NCBI GenBank assembly: GCA_947500575.1 | Contig: CANMSI010000002.1 | Location: 806,001-870,000 of the forward strand | Length of the DNA stretch: 64,000 nucleotides | Source: an uncultured Flavobacteriaceae bacterium | Lineage (GTDB): Bacteria > Bacteroidota > Bacteroidia > Flavobacteriales > Flavobacteriaceae | Reading direction: 5' to 3' | Shown here: in pieces, positions 1 to 64,000 of the stretch | Position numbering within the stretch: the first letter of the stretch is position 1 | Layout: each line of letters begins with the position of its first letter | Notes under the pieces: generated by a model | The model's database searches: none | Told to the model about the DNA's origin: nothing | Seen by the model: only the letters and a program-made list of their open reading frames with translations | Translations under genes and position numbers: made by a program

Positions 1-96
1 AAAATTAAATTGGCAAGGACTGATGAAACTATCGCCTTCATTGATTATGGGAAAGAATTGGCCTCCCTTCTAGACGGAAAAACAACGCTCAAATGA
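1..96 (+). CDS. C-terminal end of an unidentified protein (partial)
   Basis: An open frame enters from the left edge and ends at a TGA at 94-96, giving 31 residues (starts KIKLARTDET, ends DGKTTLK). It lies only 8 bases before the next start codon, so it is probably the upstream member of the same transcription unit. The visible piece has no motif I recognise, so no function is assigned. The frame could be chance, but codon use looks coding. Confidence 0.5.
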   Translation, partial: KIKLARTDETIAFIDYGKELASLLDGKTTLK

Positions 97-104
97 ATTA
101 AGGA

Positions 105-656
105 ATGAAAAAATTAATTCTCTTATTATCAACGCTGTTCTTAATAATAGCTTGTAATTCGAAGAGTGACCAAATTGACAAGGTAGCAGATTATTATGCA
201 GCCTTTAATGATTCTGACTACGAACAACTGAAAAACCATATTGCGGATAGCATCAGTATTGTTGAAGGAGATTATATAATGCCATTTACGCACGAAACTT
301 TTTATGAGCAGTTTAAATGGGATTCTATTTTTAAACCAACATATAAAGTCGTAGCATTGGAGCAATTAAATAACCAAGTTTTAGCGAAGGTAGAAGTGCA
401 TTCATTGCGCTTTGATTTTTTAAAGAACAACCCGCTGACATGCCAGCATAAGATTTCATTTGAAGCAGGCAAAATCACAAAATTCGAAACTCTTGATTGT
501 ATAGATGCCGATTGGGCTATCTGGGAAAAAGAAAGAGATTCTTTAGTGGTTTGGATTGATAAGCGGCATCCCGAACTAGACGGGTTCATTAATGATTTAA
601 GCATGAATGGTGCAATTAAGTACCTTAAAGCAATTGATTTATATAAGAATCGTTAA
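105..656 (+). CDS. Small lipoprotein, possibly NTF2/SnoaL-like
   Basis: The 183-residue product starts with a lysine pair, a hydrophobic stretch and a lipobox (LIIAC, Cys17), so it should be exported and lipidated. The mature part opens with a helix of the type VADYYAAFNDSDY and alternates predicted helix and strand, which resembles SnoaL/NTF2-like folds, but this is only a resemblance. The stop at 654-656 is one base from the next start, so translation is probably coupled to the SRPBCC gene. The exact role is unknown. Confidence 0.6.
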   Translation: MKKLILLLSTLFLIIACNSKSDQIDKVADYYAAFNDSDYEQLKNHIADSISIVEGDYIMPFTHETFYEQFKWDSIFKPTYKVVALEQLNNQVLAKVEVHSLRFDFLKNNPLTCQHKISFEAGKITKFETLDCIDADWAIWEKERDSLVVWIDKRHPELDGFINDLSMNGAIKYLKAIDLYKNR

Positions 657-657
657 A

Positions 658-1110
658 ATGATAAACCGATTAAAGTTTTCTATTGATATTGAGGCTGAAA
701 AAAATACAATTTGGAAAGCACTCTGGAATGAGCATTCTTATCGGGAATGGGCGAGCATATTTTTTGAGGGGTCTTTTGTAGTATGCAACAATTGGAAAGA
801 AGGCAGTAAAGTTCATTTTTTAGGACCAGATCAGAGCGGTATTTACAGTATTATTGCAAAACATAGTCCTAATAAAATAATAGCATTTAAGCATATCGGT
901 AGTGTGGTGGAAGGAAAAGAGCAACCCATTGATGAAGAATCAAAAAAATGGACGGGAGCTACCGAAATTTACTCATTAAGCAAGGGAACTGAAACCAATA
1001 CACTTACAGTTGAAATAGATGTACTTAATGAGCATCTAGAATTTATGACAAACACATTTCCTAAAGCTCTGGAAAAGATAAAAAAGAATTGCATCCAACA
1101 AAACATATAA
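658..1110 (+). CDS. SRPBCC / AHSA1-type ligand-binding domain protein
   Basis: This 150-residue cytoplasmic protein has the START/SRPBCC pattern: an N-terminal strand with IDIEAEKNTIWKAL (the usual helix after strand 1), a central W-x-E-G-S-K-V-HF strand, and a C-terminal helix (FPKALEKIKKNC). The ATG at 658 is preferred over an upstream in-frame codon at 607 because the upstream extension lies entirely inside the preceding gene and is not domain-like. Members bind hydrophobic ligands or act as Hsp90 co-chaperone-like proteins. The ligand cannot be inferred. Confidence 0.65.
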   Translation: MINRLKFSIDIEAEKNTIWKALWNEHSYREWASIFFEGSFVVCNNWKEGSKVHFLGPDQSGIYSIIAKHSPNKIIAFKHIGSVVEGKEQPIDEESKKWTGATEIYSLSKGTETNTLTVEIDVLNEHLEFMTNTFPKALEKIKKNCIQQNI

Positions 1111-1354
1111 TTTACCTCTCCATTCCCTGCTCTTAAATTTCACAGTTTTAGATAGTTTTATTTCCAATGCATAAAAGCTTACTAAATTCCTTTTAATAGC
1201 TATCACCATATCAATTTGAAAATTGGTACTTTTAATGGAGCCAATTGTAAATTGACCTTAGTAATCTTAAAATAGCATTATTCACCAATTAAAATCCCTT
1301 GCTAAATTTTACTATCTGCAATCATAATAGCATTACAATTATATCGAAGAAAGC

Positions 1355-1900
1355 ATGAAACAACTAGTTACCCTATCTTTTTTAATTTTATTTAATTGTA
1401 AAACAGAAGTAAAAACCGAAAACAGGATTGACAAAACCGTTTATGATATGTGGCATAGTTTTACCAATTCAAATTCCCAATTTAAAAAAGAGGAACTACC
1501 CGAGTCCTGGTATTTTGCAATGAATAAAGAAGATGCAAATAGGTTGGCTGCATTGACCCTAAATGGAAAAAAGAAGGCTTCTTCTGGCCTTTATGCTTGG
1601 TATAAAGAGGCAAATGCTGATCTTCCAAAAATAGGAACAAAGCATATTATCACAGATTTTGATGGAAAGGCCAAAGCAATCATTGAAATTAAAAAAGTAG
1701 ATACCATTCCATTTAATAAGATTTCCAAAGCCTATGCAACATTGGATATGGGAACCAACGTTGATCCGCTTAAAAAATGGAGAAAAGCGCATTGGGAGTT
1801 TTTCGCAAATACCATGGAGGAAAGTGGAGCGCAACCCACAGAAGAAATGCTGGTGGTATGTGAATGGTTCGAAACTATCTGGACAGAAAACGATGAATGA
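1355..1900 (+). CDS. ASCH-domain protein with possible export signal
   Basis: The 181-residue product carries an ASCH (PUA-like) domain: the run from about residue 50 with LTLNGKKKASSGL, the GTKHIITDFDGKAKAIIEI strands and a closing MLVVCEWFETIW are characteristic. ASCH proteins are thought to bind RNA or act as small amidohydrolases (YqfB type). The N-terminus is hydrophobic and ends in FNC, a poor lipobox, so export is uncertain; most ASCH proteins are cytosolic, which makes the leader odd. A stand-alone promoter is likely, since 244 bp of non-coding DNA with no clear structure precede it. Confidence 0.65.
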   Translation: MKQLVTLSFLILFNCKTEVKTENRIDKTVYDMWHSFTNSNSQFKKEELPESWYFAMNKEDANRLAALTLNGKKKASSGLYAWYKEANADLPKIGTKHIITDFDGKAKAIIEIKKVDTIPFNKISKAYATLDMGTNVDPLKKWRKAHWEFFANTMEESGAQPTEEMLVVCEWFETIWTENDE

Positions 1901-1939
1901 TCCATTCATTTAAATTTTAAAATTAAAAAACATTGAATT

Positions 1940-2296
1940 ATGCTAACTGATATTCATCCGAAACTACCCATGCGCGACAAAAATGTTACACGAGAGTTCT
2001 ACATAAGTAAATTGGGCTTTCAAATATTTGGAAATGCTGATTATGACGGTTATTTGATGTTGGAAAAAGATGGAATCCAAATTCACTTTTTTGAATTCAA
2101 AGAACTAAACCCTAAAGAGAATTATGGCCAGGTATATATTAGAACTGACAATATTGAAGGCTTTTACCAATCGCTATTAGACACCAAAACAACCATTCAT
2201 CCCAATGGTGCTTTGGAAATTAAACCTTGGGGACAAAAAGAATTCTCTGTGCTTGATCCAGATACGAACCTCTTAACCTTTGGACAGGAAATCTAG
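1940..2296 (+). CDS. VOC superfamily protein (bleomycin-resistance/glyoxalase fold)
   Basis: The 118 residues form one typical VOC unit built of two beta-alpha-beta-beta-beta halves: an opening PKLPMRDKNVTREFYISKLGF, a mid-strand IQIHFFEF, and a closing FSVLDPDTNLLTFGQ. Metal-ligand-like His and Glu occur in IHFFEF and near the C-terminus. Small single-domain members often bind glycopeptide drugs without metal or serve as dioxygenase or lyase subunits. The gene sits 39 bp after the ASCH gene and 20 bp before the peptidase gene, all on one strand. Confidence 0.75.
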   Translation: MLTDIHPKLPMRDKNVTREFYISKLGFQIFGNADYDGYLMLEKDGIQIHFFEFKELNPKENYGQVYIRTDNIEGFYQSLLDTKTTIHPNGALEIKPWGQKEFSVLDPDTNLLTFGQEI

Positions 2297-2316
2297 AAAC
2301 ATAAAAAGTATCTCAT

Positions 2317-3495
2317 ATGAAAAGAACATGTATCGCTTTTGTACTAATGCTCATTTGTTTCCATTCTTATGGACAAAAACCAAGAGCAAGAGATTTAGGG
2401 GTTCCATTTGTTGGTATCACGGGGGAGTTTAACGCTATTACAGATGTTAAAGGAGTGGAAGTAGGCTATAGCACTATTATTTCAGGGAAAGGTGAAAATG
2501 TGTTGGGTAAAGGACCGATAAGAACGGGGGTTACTGCTATATTTCCCAGAGGAAAAGCTAAAAAGTTCAGTCCTGTGTATGCCAACTGGTATAGTCTTAA
2601 TGGCAATGGTGAGATGACAGGGACCACTTGGGTTACCGAATCAGGGTTTCTGGAAACACCCATTATGATCACTAATACGAATAGCGTGGGAGTTGTTAGA
2701 GATGCGGTATTAAAATGGTATGTAGATACAGACTGGTACAGTGGTGAAAATTGGTGGTACACATACCCAGTAGTTGCTGAAACCTACGATGGTTTTTTGA
2801 ATGATATTTACGGTTTCCATGTCAAAGAAAAACATGTATTGGAAGCTATTAAAAATACATCTAGTGGAAGAATTTCGGAAGGCAATGTTGGTGGAGGAAC
2901 GGGCATGATGTGTTTGGGTTATAAAGGAGGAACTGGAACTTCTTCAAGAGTTATTAAAATTAAAGATTCATCCTATACCGTTGGCGCAATTGTACAATCC
3001 AATTTTGGAGCGAAAAGAAACTTATCAATCGCAGGTGTGCCCGTTGGAATTGAATTAAAAGATACCTTGAATTATGAATTCAACGCACCTCCAAAATCCA
3101 GAAGACAGGAAGGAGACGGTTCCATTATCATAATTGTTGGAACAGATGTGCCCCTTTTACCCCATCAGTTAAAGAGAATTGCGCAAAGAATTCCTTTAGG
3201 AGTAGGAATTGTAGGTGGGCGAGGAAGTAATGGATCAGGGGACATTTTTTTGGCGTTTTCAACAGCTAACGAAAATGCCTTTAATAGAGATGAAATTGTG
3301 AAAGTCCAATCCATACCAAATGATCAGTTAATGCCTGTTTTTGAAGCAACCGTTCAAGCCGTTGAAGAAGCGATTATCAATGCAATGGTAGCCGCAGAAA
3401 CCATGGAGGGAATTAATGGCAATAAGGCGTATGCCATTCCGCATGATCTATTAGTTAAAACTTTAAAAAAATTCAATCGCATAAAAGAACAATAG
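2317..3495 (+). CDS. P1-family self-processing aminopeptidase (DmpA/BapA type), secreted
   Basis: The 392-residue product has a signal peptide ending near HSYGQ, so it is predicted periplasmic. It follows the DmpA family along its length: RARDLGVPFVG at the mature N-terminus, TGVTAIFPRG, GNVGGGTGM, and GDGSIIIIVGTDVPLLPHQ. The Gly268-Ser269 pair lies at about 249/250 of the mature chain, where DmpA cleaves itself to expose the N-terminal nucleophile serine. Family members release N-terminal D- or L-amino acids or beta-amino acids from short peptides. The GSNGSGDIFLAFST motif also fits. Which peptides are cut cannot be told. Confidence 0.88.
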   Translation: MKRTCIAFVLMLICFHSYGQKPRARDLGVPFVGITGEFNAITDVKGVEVGYSTIISGKGENVLGKGPIRTGVTAIFPRGKAKKFSPVYANWYSLNGNGEMTGTTWVTESGFLETPIMITNTNSVGVVRDAVLKWYVDTDWYSGENWWYTYPVVAETYDGFLNDIYGFHVKEKHVLEAIKNTSSGRISEGNVGGGTGMMCLGYKGGTGTSSRVIKIKDSSYTVGAIVQSNFGAKRNLSIAGVPVGIELKDTLNYEFNAPPKSRRQEGDGSIIIIVGTDVPLLPHQLKRIAQRIPLGVGIVGGRGSNGSGDIFLAFSTANENAFNRDEIVKVQSIPNDQLMPVFEATVQAVEEAIINAMVAAETMEGINGNKAYAIPHDLLVKTLKKFNRIKEQ

Positions 3496-3547
3496 GTACT
3501 ACTCTTATGTAATATAATGAACGCTGATACTCATCCTTAAGAAACCC

Positions 3548-4057
3548 ATGCTAAAAAAAGTAGTTAGTCTTTTACTTGTTTTAACCATTTGCAGTTGTAT
3601 TACCTACCGAAATGACCACGGAAGGAAGAGATTTAATTGCTGTAAATTCACTATGAAACCCAACAGTAATGATTTGGTCTACAAAATAATAGACACTACC
3701 AAATTATATAAAATTGTCTCCGTTGTTAATCTTCCTGATGGGAAACCATTAGCAAATTTTAATACCAGTTATCTTAAATTCTATGGGAATGGTAAAGTAG
3801 GAACCTTTTATACCTATGATGAGCATGATATTAATTCTTTAAACCCTGAGAAATCAGATATAGGAATCTATAGTTACACCAAAGAAGTTCTTACAATCCA
3901 AACCTATTTTCATCATGTACAGGGAGGTGGTTTTGTAAAAGATAGGTTACAGAAAAAGACACCGAATACCTTAGAATTTGTTGGAGACGAGCTTTTAACC
4001 ACCTATATAGCACTAGATATTCCAGATAAATGGCTAATTTATAAACCTGATTGGTAA
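3548..4057 (+). CDS. Lipoprotein of unknown function
   Basis: The 169-residue protein has a classical lipobox (TICSC, Cys17) after a hydrophobic leader. The mature part is rich in beta-strand patterns (KFYGNGKVGTFYTYDE; YIALDIPDKWLIY) and lacks catalytic signatures. It resembles many short Bacteroidota lipoproteins that monitor or scaffold envelope processes. I do not recognise the family. Confidence 0.55.
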   Translation: MLKKVVSLLLVLTICSCITYRNDHGRKRFNCCKFTMKPNSNDLVYKIIDTTKLYKIVSVVNLPDGKPLANFNTSYLKFYGNGKVGTFYTYDEHDINSLNPEKSDIGIYSYTKEVLTIQTYFHHVQGGGFVKDRLQKKTPNTLEFVGDELLTTYIALDIPDKWLIYKPDW

Positions 4058-4097
4058 CGAAACAAGGAAGCGCACAAATACCTAAATAAATCGATTT

Positions 4098-6488
4098 ATG
4101 AAAAAAAGTTTTACCTCATATGTTCAATACTGGATGCTTTTTTTTTCCTTTTTGTCTACTACTGTATTCTTTGGACAAAATGATATTGCAGATTTTATTT
4201 CTTTAGCGCCCACTTCTCAGACTAGCAATTTTAATATCCCTTCTTCACATGTGTTCCAGAAAATTATAGAAACCGGAGACCCTCTTACCCAAGGAGGTGT
4301 TCTTCCCGATAGAAATGATTTTACAGCCTATGTTCCTATTAATGGAAGTAATGAAAACGGATACCTTAGTATTAATTCAGAGCGAATTCCGGGAGGTGTA
4401 AGTATTTTAGATATAAATTTTGATACTACCTCAAAACAATGGCAGACATCTCTTTCTCAAGCTGTAGATTTTACCAGTGTAGCGGGAACCATAGCCAACT
4501 GCTCAGGAACAGTTACCCCATGGAATACGGTAATTTCCTGTGAAGAATTTATCGATACCGCAGATTCCAACGCAGATGGATATAATGACATAGGTTGGTG
4601 TATAGAAATAGACCCAGCAACAAAAACGGTTTTAAGGAAATTATGGGCTTTGGGAAATTTTAAGCATGAAAATGTCTCTATTCATTCCAATCTGCGCACA
4701 GTTTATCAAGGGGCAGATTCTACACCTGGGTATCTCTATAAATTTGTCGCTAATAATGAGGAAGATCTTAGTAGCGGCTTATTATATGTGTATCAAGGTG
4801 CCAAAGATGGCGCTGGAAACTGGATCTTACTAAACAACACTACAGCAGAAGAACGCAATACAACACTTACACAAAGTGCTGCTGCCAATGCTACGGTATT
4901 TGAAGGTATAGAAGACGTAGAAATAGGACCAGATGGAATGGTTTATTTTGCTGTGAAAGGGGAAGGACGCGTTTATCGTTTTCAAGATTCTGATCCTTTA
5001 TTAGGGACTTCAGTACCACTTATGGAAACCTATGTAGGAAATGCTTCTTATGATATTATGCACGAGAATGGAGTTACCACAGAGCCTTGGGGTTTAGGAA
5101 ATGACAATTTGGTCTTTGATGGCGATGGAAATCTATGGGTGTGTCAAGATGGAGGCAATAACTACATTTGGGTAGTTAAAAACGGACATACGCAAGCCAG
5201 TCCAGACGTATCAATTTTTGGGCAAACGCCTATCGATTCGGAACCTACCGGAATTACCTTTTCTCCCGATTACCGGTTTCTTTTTATGTCTATACAGCAC
5301 CCTGCAAATACCAATAATAGCTCAACCCAAGAAGATACTGTTGGGAATGCAATTGGTTTTGAAAAAAGTATTTCGCTAGTAATTGCCTTGAAGGAAAATT
5401 TGGGCACCCTTTGGTATTTGGATGCGGATATGGATGGTTTTGCAACCGAGGAGACCATATCTAGCTTTACTAGTCCGGGCGCAGGCTATACCAATACAGT
5501 ATTGCCAACCACGGATTGTGATGATAGTAATGCAGCTATTAACCCTGAAACAGTTTGGTACATTGATGCAGATATGGATGGATTTGCTTCGGAAGCAACA
5601 ATCACCAGTTGTGTTAGTCCAGGAATGGGATATACTACGAATATACTTCCCGCTACCGATTGTGATGATACCAATATTGAAATTAACCCGGAAACCATTT
5701 GGTACTTGGATGCAGATATGGATGGCTTTGCCACAGAAACAACCATTGTAAGTTGTACTAGCCCAGGAATAGGATATACTACGAATATGCTTCCCGCTAC
5801 CGATTGTGATGATACCAATGCAATGATCAACCCGGAAACAGTTTGGTACTTAGATGCAGATATGGATGGCTATGCTACAGAAACAACTATTGTAAATTGT
5901 ACTAGTCCAGGAATAGGATATACTACTGATATGCTTCCCGCTACCGATTGTGATGATACCAATGCAATGATTAACCCAGAAACAGTTTGGTACTTAGATG
6001 CAGATATGGATGGCTATGCCGCAGCTACAACCGTCATTAGCTGCGTTCGTCCAGGTGATGGTTATACTACTAATGTGTTACCAACCACGGACTGCGACGA
6101 TAGTGACCCAGATATACAACCTCTTACTTTATGGTATCTAGACGCTGATAATGATGGAGATGCAGATGAACCTCCTATTCAGAGTTGCACAAGTCCTGGT
6201 GAAGGGTATACCATGACCCCGCTACCCTTAGATAATACCAATGATAGAGCTAATGCTATTCTCTATCCAAACCCGTCAACAAATCAAATTACCATTGATT
6301 TGAATCAAGTATATGAAAATATAGAACTTAGCATTGTAAGTAGTAGCAGGCAATTGGTATTTAATCAAAAATACGACACAACCAACCAAATCGATCTACA
6401 AATACCGCAACTAAGGGCTGGAGTTTATTTTATCCTAATTACCTCCTCGGGTAAAAAAATAAGCGATCAAAAAATTGTTGTACAATAA
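4098..6488 (+). CDS. T9SS-exported PhoX-like (DUF839) protein with MopE-type repeats
   Basis: The 796-residue product starts with a signal peptide (ending near VFFGQ). Residues about 30-430 resemble the DUF839/PhoX beta-propeller family, known as a Ca/Fe-dependent alkaline phosphatase: GGVSILDINFD, NCSGTVTPWNTVISCEEF, NFKHENVSIH, GEGRVYRFQD and a late FSPDYRFLFMSIQHP. Residues about 439-715 are six 48-residue repeats (WYLDADMDG...TDCDDTN) matching the putative metal-binding MopE repeat. The last 75 residues are a type-A T9SS sorting domain (ILYPNPSTNQITID, LRAGVYFILI). Phosphatase activity is inferred from family only. Confidence 0.82.
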   Translation: MKKSFTSYVQYWMLFFSFLSTTVFFGQNDIADFISLAPTSQTSNFNIPSSHVFQKIIETGDPLTQGGVLPDRNDFTAYVPINGSNENGYLSINSERIPGGVSILDINFDTTSKQWQTSLSQAVDFTSVAGTIANCSGTVTPWNTVISCEEFIDTADSNADGYNDIGWCIEIDPATKTVLRKLWALGNFKHENVSIHSNLRTVYQGADSTPGYLYKFVANNEEDLSSGLLYVYQGAKDGAGNWILLNNTTAEERNTTLTQSAAANATVFEGIEDVEIGPDGMVYFAVKGEGRVYRFQDSDPLLGTSVPLMETYVGNASYDIMHENGVTTEPWGLGNDNLVFDGDGNLWVCQDGGNNYIWVVKNGHTQASPDVSIFGQTPIDSEPTGITFSPDYRFLFMSIQHPANTNNSSTQEDTVGNAIGFEKSISLVIALKENLGTLWYLDADMDGFATEETISSFTSPGAGYTNTVLPTTDCDDSNAAINPETVWYIDADMDGFASEATITSCVSPGMGYTTNILPATDCDDTNIEINPETIWYLDADMDGFATETTIVSCTSPGIGYTTNMLPATDCDDTNAMINPETVWYLDADMDGYATETTIVNCTSPGIGYTTDMLPATDCDDTNAMINPETVWYLDADMDGYAAATTVISCVRPGDGYTTNVLPTTDCDDSDPDIQPLTLWYLDADNDGDADEPPIQSCTSPGEGYTMTPLPLDNTNDRANAILYPNPSTNQITIDLNQVYENIELSIVSSSRQLVFNQKYDTTNQIDLQIPQLRAGVYFILITSSGKKISDQKIVVQ
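5412..6245 (+). repeat. Six in-frame 144-bp tandem repeats (MopE-type module)
   Basis: The repeats have exact 144-bp spacing, seen from the recurring Trp codon at 5412, 5556, 5700, 5844, 5988 and 6132. Each encodes W-Y-x-D-A-D-x-D-G followed by C-x-x-P-G-x-G-Y-T and T-D-C-D-D. Copies 2 to 5 are nearly identical, copy 1 lacks the first Cys, and copy 6 is degenerate and loses the TDCDD box. The Asp-rich loops suggest Ca or other metal binding. This pattern of identity suggests recent internal duplication. Confidence 0.9.
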
Positions 6489-6745
6489 TTTTCCAAAATT
6501 CTTTTCAAAAAGACCGCGAAGATTCATTTAGTGGGTATTTAGGCTGTTAAATTAATGTTAACACAAAACCCCTTTTACGGTACTTTTTAAGCTTTACTTA
6601 GGTTTTATACGCATAAATAGCAAGAAAATTCGCCCTAAGGGTGCATTACATCGATTTTCTGTAATAATGATAATCCAAAACACTATTTTGCCCGTAGCTA
6701 TTATTAATGACCATTTACTTATCCATACAAATCGCGACCTACGCT

Positions 6746-9700
6746 ATGAAATTTTTAAAAAACCACGCCCCCACTCTTCTTTTGTTTTTTATGATCAGCC
6801 TTGGATATTCTCAGACCACAGTATCTGGAGATTTCCAAAAATGGCATACAGTAACTATCTTATTTGATGGTCCCAATACTTCAGAAAATGACGCCGTTAA
6901 TCCTTTTTTAGATTATCGCTTAAATGTTACATTTACAAGTGCCTCAGGCAATACTTTTGTAGTGCCGGGCTTCTATGCTGCCGACGGTAATGCTGCTGAA
7001 ACAAGTGCTTCTTCCGGTAATAAATGGGCAGTACGATTTACGCCCAACGAAACTGGGAATTGGACTTATAATGTATCTTTTAGAACAGCGAGCAATATCG
7101 CTGTGATTTTAAATCCAGATTTTGGCACACCCACTTCTTTTGATGGTGAGAGCGGAAGCTTCAATATTGCGGCATCTAATAAAAGTGCTCCAGATAATAG
7201 AGCCAAAGGTAGACTTAACTACGTAGGAAAACGCTACTTACAATTTGAAGAGACTGGAAAATATTTTTTGAAAGCAGGATCTGATTCCCCTGAAAACTTG
7301 CTTGCTTACAGCGATTTTGACAATACTACCAATAGTAAAACTTGGTCTCCCCATAATAGCGATTGGAATTCTGGAGATCCTACTTGGAAAGGGAACAATG
7401 GTAGAGAGTTAATAGGTGCTGTGAATTATTTATCAGAAATGGGCATGAACGCCTTCTCATTTCTTACCATGAACGTTATTGGAGATGGAAATGATGTATG
7501 GCCCTGGGCTGCCACAAATAGCAATTCACTAAATGGCGCTACTGGTTCGGATGTCAACAACAGACTTCGTTATGATGTTTCTAAGTTAGCGCAATGGGAA
7601 ATTTTATTCAGTCATGCAGATGCCAAAGGAATGTTCCTTCACTTTAAGACACAAGAAACAGAAAATGACCAACTCTTAGACGGCGGAGAATTAGGAACAC
7701 AGCGAAAACTATACTACCGAGAATTAATAGCACGTTTTGGACACCACTTGGCCTTGAATTGGAATTTAGGGGAAGAAAATGACTTATATGATGAATTAGG
7801 TGATGTAGATGGTACTCGTATTAAAGCCTATGCAGCCTATGTAAATGCTTTGGATCCATATGATCATCATATTGTTATTCATTCATACCCTTGGGCTCAT
7901 GAGAACTTGTATCCTCCACTTTTAGGAACAGGAAATAGATTTACAGGTGCATCCATGCAAATTGGAATTGTTGCCATTCACCGTGATATAAAAAGATGGA
8001 TCTTAGAATCTAAAAATGCGGGTAAACCATGGGTTGTTACGAATGATGAACAGGGCAGTGCTCAAAGAGGAGTTACTGCAGATGAGAGCTATTCCGGAAA
8101 TAAAGGAAATCAAGATGACAATAGAGATGAAGTAAGACACGAGGTTTTATGGGGTACGCTGATGGCCGGAGGAGGCGGTGTTGAGTACTACTTTGGTTAC
8201 AATACCGGAGAAACGGATCTCACTGCAGAAGATTTTAGAAGTAGAAGAACCAAATGGGAAGATGCCAAATATGCCTTGGACTTCTTTGACGCCCATGTTC
8301 CGTTTTGGGAAATGGAAACCAATGATCAACTAACTTCCGAGAGAGATGATTTCTGTTTAGCAAACCCTGGTGTACGCTACCTAATATACTTACCAGAAGG
8401 TGGATCTACGAATTTGAATCTTTCCGCGGGTACAGGAACTTTTACTGTAAAATGGTTTGATCCCCGAAATGGTGGAAATTTATTAAACGGAAGTATTACC
8501 GAAATTCAAGGTGGCGCTAGTAGAAATATTGGAAACCCTCCGAATAACACAAATAGTGACTGGGTTATCCTAGTAGAAAAAGAAGGAAGTAGCACCAATA
8601 TACCTGTTACTGGCATGACATTAACGCCTTCCAATGCTACCATTGAAGTAGGCAATAGCACAACACTTAACGCTCAAATACAACCTACTAGTGCATCCAA
8701 CAAAACGGTTATTTGGAGCTCTAATAACACCAGTGTTGCTACGGTAAACCAAGCTGGGCAGGTTACAGGAATTCAAATAGGTGCGGCAGTAATTACGGCA
8801 AGAAGCGAAGATGGCGATTTTACAGACACGGCAACGATCAGCGTAGTGCCTGCTACTCCTTGTAGTGCAGATTATTCAGAGCAAAATAATTTGGTCATTA
8901 TAGAAGCAGAAAATTTAAATGCTCCTACCGGATGGAATCAAAAAACAAGCGCAAGTGGATATACCGGTACTGGTTATATTGAATGGGAAGGCGGTGATAA
9001 CTTTAACACCCCTGGAATAGGAGTTATTTCTGCTTCTATCAAAATTAATAATCCAGGAACGTATTTATTTCAATGGAGAAACAAAGTAGGACAAGGAACC
9101 GTAAGTACGGATTTTAATGATTCTTGGTTGCGTTTCCCAGATGCAGATGATTTTTATGGAGAAAAAACGAGTACAGGAAGTATTGTATATCCAAAAGGCA
9201 GTGGAAAAACTCCCGAAGCGGCTGGTGCAGGAGGCGATGGATGGCTAAAAGTATACTCAAGTGGAACTATAGACTGGAGTTGGTCTACAAACACGAATGA
9301 CAATAATACGCATCAAATCTATGTTACCTTTGACAATCCGGGCGTTTATACGATGGAAATATCGGGAAGGTCAGATCATCATTTAATAGATCGCATCGCA
9401 TTGAGCAATAATGCCGGTAATGCTACGAACTTATCTTTACCAGAAACTACCTGTGATGGAGATGAGACGGTTCCAGTTACTGGTATATTTGTTACTCCAG
9501 ATACTGCAACTATGAACATAGGAGATGTTCTAAATCTTAGTGCATCCATAACACCTTCGAATGCTACCAATCAGAATATTACTTGGACTTCTAGCGATGC
9601 TAGTGTTGCTTCGGTAGATCAAAACGGAGAGGTAACAGCTTTAGCAGAAGGAACTGCGACTATTGCTGCAATTACTGAAGATGGTAATTTCTCGGCGGGA

Positions 9701-12700
9701 TCTGATATAACCGTAAATGACAACACCAATATTCCATTGAATAGTATACGAGTGAATCCGCAATCACTTACCATGACCGAAGGAGACATCACCACTCTTA
9801 CCCTTCAGTTCATTCCTGCCAATGCTACCAATCAAAATGTAACTTGGACAACAAGTGATGCTTCAATTGCGACTGTAGACCAGAATGGGCAAGTAACTGC
9901 TATCGCCGAAGGTAATGTAGAAATTGTAGCCACTTCAGAAGACGGAAATAAGTCCACTGATAGTGATATTGTGGTTATCGCAGCTCCTACCGGAGATATT
10001 CCTGTTACCGGTATTACTGTAAGTCCAACAACAGCTACCTTGAATATTGGTGAAGTACTTGGATTAACTGCACAATTAATTCCAACAAATGCAACAAACA
10101 CAAATGTTACATGGTCTTCAGCAGATAATAACATTGCTACCGTAGATCAAAATGGACAGGTAACTGCCATCAGTCAAGGAGTAGTCATTATTAGGGTCCT
10201 AACGGAAGATGGAGGTTTCAGTAGTGAAAGTACAATTGAAGTAATTGTACAAACCACTACTATCCCATTAAATAGTATCAGAGTAACACCACAATCCGCT
10301 ACTATGGATCCAGGAGATGTTCTCAACTTAAATTTACAGTTTATCCCTGCGAATGCTACTAATAAAAATGTTACTTGGACTTCCAGCAATACAGCCGTTG
10401 CAACGGTAGATGGAACAGGGCAAGTAACAGCAATAGCTCCAGGAAATGTAGAAATTGTAGCTACTTCAGAAGATGGAAATAAAACCACAGATAGTGATAT
10501 TGTAGTGGTTGCTCCAGCCAACATTCCACTAACTGGTATTCAAATTACACCTTCTTCCATAACTATAGATGAAGGAGATGTCACCAATCTTAATGTACTC
10601 TTCACTCCATCTAACGCTACCAATCAAAATGTAAGTTGGAGTTCTAGCGATGATACAGTGGCTACTGTAGACCAAAATGGATTGGTAACAGGGATTCAGG
10701 AAGGTAATGTTACGATCACAGCCACCTCTGAAGATGGTGATCATACCAGCGAGAGTGCTGTTGAAATACTAGCTGTCATTACAACCATTAGACTAAATAG
10801 CATTAAAATAACACCTCAAACGGCTACGCTTACCGAAGGTGATGTACTAGATTTGGCAGTTCAATTTATCCCTGCAAATGCTACCAATAAAAATGTAACT
10901 TGGACTTCTAGCGATACTTCTGTTGCTACCGTAGATCAGAATGGACAAGTAACAACCATTGCGCCTGGAAATGTAGAAATTGTAGCCACCGCTGAAGATG
11001 GCAATAGAACTAGTGATAGTGATATAGAAGTAACCGCTTCTACACAACTAATTCCGTTGAACTCCATTTTAGTAACACCACAATCCCTTAGCATGACGGA
11101 GGGCGATGTAATTGGACTAAGTCTTCAGTTTCTCCCAGCGAATGCCACCAATAAAAATGTAACTTGGACCTCTAGTGATGCGAGCATTGCTACCGTAGAT
11201 CAGAATGGGCAGGTAACAGCCATCCAAAGAGGAAACGTAACCATTGCTGTAACCTCTGAAGAAGGTGGTTATGTAACAGATAGTTCTATAACCGTATTAG
11301 AGGACGAAGATGCTGGTTGTGGAGCTGATTACGAAGAGCAAAATAGCATTGTAATTATTGAAGCAGAGAACTTGGATTTTGCTTCGGGCTGGACACGAAA
11401 AACAGAAGTTACTGGTTATACTGGCGATGCCTATATAGAATGGCTAGGAGGAGATAATTTTAGCACTCCTGGTAGTGGTTTAATTGCTACTTCTATAAGA
11501 ATTAATACCCCTGGAACCTATATTTTTCAATGGAGAAATAAGGTAGGTGCTGGTACAGATAGCAAAGAACACAACGATAGTTGGTTACGTTTTAAAGATG
11601 CCGATGACTTTTTTGGAAGAAAAGCGAATGGCAGCATTGTATATCCAAAAGGAAGTGGAAAAACTCCTGAAGTTGCAGGAGATGGTTCTGAAGGTTGGCT
11701 AAAAGTTTACTCTAGTGGCACCTTGGACTGGAGTTGGTCTACCCTAACCAATGATAATAATACACATGAAATTTATGTGACCTTCGATACTCCTGGAGTT
11801 TATTCTATGGAAATCTCTGGTAGGTCTAACAATCATTTAATAGATCGTATTGCCTTGAGTAGAGATGGTGTTGATGGAACGGATCTTTCTTTAGAAGAAA
11901 CTCTTTGTAATGGAATAGAGTCTGCAACTGGTATAAGTGTTACCCCAAAAACAGCAAGTGTAGAAGAAGGAAATACATTAACGCTTAATTATGAAATTAC
12001 GCCGGCAAATGCTACTGATAAAGAGGTCTCATGGACTTCTAGTGATGCTGCAATTGCTACGGTAGACCAAAATGGCTTGGTAACAGGAATACAAGAAGGT
12101 GACGTAACTATTAGCGTAAAAACCAATGACGGTGGTTTTACCGATACTGCCGCCATCCAAGTTACTGCCATAGATAATGGTGATTGTGGTGCAGTATATA
12201 CCGAAATAGACAGGCGTGTCATCATTGAAGCGGAAAACTTAAATGTTCCTGCCGGATGGACCGTAAGCAACGCTATTAACAGTTATTCAGGAAGTGGATA
12301 CCTTCAATGGGAAGGCGGCGACAGTTTTAACGTTCCTGGAAATGGTTTTATAACCACAAAAATTAGAATTAATACGCCGGGCACCTATCGTTTCCAATGG
12401 AGAAATAGAGTTGGGAAAGGTTCTAGCAGTACGGATAGTAATGATAGTTGGATTCGTTTTCCGGATGCGGATGATTTCTTTGGAGAAAAAGCAAATGGAA
12501 GTATTGTATATCCTAAAGGGAGTGGAAAAACTCCAGAAGCAAATGGGCCTGGAGCCGATGGTTGGTTGAAGGCTTACTTAGGAGGAACTACAGATTGGAC
12601 TTGGTCTACATTTACCAGTGATAGAGATAATCATAACATCTATGTAACCTTTGATAGTCCAGGAGTGTATACCATGGAAATATCTGGAAGGTCCAATGAT

Positions 12701-14230
12701 CATATCATAGATAGAATTGTTTTAAGTAATGGTACTAATGCCACTAGTTTGGCTTTGCCTGAAACTTTATGTGATGGCGTTCCAACTACTCCAGTAACAG
12801 GTATTAATGTAACACCTGAATCTGCAAATCTTGAGGTAACAGATATTATAGCGTTGACTGCAGAAGTGTTGCCTATCAACGCTACCAATCAAAATATTTC
12901 GTGGTCTTCCTCGGATACGGCTATCGCAATTGTAAATCAGAATGGTGAAGTTACCGCTTTAAGAGAGGGACTTGCAATTATTACTGCAACCACCGAAGAT
13001 GGAGCTTTTGAAGATACTTCTAGCATACAAATTATTAGTAATTCTAAATGTGGAGCAGACTATGTTGAGATAGATAATATTGTAGTTATTGAAGCGGAGA
13101 ATTTAAATCTGTCCGATGGATGGTCTAAAAGGAGTACTGTTTCTGGACATACCGAAGACGGATATATAGAATGGACAGATGCAAATAGTTTTAACACGCC
13201 AGGAAATGGTCTTGTAAGCACACAAATTAGAATTAACCAAGCAGGTACGTATCTTTTCCAGTGGAGAAATAAAGTAGGGCAAGGTTCGGATCCTACAGAA
13301 AGTAATGATGCGTGGTTACGTTTCCCAGATGCTGATGATTTCTTCGGAGAGAAAGCCAGTACGGGAAGCATTGTATACCCGAAAGGAAGTGGGAAATTTC
13401 CAGAAGTACGCGGTTCCGGATCAGATGGTTGGCTTAAAGTATATTCTGGCGGTACCACAGATTGGACATGGTCTACCTTTACCAGCGATAGTGATAATCA
13501 CCAAGTATATGTAACCTTTGATAACCCAGGAGTATATACCATGGAAATATCAGGACGATCTACCAATCATATTATCGATAGAATTGTACTGAGCAAGGAT
13601 GCGAACAATGCCACAGACCTATCCTTCCCTGAAACGCTTTGTGGTACAGCAGTTAAAAATTCATTCCCAAGAATGATCATTAATAATGCCACTGCTGCAG
13701 AAGGAGATCGCTTAGACTTTAGTGTTAATTTAAGCAAACCAACTAATGAAAGGGTTACCGTAGACATTGCATTTTTTGAAGATACGGCGACCAGTTTTGA
13801 TTATTTTACCACATTTAAAACGGTCACTTTTGAACCTGGTGTTACTTCCATGATTTTAAGCGTTCCTACCAGAGATGATGATTCTGTAGAAGACGATGAA
13901 ACTTTTATCATTGGCGTAAACGAAATTCTTGAAGGAAAGATTGCCGATTTTTCAGATACTGGAATAGGGACTATTATAGATTCTGACACCAACTTTGTAA
14001 TAGCACCCAACCCAGCGCCTGTCAACGGAAGCGTAACCATTGCGGGCATGAAAAGCGGGGACTATGAAATAGCACTCTACACCATGTCAGGAGAAATGGT
14101 ACAAAGAGTAAAAGCAACAGTAGAAGGAAACGTATACGAATTACGCATTGGAAATCTAGCACAGGGCATTTACTTATTCCGAGCAGATAGTATAGACCGT
14201 TCGTATACAGAACGTATTATTGTGAGATAA
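6746..14230 (+). CDS. Giant T9SS-secreted glycoside hydrolase with BIG2 and sugar-binding-like modules
   Basis: The start at 6746 is chosen because it gives a clean signal peptide (MKFLKNHAPTLLLFFMISLG, cleavage near YSQ); an earlier in-frame ATG at 6707 only adds 13 uncharacteristic residues. The 2494-residue order is: DUF5060-like beta domain (about 24-120), TIM-barrel hydrolase (about 160-550) with likely acid/base in NWNLGEEND (Glu343/344) and nucleophile in WVVTNDEQG (Glu435), a collagenase-type C-terminal beta domain, BIG2 repeat 1 (619), sugar-binding-like module 1 (706), BIG2 2-8 (about 910-1520), module 2 (1525), BIG2 9, module 3 (1814), BIG2 10, module 4 (2102), Calx-beta (about 2306), and a T9SS sorting domain (about 2417-2494). 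It probably degrades an algal or other polysaccharide at the cell surface. The substrate is unknown and no SusC/D pair adjoins it. Confidence 0.85.
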   Translation: MKFLKNHAPTLLLFFMISLGYSQTTVSGDFQKWHTVTILFDGPNTSENDAVNPFLDYRLNVTFTSASGNTFVVPGFYAADGNAAETSASSGNKWAVRFTPNETGNWTYNVSFRTASNIAVILNPDFGTPTSFDGESGSFNIAASNKSAPDNRAKGRLNYVGKRYLQFEETGKYFLKAGSDSPENLLAYSDFDNTTNSKTWSPHNSDWNSGDPTWKGNNGRELIGAVNYLSEMGMNAFSFLTMNVIGDGNDVWPWAATNSNSLNGATGSDVNNRLRYDVSKLAQWEILFSHADAKGMFLHFKTQETENDQLLDGGELGTQRKLYYRELIARFGHHLALNWNLGEENDLYDELGDVDGTRIKAYAAYVNALDPYDHHIVIHSYPWAHENLYPPLLGTGNRFTGASMQIGIVAIHRDIKRWILESKNAGKPWVVTNDEQGSAQRGVTADESYSGNKGNQDDNRDEVRHEVLWGTLMAGGGGVEYYFGYNTGETDLTAEDFRSRRTKWEDAKYALDFFDAHVPFWEMETNDQLTSERDDFCLANPGVRYLIYLPEGGSTNLNLSAGTGTFTVKWFDPRNGGNLLNGSITEIQGGASRNIGNPPNNTNSDWVILVEKEGSSTNIPVTGMTLTPSNATIEVGNSTTLNAQIQPTSASNKTVIWSSNNTSVATVNQAGQVTGIQIGAAVITARSEDGDFTDTATISVVPATPCSADYSEQNNLVIIEAENLNAPTGWNQKTSASGYTGTGYIEWEGGDNFNTPGIGVISASIKINNPGTYLFQWRNKVGQGTVSTDFNDSWLRFPDADDFYGEKTSTGSIVYPKGSGKTPEAAGAGGDGWLKVYSSGTIDWSWSTNTNDNNTHQIYVTFDNPGVYTMEISGRSDHHLIDRIALSNNAGNATNLSLPETTCDGDETVPVTGIFVTPDTATMNIGDVLNLSASITPSNATNQNITWTSSDASVASVDQNGEVTALAEGTATIAAITEDGNFSAGSDITVNDNTNIPLNSIRVNPQSLTMTEGDITTLTLQFIPANATNQNVTWTTSDASIATVDQNGQVTAIAEGNVEIVATSEDGNKSTDSDIVVIAAPTGDIPVTGITVSPTTATLNIGEVLGLTAQLIPTNATNTNVTWSSADNNIATVDQNGQVTAISQGVVIIRVLTEDGGFSSESTIEVIVQTTTIPLNSIRVTPQSATMDPGDVLNLNLQFIPANATNKNVTWTSSNTAVATVDGTGQVTAIAPGNVEIVATSEDGNKTTDSDIVVVAPANIPLTGIQITPSSITIDEGDVTNLNVLFTPSNATNQNVSWSSSDDTVATVDQNGLVTGIQEGNVTITATSEDGDHTSESAVEILAVITTIRLNSIKITPQTATLTEGDVLDLAVQFIPANATNKNVTWTSSDTSVATVDQNGQVTTIAPGNVEIVATAEDGNRTSDSDIEVTASTQLIPLNSILVTPQSLSMTEGDVIGLSLQFLPANATNKNVTWTSSDASIATVDQNGQVTAIQRGNVTIAVTSEEGGYVTDSSITVLEDEDAGCGADYEEQNSIVIIEAENLDFASGWTRKTEVTGYTGDAYIEWLGGDNFSTPGSGLIATSIRINTPGTYIFQWRNKVGAGTDSKEHNDSWLRFKDADDFFGRKANGSIVYPKGSGKTPEVAGDGSEGWLKVYSSGTLDWSWSTLTNDNNTHEIYVTFDTPGVYSMEISGRSNNHLIDRIALSRDGVDGTDLSLEETLCNGIESATGISVTPKTASVEEGNTLTLNYEITPANATDKEVSWTSSDAAIATVDQNGLVTGIQEGDVTISVKTNDGGFTDTAAIQVTAIDNGDCGAVYTEIDRRVIIEAENLNVPAGWTVSNAINSYSGSGYLQWEGGDSFNVPGNGFITTKIRINTPGTYRFQWRNRVGKGSSSTDSNDSWIRFPDADDFFGEKANGSIVYPKGSGKTPEANGPGADGWLKAYLGGTTDWTWSTFTSDRDNHNIYVTFDSPGVYTMEISGRSNDHIIDRIVLSNGTNATSLALPETLCDGVPTTPVTGINVTPESANLEVTDIIALTAEVLPINATNQNISWSSSDTAIAIVNQNGEVTALREGLAIITATTEDGAFEDTSSIQIISNSKCGADYVEIDNIVVIEAENLNLSDGWSKRSTVSGHTEDGYIEWTDANSFNTPGNGLVSTQIRINQAGTYLFQWRNKVGQGSDPTESNDAWLRFPDADDFFGEKASTGSIVYPKGSGKFPEVRGSGSDGWLKVYSGGTTDWTWSTFTSDSDNHQVYVTFDNPGVYTMEISGRSTNHIIDRIVLSKDANNATDLSFPETLCGTAVKNSFPRMIINNATAAEGDRLDFSVNLSKPTNERVTVDIAFFEDTATSFDYFTTFKTVTFEPGVTSMILSVPTRDDDSVEDDETFIIGVNEILEGKIADFSDTGIGTIIDSDTNFVIAPNPAPVNGSVTIAGMKSGDYEIALYTMSGEMVQRVKATVEGNVYELRIGNLAQGIYLFRADSIDRSYTERIIVR
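8600..13640 (+). repeat. Tandem BIG2 (x10) and AEN-type sugar-binding-like module (x4) coding repeats
   Basis: Ten copies of an 80-85-residue Ig-like unit recur (V-T-G-I-x-V-x-P, NATN-x-N-V-T-W, SSD-x-x-I-ATVDQNG-x-VT). Four copies of a longer unit begin near 8861, 11318, 12185 and 13049 with C-x-A-x-Y, then VIIEAENL, and end with MEISGRS-x-x-H-x-IDRI-x-L. The final His-x-Ile-Asp-Arg and the N-terminal AEN pattern resemble CBM6/malectin-like modules. The high identity makes this stretch prone to recombination and mis-assembly. Confidence 0.85.
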
Positions 14231-14251
14231 CAAAACAAGAGAAATTTTAAG

Positions 14252-14291
14252 AATGTGCTGGCTATTTTTTATCTAAATATGCCAGCACATT
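14252..14291. terminator. Bidirectional hairpin terminator inside the end of purC
   Basis: An 11-bp perfect stem (AATGTGCTGGC at 14252-14262 with GCCAGCACATT at 14281-14291) encloses an AT-rich loop, followed by a T-run on the + strand. On the minus strand, the right arm encodes the last codons of purC, so the hairpin overlaps the coding end. It separates two convergent genes, the giant hydrolase and purC. Confidence 0.7.
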
Positions 14292-15215
14292 TTTTTCTAT
14301 ACGTTCCTCAATATTGGTAATGGACGCTTTCTCAAAAGTCTCGCCCGTAATATTCTCGTAGAGTTCAATATATCTTTCAGAGACACTTTCAATATAGGCG
14401 TCGCTCATTTCAGGAACGGTTTGCCCCTCTAAACCCTGAAATCCATTTGCTATTAGCCACTGACGAACAAACTCTTTGGAAAGTTGCTTTTGTGCTTCTC
14501 CCCTATCCTGACGTTCTTGATAGCCCTCTGCATAAAAGTAACGGGAGGAGTCTGGTGTATGTATCTCATCTATCAAGACAATTTTCCCAGCCTTTGTTTT
14601 TCCAAATTCATATTTTGTATCTACCAATATAAGCCCTCTCTGAGCTGCAATCTCCGTACCTCTCTGAAACAAAGCACGGGTGTGTTTTTCCAAAATGGCA
14701 TAGTCCTCAGCACTTACAATACCCCTTTCTAGAATAGCTTCTTTCGAAATATCTTCATCATGATCGCCTTTTTCCGCTTTCGTCGCTGGAGTAATTATAG
14801 GAGCAGGGAAACGATCGTTCTCTTTCATTCCATCTGGCATAGGAACACCGCACAGCATGCGTTTTCCCGCCTTATACTCTCTAGCTGCATGGCCAGACAT
14901 ATATCCACGTATCACCATTTCTATTTTAAAAGGTTCACACGCCTCCCCAATAGCTACATTCGGATCTGGAGTTGCTTGTAACCAATTAGGGACAATATCA
15001 GCTGTTGCCGCCATCATTTTGGTAGCAATCTGATTTAATATTTGTCCTTTGAAAGGAATCCCCTTTGGCATTACTACATCAAAAGCAGACAAGCGGTCTG
15101 TGGCAATCATTAGGAGCACATCATTCTCCAAAGTATAAACTTCCCTAACCTTGCCTTTATAGACATCAATTTGTCCTGGGAAATTAAAATTGGTTCCCGT
15201 AATACTCTGACTCAT
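14262..15215 (-). CDS. purC: Phosphoribosylaminoimidazole-succinocarboxamide synthase
   Basis: The 317-residue enzyme joins CAIR and aspartate using ATP to make SAICAR in de novo purine synthesis. Recognisable segments are the N-terminal [11 protein letters not shown] phosphate loop, the [20 protein letters not shown] motif, [13 protein letters not shown], and [17 protein letters not shown] near the end. The length fits the longer form common in Bacteroidota and eukaryotes rather than the short E. coli form. It is followed at 7 bp by phoH upstream on the same strand, so the two may share a transcript. Confidence 0.95.
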
Positions 15216-15222
15216 TCTTATG

Positions 15223-16176
15223 TTAATTATTGTGTTCTATACCCTTATAAGCATCTATAACCTTTTTCACCAGACGGTGACGGATAACATCTTTATCATC
15301 CAAATAAATAATTTCTATTCCCTCAACATTATTCAAGATTAACAGAGCTTCCTTTAAACCAGAGATCACACGTCTTGGTAAATCTATTTGTCCGGGGTCA
15401 CCAGTGATTAAAAACTGTGCATTTTTACCCATCCTTGTTAAAAACATCTTCATTTGGGCATGTGTGGTATTTTGTGCTTCATCTAAAATAACAAAGGCAT
15501 TGTCCAAGGTACGCCCTCTCATAAATGCCATGGGCGCTATCTGAATGGTCCCATTTTCCACATAATGTGCGAGCTTTTCACTCGGAATCATATCTCGAAG
15601 TGCATCGTATAAAGGTTGCATATACGGATCTAACTTCTCCTTTAAATCACCCGGTAAAAACCCTAAGTTTTCACCTGCTTCTACCGCAGGTCTCGTTAAA
15701 ATAATTCGCTTTACCTGTTTCTCCTTCAATGCTTTAACGGCTAAGGCAACCCCTGTGTAGGTTTTTCCGGTACCAGCCGGGCCTATGGCAAAAACCATAT
15801 CATTCTTTTTAGCAGCATCTACTAATTTCCTTTGGTTTACAGTCTGTGCCTTAATAAGTTTTCCACTAACACCATGTACCAATACTTCGCCACTGCCAGG
15901 AGCAGATTTCAAATCTTCTTCTCCATTACTAGTTAATACCCGTTCTATGCTGTTTTCATCGAGCTTATTGTATTTCACAAAGTGATTGGTAAGCATATCA
16001 AAACGCTTGTCAAATTCTTCTAAAAGGTCTTCATCTCCATAGACTTTAATCTTGCTTCCACGGGCAACGATCTTTAGTTTAGGAAAGTATTTTTTTAGGA
16101 CGTCAATGTTTGCATTTTGGTGCCCAAAAAACTCTCTAGGGCTAATATCGGTAAGTTCTAAAATAAGTTCGTTCAA
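15223..16176 (-). CDS. phoH: PhoH-family P-loop ATPase
   Basis: The 317-residue protein has the PhoH core: a Walker A motif (GPAGTGKT, around residues 132-139), [17 protein letters not shown], a Walker B-like [11 protein letters not shown], and [12 protein letters not shown]. The N-terminal about 110 residues form a small alpha/beta (KH-like) extension as in PhoL/YbeZ. PhoH proteins are linked to RNA metabolism and phosphate stress, and the biochemical role is not settled. It lies upstream of purC on the minus strand and is divergent from the SAM hydrolase gene. Confidence 0.9.
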
Positions 16177-16238
16177 AGAAAAATGGTATTAAAAAATTGA
16201 GACAAATAAGATTAATTTCCGTGCGCTATTTTTTTGTG

Positions 16239-16246
16239 TAATTTTG
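16239..16246 (+). promoter_or_regulatory. Candidate -7 element (TAATTTTG)
   Basis: TAATTTTG matches the Bacteroidota -7 consensus TAnnTTTG and lies 59 bases before the start of the SAM hydrolase gene in a divergent intergenic region. No convincing -33 TTTG at the usual 19-20 bp spacing is seen, so the call is tentative. Confidence 0.35.
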
Positions 16247-16304
16247 TTCAACAAACTTAAGTAAAAATCAGTTTGCAGCTAAAAAAACATATCAACAGTA
16301 CTGC

Positions 16305-17135
16305 ATGGCAATTATTACATTAACTACTGATTTTGGACATAAAGATCACTTCGTTGGCGCCATTAAAGGAACTATCTATAACGAACTGTCAGATGTCCAT
16401 ATTGTTGATATATCCCATTCCATTAGTCCGTTTAATATTCAGGAGTGTGCCTACATTCTTAAAAACTCTTACAAAGCTTTTCCGGAAGGAACCATTCACA
16501 TCGTAGGAGTAGACTCTGAACCTACTATAGAAAACCAACACATTGCAGTGCTGGTAGACGGTCATTTCTTTATCAGTTCGAACAATGGTGTTATTGGTCT
16601 CATTACTTCCGAGATAAAACCTCAAAAAGTAGTGGAGATTAATATTCCAAATCCTATGTATGGCTCTTTCCCCGTTTTGGATGTGTTTGTACAGGTGGCC
16701 TGTCATATTGCACGTGGAGGCACCTTAGAAGTTGTAGGGAAGGCATTTAACAATCTTAAAGATCTCAAAGAGTTTGCTCCTAGAATTACGGATAATGGTA
16801 ATAGTATAGTGGGAAGTGTTATTTATATTGACAACTACGGTAATGTAATTACTAATATTCAAAAAAGTTTGTTTGAAGCCTACCGCAATGGGCGAAAATT
16901 TGAATTAAACGCCCGCAACAAGAAGATTACACAGATACATCATAAATACAGTGATATTATCAACTTTGAATTGGACAAAGGACAACGAAGGGGTCCTGGT
17001 GATTTATTAGCCCTTTTTAATTCTTCTGATTATATTGAACTTGCCATCTATATGAGCGATCTTAATACCGTAGGTGGTGCTTCTACCTTACTTGGACTCG
17101 ATTATAGAGATACCATTATCATAAATTTTCTTTAA
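16305..17135 (+). CDS. SAM hydroxide adenosyltransferase (DUF62 family)
   Basis: The 276-residue protein shows the family start (ITLTTDFGHKDHFVGAIKG), the Asp-rich HIVDISHSI segment, GVDSEP and the C-terminal domain motif YIDNYGNVITNI. Characterised members split S-adenosylmethionine with water into adenosine and methionine; relatives are chlorinases and fluorinases. This sequence lacks a clear reason to be a halogenase. The next gene starts directly after its stop, so the two are probably co-translated. Confidence 0.88.
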   Translation: MAIITLTTDFGHKDHFVGAIKGTIYNELSDVHIVDISHSISPFNIQECAYILKNSYKAFPEGTIHIVGVDSEPTIENQHIAVLVDGHFFISSNNGVIGLITSEIKPQKVVEINIPNPMYGSFPVLDVFVQVACHIARGGTLEVVGKAFNNLKDLKEFAPRITDNGNSIVGSVIYIDNYGNVITNIQKSLFEAYRNGRKFELNARNKKITQIHHKYSDIINFELDKGQRRGPGDLLALFNSSDYIELAIYMSDLNTVGGASTLLGLDYRDTIIINFL

Positions 17136-17432
17136 ATGCTGGTACGAATTGTAAAACTGACTTTTGAAAAAAAAAATATTGCTAGTTTTGAGCAATTGTT
17201 TGAAGACACCAAAAAACATATTCGAAATTTTGAAGGATGTACCTTTTTAGAATTATACCAGGATATAGAGAATGAAGCTGTATTTTTTACCTACAGTTAT
17301 TGGAACAGCGAACAAGATTTAAATAATTACAGACATTCAGATTTTTTTAAGGGTGTTTGGAGCAAAACAAAAGTTTTATTTGCAGCACCGCCCGTTGCTT
17401 GGAGTGTTTGTAAAAGAGAAACTTTAAATTAA
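17136..17432 (+). CDS. Antibiotic-biosynthesis-monooxygenase (ABM) domain protein
   Basis: The 98-residue single-domain protein has the dimeric ferredoxin-like ABM pattern: an opening strand (LVRIVKLTFEKKNIASFEQLFE), a mid-strand FLELYQDIENEAVFFTYSYWNSEQDLNNY and the HSDFFKGVW helix. Such proteins act as quinol or haem-degrading monooxygenases or are uncharacterised. The start codon abuts the stop of the SAM hydrolase gene. The chemistry is unknown. Confidence 0.75.
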   Translation: MLVRIVKLTFEKKNIASFEQLFEDTKKHIRNFEGCTFLELYQDIENEAVFFTYSYWNSEQDLNNYRHSDFFKGVWSKTKVLFAAPPVAWSVCKRETLN

Positions 17433-17438
17433 ACGAGT

Positions 17439-18170
17439 ATGTTAGCCATATTTAAGCGCGAAATTAGATCATTTTTCACCTCCCCTGTTGGCTATTTGGT
17501 AATGGGTCTTTTCTTGGTTTTAAGTGGATTATTTTTATGGGTATTTAAAGGGCAATTCAATGTTTTTGAATATGGTTTTGCCGATCTCAGTAACTTTTTC
17601 TTACTGGCACCATGGGTTTTTCTTTTCTTAATCCCTGCCATTACCATGAAAAGTTTTTCTGAAGAACAAAAGTTGGGTACTCTAGAACTACTCTTTATAA
17701 AGCCCATTTCATTATGGCAAACAGTATTCGGGAAATTTTTAGGAACCGTAGTTCTAGCCATTATTGCGGTACTGCCTACACTATTGTATGTATATACCAT
17801 TTCGCAGTTAGGCACCACCATTGGAAATTTAGATACAGGCGTTGTACTAGGATCTTACTTTGGCCTTTTATTGCTCCTTACCACCTATACGGCTATTGGA
17901 GTGTTTGCATCCACGCTTTCTGATAATCAGATTGTTTCTTTTATTATTGGAATGGTTCTTTGCTTTCTGCTCTATTATGGTTTTGAGTCCTTAGGTACTT
18001 TGTTTACAGAAGGAGATTTTGGGTTAAAAATACAAGGGCTTGGAATGAAAGCACATTTTGAAAGTATTGCAAGAGGTGTGTTGGATACCAGAGATCTTAT
18101 TTATTTTGTGAGTTTAACTCTCTTCTTTTTGTTTTTGACTGTAGAACGACTTAAAAACTTGAATAGATAA
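17439..18170 (+). CDS. gldF: Gliding motility ABC transporter permease GldF
   Basis: The 243-residue integral membrane protein has six predicted helices. It shows the GldF/ABC-2 permease hallmarks: FKREIRSFFTSPVGYLVMGLF at the N-terminus, LIPAITMKSFSEEQKLGTLELLF in the first loop, and LTVERLKNLNR at the end. GldF with GldG and the ATPase GldA form an ABC system that Flavobacterium gliding depends on genetically. Its stop overlaps the gldG start by one base (TAATG). gldA is not in the window. Confidence 0.92.
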   Translation: MLAIFKREIRSFFTSPVGYLVMGLFLVLSGLFLWVFKGQFNVFEYGFADLSNFFLLAPWVFLFLIPAITMKSFSEEQKLGTLELLFIKPISLWQTVFGKFLGTVVLAIIAVLPTLLYVYTISQLGTTIGNLDTGVVLGSYFGLLLLLTTYTAIGVFASTLSDNQIVSFIIGMVLCFLLYYGFESLGTLFTEGDFGLKIQGLGMKAHFESIARGVLDTRDLIYFVSLTLFFLFLTVERLKNLNR

Positions 18171-19837
18171 TGAAAAAGCTCCTCGTCTCTTCCGCCATTG
18201 CACTGATTGTTCTAATTGTAATTAATGTGGCTAGCTCTTTTCTCTACACTAGAGCAGATCTTACAGAAGATGGGCGTTACACCCTTTCTGAAGCTGCTAT
18301 CAATGCTGTAAGTACAATCAAAGACCCTGTCATTGTAGACGTATTGCTCAATGATAATCTCCCAGCAGAATTTGTAAAGCTAAAAACAGAAACACTCCAA
18401 TTATTAAAGGAATTTGCTGCAGAAAATGACAATATAAAATTCAATTTTGTAAATCCGCTTGAAGAAGAAGCGCAAACGGAAGCCACCATTGCAGATTTAC
18501 AGCGTATTGGATTAAAACCAGCAAGTGTTACCATTGAAGAAAATGGGAAAGTCTCTCAGGAGATACTATTTCCATGGGCCATGGTAAGCTCTAATAACAA
18601 AACCATTAAGGTATCCTTGTTAAAAGATAAACTAGGTGCATCTGCAGAAGATAGAGTAAACAATTCTGTAGAACATTTGGAGTATGCATTCTCCGACGCC
18701 TTTGCGAGGTTAGAGATTAAAGAAAAGAAACGCATTGCCGTGATCAAAGGGAATGGAGAATTGGAAGATTTATACATGGCCGATTTTCTAACATCAATGC
18801 GCGATTATTATAATATTGGTGCTATTACCCTAGACTCTGTGGCAAGCAACCCTCAAAAAGTATTGGATCAATTAAAGCAATTTGATTTAGCGCTTATTGC
18901 CAAACCTACCCAAGCATTTACCGATGGTGAAAAATATGTTATGGATCAATATATGGTGCAAGGCGGTAAATCTATGTGGCTTATAGACCAAGTAGCCATT
19001 GAACTAGATAGTTTATTTAACGAAGAAGGAAGTGCCATGGCTTTTCCAAGAGATTTAAACCTCAGCGACTTTTTCTTTAAATACGGTGTTCGTATTAATC
19101 CGGTACTGGTGAATGATCTGTATTGCACACAGATTGTGCTTGCCACTGGTGAAGGAAATGGAGCGCAATACAATCCCGTTCCTTGGTATTACAACCCCAT
19201 GGTATTTTCTAGAAATACACACCCCATCAATAAAAATTTGGAAGCGATTCGGTTTCAATTTTCTAATAGTATAGACACTTTGAAGAACGCCAATAAGAAA
19301 ACCATCCTGTATTGGAGTTCTCCCCTATCCAGAGCGGAAGGAGCTCCTAAGGAAATTAGTTTTAATAGCATTCGGACCAGTCCTAACAAAGAAGCCTATC
19401 AAAACAAAGGGGATTTACCTTTGGCAGTATTGGTAGAAGGGGAATTTAAATCGGCCTTTACCAATCGAATAAAACCTTTAAAACTACAAGGAGCAAAGGA
19501 AGAAGGAGGTGCTAATAAAATGCTTGTAATAGCGGATGGAGACATCATAAAGAATCAAATCAAAAATGGAAAACCCTTAGAGTTGGGTTATGATAAGTGG
19601 ACCAATAATTTTTTTGGAAACAAGGAATTTCTGACAAATAGTATCAATTATTTGTTGGACGATACTGGACTTATAAACATTCGGAATAAAAAAGTGGCCA
19701 TTCCTTTTTTAGATCAAGAAAAAATAGCTGCTCAAAAAACCAAATGGCAGTTAATAAATGTTGGACTCCCCGTTGTTTTAACCCTTCTGCTAGGCATAGT
19801 TTTCACTTATTTTAGAAAGAAAAAATACGGACAATAG
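18170..19837 (+). CDS. gldG: Gliding motility ABC-associated protein GldG
   Basis: The 555-residue protein has an N-terminal membrane helix (about residues 5-27), a long periplasmic ABC-type uncharacterised-transport domain (YTRADLTEDGRYTLSEAAINAV; KKRIAVIKGNGELEDLYMADF), a second TM segment near the C-terminus (NVGLPVVLTLLLGIVFTYF), and a basic tail. It is the usual partner of gldF. It is required for gliding in F. johnsoniae by genetic evidence, with mechanism still unclear. Confidence 0.93.
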   Translation: MKKLLVSSAIALIVLIVINVASSFLYTRADLTEDGRYTLSEAAINAVSTIKDPVIVDVLLNDNLPAEFVKLKTETLQLLKEFAAENDNIKFNFVNPLEEEAQTEATIADLQRIGLKPASVTIEENGKVSQEILFPWAMVSSNNKTIKVSLLKDKLGASAEDRVNNSVEHLEYAFSDAFARLEIKEKKRIAVIKGNGELEDLYMADFLTSMRDYYNIGAITLDSVASNPQKVLDQLKQFDLALIAKPTQAFTDGEKYVMDQYMVQGGKSMWLIDQVAIELDSLFNEEGSAMAFPRDLNLSDFFFKYGVRINPVLVNDLYCTQIVLATGEGNGAQYNPVPWYYNPMVFSRNTHPINKNLEAIRFQFSNSIDTLKNANKKTILYWSSPLSRAEGAPKEISFNSIRTSPNKEAYQNKGDLPLAVLVEGEFKSAFTNRIKPLKLQGAKEEGGANKMLVIADGDIIKNQIKNGKPLELGYDKWTNNFFGNKEFLTNSINYLLDDTGLINIRNKKVAIPFLDQEKIAAQKTKWQLINVGLPVVLTLLLGIVFTYFRKKKYGQ

Positions 19838-19876
19838 GTGTTAATAAGTTTGTTTCTTTGGAACGGACATTTAAAA

Positions 19877-19929
19877 TATCTTTGTTTGAATCGTTTTTTG
19901 AGGGATCACACAAATGTATCACTCAAAAA
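19877..19929 (+). promoter_or_regulatory. Candidate dnaN promoter and leader hairpin
   Basis: TATCTTTG at 19877-19884 matches TAnnTTTG with a TTTG at 19857-19860 (16 bp spacing, a little short). Just after it, TTTTTGAG (19895-19902) pairs with CTCAAAAA (19922-19929). The hairpin could end gldG transcripts or fold in the dnaN leader. Both readings fit, since dnaN begins at 19990. Confidence 0.4.
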
Positions 19930-19989
19930 CAAGCGGTTTTTAAAGTAATATTGAAACATCTAATAGGATTGTAAAAATAAAATTACCAG

Positions 19990-21108
19990 ATGAAATTTAT
20001 AGTATCGAGCACCTATCTTTTAAAGCAATTGCAAATACTCGGTGGCGTTATAAACAATAGCAATACCCTCCCTATATTGGATAACTTTCTTTTTGATCTA
20101 AAGCAAAATGAACTGACTGTTTCTGCTTCTGATTTAGAAACTACGATGAGTTCTGTTTTAACGGTAGATTCTGATAATGAAGGAACCATTGCAGTGCCTG
20201 CTCGTTTACTATTAGACACTTTAAAAACCTTTCCAGAGCAACCACTCACTTTTGTAGTAGAAGACAACAATACCGTTGAGATAAGTTCCAATCATGGTAA
20301 ATATGCATTGGCCTATGCAGATGGTGCTGAATTTCCAAAAGCTGTAGAATTATCCAATCCAAGTAGCACTACCCTCCTAGGAGATATTTTGGCAAGCGCC
20401 ATTAATAAGACCATTTTTGCCGCAGGTAATGATGATTTACGCCCGGTGATGAGTGGGGTGTTTTTCCAGTTCTCACCAGAGAATTTAACCTTTGTTGCAA
20501 CGGATGCGCACAAACTTGTAAAATACCAACGTGCCGATGTAAGCGCTTCTCAGGTAGCGGAATTTATTATGCCAAAGAAACCGCTTAATCTTTTAAAAGG
20601 AATTTTGGCAGGAAGCGAAACAGATGTTACCATAGAATATAACGACAGCAACGCTAAATTTAGCTTTGAGCAAACAGAACTTATTTGCAGACTTATTGAT
20701 GGGAAGTACCCTAATTATGAGGCGGTAATCCCTAAAGAGAACCCAAATTTGTTAACCATCTCTAGAAACCAACTGTTGAGTTCCGTAAAAAGGGTTTCTA
20801 TCTTCTCTAATAAAACTACACATCAAATACGATTAAAGATCGCTGGAGCAGAATTAAATATCTCTGCAGAAGATATAGATTATAGCAACAAAGCGGAAGA
20901 GCGTTTAACCTGTTCGTACCAAGGAGACGATATGCAAATTGGTTTTAACTCACGTTTTCTAGTAGAAATGCTGGGCAATTTAACCTCAGATGAAGTGTCA
21001 TTAGAGATGAGCTTACCAAATCGTGCTGGAATTTTAACCCCTACCGATGGTTTGGATGAAGGAGAGCATGTGACCATGTTGGTAATGCCAGTAATGCTAA
21101 ATAGCTAA
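19990..21108 (+). CDS. dnaN: DNA polymerase III subunit beta (sliding clamp)
   Basis: The 372-residue protein has three repeats of the clamp fold, as expected of the ring-forming homodimer that holds Pol III on DNA. Typical clamp segments are TLPILDNFLFDLKQNELTVSASDLETTM, DDLRPVMSGVFFQF, LTFVATDAHKLVKY, GKYPNYEAVIPKENPN, FNSRFLVEML, and a closing VMPVMLNS. Length and sequence are normal for the family. In Bacteroidota dnaN often sits outside the dnaA region, as here next to gldG. Confidence 0.96.
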   Translation: MKFIVSSTYLLKQLQILGGVINNSNTLPILDNFLFDLKQNELTVSASDLETTMSSVLTVDSDNEGTIAVPARLLLDTLKTFPEQPLTFVVEDNNTVEISSNHGKYALAYADGAEFPKAVELSNPSSTTLLGDILASAINKTIFAAGNDDLRPVMSGVFFQFSPENLTFVATDAHKLVKYQRADVSASQVAEFIMPKKPLNLLKGILAGSETDVTIEYNDSNAKFSFEQTELICRLIDGKYPNYEAVIPKENPNLLTISRNQLLSSVKRVSIFSNKTTHQIRLKIAGAELNISAEDIDYSNKAEERLTCSYQGDDMQIGFNSRFLVEMLGNLTSDEVSLEMSLPNRAGILTPTDGLDEGEHVTMLVMPVMLNS

Positions 21109-21131
21109 TTAACAGAATTCTATTCCATATA

Positions 21132-21163
21132 AAAAGCCCTTACAGCATGCTGTAAGGGCTTTT
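21132..21163. terminator. Strong bidirectional terminator after dnaN
   Basis: A perfect 14-bp stem (AAAAGCCCTTACAG at 21132-21145; CTGTAAGGGCTTTT at 21150-21163) closes a CATG loop, with T-tracts on both strands. It sits between convergent dnaN (+) and the DUF4870 gene (-) and should terminate both. Confidence 0.85.
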
Positions 21164-21182
21164 ATTTTATACATAGATGGTA

Positions 21183-21545
21183 CTAAGAAATAAAGCGAAT
21201 GGTCATAAAGTAACTAGGAGATTCTCCATTACTCGCTCTTACCGCATTTACGATAGGAAGTATAAAGGCTACAATGCTTACGGCAATTAAACCTAAGATT
21301 CCTAAACCAAATAAAAGAATCGCTGGGATACTTAGAATGGCTATTAAAAGCATACTTAATTGAAAGTTTACAATAGATTTTCCATGCTCGTCCATACCAA
21401 CCACATTGTCCTTAGAGGTGAGCCAAATAACCAGTGGCACTATAAGACCTCCAAATCCAGTGAGATAGGTTAGTAATTGTGATAGATGTGTAATGACCAA
21501 TAATTGATTATCGGTGCGTTTTGTTTTGTGGGTGATGATTTCCAT
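21183..21545 (-). CDS. DUF4870 membrane protein (intact copy)
   Basis: The 120-residue protein has about three predicted membrane helices and the DUF4870 pattern: HLSQLLTYLTGFGGLIVPLVIWLTSKD in the first part, EHGKSIVNFQLSMLL in the middle, and AVRASNGESPSYFMTIRFI at the end. The family's role is unknown. A sister gene 555 bp further on (22100-22444) carries a nonsense codon. This copy looks intact. Confidence 0.75.
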   Translation of the reverse strand: MEIITHKTKRTDNQLLVITHLSQLLTYLTGFGGLIVPLVIWLTSKDNVVGMDEHGKSIVNFQLSMLLIAILSIPAILLFGLGILGLIAVSIVAFILPIVNAVRASNGESPSYFMTIRFIS

Positions 21546-21617
21546 TTTGATTGACTTTAAGGGGTTTCTATACTATAGGTAGCAGTTTTATTCAAAATGT
21601 TACAACCATTGAAAAAA

Positions 21618-22037
21618 TTACTGTTTCTTCAGCAACTTTCGTAGTTTCTCTTTGTCTTTTACAATACCACTTTTGAGCTTTTCTATCTTTCCTTCCATTT
21701 TAGAAATATCGGCAGGAGACATCTTTCCTTTTTTCTGATCTTTCACCATTTTCTCTTGCATTTTAACTACTTTTTTCTCGTCTTTGCTAATAGACTTCTT
21801 TTTAGAAGAAATAGAATTTGCTAGTTTTTTACGTTGTTTTTCCTCTTTTTCGGCTTTTTTTATCTTTTTTTCTGCCTTTTTACGCTTTTTCTCAGCTTTT
21901 TCAACCTTTTTCATTACTTCTTTCTGCTCTTTGGCATCTGAAGTTCCTATAGCTGGTGTATTATGATCATCGTCCTGTGCTTGTGCAGTAAACAGGCTAA
22001 AAGTGAAGCATAGGATCGTTGTTACAAATAATTTCAT
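21618..22037 (-). CDS. Secreted lysine/glutamate-rich coiled-coil protein
   Basis: The 139-residue product has a signal peptide (cleavage near AQAQ) and a mature chain that is almost entirely heptad-like Lys/Glu helices (KKVEKAEKKRKKAEKKIKK; KLKSGIVKDKEKLRKLLKK). A long coiled coil is likely. No catalytic motif is seen. Similar proteins are common but uncharacterised in Flavobacteriaceae. It lies between the DUF4870 paralogues. Confidence 0.65.
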   Translation of the reverse strand: MKLFVTTILCFTFSLFTAQAQDDDHNTPAIGTSDAKEQKEVMKKVEKAEKKRKKAEKKIKKAEKEEKQRKKLANSISSKKKSISKDEKKVVKMQEKMVKDQKKGKMSPADISKMEGKIEKLKSGIVKDKEKLRKLLKKQ

Positions 22038-22099
22038 AGTTCTCGGTTTTGTGTCTATAGATCACAATATATGAAAAATATGAATTTGTAAGGAAGTGT

Positions 22100-22444
22100 T
22101 TATATAATGAACCGAATGGCCATAGGGTAACTAGGTTCTTTTCCATTGCTTACATTCACAGCACTTATAATAGGAAAAATGAAAGCCAAAATAAAAATAC
22201 ATGGGTAGATAAAGAACATCAAAAACGCCAAAGGAAAAAATACAATGGTAAAAAAGAAGAAAAAGAAAAAAGATATAAGAATATACAAGAGTATGGACAA
22301 CTAAAAGTTAACTGCTGCCTTCCCATGTGCTTCCATTCCTACAATCTTATCGCGTTGGGTGGCCCATAAAATTAGGGGCACTAAAAAACCTGCAAACAAT
22401 CCACTAATGTGCATGATGGTAAGGAGGGATTTATCTTCGCGCAT
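22100..22444 (-). pseudogene. DUF4870 paralogue interrupted by an in-frame amber codon
   Basis: The ATG at 22444 opens a frame equivalent to the intact copy at 21183-21545: IMHISGLFAGFLVPLILWATQRD and then VGMEAHGKAAVNF. It then meets TAG (22303-22301) exactly where the intact copy has a Gln codon (VNF-Q-LS against VNF-stop-LS). Beyond it the frame continues in register with a phenylalanine-rich stretch and SNGKEPSYPMAIRFI. One CAG-to-TAG change explains it. The Phe-rich tract suggests relaxed selection. The alternative is that the shorter downstream part is translated from the TTG at 22300, which I think unlikely. Confidence 0.8.
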
Positions 22445-22497
22445 GCTACTTCTTTTGATGATTAGTTTTACTTTTATACCCTAACGTTGCTTTTACT

Positions 22498-23895
22498 ATG
22501 ATATTACACGATCCTATCATTGCCTTAGCGACCCCTTCTGGAGCGGGTGCCATTGCTATTGTCCGTATTTCTGGTGAGGGTGCAATTCGCATTGCCGCCA
22601 AGCACTTTAAATCGGTTCGGGGCAAGGATTTAGCGAAACAGAAAAGTCACACGCTGCATTTAGGGCACATCGTAGATGAGGCTAGAACCTTAGACGAAGT
22701 TTTGGTGTCTATTTTTAAAGGGCCCAATTCCTATACGGGAGAGGATGTAATAGAAATATCCTGTCATGGATCTCCCTATATACAACAACAAATTATACAG
22801 CTATTTCTTAGAAACGGTTGCCGCATGGCAGATGCAGGGGAATTTACTTTACGTGCTTTTTTAAACGGAAAGCTAGATTTGAGTCAGGCAGAAGCCGTTG
22901 CAGACCTTATTGCGAGTGATAACGAGGCTAGTCATCAATTGGCACTACAGCAAATGCGTGGAGGCTTTAGTAATGAGATTCAACAGCTACGGGATGAACT
23001 GATGAATTTTGCTTCGTTGATTGAGTTGGAACTCGATTTTGCTGAGGAAGATGTAGATTTCGCCGATAGAGAGCAGTTCAAATCCTTGTTGTTACGAATT
23101 CAGGAAGTTTTGAAACGACTCATAGATAGTTTTGCGGTAGGAAATGTGCTTAAAAATGGAATTCCCATTGCTATTGTAGGCGAACCCAATGTAGGCAAGT
23201 CTACCCTACTGAACGCTCTGCTAAATGAAGATAGAGCCATTGTAAGCGATATTGCGGGTACTACCAGAGACACCATAGAAGATGAGATTGCCATTGGCGG
23301 CATTGGTTTTCGTTTTATAGATACTGCAGGGATACGAGCTACACAAGATACCGTAGAGAATATAGGGATCAAGAAGACTTTTGAAAAAATGGCCCAGGCG
23401 CAGGTAGTTCTTTATTTGGTGGACGGCCCCTCCTTGACAAGCAGGACTGAGGCAATGGAACACTTGCATACTGAATTGGAAAAAGTAAAGAACAAACACC
23501 CCCAAAAACAATTAATTACCATTATTAATAAAGTAGATATCCTCACTGAGGAACAAAAAGCTTCCATTGCCACTGGTATAAAAGAGACTCTATTCCTCTC
23601 TGCTAAAACAGGAGAAGGCGTAGAACTTCTAAAAACCAACCTCTTAAATCTGGTAAATACCGGAGCCCTACGTAACAACGAAACCATTGTTACCAATACC
23701 CGCCACTATGATGCCTTGCTAAAGGCTTTGGAAGAGGTACAACGAGTACAGGAAGGCTTGGATAATGGTATCTCTGGCGATTTGCTGGCTATTGATATCC
23801 GCCAAGCACTGTATCATTTTGGGGAGATCACAGGGGAAATCACATCGGATGATTTGCTGGGGAACATCTTTGCAAATTTTTGTATTGGTAAATAA
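22498..23895 (+). CDS. mnmE: tRNA modification GTPase MnmE (TrmE)
   Basis: The 465-residue enzyme has the N-terminal folate-binding domain (PSGAGAIAIVRISGEGA), a helical domain, and a G domain with G1 EPNVGKSTLLN (about 227-236), IAGTTRDTIED, DTAG and NKVD. With MnmG it forms the 5-carboxymethylaminomethyl modification on wobble U34 of certain tRNAs. The chain ends in Cys-Ile-Gly-Lys, the conserved C-terminal motif with the catalytic Cys. Its last codons are the left junction of the adjoining mobile element, so the element restores or preserves this end. Confidence 0.97.
   Translation: MILHDPIIALATPSGAGAIAIVRISGEGAIRIAAKHFKSVRGKDLAKQKSHTLHLGHIVDEARTLDEVLVSIFKGPNSYTGEDVIEISCHGSPYIQQQIIQLFLRNGCRMADAGEFTLRAFLNGKLDLSQAEAVADLIASDNEASHQLALQQMRGGFSNEIQQLRDELMNFASLIELELDFAEEDVDFADREQFKSLLLRIQEVLKRLIDSFAVGNVLKNGIPIAIVGEPNVGKSTLLNALLNEDRAIVSDIAGTTRDTIEDEIAIGGIGFRFIDTAGIRATQDTVENIGIKKTFEKMAQAQVVLYLVDGPSLTSRTEAMEHLHTELEKVKNKHPQKQLITIINKVDILTEEQKASIATGIKETLFLSAKTGEGVELLKTNLLNLVNTGALRNNETIVTNTRHYDALLKALEEVQRVQEGLDNGISGDLLAIDIRQALYHFGEITGEITSDDLLGNIFANFCIGK
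23879..23895 (+). other. Candidate attL: mnmE 3' end
   Basis: The last codons of mnmE (TTTGTATTGGTAAATAA) form the presumed attachment core. Its TGTATTGG is shared with 49261-49268. Insertion at the trmE/mnmE 3' end is well known for SGI1-type islands in Proteobacteria, where a copy of the gene end is carried by the element so the gene stays functional. Confidence 0.5.
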
Positions 23896-23978
23896 TTGCC
23901 AATTTCATTTGGTGCTATTTGGTTTCATTTGACTGTAAATCAAATTGTTACGAAATATTTAACACTCCTATTTTTTCC

Positions 23979-24063
23979 TTTTTCACCCTATTTTCATATA
24001 TTTTTACACCTTATTTACACCTCAAACGGTTTTTTTAGCCCGAGGTGTAAAAATTTACACCTC
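23979..24063 (+). repeat. Clustered TTTACACC repeats and an inverted pair before the integrase
   Basis: TTTACACCTC occurs directly at 24014-24023 and 24054-24063, a related TTTACACCTT at 24004-24013, and inverted as GAGGTGTAAA at 24042-24051, forming a perfect 10-bp inverted repeat with a 2-base centre. A TTTCACCC copy is at 23981-23988. They lie 15 to 96 bp before the integrase start. They could be arm-type integrase sites or an operator. A 9/10 match, TTTCCACCTC, sits at 49211-49220 near the right end, which favours arm sites. Confidence 0.7.
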
Positions 24064-24076
24064 TTAAGACATAATT

Positions 24077-25210
24077 ATGAAAATAAAGCTACGGCAGAAA
24101 AAATTGAAAAATGGTAAGTCTAGTTTATACCTGGAATTCTACAATGGATATAAGAAAGATGAAAATGGTGTCATAAGTCATCAAAGAACTTTTGAATATC
24201 TTCAGTTGTATTTATTTGAAAATCCTCAAAATGCAGATGAAAAAAGAAAGAATAAGGAAGCTATGCAGATGGCTGAAAATATTTTCACCATTCGCAAGGC
24301 GGATTATATAAAAGGGAAGTACAATATCAAGAATGAAAAGAAAGGCGAAATCACTTTCCTAGATTATTTTAGACGTTTAAAAGATGAACGTTATGAAAAC
24401 CATTCCAATTATGGGAATTGGGATGCTGCCCTTAAACATATTGAGCGATTCTGTCCTGAACATATCGAGCTAAACGAAATTGATACCGATTTTGTCAAGG
24501 ACTTTAAAAAATATTTAGACACTAAGGCTAAAACGAAAAGTGGCACTCCCCTATCCCAAAACTCAAAGTATACCTATTTCAACAAATTTAGAGCTGCCCT
24601 TAGGGAAGCGTATAATGAAAGTTTCATCCAACAAGATGTAATTAAATCCGTCAAGACTTTTGCGCAAGCTGAATCACTAAGAGAATATCTTACGTATTCC
24701 GAACTACAATCACTATCCAATGCCTACTGCAAATACCCCGTTTTAAAGAATGCCTTCATTTTTAGTTGTCTAACGGGACTTCGGTGGAGCGATATTGATA
24801 AAATGAAATGGTCGGAAGTACGCAATGAAGAAAATGGTGCTAGGGTGATATTCAGACAAAAGAAAACAGATAGTGCTGAATACCTCTATATTTCCACGCA
24901 GGCAAGAAAACTCCTGGGCAGTCAACGAAGTCCAGATGAGAAGGTATTTAAAGGTTTGAAGTATGGCGCACATTTTAATGCGCAAATCCTAACATGGTGC
25001 ATGCGGGCGGGAATTACAAAGCATATTACTTTTCATAGCGCACGACATACCAATGCTGTGTTGTTACTGGAAAATGGAGCCGACATCTATACTGTCTCAA
25101 AACGGTTGGGACATCGTGAAATCCGTACTACGGAAATCTATACCAAGATAATTGATGAAAAAATGAAGGAAGCTGCGAATTTGATTCCCGAATTAAATCT
25201 GGATTTCTAA
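24077..25210 (+). CDS. Tyrosine recombinase (site-specific integrase), Bacteroidota type
   Basis: The 377-residue protein has an N-terminal Arm-type DNA-binding domain (about residues 1-85), a SAM-like core-binding domain (about 95-200), and the catalytic domain with Arg236 (LTGLRWSD), His320-x-x-Arg323 (HSARH), His346 (LGH) and Tyr355 (TEIYTKI). It belongs to the family that moves conjugative and mobilizable transposons in Bacteroidota. It is encoded next to the attachment site at mnmE and reads into the element. All catalytic residues are present, so it should be active. Confidence 0.93.
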   Translation: MKIKLRQKKLKNGKSSLYLEFYNGYKKDENGVISHQRTFEYLQLYLFENPQNADEKRKNKEAMQMAENIFTIRKADYIKGKYNIKNEKKGEITFLDYFRRLKDERYENHSNYGNWDAALKHIERFCPEHIELNEIDTDFVKDFKKYLDTKAKTKSGTPLSQNSKYTYFNKFRAALREAYNESFIQQDVIKSVKTFAQAESLREYLTYSELQSLSNAYCKYPVLKNAFIFSCLTGLRWSDIDKMKWSEVRNEENGARVIFRQKKTDSAEYLYISTQARKLLGSQRSPDEKVFKGLKYGAHFNAQILTWCMRAGITKHITFHSARHTNAVLLLENGADIYTVSKRLGHREIRTTEIYTKIIDEKMKEAANLIPELNLDF

Positions 25211-25312
25211 TGTGTAATGAGTTCCATAAAAGGGTAATTAACGATAATACTAAAAAGGACCGTAAATAAAACTCTTCTAGACAGAGGAAATTGCAAAAGG
25301 AAAATGGTGCTG

Positions 25313-25328
25313 TAAAACGGCCGTTTTA
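25313..25328. terminator. Perfect 16-bp palindrome between convergent genes
   Basis: TAAAACGG is followed directly by CCGTTTTA, a perfect palindrome with an empty loop, in the 168-bp gap between the integrase and the response-regulator gene. A hairpin with a strong GC core and T-rich arms could terminate either side. A protein-binding site is equally possible. Confidence 0.45.
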
Positions 25329-25378
25329 TAGAACTAAATTATTTAACTAATTTTTGCGATAAAACAAGTTTAACGTAT

Positions 25379-26077
25379 TCAAAACCATTTTTCTTTTATC
25401 GCCTTATACTTTGTTCTACCAATAGGTATGAGTTCCCCATTTTTGAGTTCCAATTCATATTTACTGCCGGGGTTAATGATTATTCGAGTTGCTTCATCCA
25501 TTTTAACCAAATAAGATTTATGGATGCGCGCAAAATTTTCTGGTAAAAGTTGCTCCAGTTTCTCTAACGATTTGTCATGCAATTCACTTTCCCCATTGTT
25601 CAGCATCAATTCAGTATAAATACCAGATCCCTTGATATAAATGACATCCTCAACTTTTACTAAATTGATAGTTCCTCTTTTCTTTATAGCCAGGAACCGA
25701 ACTCCGCTCCCAATAGTTTTTTCCTTAGATATTACTCTTTCAAAGCTCTGATTTAGCCTTTCACGGTTAAAGGGTTTTGGAACAAAGTCAAGAACACCAT
25801 ATTCAAAAGCACCAAGCGCATGTTCTTTTTGTGCAGAAACGATTATCGTATCGAAGGGTTCGGCAACCGCCGTTTTAAGCACTTCAAAACCATTATCTCC
25901 GTTCAGGTTTAAATCCAATAGCACCAAATCCAGTTTCGTTTTGGAGATATAATCAAGACCCTCCTTTAGTGAATCGACCTTTTTTAATGATTCAAGAGTA
26001 TTTCCAAAGAAGTCTTTGGTCATGCGCTCAACTCTTTGGGCGATTCTTGCTTCGTCTTCAACGATCAAAATTTTCAT
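25379..26077 (-). CDS. LytTR-family response regulator
   Basis: The 232-residue regulator has a receiver domain (phospho-acceptor Asp55 in LVLLDLN, acidic pocket Glu7-Asp8) and a C-terminal LytTR DNA-binding domain (VRFLAIKKRGTINLVKVEDVIYIKG, FARIHKSYLVKMD, YELELKNGELIPIGRTKYK). It is one base downstream of the histidine kinase gene, so they form a two-component pair. It is inside the mobile element. The divergent outer membrane protein genes are its probable targets, by position only. Confidence 0.85.
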   Translation of the reverse strand: MKILIVEDEARIAQRVERMTKDFFGNTLESLKKVDSLKEGLDYISKTKLDLVLLDLNLNGDNGFEVLKTAVAEPFDTIIVSAQKEHALGAFEYGVLDFVPKPFNRERLNQSFERVISKEKTIGSGVRFLAIKKRGTINLVKVEDVIYIKGSGIYTELMLNNGESELHDKSLEKLEQLLPENFARIHKSYLVKMDEATRIIINPGSKYELELKNGELIPIGRTKYKAIKEKWF

Positions 26078-26078
26078 G

Positions 26079-27776
26079 CTATTTGGTATAAATAGTTATG
26101 ACATTTTTCCATCCTTCTTTTATGGCAAGAGATTCGAAATCCCACTCAGAAACATAGCTTTCCGTCAATCTTGCTTTTATGTACCTACTGCCGGTTCCTT
26201 CCCCATTCTTTTTCGATGGATCTCTAAGTTTTCCATAGGTAAAGAATGTATAAATCTTAGTTGTGGGCAATCGCTCATAAGTAAGTTTAAATCGAATAGC
26301 ACTATCATCCAAGGGCAAGCAATGGGTAATTCCGTTTTCCAAAAGAGTATGAATCAAAGCCGGAGGGATTTTTTCATTTTCATCAATGCCAGCATCTTCC
26401 CATATGTAGTGGATTTCCTTTCGGTACTCCATAATTTTCAGATGGCTTTTGCACAACTGTATTTCCTGTGTAATTGGTATCAATTGTTTATCCTCGATTT
26501 GGTTTAAGAGGTCGAACTCTCCCGCCAATGCCTCGATAAACTGAACACCTTTTTTAGGGGATTCTTCTACCCAATCAATTAAAGAGGTAAGGGTGTTCAT
26601 CAAAAAGTGAGGTTGAATTTTTTTCTTCAAGAGTTCGTGTTTTAACCTGGTAGTCTGCACCAACGAATATTCATAAGCTCTGCGCTGTTCCCTAATTCGT
26701 ATTCCCAAAATATAGAACATGCACAACAGAAGGATAATAAAACTCACAACAAGACTGTAATCATAGTTTACCATCCAATAATGGGCAAAAACATTGACTA
26801 ATAAGCCTATAAATACCCCCACAGCCCCTTTTATCTTTTTTACGACACCGTAACCCACAATTAGAACAGAGCTGATCCACATGCTCATCGTAAGGTATAT
26901 GGTCATCTCATCATAGGTGCCGTAATCATGATTTATGAAATAGATGGCTAATAGTAGCATCAAATGCATCGGAACGAAATACTTCCTCCATATGAGAGAA
27001 AACTGAACCGAAAAATAAAAGGGTATTAAAAAAGATATCAGCAGGGTCAGAATACTTATCGCTTCCAATCTAACATAGAAGTTCGAATAGTGGAATGGGA
27101 CATAAAATTTCATATACTCGGCACTTATCAAAAGGAAAAAAAGAAAACTGGAAATACTGAACAAAAGAACTGGAAAGGATTTCCCATCATTAAAATAAAG
27201 TATATAAAAATAAATGGCGGTAATCAAAAATGCTCCTGCTAGAATATTGATGTAGAGCGTAATTTCAAGAGGCCTTCTCACCAAATCAAAATAATTATAT
27301 ATCGTAAAGTTTTGAAGGGTTTGTTGACTGCTATAATATTTTTGGGAAGCTCTAAGAGATATAATATGAGGGCCTTTTCGAGATAATGAATCGGGCACTA
27401 GAAAAAAACGATGATACTCGCCGGTTTTATTTTCTTCACTTCTTATTTCCCCATTGGCACCTAATAAAACTCCATCCCAATACGCTTCGTATGCTCCGAA
27501 TACGGCGAAGAACACCCCCAAATTTTCAGAATGATTCCAGTCTTCCTTAAAATCAATATGGGTCCGAACCCAAAAAATATCATTTTCACTTTTATCAATA
27601 TATGGCGTCCAATCTGAATCATCAAAATCGACTTTCGACCATTCTGGGTTATCCCCAAGCTTGTACTTTATGAGAGGTGGTTCGTGATAAGCACCTTCAC
27701 TACAGGCGCAGAACAATGACACTATAAACAGGGTTGCCATTAATCTAAAACATCTGAGATATGCTGTATTGGTCAT
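26079..27776 (-). CDS. LytS-type sensor histidine kinase, membrane bound
   Basis: The 565-residue kinase has a lipoprotein-like signal (SLFCAC), an extracellular beta domain (about 35-175; ends PHIISLRASQKYYS), about seven membrane helices (about 175-375), and a cytoplasmic HisKA-like/ATPase part with the HisK His in KIQPHFLMN, N-box IHTLLENG and G-box GEGTGSRYIKARL. The architecture is like the 7TMR-DISM sensors. The cognate response regulator follows at one base. The ligand is unknown. Confidence 0.82.
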   Translation of the reverse strand: MTNTAYLRCFRLMATLFIVSLFCACSEGAYHEPPLIKYKLGDNPEWSKVDFDDSDWTPYIDKSENDIFWVRTHIDFKEDWNHSENLGVFFAVFGAYEAYWDGVLLGANGEIRSEENKTGEYHRFFLVPDSLSRKGPHIISLRASQKYYSSQQTLQNFTIYNYFDLVRRPLEITLYINILAGAFLITAIYFYILYFNDGKSFPVLLFSISSFLFFLLISAEYMKFYVPFHYSNFYVRLEAISILTLLISFLIPFYFSVQFSLIWRKYFVPMHLMLLLAIYFINHDYGTYDEMTIYLTMSMWISSVLIVGYGVVKKIKGAVGVFIGLLVNVFAHYWMVNYDYSLVVSFIILLLCMFYILGIRIREQRRAYEYSLVQTTRLKHELLKKKIQPHFLMNTLTSLIDWVEESPKKGVQFIEALAGEFDLLNQIEDKQLIPITQEIQLCKSHLKIMEYRKEIHYIWEDAGIDENEKIPPALIHTLLENGITHCLPLDDSAIRFKLTYERLPTTKIYTFFTYGKLRDPSKKNGEGTGSRYIKARLTESYVSEWDFESLAIKEGWKNVITIYTK

Positions 27777-27924
27777 ATAGTAATAAACTTACAGCTAAGT
27801 TAATTGAAAATATACGGGAAAAAGTGCTGTTCAAATGGACATAGAGCAGTTGACAAAAAATGCCTTGTATTCATTCGGTCTAAGTATGAATTTAGTCGAA
27901 GAATCATTATAAAACCAGTCATAC

Positions 27925-30318
27925 ATGTCAAAAATAGTGGTAATCATAGTCGCCTTTCTCTGTACTATGAATACTTTCTCTCAGGAAAAAGTGAATGGTT
28001 CAAATCAAATATCAGGTAATCTTTTGGATGATAAAACAGGACTACCTTTGCCTTATGCATCAGTCGTATTGAAGGATAGTGTAGGGAATATTGTTGAAGG
28101 TGTGATAACAGATGAAGAGGGAATCTTTAGGATAGAGGATCTTAAATCCAGAAGCTTTATGATGGAAATTCAATACAATGGATTTCAAACCTATACTAGT
28201 GACATTGAGTTTGAAGATTACAAAAATGAAATCAATATTGGAACAATTCGTCTTAAAGAAGATACGACCCAACTAAACGAAGTAGTGGTAACAGGGGAAA
28301 CGTCGCAAGTGTCTCTCCGATTGGACAAAAAGGTTTTCAATGTTGGAAAGGACATCTTAGTCCAAAGCGGTTCAGTAACGGATGTTCTGGGCAATGTACC
28401 CTCTGTTTCTGTTAGTCCTTCAGGGGCGGTTAGCTTGCGGGGAAATTCCAATGTAACCATTCTTATCAACGGCAGGCGTTCCGGGCTTACCTCTAATCAG
28501 GCACTTGAACAAATACCCTCCGATAACGTGGAAAGGGTTGAAGTTATTTCGAACCCTTCCGCTCGCTACGCCGCTTCTGGATCGGCAGGTATTATCAATA
28601 TCATCTTGAAAAAGAATAAGGACAAAGGTCTGAGCGGACAAGTAAGACTCGTTACCGGTATTCCAACTGATTTGAGGATAGTAGGAAGTCTAAACTACAA
28701 AACGGAAAAATTCAACTTTTTCTCCAATTTGGGTATTCGATATACTGATTATGTCGGTCTCTATACCACGGATCAAGAGACCAATGTGGATGGTACTCTG
28801 ATTACTCTCAATCAACGTCAAGATGAGGATAGGCATGACGATGGCCAATTTTTCTATTTCGGAACCGACTATTACCTAAACGCTAATAATACGATAACAG
28901 CCGCATTCTTAAGAAATGAAACAAAGGACGGAGACGAAACCGATTTGGATTACAATTACTCAAGTTTAGGCACGAGGGATAGCACTTTATTTACGTTCGG
29001 TACATCTAAAGAGGAAAGAAGCTACAATCAATTGGAGATGAACTATATCAGGACCTTCGAAAGGGAAGGGAAGAAATTTACAATGGATCTACAATATGAT
29101 TTTTGGGATAGTACCAAGGATTTCAACATTGAAACTTCACAATCATTTCCAACCGTTCAGGATATATCAAATCTAAGGACAACTTCCGACGAAAAGAATA
29201 ATGATTTTGCCCTACAATTTGATTTCGTGACTCCACTAAATGAAAATAGCAAACTTGAATTAGGAGTGAAATACGAAAAAAGATTGGTTAAAAATGGTTT
29301 TTTGGCTGAAGAATTGACCGGTCAGGATTTTCAATCCATCGATGGCTTCAATAATGATTTGGATTATGATGAGCAGATTTTAGGAGCCTATACCCAATAT
29401 GGGAATAAAATAAAGAAGTTCAGTTATTTGTTAGGCCTTAGGTTTGAAAATACTTCGGTAAAGATAAACGATGCCCTAGGCAATTTCAACCAAACCAATA
29501 ACTATGGAAGACTATTCCCGACATTAAATTTAGGGTATGATTTAACAGAGAAAACCAAAATACAGGGAAGTTACAGTAAAAGAATAAATAGGCCATCCCT
29601 GTGGCAACTAAATCCATTTTCGGAATTATCTGATTTTAATTCAAGGTTCTCCGGCAACCCAAAATTGCAACCTTCTTTTTCAGATACTAGTGAATTGGCC
29701 TTGCTGATTCGGGGCGAAGATTTTACGTTGAACCCCTCCATATACTACTCCCATACAAGTGACAATATCGAATACTATACGATTCAAAGTGAAGAAGGTT
29801 TTTTTCTTACCAGTTTGGGTAATATTGATAGTGAAAGTCGGCTAGGTGTTGAAGTTTCATTGTCGTACAACCCTTTCAAATGGCTAGGTATAAATGGGGA
29901 ACTCAACGCTTACACCTTTGAGAAAAAAGGTCAGGTAGAATCAATAAATCTAGATGCCTCGAACAAAACTTGGCAAACATCTTGGTCTTTAAATATTAAA
30001 CCAAAAAAAGGGCTGAATATTCAATCAAGATTTAACTATAGAGGTCGGAATCAGAATGCCCAGACCACAACTAAATCAGTATCCTCGCTGAATTTGGGAA
30101 TAAGTAAAAGTCTTTTCAAGAATAAGGGGAGTCTGATTTTCAACGTAAGTAACGTTTTTAACACCAATAAATATAGGGACGAGATTATTGGTCAAAATTT
30201 TATCATTGATAAATTGTCAAACTTTAATGCTGCTCGTTGGACGTTGAGTTTTGTATATAAGTTTAATAAAAAAGACGGAGAGGAAAGTAGGAAAGCAAAA
30301 AGAAGTAATAGAAACTAA
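27925..30318 (+). CDS. TonB-dependent-type outer membrane beta-barrel protein with carboxypeptidase-regulatory domain
   Basis: The 797-residue protein has a signal peptide, a carboxypeptidase-regulatory-like beta domain (ISGNLLDDKTGLPLPYASVVLKD, about 31-105), a plug (VTDVLGNVPSVSVSPSGAVSLRGNSNVTILINGR, about 150-240) and an outer-membrane barrel (OMP_b-brl_3 type) with late GKINRPSLWQLNPF-like strands. There is no visible TonB box. It begins 148 bp from the divergent histidine kinase gene and is followed at 12 bp by a GIN-domain gene. Similar proteins import peptides or other ligands, but the substrate is unknown. Confidence 0.85.
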   Translation: MSKIVVIIVAFLCTMNTFSQEKVNGSNQISGNLLDDKTGLPLPYASVVLKDSVGNIVEGVITDEEGIFRIEDLKSRSFMMEIQYNGFQTYTSDIEFEDYKNEINIGTIRLKEDTTQLNEVVVTGETSQVSLRLDKKVFNVGKDILVQSGSVTDVLGNVPSVSVSPSGAVSLRGNSNVTILINGRRSGLTSNQALEQIPSDNVERVEVISNPSARYAASGSAGIINIILKKNKDKGLSGQVRLVTGIPTDLRIVGSLNYKTEKFNFFSNLGIRYTDYVGLYTTDQETNVDGTLITLNQRQDEDRHDDGQFFYFGTDYYLNANNTITAAFLRNETKDGDETDLDYNYSSLGTRDSTLFTFGTSKEERSYNQLEMNYIRTFEREGKKFTMDLQYDFWDSTKDFNIETSQSFPTVQDISNLRTTSDEKNNDFALQFDFVTPLNENSKLELGVKYEKRLVKNGFLAEELTGQDFQSIDGFNNDLDYDEQILGAYTQYGNKIKKFSYLLGLRFENTSVKINDALGNFNQTNNYGRLFPTLNLGYDLTEKTKIQGSYSKRINRPSLWQLNPFSELSDFNSRFSGNPKLQPSFSDTSELALLIRGEDFTLNPSIYYSHTSDNIEYYTIQSEEGFFLTSLGNIDSESRLGVEVSLSYNPFKWLGINGELNAYTFEKKGQVESINLDASNKTWQTSWSLNIKPKKGLNIQSRFNYRGRNQNAQTTTKSVSSLNLGISKSLFKNKGSLIFNVSNVFNTNKYRDEIIGQNFIIDKLSNFNAARWTLSFVYKFNKKDGEESRKAKRSNRN

Positions 30319-30329
30319 AATTTAATATT

Positions 30330-30893
30330 ATGAAAGCAAGAAAAGGAGTATTTGGTGTTGTATTTATTTTTACAATTTTATGGGCAAGTGAATCAATAGC
30401 TCAAGGAAATATTTACACTAAGGAATTAGTAAAAAAAGAAATGAAACTAAACAACTTTAGTGCCATAGAAGTATCTGGTCTAGCACAAATTTATTTAAGC
30501 GAAGGAACTGAGACCAATGCTCGTTTGGAAGTTTCAGGTGTGCCAATAAATGATGTTAAGGTTATTGTGGAAGAGGGAACGCTACATATAAGTACACGGG
30601 GGGATTATAACGGCGAGTCCATAAAAATCTATATCACTTACATTAAAATCGAAAAACTACTAGTAACCGATTCGGCTGAAATATTCAGCAATGGCCCAAT
30701 AAAAACTAATAGCTTAGAAATAAGTTCTTTGGATGCTGGAAAGGCGGTATTGGATATAGATGTTAATCTAGTAAAAATACTAATGAAGGATAGTGCCGAT
30801 TTAACGTTGACCGGGTATGCTAAAAATCAAAAAATCTCGTCAAGAAGCAAGAATGGTAAATTTGATAATTCTGGGTTGCAGTTAAAACAATGA
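30330..30893 (+). CDS. Secreted head-GIN-domain (DUF2807) protein, short
   Basis: The 187-residue product has a signal peptide (ending near SIAQ) and the DUF2807 repeating beta pattern: NNFSAIEVSGLAQIYLSEG, then VEEGTLHISTRG and LLVTDSAEIFSNGP. The family is thought to form extracellular beta-helix adhesin-like heads. It stops before the last beta repeats usual for the family, and an IS element starts 64 bp after it, so it may be truncated. It is linked to the outer-membrane gene at 12 bp. Confidence 0.65.
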   Translation: MKARKGVFGVVFIFTILWASESIAQGNIYTKELVKKEMKLNNFSAIEVSGLAQIYLSEGTETNARLEVSGVPINDVKVIVEEGTLHISTRGDYNGESIKIYITYIKIEKLLVTDSAEIFSNGPIKTNSLEISSLDAGKAVLDIDVNLVKILMKDSADLTLTGYAKNQKISSRSKNGKFDNSGLQLKQ

Positions 30894-30983
30894 TTCTTTC
30901 AAGCCACTTATTAGTTAAAGAATAATAAAATCAGTAGTTGTACGTCTTCAAACGAATGTGGACTGTCCCAGCCCAAAGTTAAG

Positions 30984-31961
30984 TTATAGTTTCAATAATT
31001 GTCTTTGATGCTCTTTTCTTCTTTTTAGCATTGTTTTTTCTTTTATCGATTCTCTCTGTTTCAATATCGTCTTCGCCCTTCCAAAATACACGTCGGATGG
31101 CGTGAGGTTATCCAGAGATTCGTGATACCTCCTGTTGTTGTAATAGTCCACGAACTCTCTCAATCGTTCTTTCAGCTCGCCCGGTAGATAGTAATTGTCC
31201 AGTTTGATAATGTTCTTCATCGAACGATGGTAACGCTCTATCTTTCCCTGTGTCTGGGGATGGTTGGGCCTGCCCCGGATATGTTTCATCCCCCTGTCCT
31301 CGATGAACGCCTTGAGTTCATTGCTAATGTAACAGGGCCCGTTGTCCGAGAGCAGTCTGGGCCTTTGGTTTTCCGGGAGGCCCGTTTTGTCCAATGCCCG
31401 ACCGACGGTTCTCTTTACATCCTCGGCGTTCATGGAGGGACATAGCTCCCAATGCACGATATAACGGCTGTAATCGTCCAATATGGTCGATAGGTAATAC
31501 CATCCCCACCCGATAATCTTCAGATAGGTGAAGTCGGTCTGCCACATCTGGTGTATCCTTGTGGTCTTGTCCTTGTATTCCTTCGAGGCGGCCATCATAT
31601 CGAACGCAGGGGTCGTAACCAGTCCATGGAACTTCAGGATACGGTACACACTACTCTCGGAGATATAATATTCCCGCTCATCGGTCATCTTACAGGCCAC
31701 CCCACGGCAGGATTCCTCGGGGAAGTCCAGGGCCATTTCCACTACTTCCGAGCGCACCTTGTCGGGTATTCTGTTCCAATAGGTGTTGCGGGGCCTATGT
31801 CTTGGCGCAAGCCCGTCAAAGCCATCTTCACGGTATCTTGAATACCAGTTGTAAAAGGTGCTCTTGTTCAATCCTATTTCCTTCAAAGTCCTGTTCATGC
31901 CTATCTCGGATGTTTCAACTAGCCGTATGATCTCAAATTTCTCTTTCTGGGTAAAACGCAT
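30984..31961 (-). CDS. IS3-family transposase OrfB (integrase core)
   Basis: The 325-residue OrfB has an N-terminal helix-turn-helix (NKSTFYNWYSRYREDGFDGL), an HTH-like linker, and the retroviral-type DDE core: WQTDFTYLK, LLSDNGPCY and GKIERYHRSMKN supply the D-D-E triad. The final NLTPSDVYFGR is typical. The ATG at 31961 would give an isolated OrfB, but it is expected to be made mainly as an OrfAB fusion by frameshift. All DDE residues are present. Confidence 0.92.
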   Translation of the reverse strand: MRFTQKEKFEIIRLVETSEIGMNRTLKEIGLNKSTFYNWYSRYREDGFDGLAPRHRPRNTYWNRIPDKVRSEVVEMALDFPEESCRGVACKMTDEREYYISESSVYRILKFHGLVTTPAFDMMAASKEYKDKTTRIHQMWQTDFTYLKIIGWGWYYLSTILDDYSRYIVHWELCPSMNAEDVKRTVGRALDKTGLPENQRPRLLSDNGPCYISNELKAFIEDRGMKHIRGRPNHPQTQGKIERYHRSMKNIIKLDNYYLPGELKERLREFVDYYNNRRYHESLDNLTPSDVYFGRAKTILKQRESIKEKTMLKRRKEHQRQLLKL

Positions 31962-31975
31962 ATACTTCCTCCATT

Positions 31976-32326
31976 TTACCCTAAGCCAGTCGTACTTTTT
32001 TTAAGTACGCGGTTCTGCAAGAGCAGTTCGGCCACCGCTTCCTTGAGCTGTGAGTTCTCGCCCCTTAGGCCCTTTACCTCGTCAGTGTTGGCCTCTCGCA
32101 TGGTATCGCCCATCAAACGCTTCTTGCCCGCTTCCAGGAAGTCCTTGCTCCAGCGATAGTACAGGGCAGGGGAAATGCCCTCACGCCGGCAGATGCCCGA
32201 TACCGATTCCTCCCCTTTGAGTCCTTCCAGTACGATACGGATCTTCTCCTCCGCGGAGAACTTTCGTCTTGTCTTTCTCTTGATGTCCTTTACGATTGAT
32301 TCTGTTGACTTCTTTTTCCTTGTCAT
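31976..32326 (-). CDS. IS3-family OrfA (DNA-binding subunit)
   Basis: The 116-residue OrfA has the HTH of IS3 elements (RRKFSAEEKIRIVLEGLKG, ICRREGISPALYYRWSKDF) and a leucine-rich coiled-coil region (ENSQLKEAVAELLLQNRVLK) for multimerisation. It ends at LKKSTTGLG, just after the A7 slippery run. OrfA alone is often an inhibitor of transposition. Confidence 0.9.
   Translation of the reverse strand: MTRKKKSTESIVKDIKRKTRRKFSAEEKIRIVLEGLKGEESVSGICRREGISPALYYRWSKDFLEAGKKRLMGDTMREANTDEVKGLRGENSQLKEAVAELLLQNRVLKKSTTGLG
31991..32006 (-). promoter_or_regulatory. Programmed -1 frameshift site joining orfA and orfB
   Basis: The minus strand reads CTT-AAA-AAA-AGT in the orfA frame with seven consecutive A. 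Slipping back one base after AAA-AAA moves into a frame that reads K-Y-D-W-L-R-V-K-W-R-K-Y and then the OrfB methionine, without a stop. The fused OrfAB is the usual active transposase of this family. This was read directly from sequence; slippage itself is untested. Confidence 0.85.
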
Positions 32327-32353
32327 TTTAAGTGATTTTAAAGGTTAATGAAT

Positions 32354-32381
32354 CTATCTTCAAGGCTAGCCTTGAAGATAG
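32354..32381. repeat. Perfect 28-bp palindrome in the transposase leader
   Basis: CTATCTTCAAGGCT is followed by its exact reverse complement AGCCTTGAAGATAG. It lies between the orfA start (32326) and the right IS end (32419), in the leader of the transposase transcript. It can form a long hairpin that could block read-in transcription or hide the orfA start. Confidence 0.85.
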
Positions 32382-32534
32382 CAAAACCATCACTTAACTT
32401 TAAACCAGATTTAGTCCACTTTTAGTTGAAGATTTACATGAGAAAACTAACCATTAAAATTAACTTTTGAATATCCATTCGTTTATAATTACTGAAGAAA
32501 AACCAATTTTAATCTTCTCAAAAGTTTAATTTAG

Positions 32535-33485
32535 TTATTTCACTTTAAAGTGAAGAGCATTCGAGTTTACAATGAGCCTTTTTGAACTATTATCCGTTAC
32601 ATTATATGAGCCTTTTTCATTTGGTACGAATCCATCAAAATACTCATCATTACTGGTATAAACACTATATCGAAATGAACTTTTATTAATAATAAAATTC
32701 CCTTTCTTCTTTGGTAATAGTACTATTTTGAAAATCTCATTCTTGATATAAAGTTCATTATCTCTTTTCTCTAATACTCTGTTTTCTTGAAGTGGATACC
32801 AATCATAATCTAATCCTTCAAAATTATTTACAATGTAATTCTCTAATCCAGCAATTCCGGTAGTCATGAATAAATCTGTCTCAACTTCGACAATTGACTT
32901 TCCTACTTCACTTTTTATTTTTGGGAATGAATAATTAATTGTGTTTTTGTAGGGTGTTTTAGATAATTTTGAAAATTTGCTATACTCAAACAGTGAAATT
33001 GTAATAGTATCCTTAATCTTGTAATTTTTCTTATCAGACCTTAACTCAAGTAAAACTGACGTTTCATTGATTTCTATGTCTTCGCTTGAGGTGATGGGAA
33101 AAGGTTCTAACGTATGTTCCACTCCATTAAACTTTGCAGTTATTCTTGGGGTTTTTAAAATCCCCACTTCTAATGGAGTTATATATGTTATATAAAAATG
33201 CCTTGATACATCTTTGTTTGATAAACTATCATTTATTGATGTATACGGCCAATCATTTAGTTTGAACGCATCAAGATCTTCAATTATTAATGTACCGTAA
33301 TCAGGTATTTCTTTAAAGAAAATCTCAAAGTTTGTTGTTTCATTAACCTTTAATTTAGGCTGTACGACGACCTCAATGTAATCTCCATTTTTCTGACAAC
33401 TAACGAATAGATGCATTATAACCAGAATGGTTAATGGATAATGAATTTTTTTAAGTATACTATTATAATTCTTACTAAATAACAT
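32535..33485 (-). CDS. BatD-like lipoprotein
   Basis: The ATG at 33485 gives 316 residues (a TTG one codon earlier would add only one). A leader ends in FVSC (Cys lipobox-like). The mature part matches the BatD pattern of two Ig-like beta domains: VVVQPKLKVNETTNFEIFF, then TPLEVGILKTPRITAKFNG, and VLLELRSDKKNYKIKDTITI. Later NEIFKIVLLPKKKGNFIIN resembles the second BatD block. No BatA/B/C partner is nearby, so a role in aerotolerance is not inferred. The overlap of 11 bp with the next gene upstream indicates a shared transcript. Confidence 0.55.
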   Translation of the reverse strand: MLFSKNYNSILKKIHYPLTILVIMHLFVSCQKNGDYIEVVVQPKLKVNETTNFEIFFKEIPDYGTLIIEDLDAFKLNDWPYTSINDSLSNKDVSRHFYITYITPLEVGILKTPRITAKFNGVEHTLEPFPITSSEDIEINETSVLLELRSDKKNYKIKDTITISLFEYSKFSKLSKTPYKNTINYSFPKIKSEVGKSIVEVETDLFMTTGIAGLENYIVNNFEGLDYDWYPLQENRVLEKRDNELYIKNEIFKIVLLPKKKGNFIINKSSFRYSVYTSNDEYFDGFVPNEKGSYNVTDNSSKRLIVNSNALHFKVK

Positions 33486-33816
33486 CAATGACTTTCTCTA
33501 AAACGTAATGTGTTGTTCCTACAACAACTGTAATGATAATAATAACCAGAAAACGAATGGCAATGGATTTTAGGTCATTCCTCAGTTTCTTTTTAAGATA
33601 AAAAACATTAAAGAGTATATACAATAAGGATATAATACCCCAAATTATCGACCCTACAAAAATCATGGCGTAATCATAACCCCAGTCAAATAGTTTCATA
33701 AAACTCTTGGACGGGGCAGGTTTTGGCCCTAAAACAATATACATATGAGCAAGGCTACCTAACAATGCTATTAAAATCCAAAATAAATAAGCTATAATCG
33801 ATTTTAACACGTTCAT
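33475..33816 (-). CDS. Small membrane protein of unknown function
   Basis: The 113-residue protein has three predicted membrane helices (IAYLFWILIALLGSLAHMYIV; YAMIFVGSIIWGIISLLYILFNVF; AIRFLVIIIITVVVG). It overlaps the BatD-like gene by 11 bp and lies 21 bp from a lipoprotein gene, in a run of minus-strand genes at 32.5-35.5 kb. I do not recognise the family. Confidence 0.5.
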   Translation of the reverse strand: MNVLKSIIAYLFWILIALLGSLAHMYIVLGPKPAPSKSFMKLFDWGYDYAMIFVGSIIWGIISLLYILFNVFYLKKKLRNDLKSIAIRFLVIIIITVVVGTTHYVLEKVIDVI

Positions 33817-33837
33817 AATCTTATGATATACCTTATT

Positions 33838-34260
33838 TTATTCCTCAATTAAATTTATCATTAGCTCTTTGATGCCATCTTCCCTCCCGGCAAGGTCAAG
33901 TACATATGTATAATTACCGTCACTCAATGGTGTTTCACCGATATAGTCAACGGGAGTTATTGAATATGGCTTACCATCGGCGATTAAGTCAACAAATGCA
34001 ATTCGATATGCTTTTTCGAAATTTTTAAAGTCAGATAGGGCATTTGTCTCCAGATCCCCGTAATCTATAAATTTAACGGAACTCGTACCGACCTTTATGT
34101 TTTCAAAATTCAAGTCGCTGATATTCGATATTCGGATATTTACATTATTCACGTCTCTTTCTTTAGAACAGCTTGACAGTATTCCGATTATAAAGATTGA
34201 GACGACTATTATTTTCGAAATCATAAACCCAAGTGTCTGTATCTTTTTAATTTTGATCAT
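33838..34260 (-). CDS. Lipoprotein of unknown function
   Basis: The 140-residue product begins with two usable Met codons; the second (34224) gives the cleaner signal peptide, ending in a lipobox (ILSSC). The mature part has short beta-strand patterns such as VNIRISNISDLNFENIKV. It is 4 bp from the retropepsin-PDZ gene, so it is probably co-transcribed with it. No family is recognised. Confidence 0.5.
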   Translation of the reverse strand: MIKIKKIQTLGFMISKIIVVSIFIIGILSSCSKERDVNNVNIRISNISDLNFENIKVGTSSVKFIDYGDLETNALSDFKNFEKAYRIAFVDLIADGKPYSITPVDYIGETPLSDGNYTYVLDLAGREDGIKELMINLIEE

Positions 34261-34264
34261 TTCT

Positions 34265-35452
34265 TTAAATTAATCGTTTCAGAAAAACTGAGATGGTTTT
34301 AGTAGTACCATCATCTAATTTTATGGTTATTGAGATCTCTTTTCCTTCGCTTGATAACAGTTCTTTGTAAAAGCGTATATTTCTACCTTCAATTCCGTTA
34401 ATCGAAATCAGTTGTTGCCCAGCCTTAAGGCCTTTTTCATCGGCTTCGCTGGGCCTATCAATTGACTTAATGAAAATTTCACCTTCCTTTGATTCTAAAT
34501 TAATACCACTTAACGGAAAATTAAAAGCATCATTAAATGATTTATTAGGTTTCAGATAGATCTTCTTCCTATTATAGTCAAGTATAAAATTGAATTTACT
34601 TATATATTGTAACCCAAGGTTGCCCATATAGGCTTCTTTGGATAACATTCCTTCTTCAGCCGTGGAGAGCGCAATAGGAATTTCTGTTAGTTCGAAATTT
34701 TTAATTTTTATTGAGGGAGTTACCCCTTTTTCGATTTTTTTGGAGATGGCAGTAATTCCACTGGATTCTCTAGTAATGAGTTTATCAAACTTTGTTGAAA
34801 GACCATGCTTCTGCGCAAATGGTGAATTGAAAATAAATGGCTCAGCAACATTACCTGTATCAAAAGTAACTTTATCAGAAAATGACCTACCATTTGGTAG
34901 AACGACAGAAATTTTTATTTCTGGAGTACAAAATGACTCAACGAAATTTAAGGATTGATAACCTATAGTATTAGGTTTTCCTTTTCGCTTATAAAAGCTG
35001 ATAATCTTAGTATCAAAATTGGTTTCAGTGACAAATTCTTTAAATAAATCGAAGCCAATTATACCTTTAATATTGCCAATTCGTAATAAGTCCGATACAT
35101 ATAGTTCCAAGTCTTTCAATACAACATTGTTGCTCAAAGCTATCTGTTGTTTTTGAGTCTTATTCACATCATTATTTACACCTGATGTACCTGTTATTTG
35201 CGTGGCCTTATCCTGTAACGGCAGGCCTAATTGCGCAGCGATGGTTTTATCAATTACAGTTACAGAGGCACCCGTATCTAAAACAAAATCTGATATCGTG
35301 TTTTGGTTTATCTGCAGTGATATTACCATTAGTCCGTTATCATTTAATGTAAACGGAATTTGAGCTATGGGTTGGTCTTGCGCAAAAAAAATGCAGGAAT
35401 GTAAGAGAAATACGATCGAACTGAGAAGAGTGATTATTAAACGTTTTTTCAT
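34265..35452 (-). CDS. Retropepsin-like aspartic protease with C-terminal PDZ domain, exported
   Basis: The ATG at 35452 is used because it opens a signal peptide (ending near FFAQ); an earlier in-frame start at 35521 precedes it by 23 residues. The 395-residue protein has DTGAS (Asp59) with a hydrophobic flank and a second, weaker DTG (VTFDTGN) in the second half, so it resembles clan AA pepsin-like or retropepsin-like bacterial proteases. The last 80 residues form a PDZ domain (GEIFIKSIDRPSEADEKGLKAGQQL). Protease activity is likely but unproven. Substrate and partner are unknown. Confidence 0.75.
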   Translation of the reverse strand: MKKRLIITLLSSIVFLLHSCIFFAQDQPIAQIPFTLNDNGLMVISLQINQNTISDFVLDTGASVTVIDKTIAAQLGLPLQDKATQITGTSGVNNDVNKTQKQQIALSNNVVLKDLELYVSDLLRIGNIKGIIGFDLFKEFVTETNFDTKIISFYKRKGKPNTIGYQSLNFVESFCTPEIKISVVLPNGRSFSDKVTFDTGNVAEPFIFNSPFAQKHGLSTKFDKLITRESSGITAISKKIEKGVTPSIKIKNFELTEIPIALSTAEEGMLSKEAYMGNLGLQYISKFNFILDYNRKKIYLKPNKSFNDAFNFPLSGINLESKEGEIFIKSIDRPSEADEKGLKAGQQLISINGIEGRNIRFYKELLSSEGKEISITIKLDDGTTKTISVFLKRLI

Positions 35453-35613
35453 TGATGAAGGGTTTATTTTAGATGCTAAAATGCAGTATGACATCAAATA
35501 ATAAAATCGAAAAAAGTTCAATCTAGCTAAAGAGAGAATGAAGAGGGTTAAAATGACGATGAAAAATTCTATTGATTTACTATGAATATTAGTTTTTCCG
35601 AAAAGATTCTTAT

Positions 35614-36675
35614 TTACTTCTTTTGTTGAGTTGGAATATTAAAAGGTTGATTTTTCAAAATGGCATTTATTGCACGATTTAGATCCCACAATTTGTAATT
35701 TGCATTATTAGTTAATAGGATTACCGTTAACCCATTTTCTAAATTATAATCTATTATGGACTCATAATCAACATTGGAGCCTGATGCCTGATGCCTGTTT
35801 ATTATACCGTTTTTAACTTTAGTAAACCCAAGTGAAGATTGATTACTGTTTTTATGCTTAAGAGGTGTTCCCAGAACATTTATGGACTTTTTTGATATAA
35901 TTTTTTCTGCGTAAAGTCCCCGAATCCATTTATATAAATCATCAGTTGTGGTATAGGTTCCACCATCCATTTGATAGATTTCTTTATAGTTGACTCCCTC
36001 ATTATTAAATCCCGTAGCAAATTGAGAAGTTTCCTTTGTGGGCGAAAGAAAGGTGTTTTCCATTTTCAATGGCAAGAGAATATGCCTACGTATATATTCA
36101 TTAAATGATATTCCCGATATCTTTTCAATAATTAATTTTCTTATAAAAACATTGTTATTGCTATAAAGAAAATCAGTTCCTGGTTCGAACTCTAATTTCT
36201 CTATGTTTTTTAAATCAGTGTACACATCTTCATTAGTTCTCACGCTATCCCAGTCATATTTAGGCAAGCCGCTGGAGTAATTTAAGAGATGACTTACTTT
36301 TATTTTCTCAGCCCAACTAGGTAACCCTAAATTGAATTTTGAGATACTATTATCTATACTCAATTTTTTTTCCTCTACAAGTTTCATAATACTAGTAGCA
36401 CTTAATTCTTTTGAAATTGAACCGATATTAAAAACCATATTTGGTTCTAATTTTTTTGTCTTGGAACCATCTGTATATCCCAAACTCTTTTTATAAATAA
36501 TACTATCATTTTTGATGACAAGAATGCTTCCATTGAAAAGCCCTCGATTAAATGTCGTTAACACTAAAGAATCAATAGTGGTATTGTTTGTTGGTTCTAT
36601 TAATATCTTACGTTTAGCATCATTACACGAAGAGAATGTCCAAAAAATACAAAAGCAGTAGTATGCATATTTCAT
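35614..36675 (-). CDS. Serine hydrolase of the beta-lactamase/PBP4 family, lipoprotein
   Basis: The 353-residue protein begins with a lipobox-like leader (TFSSC, Cys17). The serine nucleophile is in SISKELS (S-x-x-K), a Y-S-N motif lies further in, and a HQASGSN segment takes the place of KTG. Domain size and order match the class C beta-lactamase-like hydrolases. It is six bases from the following GIN-domain gene's end. It is one of three such hydrolases in the element. Substrate is unknown; beta-lactam resistance should not be assumed. Confidence 0.8.
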   Translation of the reverse strand: MKYAYYCFCIFWTFSSCNDAKRKILIEPTNNTTIDSLVLTTFNRGLFNGSILVIKNDSIIYKKSLGYTDGSKTKKLEPNMVFNIGSISKELSATSIMKLVEEKKLSIDNSISKFNLGLPSWAEKIKVSHLLNYSSGLPKYDWDSVRTNEDVYTDLKNIEKLEFEPGTDFLYSNNNVFIRKLIIEKISGISFNEYIRRHILLPLKMENTFLSPTKETSQFATGFNNEGVNYKEIYQMDGGTYTTTDDLYKWIRGLYAEKIISKKSINVLGTPLKHKNSNQSSLGFTKVKNGIINRHQASGSNVDYESIIDYNLENGLTVILLTNNANYKLWDLNRAINAILKNQPFNIPTQQKK

Positions 36676-36681
36676 AAATAA

Positions 36682-37176
36682 TTAATATTTGTATGGCTTC
36701 TTATTATTAATCAATGTATTAACTGATTTGTATTTGATGTCACTTTCAGAATCTTTGTATATAGCAAGGGTGTTAAAAACTATAGTATTTAAATCTATGT
36801 TTGCTCCATTTTCCGCAAAAACTGAAAATGTATTTATTTTTGAAAAACCTGAATCCATAGAGATGTTTCCTCTATTGGTTACTTTGAGCTCCTTTAGGTT
36901 TGGAGTGTAGATAGTTAACTGAATATCCTTTAAATCAACATCATTGATATTATTTTGATTTGTAAGTGTTAAACGGTTGTCTACAACTTCCCACTCTATA
37001 ACCTCTTTAGGTTTTTGATAGTTAAAAAATTCTAATTTATATTTTTTAGATTTTATGATTTGGATTGAAATCATTAAATCACTTTCTATCGATTGAAATT
37101 TTGGAAGTTCTATTACGCTTTGAGAAATGGCGGTTTGATAAAGCAAAAAACTAAAGATTAACGTGGTTATTTTCAT
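36682..37176 (-). CDS. GIN-domain (DUF2807-like) secreted protein
   Basis: The ATG at 37176 (second Met) gives a tidy signal peptide ending near TAISQ. The 164-residue product has short alternating beta segments (LTLTNQNNINDVDLKDIQLTIYTPNLKEL) and the GANIDLNTIVFNTLAIY run, similar to the head GIN domain of 30330-30893 but more diverged. It lies 6 bp upstream of the serine hydrolase gene, in the same direction. Confidence 0.5.
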   Translation of the reverse strand: MKITTLIFSFLLYQTAISQSVIELPKFQSIESDLMISIQIIKSKKYKLEFFNYQKPKEVIEWEVVDNRLTLTNQNNINDVDLKDIQLTIYTPNLKELKVTNRGNISMDSGFSKINTFSVFAENGANIDLNTIVFNTLAIYKDSESDIKYKSVNTLINNKKPYKY

Positions 37177-37242
37177 TTTATGATCCTTTTCCACAAAGAT
37201 AAATTGAAGTATAACCTTATAATAGAATGAGATTAGCGTTGA

Positions 37243-38037
37243 CTAAATTTTTCTAAATTCATTGGGAAGAAAACCTGTGAATTTTTTAAAATTTCTCGAA
37301 AAGTGACTATGATCTGAAAAACCACAATGGTGAGCAATATCGGTAAGCGGTGTATTGGAGGTTTTAATTAATTCAATACTATTTTTCACCTTCAGCTTTC
37401 TCATATATTCTCCATAAGTACAGTTAAAATATTTTCTAAACTGCTTTGAAATAGTGACAGGATGCACTTGAACTATGCTCGAGAGTTCGGAAAGTGAGAT
37501 TTGCTCTTGCCATCTGTCATTTAGCAATTCAAATAGAACCTCGATCCATTTTGGTCGGTCTATATTCTGATTTCTTAAAGAGCTTGATAGTAGATCAAAA
37601 ACAAGTAATTCAATTGAGTTTGGGCTAAAGTAATCATTTATATGAAGCTCTTGTAATAATTTTAGAGCCAAGAATTTAGCATCAATAGTACGTATTGAAG
37701 ATAAAATTTGTTCGGGGGAAAGAAAGTCCTCTGAAAAACAACTTTTTTGAAACTCAATATTTAGATTCTGAGAATACTCTTTCCGAAATTCCGTTTTGTG
37801 AGGTTGATAGGCTGGATAGAAGAAAAACTCTCCTGCTTTTCTTTCATAGGTGCTTTTCTCCCTGTATTCAATATCTCCTCCCTCATAAATAAAAGTGATA
37901 ATTGAATTTTCATGGCTATGAAGTCCACCCTCATTTTGTCCAACATTAAATTGTGTTGTACTAACAAACAGCTCCTTAGCTTGTATTCCTTTTTTTATTA
38001 TTCCTGTATAACAACCTTTTTCTAGTTGGTATGTCAT
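37243..38037 (-). CDS. AraC-family transcriptional regulator with cupin sensor
   Basis: The 264-residue regulator has an N-terminal cupin part (HSHENSIITFIYEGGDIEYREKS, AGEFFFYPAYQPHKTEF) and a C-terminal double HTH with the AraC signature (HPVTISKQFRKYF, IAHHCGFSDHSHFSRNFKKFTGFLP). It lies upstream of the GIN-domain and serine hydrolase genes, which are reasonable targets. Ligand unknown. Confidence 0.85.
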   Translation of the reverse strand: MTYQLEKGCYTGIIKKGIQAKELFVSTTQFNVGQNEGGLHSHENSIITFIYEGGDIEYREKSTYERKAGEFFFYPAYQPHKTEFRKEYSQNLNIEFQKSCFSEDFLSPEQILSSIRTIDAKFLALKLLQELHINDYFSPNSIELLVFDLLSSSLRNQNIDRPKWIEVLFELLNDRWQEQISLSELSSIVQVHPVTISKQFRKYFNCTYGEYMRKLKVKNSIELIKTSNTPLTDIAHHCGFSDHSHFSRNFKKFTGFLPNEFRKI

Positions 38038-38209
38038 TTTCTTCTTCCAATTGATGCTAAATATACAATTATTTTTATAGCACTAGTGCCTTAACAATTA
38101 GCTAAACTCTTTATTGATAGGAGAGCTCCTACGACCATGCCTTTTTTTTAAAATCGCATGAAGCTTTCCGTTGTCGTCTTATAATTTGCATCCCTTCATC
38201 CATAAAATC

Positions 38210-40390
38210 TTAATCAATAGCCTGCAATATAAATTCAGGAATCATCTCATTTGGTGGAGTCTTCTTTCCAAAGAGTAAATAAGAATTGTAGTTTCCACCA
38301 GTAAACACCGTAATCATATTTAATTCTGGCCAAATGTTGATTTTTTGGCCCCCATTGCCCGAAGCTTGATATGAACTGTATCTTTTTCCATGAACATCAA
38401 AATGTTTTCGATACCATAGATAGCCATAATCACCTTGCTCCATACTAAAGCCTTTAGTAATCCAACTTTCGGAAATGATCTGTTTACCTTCCCAGTTTCC
38501 CCCATCTTTATACATTTTGGCTAATTTTAAGAGGTCTCTAGAGGTAAGGTACATTTGACTAAAAGTGTTTATACTCGATTGATTCGGCTCAAAAGTCCAG
38601 TCATAATTTGATATGCCCATAGGTGTAAAAAGATTGCGTTTCGCAAAAGTCTCTATATCTTCATTTGAAGTAATTTCCACAAGGCTTCCTAAAGTAAGTG
38701 CACAACCTGAGCAGTAAGAAGAAAATTTTCCGGGGCTTGCAACCATTGGAAGGTCAAGCGTGTTTTTCACCCAATCCCTGCTTTGCATCATTGCTATTTC
38801 GTTTCCTTTGCTCTCGGAATTTGCGTCTTCACAATCCAATCCATGGCGATACATTAAAAAATCTTCGACAGATTGCTCTTTTTTCCTTTCATCTAGATTA
38901 GCAATTTTTGGATATTTGTCTTTGAAATAGGGTAGAATCCTATCTTTTTCACTTTTAATGAGACCTTGGTCAACCGCTATACCCACAATTCCCCCAATAA
39001 ATGATTTTGAAGCAGACCTTAACTGATGAGGAGTATCTCTATTATATCCATAAAAATATTCTTCGAGAACCAGCTTGTCGTTTTTATAAATTAGCACACT
39101 GTGAACCTCTGGAAAACTCCCTTTAATTGTTTCCTTTACCATATTGATTATCGGGTCGGGATTTACGAATTCGTCGTTTAAAAGCCCCGTTTTTAATCCA
39201 TCACTAAGTTCTTTTGGTTTCTGATATTGGTAATCATCGGGGTTGTTAAAAAGTTCTCTTCTTGGATACATTTCCATTTTTTTGACCCTAGCGGAAATTA
39301 ATTTAAAAGTCTGTTCGTCAGTTACATAATTTATGACTTTATTAGATCCATTCCTGTTGAATACAATAGAGGATCCTTGCATATCTTGGAAGTTGTCTAA
39401 AGCGATATATTTTAATGGATACTTCGCTTGATTTATTACCGCATAAAGTGTCGTATCCAGTTCAGAGGCCTTAAGCTCCAGCGTGGTATTATTGATATAT
39501 TCATATTTCCCTTCATAGTCCAAAAGTGTTTCATATTCAGTTTTTTTGCTATGATTAAAGCTATTTCTATCTTTTATGCCGCTCTTAAACTCACCATAGG
39601 GGTTATCATCTGTCAATAAGAGGCCGTCGCCTGGTGTCCATTTGTCATACTCTATATCATAGGCCACTTTTTGGGCTATATTAAAACTCTGGGTCTTTGC
39701 CACAAGATGCAATGCACCATCAATACCTGCAGAAATACCTGCTGTGGTTATAATTTTCCCATTGTCCACGTACCGTACATCTCTTAATACTCTGGTTTTT
39801 GGATAATCCTTTTCGAGTTGATTTAAAGCAGAATGAAAGGTAGTTGCAGTTTTGTGTTCCAACAACCCAGCTTCGGCTAGGATAAATGCCCCTGTGCAAA
39901 CAGAAAAGTAATATTGAATGTTTTCTTGGTTTCTTACCCAATCGATGACTTCCGAATCTTGATAAGCTGTAGCGGCATTACCTCCAAAAAAAGCCAAAAT
40001 ATCAGCCTTTGGGGCGTTTGACAAAGCATAATCCGGAACAATTTTCAGGATTCCTTGTGAAGTTATAGTATCTCGTGTTTTGGAAACAGTAAAAACTTTG
40101 AACCCCGCGTATGAAAACACTTCCATAGGGCCTGCAAAATCTAAAACTTCTACACCGTCTTGTAAGTAGAAGGCAATTTTTTTGTGCTGATTAACATCAT
40201 TGGCTTTTTGCTCATCTTTGTGAACTAAATTCATGTTACAGTGGCTACACGTTCCTGGTTTTTTAAAGGTAAGTGTATCACATGCGTTATTACAGGGAGG
40301 ACATACATACACTGGGCTTGATTCAAGGTTTGTCTGTGACAGAAGAGTTTTAAGGGTAAACAAAAAAATGAGGCTGAATCTGAATTTCAT
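38210..40390 (-). CDS. Secreted fusion: metal-binding domain, DJ-1/PfpI domain, serine hydrolase
   Basis: The 726-residue product has a signal peptide (residues 1-19). Then comes a Cys-rich zinc-ribbon-like or heavy-metal-binding domain (YVCPPCNNACD and PGTCSHCNMNL), and a DJ-1/PfpI domain (about 70-270) with the nucleophile elbow SVCTGAFILAEAGLL. A DUF3471-like beta domain (about 285-370) precedes the serine hydrolase part (about 410-726), where SASKSF supplies S-x-x-K and SGNGGQ the third motif. The parts are all recognisable, but the fusion is unusual. The DJ-1 part shares its nucleophile motif with the GlxA-type regulator 80 bp upstream. Catalysis and substrate are unknown. Confidence 0.8.
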   Translation of the reverse strand: MKFRFSLIFLFTLKTLLSQTNLESSPVYVCPPCNNACDTLTFKKPGTCSHCNMNLVHKDEQKANDVNQHKKIAFYLQDGVEVLDFAGPMEVFSYAGFKVFTVSKTRDTITSQGILKIVPDYALSNAPKADILAFFGGNAATAYQDSEVIDWVRNQENIQYYFSVCTGAFILAEAGLLEHKTATTFHSALNQLEKDYPKTRVLRDVRYVDNGKIITTAGISAGIDGALHLVAKTQSFNIAQKVAYDIEYDKWTPGDGLLLTDDNPYGEFKSGIKDRNSFNHSKKTEYETLLDYEGKYEYINNTTLELKASELDTTLYAVINQAKYPLKYIALDNFQDMQGSSIVFNRNGSNKVINYVTDEQTFKLISARVKKMEMYPRRELFNNPDDYQYQKPKELSDGLKTGLLNDEFVNPDPIINMVKETIKGSFPEVHSVLIYKNDKLVLEEYFYGYNRDTPHQLRSASKSFIGGIVGIAVDQGLIKSEKDRILPYFKDKYPKIANLDERKKEQSVEDFLMYRHGLDCEDANSESKGNEIAMMQSRDWVKNTLDLPMVASPGKFSSYCSGCALTLGSLVEITSNEDIETFAKRNLFTPMGISNYDWTFEPNQSSINTFSQMYLTSRDLLKLAKMYKDGGNWEGKQIISESWITKGFSMEQGDYGYLWYRKHFDVHGKRYSSYQASGNGGQKINIWPELNMITVFTGGNYNSYLLFGKKTPPNEMIPEFILQAID

Positions 40391-40470
40391 AAACCGATGA
40401 TTTAATTATGAAATGTAAAGCTATAGCAAGAAAGGAATTTCTAAAAGGACAACCGTGCGCAGGATAAGGA

Positions 40471-41412
40471 CTAATTTTTTAGCGATGATATATCCATAGG
40501 TAGAATATCTCTATGTTTTTTTAGAAGGTAACGCAATTGATTCACGCTTTTTAAGCCACATTCTTCCGCCACTGTATGTACCTTATGACCATTAGATAAA
40601 AGGGCTATCGACTTCTCCACTCTTAATTTTTGAAGGTATTCACCTATAGTTATGCCTGTAGTCCGCTTGAACAATCTGGTAAGGTTTCTTTTGCTCATAT
40701 TTACCTTATCCGCCAATTCTTCATTGGTCGGTGCATTTGCCAAATTATTCATTAAATAGTCCTGAGCATCGTGTATTCTATGATTCAAATGATTTCTAAA
40801 TTGAAGAAAAATACTTAGCTGGGGGTCAGAAGAGCTTCTTCTAAAATAAATAACAACTTCCTTGGCAATGTCAAGTGCCATTTTTGTTCCAAAATACTTT
40901 TCTACAATAAAAAGGGAAAGATCAATGCCCGAAGAGACTCCAGCACTTGAATGAATATTCCTAGAGCTTACGAACAACCTATTTCTCTCTAACTCAGTTA
41001 ATGGAAATCTCTCAGAAAATTCCCTGTAGTACTTCCAATGTGTCGTACAGCTGTTTTTATCTAAAATGCCCGTTTCAGCTAAAAGAAAACTCCCCGTACA
41101 AACTGAGCATATATCGGCACCATTCTTATTCTGTTTCCTGACCCAACTAAGAAAAGGAGATATGCTCTCACGAAATGTGACATCAGAAAGTATACCATAC
41201 TCCATTCCCGGGATGAAAAGTATATCGTTTTCGGTTAATTCAAATTTATCAAAAGGCTCCAATCGATTAAAGTAAAGTCCTGCACTGCTCTTTATTTCAG
41301 TCTCATTAATAAGGGATATGAAATGTAGTTCCAAAGGTGCTCCAAATTCCTTTGCTTCATAAAAAATATGGGCAGGTCCGTTGATGTCTAAAAGATGGAC
41401 CTCCGGAGGCAT
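40471..41412 (-). CDS. GlxA-type transcriptional regulator (DJ-1/PfpI plus AraC HTH)
   Basis: The 313-residue product begins at the first standard start (ATG 41412) with an N-terminal DJ-1/PfpI domain (LLDINGPAHIFYEAKEFG; SVCTGSFLLAETGIL) and ends with an AraC-type HTH (MSKRNLTRLFKRTTGIT, VAEECGLKSVNQLRYLLKKH). Homologues usually start about seven residues earlier with a Met-Lys-Lys strand. In-frame upstream codons read I-K-K-A-L-F-V, with ATC (41433-41431) where Met is expected, so the true start may be lost or non-canonical. Gene order suggests it regulates the fusion gene. Confidence 0.82.
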   Translation of the reverse strand: MPPEVHLLDINGPAHIFYEAKEFGAPLELHFISLINETEIKSSAGLYFNRLEPFDKFELTENDILFIPGMEYGILSDVTFRESISPFLSWVRKQNKNGADICSVCTGSFLLAETGILDKNSCTTHWKYYREFSERFPLTELERNRLFVSSRNIHSSAGVSSGIDLSLFIVEKYFGTKMALDIAKEVVIYFRRSSSDPQLSIFLQFRNHLNHRIHDAQDYLMNNLANAPTNEELADKVNMSKRNLTRLFKRTTGITIGEYLQKLRVEKSIALLSNGHKVHTVAEECGLKSVNQLRYLLKKHRDILPMDISSLKN

Positions 41413-41567
41413 AACAAAGAGGGCTTTTTTGATAGGAAGAGAATTTAATTTGAAAATTAGTGAAAATATTGCATTTAATATTATGATATGCCTGAAATAT
41501 AATTCAGGATAAATTTTAGGATGTGTTCACTTCGTAATCGAATAACAAAAAATAGGCTTGCAGAAAT

Positions 41568-42326
41568 TCAACTCTCCAACCAAATTCTGAATTCTTTGGT
41601 TATCGTTGAACTGGTAATCACATGTTCCTTTAAACCTTTGATATACAAGGCGAGCCTATTGTTTGAATATGACTCGATTTTTTCGATATATGCCATGCCT
41701 ACAATTTGACTGCGGTTTATTTTAAAGAATTGTTCCGGATTAAGTTCTTTGGTCAAGATTCCAATACTTCTTGAAATGCTGTGAAGTTGCCCGTTATGGT
41801 CAAATATTTTGCAAAAATCTCCACTCGCTTGAATTAATCCTATATCAGATGTTTCTATGAGCTTTATTCCATTACTTTTTTTGATGGCAAAACGTTTTTT
41901 ATAATTTTCTTCTCTTTTATCTAATGCTATCTGAAGTTGATTGAAAATACTTTTTTCTACCACTTTGGGCTGGAAAAGTTTTTCGAATTTCTTAAGGGCG
42001 GATTGAAGCTCATGTTCTTGATATGGTTTTAATACATATGCGATTCCATTGGTCTGAAAGGCCTCTAACAAATGTTCATTGTAAGCAGTACAGAATATTA
42101 TTGGTGTTAACGTCGGTGTATTTTTGAAAACTTCGAAAGAATTCCCGTCCAATAGCCTGATATCCGATAAGATAAGATTATACTCAGGGTTATTCTTTAA
42201 GGATTCTATGCCCTCCTTTATACTTCTAACACTATCTAATACAACAGAATCTCCAAAAAAATTGGTTAGGTGGTAAACCAACTTTTTTTTCGCCGGTATT
42301 TCGTCTTCCAAAATAAGAATACGCAT
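41568..42326 (-). CDS. LytTR-family response regulator
   Basis: The 252-residue protein has a receiver domain (Asp55 in LILSDIR) and a LytTR DNA-binding domain (RFAIKKSNGIKLIETSDIGLIQASG, FKINRSQIVGMAYI). It lies 10 bp after its kinase gene in a three-gene minus-strand operon with a serine hydrolase. It resembles the other two LytTR regulators in this window in architecture but not closely in sequence. Confidence 0.85.
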   Translation of the reverse strand: MRILILEDEIPAKKKLVYHLTNFFGDSVVLDSVRSIKEGIESLKNNPEYNLILSDIRLLDGNSFEVFKNTPTLTPIIFCTAYNEHLLEAFQTNGIAYVLKPYQEHELQSALKKFEKLFQPKVVEKSIFNQLQIALDKREENYKKRFAIKKSNGIKLIETSDIGLIQASGDFCKIFDHNGQLHSISRSIGILTKELNPEQFFKINRSQIVGMAYIEKIESYSNNRLALYIKGLKEHVITSSTITKEFRIWLES

Positions 42327-42336
42327 AATTCTTTCT

Positions 42337-43344
42337 TTAGTTTATTACGTTTAACAAGGGAAGTGTTACCTTAAAATTGTCTTCGTTTTCTTCAACTAAA
42401 ATCTCATGGTCGCTCAAAAGCTCGTACCGTTTACTCAGGTTTTTTAGTCCATTCCCCATTGATTCTACTTTGGCCTCTTTTTTTGAAATCGTATTTGTAA
42501 TACTAACCGATTTGTTTTCAATGCTAATTTTGGTGTGTATGGTGTTGCCATTAAGTGCGGTGTTGTGCTTTACTACATTTTCTAAAACCGTCAACAACGA
42601 TCCGTTCGGTAAATAGTGTGCCAAGGGTTTCTCATTGTTTACTATTTCAAAATCATAATCGTTTTCGAAACGGGTCTTGATTAAATAAAAATAATTTTTT
42701 GCCAATGCGATTTCATCTTCCAAAGTTGCAATATCTCCACCCTTGGTATGAATCAAATACCTATAAAGTGCAGCCAAATGCGAGATATATTCTTTTACTT
42801 TTTCCTTGGGTGAGTAATCAATAAGAGCATCGATTGTATTTAGACTGTTGTACAAAAAATGCGGATCGTATTGAGAACGCAAAACTCGAAGTTCCAATTC
42901 TTTTTGCGTATTCTCCAATTCGATATTGTATAATTGATTTTTATAATATTTTTTACCGAGTATCAAACCAAGCAACATTACAGAGTCTGTCGCACCTCTA
43001 TTGAAATTTTGCACTAACATTATCTCGAAAGAAGGCAGCTCCCAAGGGATATGTGCGGTGTAGTAATCTCTCCACATATCTAAAAAGCCTACGACCTCCC
43101 ACGCAAGAAATGCCAGTAGTATGAAGACAACGTAATTTTGCTTTATAACCAAATATTCCTGTATTAACCACTTGAAAATAAAGAGTAGTAATAGGTTCTT
43201 AACAATAAATCCAGGCAATCCGGTAACCATTTCGAAAACAGTGTAGTCCTCCAGATTCCATCTATATAACAGCCATATTGATGCTGCTATGAAATAAAAA
43301 AAGATAAATCTGTAATCAGATTTATTGAATTTTATACTACTCAT
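42337..43344 (-). CDS. LytS-type sensor histidine kinase
   Basis: The ATG at 43344 is preferred over a TTG nine codons upstream. The 335-residue kinase has about four to five membrane helices in its first 150 residues, a coiled-coil linker (YNIELENTQKELELRVLRSQ), and a HisK-type catalytic part with the phospho-acceptor in SQYDPHFLYNSLNTI and GNGLKNLSKRYELL as G-box. It lies 10 bp upstream of its response regulator and 69 bp after a serine hydrolase gene. The signal it senses is unknown. Confidence 0.82.
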   Translation of the reverse strand: MSSIKFNKSDYRFIFFYFIAASIWLLYRWNLEDYTVFEMVTGLPGFIVKNLLLLFIFKWLIQEYLVIKQNYVVFILLAFLAWEVVGFLDMWRDYYTAHIPWELPSFEIMLVQNFNRGATDSVMLLGLILGKKYYKNQLYNIELENTQKELELRVLRSQYDPHFLYNSLNTIDALIDYSPKEKVKEYISHLAALYRYLIHTKGGDIATLEDEIALAKNYFYLIKTRFENDYDFEIVNNEKPLAHYLPNGSLLTVLENVVKHNTALNGNTIHTKISIENKSVSITNTISKKEAKVESMGNGLKNLSKRYELLSDHEILVEENEDNFKVTLPLLNVIN

Positions 43345-43413
43345 ACTCAAGAAGTGGTTTTGCTTATGCAAAACAAGATAGCATTATCTCGTTTAGCTTA
43401 GAAAAAAAAATGG

Positions 43414-44505
43414 CTAGGGTGTTATCAAGTATTGAAGGAATGCCATGGGCAATTCTGATTGATCGGCGTTGGTGAACATAACGTATCCCCATTTTGCTTC
43501 AGGTGCAATCATGAATAAACTCGTGTAGCCCGGATTGTTTCCGCCATGACCAAAAGCGGAACCGAATGGCATGGTGGCTTTGGCAAACCCTAATGTCCAA
43601 TCGGTAACGCCCGCTTCTGTTTGCGGATGGCCCTCTGGCAATACAAACTGGGATTTAAAAAGCTCATTATAACTTTCTTCGGATAATCCTTCTCTATGTA
43701 TCAAAGCTATTAACCACTTGGAAAAATCTAAGGCTTCTGAATGAATAGAGAACGCCGAACCGAACACTTCAGGGTCTTCATCTTCCCCCATGACACTTCC
43801 ATCTTTGTAGCCCTCGGCTTTATTTTTCATATTATTCGAATCTTGCAAATACTTTGTATATTCTAGGTTCAAAGGATTAGCAATCCTTGCTTGATAAGCC
43901 TTTTCAAGTCCCCTATCATCTGTATTTAGAATATGCGCTACAACTTTTGCCAAATACTGATATCCTTCCCCTGAATATTGAAAAGCACTTCCGGGCTCAA
44001 ATGAAATGAATAGTTTCCCTTCTTCATGGTTCGTTCTCCAGTTAGGAAATCCAGAAGTATGAGTTAGTACCATTCTTGCCGTTATCTTTTTGTATCTTTT
44101 ATCATAGTCAATATCCTTATAAGGTAAATACTCGTGAAGAGGCTTGTCCAGATCTAATTTCCCTTCTTCCACAATGGTCATAATCATGTACGCAAATAAG
44201 GGTTTTGATAAGGAAGCACCTTCAAAAATTGTTTTTTTTGAGACTTGTTGTTTAGTTTCTAAATTAGAATAGCCCTTGACTAAATGATATGCGACCTTAC
44301 CATTATTAATAATAGCAGTGGAGACGCCCGGTACTTTAAGAATCTTCATTTGCTGTTCTATAAATGATTCGATTGAATCTGTCGAAATTTCGTTACCAAT
44401 CAAGCTTTTAATGGTTTTGGAAACTGTATTATTTTGAGCATGTACTTGATTGAAGAACAAAACCATCCCAACTATTAGGAAGATTTTTTTTACCGCTGTT
44501 AACAT
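43414..44505 (-). CDS. Serine hydrolase of the beta-lactamase/PBP4 family, exported
   Basis: The 363-residue protein has a signal peptide (cleavage near VHAQ). The nucleophile is in SLSKPLF, the YSG in FQYSGEGYQYL gives the second motif, and HGGNNPGY gives the third. The length and motif order are normal for a single-domain class C-like hydrolase. It is the first gene of the operon with a LytS/LytTR pair, so the pair may regulate it. Confidence 0.85.
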   Translation of the reverse strand: MLTAVKKIFLIVGMVLFFNQVHAQNNTVSKTIKSLIGNEISTDSIESFIEQQMKILKVPGVSTAIINNGKVAYHLVKGYSNLETKQQVSKKTIFEGASLSKPLFAYMIMTIVEEGKLDLDKPLHEYLPYKDIDYDKRYKKITARMVLTHTSGFPNWRTNHEEGKLFISFEPGSAFQYSGEGYQYLAKVVAHILNTDDRGLEKAYQARIANPLNLEYTKYLQDSNNMKNKAEGYKDGSVMGEDEDPEVFGSAFSIHSEALDFSKWLIALIHREGLSEESYNELFKSQFVLPEGHPQTEAGVTDWTLGFAKATMPFGSAFGHGGNNPGYTSLFMIAPEAKWGYVMFTNADQSELPMAFLQYLITP

Positions 44506-45176
44506 AACTGTTCGTTTTTTGATTTATGGGTTCAAGATGTCCTCTAATTTGATTAATAGAAAGTAAGAAACGATAAATTGGTTTAATTAGAAGTCTAAGC
44601 AGTAGAAAATCAGGATGACCAAATTTTATTTCTCCAAATGGTCGAGAGTTGATGTAACAAGTAAATCAAGAGATATGTAGACTGAAAGGTTTAAAAATAA
44701 ATACAATGACTAGTTTTAAAAATGAACATTTGTTGGGCCTTCAGATTTCCCATCTATTCGAATTCAATGAAGTTAGAATCTTAACTTCCGTGGTCAGAAC
44801 TATTTTTGATTTAGTAAAAGTTAGCCTAAAACCCCAAGCACCTGCGGAAGTCTGGCAAACCTTCCACTCCAATCCTCCCCTCGCGAACATGCTCCGATGG
44901 TCAGCTGGGAAAATCATTCCCTTCCAATTTTGCCAGACATCCTCGGAGCCGCGCGAAAGCACAAGCGGCGAAAAAGCCGCTTAACCTTTCCTCCCCCTAC
45001 CCACAATAAGTTATCTTAAATTATATAGAATCTTCAACCTGTTTATTGTAGTCCTCAATATCGCATATTGAACTATCCAAGTATTAAATAATCATTTATG
45101 ATCTCTTCTATCCCAAAAACTCATCAGTATATCTATGATTCACTTCATTACCCACATAGAATAGTAACTTAGAAGT
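44506..45176. other. 671-bp intergenic with GC-richer block and two inverted repeats
   Basis: No gene is supported. A GC-richer block runs from about 44830 to 45000. GTCTGGCAAA (44850-44859) pairs with TTTGCCAGAC (44929-44938), a 10-bp perfect inverted repeat 69 bp apart. A hairpin AAGCGGC/GCCGCTT (44963-44969 with 44976-44982) follows. Short overlapping open frames on both strands have no domain. A structured RNA, an origin of transfer or a regulatory site are all possible. Confidence 0.5.
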
Positions 45177-45890
45177 ATGCCTGATTTTATTAAATACCTG
45201 CTCTTGGCATCTTTCGCATATGTTTACGTGCGATTGCTAATTCCGTACGTTGGATTCTTTGCACGTTATATGTTCAATGAATCCTCAAAATGGGATAAAT
45301 ATATTGAAAAACCAAGATTGGTCTTTTATGGTATTGGTCTCCTATTAATGCATTCGAGCTATTCTGCTATCCTCGAATATTCTGAACCTTTACGAGGATT
45401 TTTCTTTTATGCAAATTGCCTAATGTTCATGTGCGGTATTACAATGAGCCAGATAACTTGGTCCAAAAGGTTTAAAAATGTCTTCATCCCAAAAATTCAA
45501 GAGAAGCTAAAAAAGAAGAATAATTTCAGCCTCTCAGCTACAAATGACCAACTGAAAGAACTGTATCGTGTACTAGTTAACTACGATATGATTATAACAG
45601 AGAAAACTGATAAAGATGATTTTATCAATGTTTTTAAGGAGGATTGGTATACCCACAAGTCCAAAATACATTTCAAACTTGATGCTCCAAGTTGCAGGGA
45701 ATTCTACGAATTGTTTAAAGTTACCTTCCCGAAAAACACAATGAGCGTCATCGACTTTTTCAAAAGGTCGGACACTATCCGCAGGGAAGATGGCAAACCT
45801 TATAAATACTCTACGGTAAAAGATGCCAAATCGAGAACGCCGATTTCTAAAAAAAGTGAAGAACTCAAAACCATCTTTTCTCGCCTTTAG
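45177..45890 (+). CDS. Element-encoded membrane protein, RteC-like tail possible
   Basis: The 237-residue protein has three predicted membrane helices in its first 110 residues (YLLLASFAYVYVRLLIPYVGFF; GIGLLLMHSSYSAIL; GFFFYANCLMFMCGITM) and a soluble part (about 120-237) with helix-rich QLKELYRVLVNYDMI and KIHFKLDAPSCREFYELFK. The soluble part faintly recalls the C-terminal region of RteC, a regulator of Bacteroides conjugative transposon excision, but I would not rest on it. It leads the mobilization block. Confidence 0.5.
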   Translation: MPDFIKYLLLASFAYVYVRLLIPYVGFFARYMFNESSKWDKYIEKPRLVFYGIGLLLMHSSYSAILEYSEPLRGFFFYANCLMFMCGITMSQITWSKRFKNVFIPKIQEKLKKKNNFSLSATNDQLKELYRVLVNYDMIITEKTDKDDFINVFKEDWYTHKSKIHFKLDAPSCREFYELFKVTFPKNTMSVIDFFKRSDTIRREDGKPYKYSTVKDAKSRTPISKKSEELKTIFSRL

Positions 45891-46036
45891 TTTCGTTTGC
45901 TTGCATTTTTCCTAATTCCGTGTGCATTGCATGAGTTGCACACATTTCCCTTTACTTCCTATACTAGTTTAGCACCAGAATTGAGTTAATAAGAACAAAA
46001 GCTTTTGTGCATTGTTTAATCCAAAATTAGAAATAA

Positions 46037-46324
46037 ATGGACTATCTGGAATTAGAAGAACGGCTCGACCGTATAGAACGCTTATTGGTGGCGAATAAAG
46101 AAGTACTCACGTTTGAGGAAGCTTGTGAATACACCGGTATATCACGAAGCTACCTATACAAGTTAACCGCAGCAAGAGAAATCCCCCACTCCAAACCCAA
46201 CGGCAAAATGCTGTTTTTTGAGAAGACAAAACTTAATATTTGGTTACTACAAAATCGTAGAAAATCAAAATGTGAAATTGAGAAAGAAGCATTGGAATAC
46301 ACCTTTAAAAATAGACAGGTTTAG
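46037..46324 (+). CDS. Helix-turn-helix (excisionase/MerR-like) protein
   Basis: The 95-residue protein has the short HTH_17 type winged helix: VLTFEEACEYTGISRSYLYKLT then IPHSKPNGKMLFFEKTKLNIWL. Such proteins act as excisionases or DNA-binding regulators in Bacteroidota mobile elements. It sits between the membrane protein and the mobilization genes, which supports an excision or transfer role. Confidence 0.75.
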   Translation: MDYLELEERLDRIERLLVANKEVLTFEEACEYTGISRSYLYKLTAAREIPHSKPNGKMLFFEKTKLNIWLLQNRRKSKCEIEKEALEYTFKNRQV

Positions 46325-46478
46325 ATTTGTAAATGACTTTATAAATCATATTGAAATACGCTTTCCAAACTAAATATTTAAATGAAAATATATGATTAAA
46401 TTTTTATGGATAGGGAGAAGTAAGAAAAATGAAAACAGTACTAATAATTACATCTGAGTGAGAATTCAAGATGTGTCA

Positions 46479-46490
46479 TTGTCATGACAA
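46479..46490. repeat. 12-bp palindrome before the mobilization genes
   Basis: TTGTCATGACAA is a perfect palindrome, 111 bp before the MobC-like start in a 276-bp gap that holds nothing else I can name. It could be an operator or part of an origin of transfer. Confidence 0.4.
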
Positions 46491-46600
46491 ATCTTGCTTT
46501 TACTCCCGTTGGTCGCAAAAGGATAGGAATTATTAAATGAGTTTTAGATATATGATTTAGCAAAGTGTAATTCGATTGAAAAAGATTAAAAATAGCTAAA

Positions 46601-46897
46601 GTGAAAAAAGAGTTTATACAATTTCGATGTTCCATTTATGAGAAGAAGCTGCTCAAAATCAAGGCCAAAAAGAGCGGACTTTCCATAAGTGAATATTGTC
46701 GTCGTGCTGCCTTTGATCATAGCATTATTGAACGATTTTCCGATGAACAAATCAATATTTACAAATTACTAGTTCAGTATCAGGTAAATTTTAAACGTAT
46801 CGGAAATATGTACAAAAAACGGAATCCAAAATTATCAGAAAAGGTTGTGCAATTAGCGAATGAAATACGGAAACATCTTTACGACTTCAAGAAATGA
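46601..46897 (+). CDS. MobC-like relaxosome protein
   Basis: The 98-residue protein has the RHH-type N-terminus of mobilization accessory proteins (KEFIQFRCSIYEKKLLKIKAKKSGLSISEYCRRAAF) and a helical C-terminal part. It starts at ATG 46601 and its stop overlaps the relaxase ATG by four bases (ATGA), as is typical for MobC/MobB pairs. It probably binds the origin of transfer and recruits the relaxase. Confidence 0.8.
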   Translation: MKKEFIQFRCSIYEKKLLKIKAKKSGLSISEYCRRAAFDHSIIERFSDEQINIYKLLVQYQVNFKRIGNMYKKRNPKLSEKVVQLANEIRKHLYDFKK

Positions 46898-47748
46898 TAG
46901 GAATGGGGAAATCCATATCGCACACAGGTGCTTCCATGGGTTATGGATGGAACGAGGAAAAAGAGGCCAAAGTAATCTATCGAGAACATTTGGCGGGCGA
47001 CAACCCCAAAGAGATTACCCAGGAGTTTAAAATAGTTCAATCGCAGAATCAGAGATGTAAAAAGAATACTATGAGTTTCGTGCTGAGTCCCACCATAAAA
47101 GACGGACAAGAATTGAAGGACAAGCAACTTACAGAAATCACTGAACGGTTTATAAAGGAAATGAAATTACAAGAACGACAGGCAATTGCATTCGTGCATC
47201 GGGATAAAAGTCATTTGCACATCCATTTATATGTGAACCGTATTGGTTTTGATGGCAAGGCTTACAAAGATAACTTTATAGGGAAGAGAAGCCAGCAGGC
47301 TGCAGAAAAAGTGGCGCAGCAAATGGGATTGACCACAGTTAGAGAAGTACAACAAGAAAGATTGAATCAAATTCAATGTGTACGACAAGAATTAAAGCAA
47401 ATTCACCAAAAGGTTCTAACCGAATTGAAACCCAAGGATTTTGACCAGTATATCAAATACATGAAACAAAGAAATGTAGAAGTTATTCCAAGTATCAACA
47501 AGTCAAATCGGTTGCAGGGCTTTCGCTTTGAATACAAAGATCAAAATCTAAAGGGAAGTGAAATACACCGTTCTATGTCAATGGCAAGAATCGCTGAGCG
47601 AATTGGTTTTGATAAAACTGCTTCCCAAAAAATAGCGAAAGACAACACCCTAGAATTACTGGCAAGACTGTTGGTATTTCGCCTTACATCGCAGCCACAA
47701 TTGCTAAAAGGATTATCAGCATGGCTATCAAGAAAACAATGGGTTTAG
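46894..47748 (+). CDS. Relaxase/mobilization nuclease (MobB, MOBP type)
   Basis: The 284-residue protein has the relaxase signature AIAFVHRDKSHLHIHLYVNRIG, where three histidines coordinate the metal. A candidate nucleophile Tyr lies in the N-terminal segment (GYGWNEE). It would nick the origin of transfer. The start overlaps the MobC gene. The length is short for a full MobB family member, so the C-terminal accessory part may be absent or separate. Confidence 0.85.
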   Translation: MIGMGKSISHTGASMGYGWNEEKEAKVIYREHLAGDNPKEITQEFKIVQSQNQRCKKNTMSFVLSPTIKDGQELKDKQLTEITERFIKEMKLQERQAIAFVHRDKSHLHIHLYVNRIGFDGKAYKDNFIGKRSQQAAEKVAQQMGLTTVREVQQERLNQIQCVRQELKQIHQKVLTELKPKDFDQYIKYMKQRNVEVIPSINKSNRLQGFRFEYKDQNLKGSEIHRSMSMARIAERIGFDKTASQKIAKDNTLELLARLLVFRLTSQPQLLKGLSAWLSRKQWV

Positions 47749-47766
47749 GAATGGAATTATAAAATT

Positions 47767-48222
47767 ATGGCAAAATTAGATGAAATAGTAGAGTTGCTAA
47801 CGGAGGAAATCAAAGGCTTCGAAAACTCGGTCAACCGAATGGAAGAATTGAAAGCCTTTTTGATGACCTATAAAGTCCAGGCCGACACCTCGGATATTGA
47901 CTTTATTCTAAAAGAATATAACGACTATCAAAAGAAAGCGGTCGAAGAACAACATAAGCTGATGGCCAATGTGGTCTACTATATTAAAAAGTCCATCACA
48001 TTTCCAAAGTGGGCGATAAAGTTGTTCTGGTGGCTTTTGGTCTGCATCATTCTGGTACTAGGCTTTTCAGTTTATAAGGTTTCCCAAATTTCTGTGCTAA
48101 AACAGGAAGCCTTTGAGCAAGGAGAAGAAAAAGCGGTTGCGCACTTTAGGGCTTTTTTCGAGGCCATCCCAGAGGCAGGCGAACTCTATCAAGAATGGCG
48201 TGAACCCAAAGACAAAAAGTAA
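47767..48222 (+). CDS. Mobilization-linked membrane protein of unknown function
   Basis: The 151-residue protein starts with a helical, coiled-coil-like part (LLTEEIKGFENSVNRMEELKAF), has a single membrane helix (IKLFWWLLVCIILVLGFSVYKV, about 80-101), and ends in a charged helix. It lies 18 bp after the relaxase gene. Similar proteins follow relaxases in Bacteroidota elements, but their function is not established as far as I know. Confidence 0.55.
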   Translation: MAKLDEIVELLTEEIKGFENSVNRMEELKAFLMTYKVQADTSDIDFILKEYNDYQKKAVEEQHKLMANVVYYIKKSITFPKWAIKLFWWLLVCIILVLGFSVYKVSQISVLKQEAFEQGEEKAVAHFRAFFEAIPEAGELYQEWREPKDKK

Positions 48223-48233
48223 GATGCGCCCTA

Positions 48234-48281
48234 TCCGGTTTTTGCTTAACGCTTATCTGCCAGAACACTACAAAAACCGGA
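48234..48281. repeat. Inverted repeat after the mobilization genes (candidate oriT or terminator)
   Basis: TCCGGTTTTTG (48234-48244) and CAAAAACCGGA (48271-48281) form an 11-bp perfect inverted repeat with a 26-bp loop. It lies 12 bp after the mobilization-linked gene. Such repeats flank nicking sites of mobilizable elements, but this could simply be a terminator. Confidence 0.5.
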
Positions 48282-48378
48282 CAGGATCCACGCGCAAAGT
48301 TTTGGGGTAAGATTTGGGACAAATCGAACGTCTAAAAAAATGAAAACAATATTATCTATGTTCATATTTGCTATATAT

Positions 48379-48401
48379 AGATAAAGAATGTATCTTTATC
48401 T
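48379..48401. promoter_or_regulatory. Candidate parDE operator
   Basis: AGATAAAG (48379-48386) is the exact inverted repeat of CTTTATCT (48394-48401), separated by 7 bases, and an AGATAAA half-site lies at 48411-48417 just before the antitoxin start. Autoregulation of a type II antitoxin operon would use such a site. Confidence 0.6.
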
Positions 48402-48417
48402 TCTAAAAAAAGATAAA

Positions 48418-48654
48418 ATGAACATTAGTTTCACAAAAACACAAGAAGAGTATATCTCGAAACAGGTTAAATCTGGGGAGTACCAGAACAATAGCGAGGT
48501 CATAAGGGATGCACTTCGATTACATCAAATTTATCGCGATAAAGTGATTGCAGACTTAAGGGCTGAGATAGAAAAAGGCGTAAATAGTGGCATTAGTAAA
48601 AGGTCAGTTAAAGACATTATCGAAGCCAAACGCAAATCTAGGAAAACCGCTTGA
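48418..48654 (+). CDS. parD: Type II antitoxin, ParD-like
   Basis: The ATG at 48418 (after AAGATAAA) gives 78 residues; an earlier in-frame start at 48388 lies in the operator region. It has the ParD/CopG ribbon-helix-helix N-terminus (MNISFTKTQEEYISKQVKSG, YQNNSEVIRDALRL) and a charged C-terminal tail for toxin binding. Its stop codon overlaps the toxin ATG (TGATG), as in most parDE pairs. Confidence 0.85.
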   Translation: MNISFTKTQEEYISKQVKSGEYQNNSEVIRDALRLHQIYRDKVIADLRAEIEKGVNSGISKRSVKDIIEAKRKSRKTA

Positions 48655-48962
48655 TGGGAAACAACAAACTTAAATCCTTTCTATTATCCAATGATGCAGA
48701 TGCGGATTTAGATGAAATCTTTGACTATACAGAAGCTGAGCATGGTTTTAATCAGGCTGTGAAATACTTATCAGATTTGGATAATTTGTTTGAGCAATTG
48801 GTCAAAAATCCTAATCTCGGAAAAGAGCGAAAGGAAATAAGGAAGAGCATTTATAGTATTGTGGAACAAGAGCATATCATTTTTTATGAAATACGTGAAG
48901 AGTATATCTTAATTGCAAGGGTATTACATGGTAGAAGGGATATCCCTAAATTTATCAAATAA
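48654..48962 (+). CDS. parE: Type II toxin, RelE/ParE family
   Basis: The ATG at 48654 gives 102 residues. The ParE fold pattern is clear: SNDADADLDEIFDYTEAEHG, the KYLSDLDNLFEQLVKNPNLGK helices, and IFYEIREEYILIARVLHGRRD. ParE toxins inhibit gyrase and RelE toxins cut mRNA; ParE is more likely next to ParD. It probably stabilises the element. Confidence 0.88.
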   Translation: MGNNKLKSFLLSNDADADLDEIFDYTEAEHGFNQAVKYLSDLDNLFEQLVKNPNLGKERKEIRKSIYSIVEQEHIIFYEIREEYILIARVLHGRRDIPKFIK

Positions 48963-48982
48963 CCAAGTTGAAAGTATTTGTT

Positions 48983-49159
48983 ATGAAAACAATCTCTCGA
49001 AAACAATACCTAGCTGCAACCCGTCGCTTAGAAGAATTAATTAATCTAGTTGATGATAATACACCAACCGACAACCCTTTAACCAAAGAGTTTCTCCAAA
49101 TCTCAGATATTATTGAAGAATACGAGAGTATTCATTATCCCATGGAAGACTCAAAATAA
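48983..49159 (+). CDS. Short protein resembling the N-terminal domain of HigA-type antitoxins
   Basis: The ATG at 48983 gives 58 residues. Its sequence (TISRKQYLAATRRLEELINL, FLQISDIIEEYESIHYPM) matches the N-terminal helical part of HigA-type antitoxins, which normally continue with a helix-turn-helix about here. The HTH is missing and the frame stops with a TAA. It could be a remnant or a stand-alone protein. It begins 20 bp after parE. Confidence 0.55.
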   Translation: MKTISRKQYLAATRRLEELINLVDDNTPTDNPLTKEFLQISDIIEEYESIHYPMEDSK

Positions 49160-49200
49160 TAATCGTGGAAACCATTATCCAGCCAAAAGAAAACAAAGGC

Positions 49201-49278
49201 TTTCACCCATTTTCCACCTCGAATGCCCCTACCCTAACGTTTATGGGCGAAAGAAGATACTGTATTGGGGGGAAATAA
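49201..49278. other. Candidate attR and right end of the element
   Basis: TGTATTGG at 49261-49268 repeats the mnmE core. Read in the mnmE frame, TGT-ATT-GGG-GGG-AAA-TAA encodes C-I-G-G-K-stop, close to the native C-I-G-K-stop. TTTCCACCTC (49211-49220) matches the integrase-side repeat at 9 of 10, and TTTCACCC (49201-49208) matches that at 23981. The core match is short, so the boundary is provisional. The remaining 49279-49643 (365 bp) is AT-rich with no gene. Confidence 0.45.
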
Positions 49279-49643
49279 AATATTGATTATCCAATCTTAT
49301 GATATTTTATCAATTAAATACTGGATTATTATGCACTATTATTACTTCACGCAATGTGGCACCCTAACATATACTATAGAAAATGAAACATTTTACAAAA
49401 TCCGATTTTTGGAAAGTGTTTTTTTAGGGCATACAATAGTTTAAATATAAAGGTAAAAGTAGAAACTACTAAATTCATACCGCAAATTGAATTTTATCGC
49501 ATTGATAAAAATTGAAATCTTGAAAAGTTCAATAAAACAGTTGTTTGATTATACGAATGGAACTCACAACTAAATCCTTGCCTTCTAAATTTTAATTTTT
49601 GGGAATCTAAACGATCTTAAATTTGAAGGACAATCTTATCAGT

Positions 49644-50057
49644 TTATGTCGCAAAAACTTCATGATTATTTTTAAAGCTTTTAAACTCAATCATATATCC
49701 ATTAGGGTCTATAACAAAAAACGAAAGATGTTCTCCAATCTTATCTTCCATAAAAGTAACCTCAGTAGTCACTTCTTGATTCGATTGAAACAACTTGCTG
49801 TAAAGTTTACCCCATTCTTCAACTGGTATGATAACTCCAAAGTGAAAGGATGGTAAAATGGTATCCCCCAGCTTATAACTCTTAAAGTCAAAGTTAAAAT
49901 CGCCAGCTTCGGTAAATGTTAATTGGTGGTTGTAGAGGTTAATATCGGACCATTTATCTGCTTGCCTGCCTTTTGAAGCCCCTAGAATATCTACATAAAA
50001 GTTTCTTGTGGTCTCTATATTCTCACAAGGTAATGCTAAATGAAATTGTGCTTCCAT
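49644..50057 (-). CDS. VOC superfamily protein
   Basis: The 137-residue protein has the VOC pattern of two halves: FHLALPCENIETTRNFYVDILGA at the start, HQLTFTEAGDFNFDFKSY in the middle, and LSFFVIDPNGYMIEFKSF at the end. Metal-ligand-like Glu is present in the last strand. It overlaps the Nudix gene by one base (TAATG) and ends the polyamine operon. The reaction is unknown. Confidence 0.78.
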   Translation of the reverse strand: MEAQFHLALPCENIETTRNFYVDILGASKGRQADKWSDINLYNHQLTFTEAGDFNFDFKSYKLGDTILPSFHFGVIIPVEEWGKLYSKLFQSNQEVTTEVTFMEDKIGEHLSFFVIDPNGYMIEFKSFKNNHEVFAT

Positions 50058-50470
50058 TATACGATGGTTTTAGTTTTCTTTTTTAAGTGTTTGAAGTATT
50101 TTTTTACAGCATTCCTATCTTCCTTATCTAAGTATTCCAGCGCTTCTTTCCAAGATATCCAATACACATCTTTAAACTTTTCCGTTTCAATAACGCAAAA
50201 GTCATTACTCTTCATGGGTAATATATAATGATGCTTTGTGATAGCCGCTTTACCTTTTAGAGATGTGGATGTCATATGAATGGCATGTTTCGGGTTTACT
50301 ATTAATCCAATCTCTTCAGCTGTTTCTCGTACAAGACTTTCAACCAGAGTTTCCTTTTTCTTTTGAATACCCCCAGGCAGTGTAAGTCGCATCTTTTTAC
50401 CTATTTTTTCTATCACCAGAAGTTGGTTTCCATTAACGGCTAACAATCGTGTTTTATGAATTACTTTCAT
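50057..50470 (-). CDS. Nudix hydrolase
   Basis: The 137-residue protein has a complete Nudix box: Gly-(x5)-Glu-(x7)-Arg-Glu-(x)2-Glu-Glu-(x)-Gly is visible in GGIQKKKETLVESLVRETAE followed by EIGL. It presumably hydrolyses a nucleoside diphosphate derivative. It is in the run of minus-strand genes following the polyamine genes. Confidence 0.88.
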   Translation of the reverse strand: MKVIHKTRLLAVNGNQLLVIEKIGKKMRLTLPGGIQKKKETLVESLVRETAEEIGLIVNPKHAIHMTSTSLKGKAAITKHHYILPMKSNDFCVIETEKFKDVYWISWKEALEYLDKEDRNAVKKYFKHLKKKTKTIV

Positions 50471-50481
50471 TTATCGCAATG

Positions 50482-50772
50482 CTAATCTTCAGTTGATTTA
50501 ATATCCATTTCTTCATCAAAAGCTTCATCATCACTGTCAAAATCTTCCATAGCACCGACAAGGCGCTTACTAACTTTCACCAAATAAATCGTGTCTTCTG
50601 TTCTTACTTCTACACATTCAATCGTTTCGTTATGCTGATTTTTAAATGAAATGATATCACTATCTCCGAATCCATCGGGATATTTAATTACCAATAGGTC
50701 TAATATTGCATTGTTCAATTTTTTAAAATCAACAATGACTCTTTTCAAGTTTTGACGGTTTGAACTTTTCAT
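50482..50772 (-). CDS. Small acidic protein of unknown function
   Basis: The 96-residue protein has an N-terminal helix (RQNLKRVIVDFKKLNNAIL), a short beta sheet (ISFKNQHNETIECVEVRTEDTIYLVKV) and a strongly acidic tail. It is two bases from the deoxyhypusine-synthase-like gene, so the two are probably co-translated. I do not recognise the family. It may be an accessory or regulator of the adjacent enzyme. Confidence 0.55.
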   Translation of the reverse strand: MKSSNRQNLKRVIVDFKKLNNAILDLLVIKYPDGFGDSDIISFKNQHNETIECVEVRTEDTIYLVKVSKRLVGAMEDFDSDDEAFDEEMDIKSTED

Positions 50773-50774
50773 AA

Positions 50775-51749
50775 TTACATATCTAAAACATAAGCAAATA
50801 GTAATGGGGCTACAATGGTAGCATCACTCTCAATAATAAACTTGGGCGTACTAATATCTAATTTGCCCCAAGTAATTTTTTCATTAGGTACTGCACCGCT
50901 ATATGAACCATAACTTGTGGTTGAATCGCTAATTTGGCAAAAATAGCTCCAAAAAGGCGTGTCTATAAGTTCCATATCTTGGTACAGCATGGGCACCACG
51001 CAAATAGGGAAATCACCGGCAATACCGCCTCCTATCTGAAAAAAGCCAATGCCATTTTTCGAATTTTTGGTATACCAATCTGCTAGGTAAGTCATATACT
51101 CAATACCTGATTTCATGGTACTTGCCTTGAGTTCACCCTTCATCACATAACTTGCAAATATGTTACCCATAGTGCTGTCTTCCCATCCAGGGACTATTAT
51201 GGGTAGGTTCGCATCAGCCGCAGCGAACATCCACGAGTCTTTGATATCTATTTCGTAATGTTTTTCCAGTACACCTGATAGCAACAATTTGTACATGAAC
51301 TCGTGCGGAAAGTAGCGTTCTCCTTTCGCTTCGGCATCCTTCCAAATGGTTACTATGTGTTCTTGAATTCTTCGAAATGCTTCTTCTTCTGGAATACAGG
51401 TGTCTGTAACGCGATTTAATCCGCGTTCCAGTAATCCCCATTCATCATCAGGGGTCAAATCACGATAATATGGTACTCGCTCATAGTGACTATGTGCCAC
51501 AAGATTCATGATATCTTCTTCCAAATTTGCACCGGTACACGAAATAATCTGGACTTTGTCCTTTCGAATCATTTCGGCAAAAATTTTACCCAATTCTGCG
51601 GTACTCATTGCACCTGCCAACGACACTAACATTTTTGAGCCTTGGTTCAACTGTTCTTCATATGCTTTTGCCGCATCTACAAGGGTAGCTGCATTGAAAT
51701 GCAAATAGTATTTTTCAATGAAATTGGAAATGGCACCTTTAGTCTTCAT
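50775..51749 (-). CDS. Deoxyhypusine synthase-like (homospermidine synthase-type) enzyme
   Basis: The 324-residue protein is of the deoxyhypusine synthase fold: MLVSLAGAMSTAELGKIFAEMIR at the Rossmann start, IISCTGANLEEDIMNLVAHSHYERVPYYRD, IIVPGWEDSTMGNIFASYV, and FFQIGGGIAGDFPICVVPML. The catalytic lysine is kept in ITWGK (near residue 293). True deoxyhypusine synthase modifies eukaryotic eIF5A, absent in bacteria, so bacterial homologues are thought to be homospermidine synthases or act on other amines. The 11-bp overlap with agmatinase supports polyamine synthesis. Confidence 0.85.
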   Translation of the reverse strand: MKTKGAISNFIEKYYLHFNAATLVDAAKAYEEQLNQGSKMLVSLAGAMSTAELGKIFAEMIRKDKVQIISCTGANLEEDIMNLVAHSHYERVPYYRDLTPDDEWGLLERGLNRVTDTCIPEEEAFRRIQEHIVTIWKDAEAKGERYFPHEFMYKLLLSGVLEKHYEIDIKDSWMFAAADANLPIIVPGWEDSTMGNIFASYVMKGELKASTMKSGIEYMTYLADWYTKNSKNGIGFFQIGGGIAGDFPICVVPMLYQDMELIDTPFWSYFCQISDSTTSYGSYSGAVPNEKITWGKLDISTPKFIIESDATIVAPLLFAYVLDM

Positions 51750-52674
51750 CTTTAAATTTTATATAGTTCCCTAATCGGTTTGAGTCTTCATATGTGTCCT
51801 CATAATTATTTTCAGACCCTTCGTTATGAAACTTATAACTCAACATCTTATAATATAACTTAGCAGCAAGGAAATCGGAAGATTTATCGATTTCATTAGG
51901 ACATAACTCCACAATATCAAAACCTACCACATTTTTTTCTAAGAATACTTGCTTCAGAAAATCTAGGGTTTCGTACCAAAGCAGTCCTCCAGGTTCCGGC
52001 GTTCCTGTACTTGGGAGTATTGAAGGGTCAAAAGCGTCTAAATCCAAAGTGATGAAAACATTATCCGTCATTTGGTCGATGGAAGAATCCATCCAAGAAT
52101 TATCGATGGCCATGTCATGGGCAAAATAGGTTTTGTCCAAATTCATGATTGATTTCTCCCTTACATCCATAGAACGAATGCCCACTTGAATTAGATTGGT
52201 GTTCTGACTTGCTTCATATACCGCACAGGCATGATTGCATGAGCTTCCTTCGTAACTTTTGCGCAAATCTGCATGCGCATCAATATGCAGTACCGTTAAG
52301 TTGGGAAACATTTCATTAAATGCCCTAATGGTTCCAATGGATATAGAATGTTCCCCTCCGAAAACGGTAACAAACTTGTTCTTTTTTATAAATCTTTTGG
52401 TTTCTTGGTGCACCGCATCAACCATTGCTTCAGGTCTTGCATTTAAGGTAACAGCATCAGCCAGATAAATACCATTTTTGTATACTTCCGAATCGGTTTC
52501 GATGTCGTATAGTTCCATATTTTCAGAGGCTTCTAAAAAAGCCTTCGGTCCTTTGTCGGCTCCTTTGCCCCAAGTGCTTGTTCCGTCATAGGGTACAGGA
52601 ATCAGAACTATTTTTGAGCTGTCCAATGCGGCGTAATTATCTGGGATACCCGCATAATTCGTATTAGTTTTCAT
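51739..52674 (-). CDS. speB: Agmatinase
   Basis: The 311-residue ureohydrolase has all the binuclear manganese motifs: GGEHSISIG, HIDAHADLR, SCNHACAVYE and LDLDAFDPSILPSTGTPEPGG. It splits agmatine into putrescine and urea. It overlaps the deoxyhypusine-synthase-like gene by 11 bases and lies 16 bp after arginine decarboxylase, the usual pathway order. Confidence 0.93.
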   Translation of the reverse strand: MKTNTNYAGIPDNYAALDSSKIVLIPVPYDGTSTWGKGADKGPKAFLEASENMELYDIETDSEVYKNGIYLADAVTLNARPEAMVDAVHQETKRFIKKNKFVTVFGGEHSISIGTIRAFNEMFPNLTVLHIDAHADLRKSYEGSSCNHACAVYEASQNTNLIQVGIRSMDVREKSIMNLDKTYFAHDMAIDNSWMDSSIDQMTDNVFITLDLDAFDPSILPSTGTPEPGGLLWYETLDFLKQVFLEKNVVGFDIVELCPNEIDKSSDFLAAKLYYKMLSYKFHNEGSENNYEDTYEDSNRLGNYIKFKDED

Positions 52675-52690
52675 ACTACTTTGAATAGAA

Positions 52691-54160
52691 TTAATAAGAT
52701 GCTTTTATTACGTTTGCAATTTCTTCGCTATTGGAGGTGACGTTCGCAATGGTCTTGTTGATGTTATAATCATATCCAAGAATAGACAGCATTTCTTCAG
52801 AGGTTTGCTGCTCTGAAAATAGTGAACTGTTCAATTCACCCTCTTCATTACGATTAAGTATAATATGTTTTGGTGCCGGAACTAAACAATGCTGTAAACC
52901 ACCATAACCACCTATGCTTTCTTGATATGCACCGGTATTGAAAAACCCGATATATAGTGGTTTCTGTTTGTTGAATTTTGGGAGGTAAATAGCATTCATA
53001 TGTTGCTCACTATTATAGTAGTCATCACTATCGCAAGTGAGCCCACCAAGTAGTACACGTTCGTACTCTCTATCCCAACCATTGATTGCCAGCATCACAA
53101 ACCGCTTATTAATAGCCCAAGTATCTGGCATTGTTGTGATGAAAGAGGAATTTACCATATTCCATTTTTCACGGTCGTTTTGTTGTTTCTGGTACAAAAC
53201 TTCATAAATGACTCCACCACTCTCTCCTACTGTAAAGCTCCCGAATTCCGTAAAAATGTTTGGAACAGCAACGTCCGCCGCGTCGCAGGTCTGTTTAATT
53301 TGTCGTATGATTTCATCTACCATATAGGCATAATCATAATCAAAGGCCAATGAGTTTTTTATAGGAAAGCCACCCCCAATATTTAGGCTATCAAGACTGG
53401 GGCATACTTTTTTTAAGTCAATATAGACTTGCATACATTTTAGCAACTCATTCCAATAGTACGCGTTGTCCCTTATACCCGTATTGATAAAAAAGTGAAG
53501 CATTTTTAAAGTGACTTTGGGATTATCCTTAATCTCTTTTTTATAAAAAGGCACAATATTTTTATATCCAATACCTAATCGAGAGGTATAGAACTCAAAC
53601 TTTGGTTCTTCCTCAGAAGCAATACGAATACCAATATTATAGGTGTCATTTATGGCCTCACTAAGGAGGTTGATTTCCTCATAATTATCAATAATGGTAA
53701 TACATTTTTTATGCCCACTGTTGATTAATCTAGCAATATTCTGAACATACTGGTCACGTTTAAACCCATTACTTATGATATAAGTCTCATCGCTTAATTT
53801 ACCTTGAGCTTTGAGGTTTTCTACAATATCAATATCAAAGGCCGACGATGTTTCTATATGAATATCGTTCTTTACGGCCTCATCCAGAACGTGCTTAAAA
53901 TGGGAGCTCTTTGTGCAATAACAATAGTTATAGGTACCAGCGTAACTATGCTCATGAATGGCGTTTGCAAACCAAGCTTTAGCTCTGTTAATATTATCAG
54001 ATATTTTAGGTAAGTAAGTAAATTTTAGTGGCGCGCCATACTGGTTTATAAGTGCCGTTAAATCTATTCCGTGGAAATGTAGTTCGTTATTTTCGATAGT
54101 AAACTCTTCCTGCGGGAAATCAAAGGTCTGGTCGATAAGGTCGACGTATTTTGTCTTCAT
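52691..54160 (-). CDS. speA: Arginine decarboxylase (fold-III PLP type)
   Basis: The 489-residue protein has the alanine-racemase-fold PLP domain: YNYCYCTKSSHFKHVLDEAVK gives the likely PLP lysine, SLNIGGGFPIKNS the phosphate loop, and TCDSDDYYNS the C-terminal catalytic Cys-Asp pair of this decarboxylase family. It should make agmatine from arginine. Compared with long E. coli SpeA it is compact, as typical for Bacteroidota. Other diamine decarboxylase activity cannot be ruled out by sequence alone, but the agmatinase neighbour supports arginine. Confidence 0.88.
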   Translation of the reverse strand: MKTKYVDLIDQTFDFPQEEFTIENNELHFHGIDLTALINQYGAPLKFTYLPKISDNINRAKAWFANAIHEHSYAGTYNYCYCTKSSHFKHVLDEAVKNDIHIETSSAFDIDIVENLKAQGKLSDETYIISNGFKRDQYVQNIARLINSGHKKCITIIDNYEEINLLSEAINDTYNIGIRIASEEEPKFEFYTSRLGIGYKNIVPFYKKEIKDNPKVTLKMLHFFINTGIRDNAYYWNELLKCMQVYIDLKKVCPSLDSLNIGGGFPIKNSLAFDYDYAYMVDEIIRQIKQTCDAADVAVPNIFTEFGSFTVGESGGVIYEVLYQKQQNDREKWNMVNSSFITTMPDTWAINKRFVMLAINGWDREYERVLLGGLTCDSDDYYNSEQHMNAIYLPKFNKQKPLYIGFFNTGAYQESIGGYGGLQHCLVPAPKHIILNRNEEGELNSSLFSEQQTSEEMLSILGYDYNINKTIANVTSNSEEIANVIKASY

Positions 54161-54931
54161 TCTATGTATATGAAAGATTAGAAAATATAGGTTTTGCCCT
54201 TCAGGGCAATGTCAGATGCATTTCTAAAAAATCAGATACGGAAAATAAAAGTGGTCGAGGGTTCAAAAAGAATTTGCTCGAGCCGCAGTTTAGTAGTATA
54301 TATTTTAGAAGTCAGCCTGAGTATTCGGCTCCTCATCCCTAAGGCAGCTTTTGGAGTAGACTTCTTTATCCTCCTAAGCCCGAACATGAAAAAAGATTTC
54401 ATTCTGGTTATGGCAATGCGTCTTTTTAACGGACTCATTATAGAATAAATGTACTAAAAATTTGAATTGAGATTATTTTTTTGCTAAAAATTTCTATTTT
54501 TTCAGTAATCACATTTAAAACTAATTCATACTTGGTGGTCAATCAAACTTCCCAAAATAGTGTACAGCTTCAAAATGGGAACTCTGGTTAAACGTATTCT
54601 TAATGGGAAGATTATCTTTAAAAAACGAACCTTTGTTGGGACAATATTTAAAATTATTAGGCTTAATTAATACCTCCTTTATTTAAAATTCTAAAAGTTA
54701 TCAACACATATAAGCAAACAACATCCAACCAAAAGCAACCGTTATAGCGTAGTCCGTTTGTATCTCAAACTCTCCTTACCCATATTTGCATTAGCTTTGT
54801 TACTTATTGTATCAATAAATAATCGTTCAGTACAGATATACCAAAAACAAAACAGCCAACTAAACAATACTACTTAGTCCCCATTCGTTAGTACTACAAC
54901 GTCATAGTTTTACAAACCAAATACAGCTGCT
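54161..54931. other. 771-bp non-coding region between divergent units
   Basis: No gene is supported. It must hold the promoters of the divergent arginine decarboxylase and AsmA-like genes. A block at about 54240-54430 stays open in frames on both strands with no domain, which may be chance. Nothing else is recognisable. Confidence 0.6.
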
Positions 54932-57900
54932 TTGAAACTTAAAAAACACTGGAAACGGATTTTATTGGCCCTCATCGGCCTCCCCATCTTGTTTGCAGGT
55001 GTCCTATTGCTTTATATTCAAAGCAACCAATCTGAAATTATTAAAGGAGAGATCGCTAAACTTAACAAAGAGCACCAAGGCCTCATAAAAACGGGTGATA
55101 GTGAATTATCGCTGTTCGGCAATTTTCCAGACGTATCCATAAAAATCTATGATGTACAAATTTTCGAAACAAAGTCAGAAAACGCAGCGGTTATAGCAGA
55201 TGTTAAAGACATTTACGTGGGGTTTAACCTCTGGGACATTGTTGGCGGAAACTATGATATTCAATCCTTACTCGTGGAAGAAGGGAAATTTAACATTGTT
55301 ATTCATGAAAACAATACTACTAATATTCAAAATTCCTTAGCAAGTACTGCAGCGAGCGAAACACCTACCACAAATATTCATCTAAAAAAAATCAAACTTA
55401 AAAATCTAGACCTCCACACTGTTGACGAAGCCACCAATACCGATGTGGAAAAATTCATATATGCTGCAGAAGGAGGGTTTAGCATCAAGGACAGCATTAT
55501 CGCAGGGCATATTGATACGGAACTGGAATTGAATGTGATAAAAGATAGTGACACTACCTTTATTCGCAAAAAGCATTTTGAAATTCATACAGACCTGGTT
55601 TTTAATGAATACACGGGCATTCTTGACATAGAACCCTCTGGGATTCTTATGGAAAATGGTGATTTTGAGTTAGAAGGCTCTATAGATACCAAGAACGATA
55701 TTGATCTTGACCTCCATATAAAAGGCACCAAACCTAATTTTGATATGCTTATTGCTTTTGCTCCAGCAGATGTCATACCCTTTTTAGAGAAATATAAAAA
55801 TGCAGGTGAAATCTATTTCAATGCCAGCATTCAAGGCCCTGCAAATAAAGGGAATAAACCCGCCATTAATGCCGATTTTGGTGCAGGAAAGGCCTTTTTA
55901 GAAAACACCACAAAAGCAAAAAGAATTGATGAAATGGGCTTTAAAGGCCATTTTACCAATGGAAAAAATAGAGACGCAAGTACTATGGAGTTTTCGCTTA
56001 CCGATATGACTGCTTCTTTAGAAAAGGGAGAATTCAAAGGTTCTATTTTTGTCAAGAATTTTGAATCTCCCGAAGTAGATATGCAAATAAATTCCAACTT
56101 CAATCTGGATTTCATAACCGACTTTTTTGAATTAGAGGAAGTACAGAATGCTTCTGGAGCGGTAACGCTTAAAATGAATTTTCATGACATCATTGATATT
56201 GATCATCCTGAAAAGGCATTACAACAACTAAATCAAGCATATTATGCAGAATTGAAAGTAGAGAACCTAAGCCTCGAAGCAAACGAACTTCCTACTCCAT
56301 TAGACACTTTAAATGTGCATCTGGTAATGAATGGTAAAAAAGCGCATCTGAAACAATTTGATTTGTCCATGGGCAACTCAGATGTATCTATTAGTGGTTT
56401 TCTGTCAGACTTACCCGCCATTGTGCATCATACAAATATCCCAGTAAAAGCGCATTTAGATATTTCCTCTAATTACTTAGATATTGCACAATTAACCAAT
56501 TTTTCTATACAAGATTCTACCCAAACGGGTTTTGATGAACAGATAGAAGATCTTAGCTTGGGGCTTTCTTTTAAAGCTTCTGCAAAAGACTTTACAGAAT
56601 CCAAATATTTGCCCAAAGGAGAATTTTTTATTGATAGTTTATTTGCTGACTTAAAACATTATCCACATCAACTACATGATTTTCATGCCGACATATTAAT
56701 AGATGAAGTAGACCTGAAAATAGTGGATTTCACAGGTTTTATTGACGATAGTGATTTTCATTTTGATGGTTTAATACATGATTATGCTTTCTACATGCAA
56801 CCCCAACTAAATGGGAATGTTGATTTAGATATGAATCTCAGTTCTAAAAAGTTAAGACTGGAAGATATTTTTTCGTACAAAGGAGAAAATTATCTCCCAA
56901 AAGAGTACAGACATGAAATCTTCGATGATTTGGCCTTGCATTTTTCCTCTAGTATTGATTATAAAGCTTCCACACTTCATTCTATGGATCTTTCTTTAGA
57001 TAAATTGGATACAAAAATGGAATTACATCCGCAACGTTTGCACGACTTTAGAGGAAACATACATTATGAAGATGAGCATATTGTAATTAAGAACTTTCAT
57101 GGGGAAATTGGAGCCACCAATTTTAATTTTGATCTAAATTATTATTTGGGAGACAACCAGAAGATAAAAAAAAGAGATAATTACTTGGAAGTGCGCGCTA
57201 ATTACATCGATTATGATGCGCTTTTTAATTTTGAATTGAGCCCTAAAAAATCTGTAGAAGTTGTCAGCACTAGTACAGAAGATGTATCAGAACATGCAAC
57301 AGCTTTTAATATATACGAATTGCCATTTACAGACATGAGGTTCAAGGCAGATATTGATCATTTTATATACCATCGGATAGATCTTCAAAATATCACGGCA
57401 GATTTAAGAACAACACCCAATCATTATGTGTATGTAGATACGCTTGCAATGGATGCTGCTGGCGGCAACATTCGTTTAAACGGATATTTTAACGGTAGCG
57501 ATCCTAAACACATTTATATGCGGCCCAATTTGGTGATGACTAATGTAGATTTAGAAAAACTGCTTTTCAAATTTGAAAATTTTGGGCAAGACCATCTTGT
57601 TTCAGAAAATTTACAAGGAAAACTTACCACTAGCATTCGTGGTAAGATTAGAATATACCCGGATATGGTGCCCGATTTAGACCAGTCTACTATTGAAATG
57701 GATGTAAAAGTATTGAATGGAAGGTTAAAGAATTACGACCCAATGCTGGCACTATCAGATTATATGGGTGATAAAAACCTGCGAAATATTCGGTTTGACA
57801 CCCTACAAAATAGCTTAGCCATTGAGAAAGGGGAAATTAACATTCCCGCAATGACCATTGAATCAACCATTGGTCATATGGAACTATCAGGCACGCATGA

Positions 57901-58132
57901 TAGGAATCAAAATATCAACTACTATTTACGCATACCCTGGAAAACAGTGAGAAAGGCGGCATGGCAAAAATTGTTTGGAAGTAAGAAAGACTCGGTTGTC
58001 AATTCTGAACAAGTTGATGAAATCGTAGAGGTAGATTCAGATAGAAAGACAAAATTTCTAAATCTAAAAATCAGAGGAACGGTAGATGAATATAAGGTTT
58101 CATTAGGTAAGAAAAGGAAAAACAACCTATGA
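54932..58132 (+). CDS. AsmA-family outer-membrane biogenesis protein
   Basis: The start at 54932 is a TTG; the first residues give one N-terminal membrane helix (ILLALIGLPILFAGVLLLYIQ). The 1066-residue protein then has the beta-rich AsmA-like repeat architecture: DSELSLFGNFPDVSIKIYDV, VKDIYVGFNLWDIV, and a long run of beta strands. A late IRGKIRIYPDMVPDL and ELSGTHDRNQNINYYLRIP are characteristic. AsmA-like proteins span the periplasm and carry lipids to the outer membrane. The C-terminus overlaps the tail of the SCO gene on the other strand by six bases. Confidence 0.82.
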   Translation: MKLKKHWKRILLALIGLPILFAGVLLLYIQSNQSEIIKGEIAKLNKEHQGLIKTGDSELSLFGNFPDVSIKIYDVQIFETKSENAAVIADVKDIYVGFNLWDIVGGNYDIQSLLVEEGKFNIVIHENNTTNIQNSLASTAASETPTTNIHLKKIKLKNLDLHTVDEATNTDVEKFIYAAEGGFSIKDSIIAGHIDTELELNVIKDSDTTFIRKKHFEIHTDLVFNEYTGILDIEPSGILMENGDFELEGSIDTKNDIDLDLHIKGTKPNFDMLIAFAPADVIPFLEKYKNAGEIYFNASIQGPANKGNKPAINADFGAGKAFLENTTKAKRIDEMGFKGHFTNGKNRDASTMEFSLTDMTASLEKGEFKGSIFVKNFESPEVDMQINSNFNLDFITDFFELEEVQNASGAVTLKMNFHDIIDIDHPEKALQQLNQAYYAELKVENLSLEANELPTPLDTLNVHLVMNGKKAHLKQFDLSMGNSDVSISGFLSDLPAIVHHTNIPVKAHLDISSNYLDIAQLTNFSIQDSTQTGFDEQIEDLSLGLSFKASAKDFTESKYLPKGEFFIDSLFADLKHYPHQLHDFHADILIDEVDLKIVDFTGFIDDSDFHFDGLIHDYAFYMQPQLNGNVDLDMNLSSKKLRLEDIFSYKGENYLPKEYRHEIFDDLALHFSSSIDYKASTLHSMDLSLDKLDTKMELHPQRLHDFRGNIHYEDEHIVIKNFHGEIGATNFNFDLNYYLGDNQKIKKRDNYLEVRANYIDYDALFNFELSPKKSVEVVSTSTEDVSEHATAFNIYELPFTDMRFKADIDHFIYHRIDLQNITADLRTTPNHYVYVDTLAMDAAGGNIRLNGYFNGSDPKHIYMRPNLVMTNVDLEKLLFKFENFGQDHLVSENLQGKLTTSIRGKIRIYPDMVPDLDQSTIEMDVKVLNGRLKNYDPMLALSDYMGDKNLRNIRFDTLQNSLAIEKGEINIPAMTIESTIGHMELSGTHDRNQNINYYLRIPWKTVRKAAWQKLFGSKKDSVVNSEQVDEIVEVDSDRKTKFLNLKIRGTVDEYKVSLGKKRKNNL

Positions 58133-58795
58133 TTTTTTTAAGGTTTTAATATCTGCAATCAGCTGCTGCACCGCAGTCTTATTAAGACCATTGTAAATAC
58201 CCCTAATATGTTTGTTTTTATCAATGAGTACAAAATTTTCTGTATGCAAAAAATCGTTGATGTCTTTTAGCACACCCAGATCTTCTTCTACAAAATAGGC
58301 ATTCCTTCCTAGGCTATATATTTGTTGGCGTTCTCCTGTAGCCAAGTGCCATTTTTGAGCATTTACGCCTTTGTCTTCTGCATACTTTTTTAAACGAGTT
58401 ACCGAATCTATCTCTGGAGTTACGGAATGGGAAAGCAATAATACCACATCATCTGTGGCAAAAGCATCTTGTAACAAGCTCATATGTTTGGTCATCTTGG
58501 GACAGATGCCAGGGCAGCTTGTAAAAAAGAAATCTGTTACATAAATCTTATCTTTAAAAGTAGCTTCTGTAATAGTATCTCCTAATTGATTCACAAGCTT
58601 AAAGTCGGGAATACGATGAAAATCTGTAGGCACCTCATCCGAAGCTGTTAGCCATTTCGGAGTAAACGAAGCTTCTTCATAATACGGAAGTACTGCTACC
58701 CTGCTCGTTTTCTCTTTTTTAGCCGCTTCTTGGCAGCTTATACAAGTGATGACGATTAGAAATAGGCAAAACCAAAAACTACTGTATTTCTTCAT
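58127..58795 (-). CDS. SCO1/SenC family lipoprotein
   Basis: The ATG at 58795 is used because it gives a normal lipoprotein signal (CISC lipobox); longer in-frame starts lack it. The 222-residue product has a thioredoxin fold: IYVTDFFFTSCPGICPKMTKHMS supplies the C-x3-C copper site and the conserved DFFFTSCPG; the copper-ligand His is in the LHTENFVLID segment. SCO proteins deliver copper to cytochrome oxidase or act as redox proteins. It overlaps the YwqK-like gene by 17 bases. Confidence 0.85.
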   Translation of the reverse strand: MKKYSSFWFCLFLIVITCISCQEAAKKEKTSRVAVLPYYEEASFTPKWLTASDEVPTDFHRIPDFKLVNQLGDTITEATFKDKIYVTDFFFTSCPGICPKMTKHMSLLQDAFATDDVVLLLSHSVTPEIDSVTRLKKYAEDKGVNAQKWHLATGERQQIYSLGRNAYFVEEDLGVLKDINDFLHTENFVLIDKNKHIRGIYNGLNKTAVQQLIADIKTLKKS

Positions 58796-59432
58796 CTTCC
58801 AACTCAAAACAGAGACTTGCCCTTTTAAGACCAAATATGCGTCCATTTTTTGCCTCATAATTATTATATATTTTTCCATTTCTTCGCCATGCTTTTTGCA
58901 GCCCTTCTTCCTTACCGTTCATAATTCGTAGCTCTTTAAACTTGGCCCCATTACTATACCATTGCTTTTGTATACCATTGGCAATTCCATTTTCTAAAAG
59001 TGCTTCAGAACGTTGCTTGCCATTCTTCCACCAAGATTTGGCATACCCATCTTGTTTCCCCTTTTTATAGGTAGCTTCATAGCTTTTAATACCAGAAACA
59101 TACCATTTTATATGCTTACCGTGCCGTTTCCCCCTTACATACTGTACACTTTCTGCCAATTGATTTGTATGGTAATACTGCAAGGATGTTCCTGTAAAAG
59201 GCTCGTTTTTATACAAAACAAGTCCTTTGTTAGGTACCAAAACCAACGCCTGCTTTTCTACTTCTAGTTGTTTAACCATAGGCACTGTAGTGGCGGCACT
59301 TGTCCTCATATGATCTTTACAAGCACTTAAAGCCACTACAATCCCTAGAACAAAAACACTATTGTATGGTATTGGGAGTCCCTTGATAGTCGCCCGGAAA
59401 TATGATATAAAACTGATTAAGGTATAATTCAT
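58779..59432 (-). CDS. YwqK-family lipoprotein with MORN-like repeats
   Basis: A start at ATG 59432 (about 217 residues) gives a leader with a lipobox (ALSAC), although it overlaps the YHYH gene by 74 bases; the true start may be nearer 59360. The protein has five to six MORN-like repeats such as WYVSGIKSYEATYKKGKQDG and SWWKNGKQRSEALLENG. These repeats occur in the YwqK antitoxin family, but many are envelope proteins, and no toxin gene is adjacent. Function unknown. Confidence 0.65.
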   Translation of the reverse strand: MNYTLISFISYFRATIKGLPIPYNSVFVLGIVVALSACKDHMRTSAATTVPMVKQLEVEKQALVLVPNKGLVLYKNEPFTGTSLQYYHTNQLAESVQYVRGKRHGKHIKWYVSGIKSYEATYKKGKQDGYAKSWWKNGKQRSEALLENGIANGIQKQWYSNGAKFKELRIMNGKEEGLQKAWRRNGKIYNNYEAKNGRIFGLKRASLCFELEDEEIQ

Positions 59433-60219
59433 TTTCAATGTGGTAATGGTATTCTTCTTCGTCTGTATGTTGAGTTGTACTTGTATGCCCACCAGAAGCG
59501 TCCAAATCCGTTGGATAGGTACCTGTACTATTACATTTTCTTCCGTATACAAAAAATCCGTCTGAGATAATACCTATAAGGTTTTCATCATCTGCAGAGA
59601 AAGCTACGGGTTCTAAGTGGTAGTGGTAACTCTGAGGGCCCGTATGGGCTCCTGTGTAATCCAAAGAGCCTACTGCATTGTCTAAAGGCACATTAGGGCC
59701 CTCTTCGTCATTATAAATCATTGCACCGCTTACCGCAATTCCGATGGCCCCTAATCCGGTAGCACTGGAACTACTAGCCAAGCTAGGGTTGGCACTCACC
59801 ATTAAACTATACGAGCCATTAAAATCATCAATATTTCCAGGGGCCATTTGTTCATGAGAAGTCACTGTGGGTTCTACAAATAAAGGGTGATTCTCATTAG
59901 CAGCAGGAGTTTCCAAAAGATTTCCCATTGGATCTGTTGCGCTTCGGGCTGTGGTATTAGACCAATAGGGCGATGTATGGTTGGGCATTCCATTGGTTTC
60001 AATTTGCACATTGGTACCATCCAACATAATAGTCGTATTCGTTGCATCAAACTCAGAAAAGGCATTGTGTAATTCGGTAGCTACCGGATCATCATCTCCA
60101 GAGCCATCCACATCATCAGAGTTATTGCTATCATTGCTGCATGCAATAAAAGCCAATATGACCCCTATTAGAATACATGCTATTGGGATACTGCTTGTTA
60201 TTTGTTGTTTTCCGTTCAT
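59359..60219 (-). CDS. YHYH-domain lipoprotein
   Basis: The 286-residue protein has a lipobox (AFIAC) and an Asp-rich linker. The mature domain carries the YHYH signature twice (SYHYHLEP, YHYHIEN) with GAIGIAVSGAMIYNDEEG between. YHYH-domain proteins are widespread in marine bacteria and probably bind metal, as the histidines suggest; activity is unproven. Its 3' end overlaps the YwqK-like gene, so they are co-transcribed. Confidence 0.8.
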   Translation of the reverse strand: MNGKQQITSSIPIACILIGVILAFIACSNDSNNSDDVDGSGDDDPVATELHNAFSEFDATNTTIMLDGTNVQIETNGMPNHTSPYWSNTTARSATDPMGNLLETPAANENHPLFVEPTVTSHEQMAPGNIDDFNGSYSLMVSANPSLASSSSATGLGAIGIAVSGAMIYNDEEGPNVPLDNAVGSLDYTGAHTGPQSYHYHLEPVAFSADDENLIGIISDGFFVYGRKCNSTGTYPTDLDASGGHTSTTQHTDEEEYHYHIENELYLNQFYIIFPGDYQGTPNTIQ

Positions 60220-60378
60220 AAGTAGTTTTTTTGTTGTCTTGAATCGTATAACGTTCTATCTTATTAAATTAATATTAGTAAGAATTAAAAAGACAAATGT
60301 GTTGTTTAATTAGATGCTGCCAAGTTTTAGGCGAATGCACTTCTTTATTTAGTAAACCCAAGTAAGGAATTCATCATG

Positions 60379-60684
60379 CTATTCTCTTCTTTGTGGTCTT
60401 TCCCTTTTAGGCTTTGGTGCTTTCTCTATCTCTTCTTTGGATAGAAAACCATCTTCATTTACATCTATCTTTTTAAAGTTCTTCTTTAGTGGTCCTTTTA
60501 CTTCTTTCCTAGAAAGTAAGCCATCTTCATTCGCATCCATCTTTTCAAATAATTCTTCTATAGAAGGGCGCTCCCCTCTTTTTCTTTCACCATCTCTATT
60601 CGTTTCTTGTCCATTTGTTTTGCAAGAGAACAAAAAGACAGTGCAAGCGCAAATCAGTGATAGTTTAAAAGTGTGCTGTTTCAT
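60379..60684 (-). CDS. EF-hand lipoprotein
   Basis: The 101-residue product has a lipobox-like leader (FLFSC, Cys21) and two EF-hand loops, DANEDGLLSRKE and DVNEDGFLSKEE, each with the D-x-[ND]-x-D-G pattern for calcium. The C-terminus is basic. It is 159 bp upstream of the YHYH gene on the same strand and is divergent from the third LytS kinase gene by about 200 bp. Confidence 0.85.
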   Translation of the reverse strand: MKQHTFKLSLICACTVFLFSCKTNGQETNRDGERKRGERPSIEELFEKMDANEDGLLSRKEVKGPLKKNFKKIDVNEDGFLSKEEIEKAPKPKRERPQRRE

Positions 60685-60885
60685 TTTAGTATTTTTAGAG
60701 TTTATCTTCTTTGTTATTCTTTAGACTTGAATGATACTGGTTCGTTTAATAGTTCTTCTTAATTTTCAGTGAAATGCGGTCTCTTTTCAGTGAACAGGTT
60801 TTTTCTTTAAAGAAATTGCCTATAAAAGCATTATAAATCGGTAGGATGAAGTTTAGACCGATTTTATTTTTCTTTTATTTGTGTG

Positions 60886-61929
60886 ATGCAAAAAACAAAA
60901 AGGGTACTAATTCAAGCGGTAACATGGTTCCTCATTTGGATGGTACTTTGGTTGTTACAAAGAGGCAATCTTCTCTTTATCAAAGATAATATTGCGGCGT
61001 TTTTTGTACAGGTGACATCTATTGTACTTCTAGTTTGGTGGTTAGCCCCCCACTTTCTCTTAAAAAAGAAATACTTAGTATTCACTATCATATCTTTGGT
61101 ATTACTCTTTGTAGGAGCTTATATTTCTTCCAATATTATGACCCCTGTACATGAGCCTTTTATGCCACCCAACAGGCCTCCTCCTGGACTCCATAGAGGA
61201 CCAAAAGGAGCTATTGCTCCCACCCAATATGTGATACATCTTCTTATTATTGGTGTTTCCTTTATGCTTGCCGTACTACTAGAAACTTTTGTGTTTGTCA
61301 AAGCAAGGGAAGAAGAAAGAGTACGCTTTAAGAATGAGAACCTACAAACCGAATTGAAATTATTAAAGTCGCAAATTAATCCGCATTTTCTCTTTAATTC
61401 GCTGAATAATATTTATGCACTTTCCGTACTCGATTCTGATAAAACCCAACGAAGTATTAGTTATTTATCAGATATGTTACGCTATGTACTCTATGAGTGT
61501 GACCGGCCTCGGGTCCCCTTATCAAAAGAGATTACCTATATAGAAAATTACATTCGCTTATTTTCCTTAAAAAGCAGTAAACCCTATCCTATTAAAACTG
61601 ATTTTACTATTCTGGATGCTTCAGTACAAGTAGCCCCTATGCTTTTTATTCCCTTTATGGAGAACGCCTTAAAGCACAGTAATATCGAAAAAATAAAGGG
61701 TACTTTTATTCATTTAAGCATACAATCAGATACCCAAGAAATACACTTTGAGATAGAAAATAGCACCCCAAAGACTGCCCAAAACAAGGATAGTGTGGGT
61801 GGTATTGGTATTGAAAATGTAAAAAGGAGATTGTCCATATTATATCCTCAAATGCACCAGTTGCAAATTGATGAAAACGGTGATACTTTTAAAGTTCAAT
61901 TAAATCTAGTTTTGGATGCAGACAATTAA
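60886..61929 (+). CDS. LytS-type sensor histidine kinase
   Basis: The ATG at 60886 is preferred to the GTG just before it. The 347-residue kinase has about four membrane helices in the first 145 residues, with a Pro-rich loop (EPFMPPNRPPPG) between the second and third. The cytoplasmic part carries the HisK phospho-acceptor in SQINPHFLFNSLNNIYAL, N-box IPFMENALKHS and G-box GGIGIENVKRRL. Its end overlaps the next response regulator by 14 bases. Confidence 0.88.
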   Translation: MQKTKRVLIQAVTWFLIWMVLWLLQRGNLLFIKDNIAAFFVQVTSIVLLVWWLAPHFLLKKKYLVFTIISLVLLFVGAYISSNIMTPVHEPFMPPNRPPPGLHRGPKGAIAPTQYVIHLLIIGVSFMLAVLLETFVFVKAREEERVRFKNENLQTELKLLKSQINPHFLFNSLNNIYALSVLDSDKTQRSISYLSDMLRYVLYECDRPRVPLSKEITYIENYIRLFSLKSSKPYPIKTDFTILDASVQVAPMLFIPFMENALKHSNIEKIKGTFIHLSIQSDTQEIHFEIENSTPKTAQNKDSVGGIGIENVKRRLSILYPQMHQLQIDENGDTFKVQLNLVLDADN

Positions 61930-62593
61930 GTGCTTGGTAGTAGATGATGAAGAATTGGCGAGAAGTCTGTTAGCAGCGTATATCGAAAAGGTAGATTTTT
62001 TAGAGCTTGTTGGAACAGCAGAAAATCCTGTTGAAGCTTTACAACGGATGCGAGAAGAAACCATAGATCTCCTATTCCTAGACATCCAAATGCCTGAAAT
62101 AAAAGGTACCGATTTTGCTAAAATGGTTCCAACAACAACCAAAATAATCTTTACTACCGCCTATTCTGAATATGCATTAGAGGGTTTTGAATTAAATGCC
62201 CTAGATTATTTGCTAAAACCCATTGCATTTGATCGATTTTTAAATGCGGTAAATAAGTTTCAGCTGCCAAGCGAAGGTCGTATACACCAAGATACCTTAA
62301 CGGTAAAATCAGGCTACGATTTGCATAAATTAAGGCATAGTGATATACGATATATTGAAAGTGACGGAGAGTATGTCATATTTCATACCCTAGAGAAAAA
62401 GGTAATGAGTTATCAATCGTTAAAATCCTTAGAAAAAAGCTTACCTAGTAGCATCTTCATGCGGGTGCACCGTTCCTATATTATAAATAAACAGTTGGTA
62501 AATAGCCTTAAAGGGAGATCATTGTTATTGTCTAAAGATCAAATTCCGGTAAGCGATCGTTACTATGAGCAGGTAAAAAAAGAGTTATTCTGA
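61916..62593 (+). CDS. LytTR-family response regulator
   Basis: The 225-residue protein has a receiver domain (Asp56 in LLFLDIQMPEIKGTDFA) and a LytTR domain (TLTVKSGYDLHKLRHSDIRYIESDGEY, FMRVHRSYIINKQLVN). It overlaps the kinase gene, which fits a two-component pair. The neighbouring EF-hand gene is divergent and is a possible target. Confidence 0.9.
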   Translation: MQTIKCLVVDDEELARSLLAAYIEKVDFLELVGTAENPVEALQRMREETIDLLFLDIQMPEIKGTDFAKMVPTTTKIIFTTAYSEYALEGFELNALDYLLKPIAFDRFLNAVNKFQLPSEGRIHQDTLTVKSGYDLHKLRHSDIRYIESDGEYVIFHTLEKKVMSYQSLKSLEKSLPSSIFMRVHRSYIINKQLVNSLKGRSLLLSKDQIPVSDRYYEQVKKELF

Positions 62594-62941
62594 TCCTTTA
62601 TCTGCTGTAAATAATTTATAAATCAATTGCTTTTCTTCTATACTAAACTCCTTATTTTCAAACCAATCATGCGCCGCAATCTTCTGATTTTCAACCTGGG
62701 CATCCCGAATCGCTTTAAGGGAAACCAAATGCCAATGTTTTCCCTTATCTCTAGAGACCGAATACCCAATATCGCTCATGATATAAGATATTTTAGGTTG
62801 ATTAAATAAACGTACGCCATTTTTAAGAATCGCCAACGTCTTGGTAAGTTTCACTACTTCCGAAAAAGAATATCGGGCAAAATCAGCAAAGCCGTCTTGA
62901 TGTACATTATATAATTTATCGCCTACCTTAAGTTTCTCCAT
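62585..62941 (-). CDS. Small protein of unknown function
   Basis: The ATG at 62941 gives 118 residues; an upstream start at 62998 would add 19 residues not typical of a start. It begins MEKLKVGDKLYNVHQDGFADFARYS-like, then IPKISYIMSDIGYSVSRDKGKHWHL-type patterns in the middle, and ends in acidic residues. No family is recognised. Its end overlaps the response regulator by 9 bases on the other strand. Confidence 0.5.
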   Translation of the reverse strand: MEKLKVGDKLYNVHQDGFADFARYSFSEVVKLTKTLAILKNGVRLFNQPKISYIMSDIGYSVSRDKGKHWHLVSLKAIRDAQVENQKIAAHDWFENKEFSIEEKQLIYKLFTADKGSE

Positions 62942-63182
62942 AAACCGTAAAAAGTTGCAAAAATAGAAGGAGTCTTTACATTTCAAATAGACAGGCACTA
63001 CTACTTATTAACAAAGTTCATTTTAGCAAAGAAAATTCGTTTACTCAAGAATCCGTGGTCTTGACAAGAACATTGTATCCGTTGACTCATATCTTTTTTA
63101 AGGCAAGTTCCTAATTTCCATATTTGGTACATACGAGCCAAACGAGCACTTGGCTAAACGATATAACCAAATAAAAGAAACC

Positions 63183-63677
63183 ATGGATTTTCAGAAAGGC
63201 AACAAACAAAAACTAGAAGAATTGGAAAAGGGATTGGACAAGTACGTTCCCAAATTAAAAGAAATGGGCATTCCGTTAGATCCGGAAGGAATTATTGAGA
63301 CCGGAAGTAACTTATTTACCAATGGAGAAAAAATGACGATCACAAAACATTGGTGGGGCATTGATTTTAAAATGAACGATGCCTTAACCCAGGCCGTTGT
63401 GAAAGGAATTAAGGGTACTGGACCTATAGCAACAGTGATCGTTGCAGAACTGGCTGCAGCCGGAATTCTTACCGGAGGAGTCGCTACTATTATTGGAGCG
63501 GGCATCGCTGCAGTTATTGCTGTAAAAATCTTGCAATTGCGAAAAGCCAATAAGGGTAAAGGAGTGCATCTACCCATTTCATGGCCACAGTGGGCAACCT
63601 TGCTTGCGGGTGTTTCTATGGGGCCATCTGGGGTTTTAGGAGCAGGTGCAGCCTTTATTCATCCGGTTGGAAACTAA
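63183..63677 (+). CDS. Small protein with glycine-rich membrane segments, unknown function
   Basis: The ATG at 63183 gives 164 residues, while a TTG at 63150 would add 11. The N-terminal half is soluble and charged. The rest has glycine-zipper-type hydrophobic stretches (AAAGILTGGVATIIGAGIAA; LLAGVSMGPSGVLGAGAAF), similar in texture to pore-forming bacteriocins and to some membrane-spanning small proteins. No signal peptide or immunity gene is visible. I do not recognise the family. Confidence 0.5.
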   Translation: MDFQKGNKQKLEELEKGLDKYVPKLKEMGIPLDPEGIIETGSNLFTNGEKMTITKHWWGIDFKMNDALTQAVVKGIKGTGPIATVIVAELAAAGILTGGVATIIGAGIAAVIAVKILQLRKANKGKGVHLPISWPQWATLLAGVSMGPSGVLGAGAAFIHPVGN

Positions 63678-63748
63678 ATCAAAATACTTTTAGATAAAGG
63701 AATACACCTAAAGAATTAATGTATTTTTACGGCGTATAAACCAACCTA

Positions 63749-64000
63749 ATGAACCTAGAAAAAGCATTAGAACAACGCAGTAATAATTGTTGCGAACTTT
63801 GTAGCAATACCAAAAATTTACAGCTATATAGGGTACCTCCTTCTAAAAAAGAAATATTGGAAGAGAGTTTAGTTGCCTGCAATACTTGTATTGCTCAAAT
63901 GAACGATCCAGAATTAATGGATGAAAATCATTGGCGTTGCTTAAATGATAGTATGTGGAGTGAACATAAAGTTGTACAAATTATGGTATGGCGTCTCTTG
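63749..64000 (+). CDS. PhnA-like zinc-ribbon protein (partial at right edge)
   Basis: The 84 residues in the window start at an ATG at 63749 and run off the edge. They carry the CELC and CNTC pairs of the PhnA zinc ribbon (NNCCELCSNTKNL; LVACNTCIAQMND) followed by WRCLNDSMWS. PhnA-like (YjdM) proteins were named from a phosphonate operon but a role in phosphonate use is not established. Confidence 0.75.
   Translation, partial: MNLEKALEQRSNNCCELCSNTKNLQLYRVPPSKKEILEESLVACNTCIAQMNDPELMDENHWRCLNDSMWSEHKVVQIMVWRLL

Follow-up and report, generated by a model that had tools for sequence, protein, structure and literature searches.

A predicted exported DJ-1/serine hydrolase fusion and its linked GlxA-type regulator: a predicted inducible cassette of Bacteroidota

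Results and Discussion

A four-part fusion gene beside a GlxA-type regulator gene

The 64,000-nucleotide stretch of DNA analyzed here (the window), from an uncultured Flavobacteriaceae bacterium, carries on its minus strand a single open reading frame (positions 38210..40390) encoding a 726-residue protein that is predicted to be exported. A putative signal peptide, recognized by eye (residues 1-22, 40325..40390), contains a helix (residues 3-17) in the structural model of the whole protein (pLDDT 89.5), and no lipobox was seen by eye in the N-terminus. There follow an HMBD assigned by Pfam (residues 27-58, 40217..40312), a DJ-1/PfpI domain (residues 70-250, 39641..40183; Pfam DJ-1_PfpI at residues 70-230, 79.9 bits against a cut-off of 26.6), a beta domain of the type accessory to serine hydrolases (residues 281-385, 39236..39550), and a serine hydrolase domain (residues 386-726, 38213..39235; Pfam Beta-lactamase at residues 431-695, 56.6 bits against a cut-off of 27). 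The list of open reading frames and Pfam, with comparison in the case of the beta domain, confirm the four-domain frame given in the preliminary description of this locus.

Upstream on the same strand, across a gap of 80 bp (40391-40470), lies the gene for a 313-residue regulator (40471..41412), which may start seven codons earlier at an ATC (41433). Pfam places a DJ-1_PfpI sensor domain at residues 7-171 (49.9 bits) and an AraC-type HTH_18 domain at residues 233-306 (54.1 bits), both above cut-off, which together with the coordinates bears out the earlier assignment of a GlxA-type regulator at this position. The same pair of domains characterizes AraC regulators of the GlxA/FtrA type, and FtrA is the best NCBIfam match, at a score of 155 bits that is far below the FtrA cut-off of 425. 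Unlike those regulators, the one described here is linked to an exported DJ-1 enzyme and to a specific direct repeat.

Linkage of the regulator and the exported DJ-1 enzyme

The regulator gene was found upstream and on the same strand at 9 of the 10 loci with a DJ-1 identity of at least 61% (window included), adjacent at eight and 3.5 kb away at one, and at 3 of 23 loci whose DJ-1 genes are more distant; locus L147, which had been fetched because of its regulator, was set aside from this comparison. In G104, the predicted operator discussed below stands ahead of a run of genes on the same strand, which extends to the HMBD-DJ-1 gene 3.5 kb on. Two loci carry one part of the pair: G841 has a DJ-1 gene (61%) but no regulator within 14 kb, and G310 has a regulator and a repeat site but no DJ-1 enzyme open reading frame. 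On a single tree, from which the regulator of G329 was left out, the fusion pairs with G372 both among the DJ-1 enzymes (100/93) and among the regulators (100/98), and G105 groups with G381 and G104 in both sets (99/89 and 100/100, respectively).

The preliminary description had pointed to nearly the same nucleophile motif in the fusion and in the regulator sensor, and had proposed that both domains read one ligand. Both motifs, SVCTGAFILAEAGLL and SVCTGSFLLAETGIL, are present. Of the 44 DJ-1 domains compared, 38 contain the pattern S[VI]CTG, including those of isonitrile hydratase and a Clostridium protein (rows were excised around hits to a similar motif; 3 of 47 rows, as well as two proteins of the same genome, yielded none), and judging from these sequences it is common, although not universal, in this branch of the DJ-1 superfamily. 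So generic a motif is no sign of a shared ligand, and that part of the proposal is not supported. Nor does the likeness stem from recent duplication of the regulator sensor into the exported enzyme, since on the tree all 13 regulators fall in a single clade (100/97) that is separate from the DJ-1 enzymes.

A conserved direct repeat at the predicted operator position

Motif comparison revealed a predicted operator between the two genes, a direct repeat of the form TAGTCCTTAT-N11-TTGTCCTTTT (40443..40473, minus strand) whose first copy overlaps the regulator stop codon. Of 14 regulator loci, 11 carry the consensus, TTGTCCTnnT-N11-TTGTCCTTTT, with at most three mismatches directly after the regulator; none of the 14 control stretches of 300 bp before the regulator has a match of this quality, and there the best matches have 4 to 7 mismatches and autoregulation through the repeat is thus not supported. 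In all 11 cassette loci the best 31-mer match of the locus sits directly downstream of the regulator, leave-one-out matrices put the repeat site first in 10 of them, and a composite pattern allowing three mismatches matches once in the 4.2 Mb genome and never in a reversed control; these statistics are not independent, because the repeat was seen by eye in 9 of the 11 loci and the composite pattern was drawn from all eleven, window included. G104 and G310 carry the repeat though neither served to find the motif, the G310 locus having been found by its regulator protein alone. The plain 31-mer, at up to three mismatches, is unenriched both in the genome (92 matches against 143 in the reversed control) and in the window (2 against 1.1 expected). 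Degenerate sites occur in G272 (5 mismatches) and G130 (4 mismatches), and G972 has a regulator without a repeat site (7 mismatches at best). Elsewhere the matrix also gives scores of 20.1 (in L070, within a gene) and 12.7 (in L079), so that the site of G272 (22.1) lies only just above background and those of G130 (6.1) and G406 (3.9) do not.

The sigma-A promoters of Bacteroidetes are described as having TTTG at -33 and TAnnTTTG at -7 (PMC6847099, PMC9723704). At these positions the window has TTTT-N19-TAGCTTTA, and the predicted -7 box (40416..40423, minus strand), with one mismatch to TAnnTTTG, lies 19 bp past the repeat, which is the distance of the -7-like box in most cassettes. TAnnTTTG is in register in 6 of 11 cassettes and one base early in G072; a count of 27 promoters of the E. 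coli type in the region, against 23.0 expected, is uninformative. Taken with this usual -7 box, the kept linkage (9/10) and the conserved repeat between the genes support, by comparison of sequences, the earlier suggestion that the neighboring regulator controls the fusion gene. The likeliest reading of the fusion is that an inducible, exported DJ-1 enzyme has been coupled to a hydrolase that is exported as well.

The hydrolase half: coupling or chance merger

The preliminary description had called the hydrolase complete, and its S-x-x-K, Tyr and fold are those of the class C beta-lactamase-like family PF00144. S459-x-x-K462 and Y559 align with Lsa45 and NylB, and in serine hydrolases of this type S-x-x-K and Tyr are catalytic; a GGQ lies at residues 680-682. 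The fold is shared with Lsa45, PIB-1, EstG and NylB (6-aminohexanoate-dimer hydrolase) at Z 30-36. In these known enzymes such beta domains come after the hydrolase, whereas in the fusion the beta domain and DJ-1 precede it. For the beta domain, Pfam gives no match at E<=1 (fragment 275-390). Two homologues (L045 and L068) match DUF3471 (PF11954) at 15.3 bits, below the cut-off of 29.3, and the modeled domain has its best Foldseek rows among serine hydrolases and related enzymes that contain such domains (7spn, 6ksv, 8fek, 1ei5; E 0.003 to 0.06), with lipocalins next (E 0.09 and above) and no row reaching E 0.001. The earlier label "DUF3471-like" is therefore fair as a likeness and does not extend to formal Pfam membership. 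When the beta domain of the fusion is compared with seven that are linked to hydrolases, identity is 46-66% for six of them and 35% for the seventh, L051; for four DJ-1-linked ones it is 30-36%.

Among the matches listed and scored in samples of relatives (60), family (397), order (395), phylum (395) and class (395), the four-part fusion was found only in its own genome. The samples overlap and count this genome, cut-offs were strict, and at most two candidates per genome were scored in the family sample and at most six in the order, phylum and class samples, so absence elsewhere is no proof. A search of genome contigs with six short peptides found one hydrolase relative, and the hydrolase relative of G194 contains stops and was read in pieces. 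The preliminary description had held one combination against itself, a fusion confined to this genome beside a regulator that is not conserved; the first part was observed in the genomes searched, and the regulator proved to be conserved.

By raw count, uncorrected for chance, 6 of 11 cassettes have a hydrolase that is either fused or at most two genes downstream: it is fused to DJ-1 in G000 and G072, encoded by the next gene in G399, G406 and G105, and by the second gene in G310. These partners are drawn from several families. In G072 and G406 the alpha/beta hydrolase matches fall short of the Pfam cut-off, and the DJ-1 fusion partner in G072 is 43% identical (E 3e-83) to the separate HMBD hydrolase adjoining the DJ-1 gene of G406. 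The other five cassettes have no hydrolase partner; a C1 peptidase is next in G372, a transporter-like protein in G329 and a DUF2911-like protein in G381 (both by eye), a second DJ-1 and then an M61 peptidase in G104, and nothing on that strand in G1376.

That the fusion occurs in a single genome among those searched would fit a different account, to which we give a minor but appreciable weight, namely that the halves do not form one pathway and that exported proteins sharing a beta domain merged by chance and harmlessly, the regulator serving DJ-1 alone. Both halves exist alone, and the same genome encodes a stand-alone hydrolase 63% identical to that of the fusion; the hydrolase module is elsewhere attached to HTH-DUF4870 and to an HMBD-like stretch, and the presence of beta domains after both DJ-1 and hydrolase lines would have eased merging. 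Against this account, exported DJ-1 is also fused to the probable alpha/beta hydrolase in G072 and to a BNR propeller in G1358, it adjoins hydrolases in the other cassettes counted above, and both halves of the fusion have active-site residues. Coupling of the two activities is the reading that we prefer.

The DJ-1 half and its metal-binding-like domain

Isonitrile hydratase (ICH) yields an N-substituted formamide, and the Thr neighboring its nucleophilic Cys has a role in the enzyme. Residues D84, C165 and T166 of the fusion align with Asp17, Cys101 and Thr102 of ICH and are invariant across all eight cassette members that were aligned; in ICH, a Cys nucleophile and an Asp general acid are described (PMC10971408). 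The best matches to the DJ-1 domain by sequence and by fold are isocyanide hydratase (Z 27.9, rmsd 1.4, 180 residues) and the nearly tied 3mgk (Z 27.0), with DJ-1 well below. The domain appears to belong to the isonitrile-hydratase branch of the DJ-1 superfamily but is not the sister of ICH on the tree, where ICH clusters with sec_G335 and sec_G237 (96/90) and the fusion sits in a separate clade of 27 rows. InhA, the isonitrile hydratase of Pseudomonas (PDB 3NON, 6NI5), has the same fold and Asp/Cys/Thr positions; the signal peptide recognized by eye, the HMBD and the fused hydrolase are features of the fusion.

HMBDs are metal-binding N-termini, as in CusB-like proteins, and their usual motif is CPMH. 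The fusion matches PF19335 at 25.2 bits, above the cut-off of 23.6, and several relatives score below it. In the proteins compared here C-x-P-C replaces CPMH, and all 17 sequences have a C-x2-C-x-M-x-L core and five Cys (C30, C33, C37, C48 and C51 in the fusion). HMBD-like stretches are also N-terminal on hydrolases of G359, G399 and G406 and head membrane proteins near exported DJ-1 genes; among those run through Pfam, only that of G406 exceeds the cut-off.

To another account we give the same minor but appreciable weight as to the chance merger: the exported DJ-1 may instead be a stress enzyme of the glyoxalase, deglycase or peptidase-like kind, in a cassette for repairing or clearing exported molecules that have been damaged. 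The NCBIfam models for DJ-1 glyoxalase III and PfpI do match the domain, far below cut-off, and M61 and C1 peptidases and serine hydrolases lie near some cassettes, but Asp is the active-site acid, just as it is in isocyanide hydratase, and the ranking of sequence and fold matches also argues against this reading. A non-catalytic or metal-loaded HMBD-DJ-1 accessory that delivers ligand to the hydrolase or the outer membrane, in keeping with the spread of HMBD-like stretches and with the YHS domain on the DJ-1 of G1427 (43.1 bits, cut-off 30.3), is improbable given the invariant active-site residues.

A proposed mechanism and its significance

Probably, then, the locus represents a conserved Bacteroidota cassette in which a regulator switches an exported DJ-1 enzyme, often accompanied by an exported hydrolase and here merged with it for action in two steps. 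None of the titles and abstract openings listed by searches of an open-access library describes such a cassette, and a role in defense lacks support, PADLOC giving no match for five proteins. In the mechanism that we propose, the cytoplasmic GlxA-type regulator would sense a small molecule through its DJ-1 domain, bind the direct repeat, which has a spacing of 21 bp and extends to position -33 of the promoter that follows, and switch on, rather than repress, an exported enzyme of the isonitrile-hydratase branch, often alongside an exported hydrolase. The two enzymes would have merged into one protein in the genome studied here, with the HMBD and DJ-1 coming from the cassette and the beta domain and hydrolase from a distinct line of secreted hydrolases. 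Of the two steps, attack on the substrate by the DJ-1 Cys would come first, followed by cleavage of the product, an ester or amide, by the serine hydrolase.

Our boldest guess as to function, and one that we consider a long shot, is isonitrile breakdown. The exported fusion would disarm metal-binding isonitriles, the HMBD taking the metal, DJ-1 hydrating the isonitrile to an N-formamide, and the hydrolase deformylating this to amine and formate; the regulator would sense the same isonitrile in its own DJ-1 pocket and induce through the TTGTCCT repeat. A formamide deformylase was reportedly described by Fukatsu in 2004 (cited in PMC5391958).

The analysis provides a dedicated regulator, a 31-bp operator candidate and a promoter candidate for a group of exported DJ-1 enzymes for which our searches turned up no substrate assignment. 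The system is testable because the regulator gene and the matching DNA site recur in related genomes, and the operator candidate allows simple screening for the inducer by reporter, which would in turn point to the substrate. The fusion of exported DJ-1 to varied partners and to metal-site domains (HMBD, YHS) suggests an extracytoplasmic chemistry yet to be described and, if the isonitrile reading is true, the system would be an exported breakdown route for metal-chelating isonitriles.

Architecture of the fusion protein and its regulator

On the minus strand of the window, the open frame at 38210-40390 encodes a 726-residue fusion of an HMBD, a DJ-1/PfpI domain, a beta domain and a class-C-like serine hydrolase, and the frame at 40471-41412 encodes a regulator that joins a DJ-1 sensor to an AraC-type HTH. 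These frames and their domain content confirm the preliminary description of a multi-domain fusion beside a DJ-1-type regulator, and both enzyme domains of the fusion keep their active-site residues. An AlphaFold2 model of the fusion, made from an input of 48 aligned rows, has a mean pLDDT of 89.5. From this model, the hydrolase part is predicted to resemble Lsa45 (Z 35.8), PIB-1 (32.0), EstG (31.0) and NylB (30.8), and the DJ-1 part isocyanide hydratase (Z 27.9; rmsd 1.4 over 180 residues); 3mgk ties with the latter (Z 27.0).

The regulators of four related genomes (G372, G381, G105 and G104) have an ATG start about seven codons ahead of the first ATG of the window regulator. ATC stands at this place in the window (41410-41433, minus strand) and ATT in G329 and G1376, and the peptide encoded ahead of the first ATG or TTG in these three regulators is similar to the N-termini of the others. 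Initiation of these three at an AUC or AUU codon is possible.

Linkage of the regulator to the DJ-1 gene

Where the DJ-1 protein is at least 61% identical, the regulator lies upstream on the same strand at nine of ten loci, the window included, adjacent at eight of the nine and 3.5 kb away at the other (G104). The two frames overlap as called at locus L072, and G841 has no regulator within 14 kb. Among loci with less than 50% DJ-1 identity a regulator is found at 4 of 24; L147 had been retrieved on account of its regulator, and setting it aside gives a fairer count of 3 of 23. When 344 family genomes were searched with only the regulator as query (E<=1e-45), eight matched: the window's own genome (G000), G072, G104, G105, G130, G272, G310 and G329. 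G372, G381 and G399 carry the regulator yet are missing from this list, and so were probably outside the sample.

A conserved predicted operator

A direct repeat of TTGTCCT, its copies 21 bp apart, was first noticed on inspection of the intergenic sequences at nine loci, G104 and G310 not among them. In all eleven cassette loci the best match of the locus to this 31-mer lies directly downstream of the regulator, with the second-copy TGTCCT invariant. The final four bases of the repeat coincide with the expected position of a -33 box (TTTG). The Bacteroidetes promoter consensus is given as TTTG/TAnnTTTG in one source (PMC6847099), and a second also gives the -7 box (PMC9723704). TAnnTTTG stands 19 bases past the repeat in six cassettes (G329, G381, G399, G105, G104 and G310) and one base early in G072; the -7 position deviates in G000 (TAGCTTTA), G372, G1376 and G406.

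With leave-one-out matrices the predicted site ranks first at 10 of 11 loci, G072 being missed because its spacing is 18; the G406 site scores low (3.9). Of 14 regulator loci, 11 carry the 31-mer at up to three mismatches on the downstream side of the regulator and none carries it upstream; the best downstream matches of the remainder have four (G130), five (G272) and seven (G972) mismatches. The G272 site, between regulator and DJ-1 gene, has the top matrix score of its locus (22.1), only just above background because scores of 20.1 (inside a gene in L070) and 12.7 (L079) are reached at other loci; the G130 score, 6.1, is not above it. The L070 match (7226, plus strand; G381) is a second, weaker operator-like sequence, set against 41.8 for the first.

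Compared with Markov shuffles of 200 kb, the 31-mer matched eight times with at most one mismatch (0.0 expected), twice with two (0.16), 13 times with three (2.5) and 62 times with four (24.9); since the last two classes also exceed expectation, this null is too mild. At up to three mismatches there are two matches within the window (1.1 expected) and 92 in its own genome, for which a reversed control gave 143. In that genome no site other than the window's has a single mismatch, and a composite pattern derived from all eleven sites matched once (control, 0). The linkage and the conserved predicted site strengthen the earlier proposal that the regulator controls the fusion gene; binding of the regulator to this site would activate the gene. 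A ligand common to the DJ-1 domains of the two proteins, which the preliminary description also proposed, is a possibility.

Partner genes and origin of the fusion

By plain count, a hydrolase is fused or encoded no more than two genes downstream in six of the eleven cassettes: fused in G000 (Beta-lactamase) and G072 (alpha/beta hydrolase, below Pfam's cut-off), in the next gene in G399 (Peptidase_S9/alpha-beta hydrolase with an HMBD-like start), G406 (HMBD and alpha/beta hydrolase, below cut-off) and G105 (Beta-lactamase and DUF3471), and in the second gene in G310 (Beta-lactamase). The cassettes without a hydrolase have a C1 peptidase (G372), a transporter-like or DUF2911-like gene, each judged by eye (G329 and G381), a second DJ-1 with an M61 peptidase (G104), or no partner on that strand (G1376). 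The fused hydrolase of G072 and the separate one of G406 are 43% identical. Near the fusion, a serine hydrolase at 35614-36675 of the window shares 38% identity with another that closely follows the G072 cassette (L074, 4610-5668).

The preliminary description had suggested looking for the same domain order elsewhere; among the matches listed in overlapping samples of relatives, family, order, class and phylum, searched with strict cut-offs, the full four-part order was seen in no other genome. Its halves occur apart. The window's own genome also encodes a stand-alone beta-plus-hydrolase protein (463 residues, 63% identical), and in other genomes of the family HTH_3 and DUF4870 precede the hydrolase part, in G199 (L041, by Pfam) and, by sequence likeness to L041, the only one run against Pfam, in G307, G123 and G372; in G359 it is preceded by an HMBD-like stretch alone, below Pfam's cut-off. 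The HMBD-DJ-1 part stands by itself or carries a beta domain of its own in G372, G329, G381, G399, G105, G104, G841 and G1376. Compared with seven hydrolase-linked beta domains, that of the window shows 46-66% identity to six and 35% to the other (L051), against 30-36% to four DJ-1-linked ones; because it is closer to the hydrolase-linked group, the join probably lies ahead of it, at about residues 265-285. In L041 (221-2197), L042, L043 and L044, from G199, G307, G123 and G372, a single frame runs from the HTH_3 through DUF4870 membrane helices to the beta-plus-hydrolase part, with a lipobox-like stretch.

Outside the cassette, an HMBD-like start and exported DJ-1 are joined to a BNR propeller in G1358 (L115, 6458-8776; 772 aa), and an exported DJ-1 of G1427 (L117, 6464-7387) has a C-terminal YHS domain in place of the N-terminal HMBD, YHS being another metal-site domain. 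At a second locus of G399 (L077, 4387-5760), adjoining an exported DJ-1 gene, a complete protein begins with an HMBD-like stretch and has membrane helices (by eye) before a C-terminal AraC HTH. G142 has a similar start and helices (by eye) 6 kb from a DJ-1 gene (L075, 13219-14001), in a frame cut by the locus end. These membrane proteins are possible one-component metal sensors.

Proposed function

The fusion protein would be exported, as signal peptides recognized by eye suggest, and its DJ-1 cysteine would act first, the serine hydrolase second. The product of isocyanide hydratase is a formamide, a possible substrate for an amidase. In one account of that enzyme, Cys101 attacks the isonitrile to give a thioimidate, with Asp17 as the acid (PMC10971408). 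A chain from isonitrile to formamide to cleavage is attractive but unproved for the fusion, and isocyanide hydratase itself is not sister to the fusion's DJ-1 clade on the tree. Isonitriles are described as potential copper chelators (PMC9600254), and copper-chelating isonitriles would give the HMBD a role.
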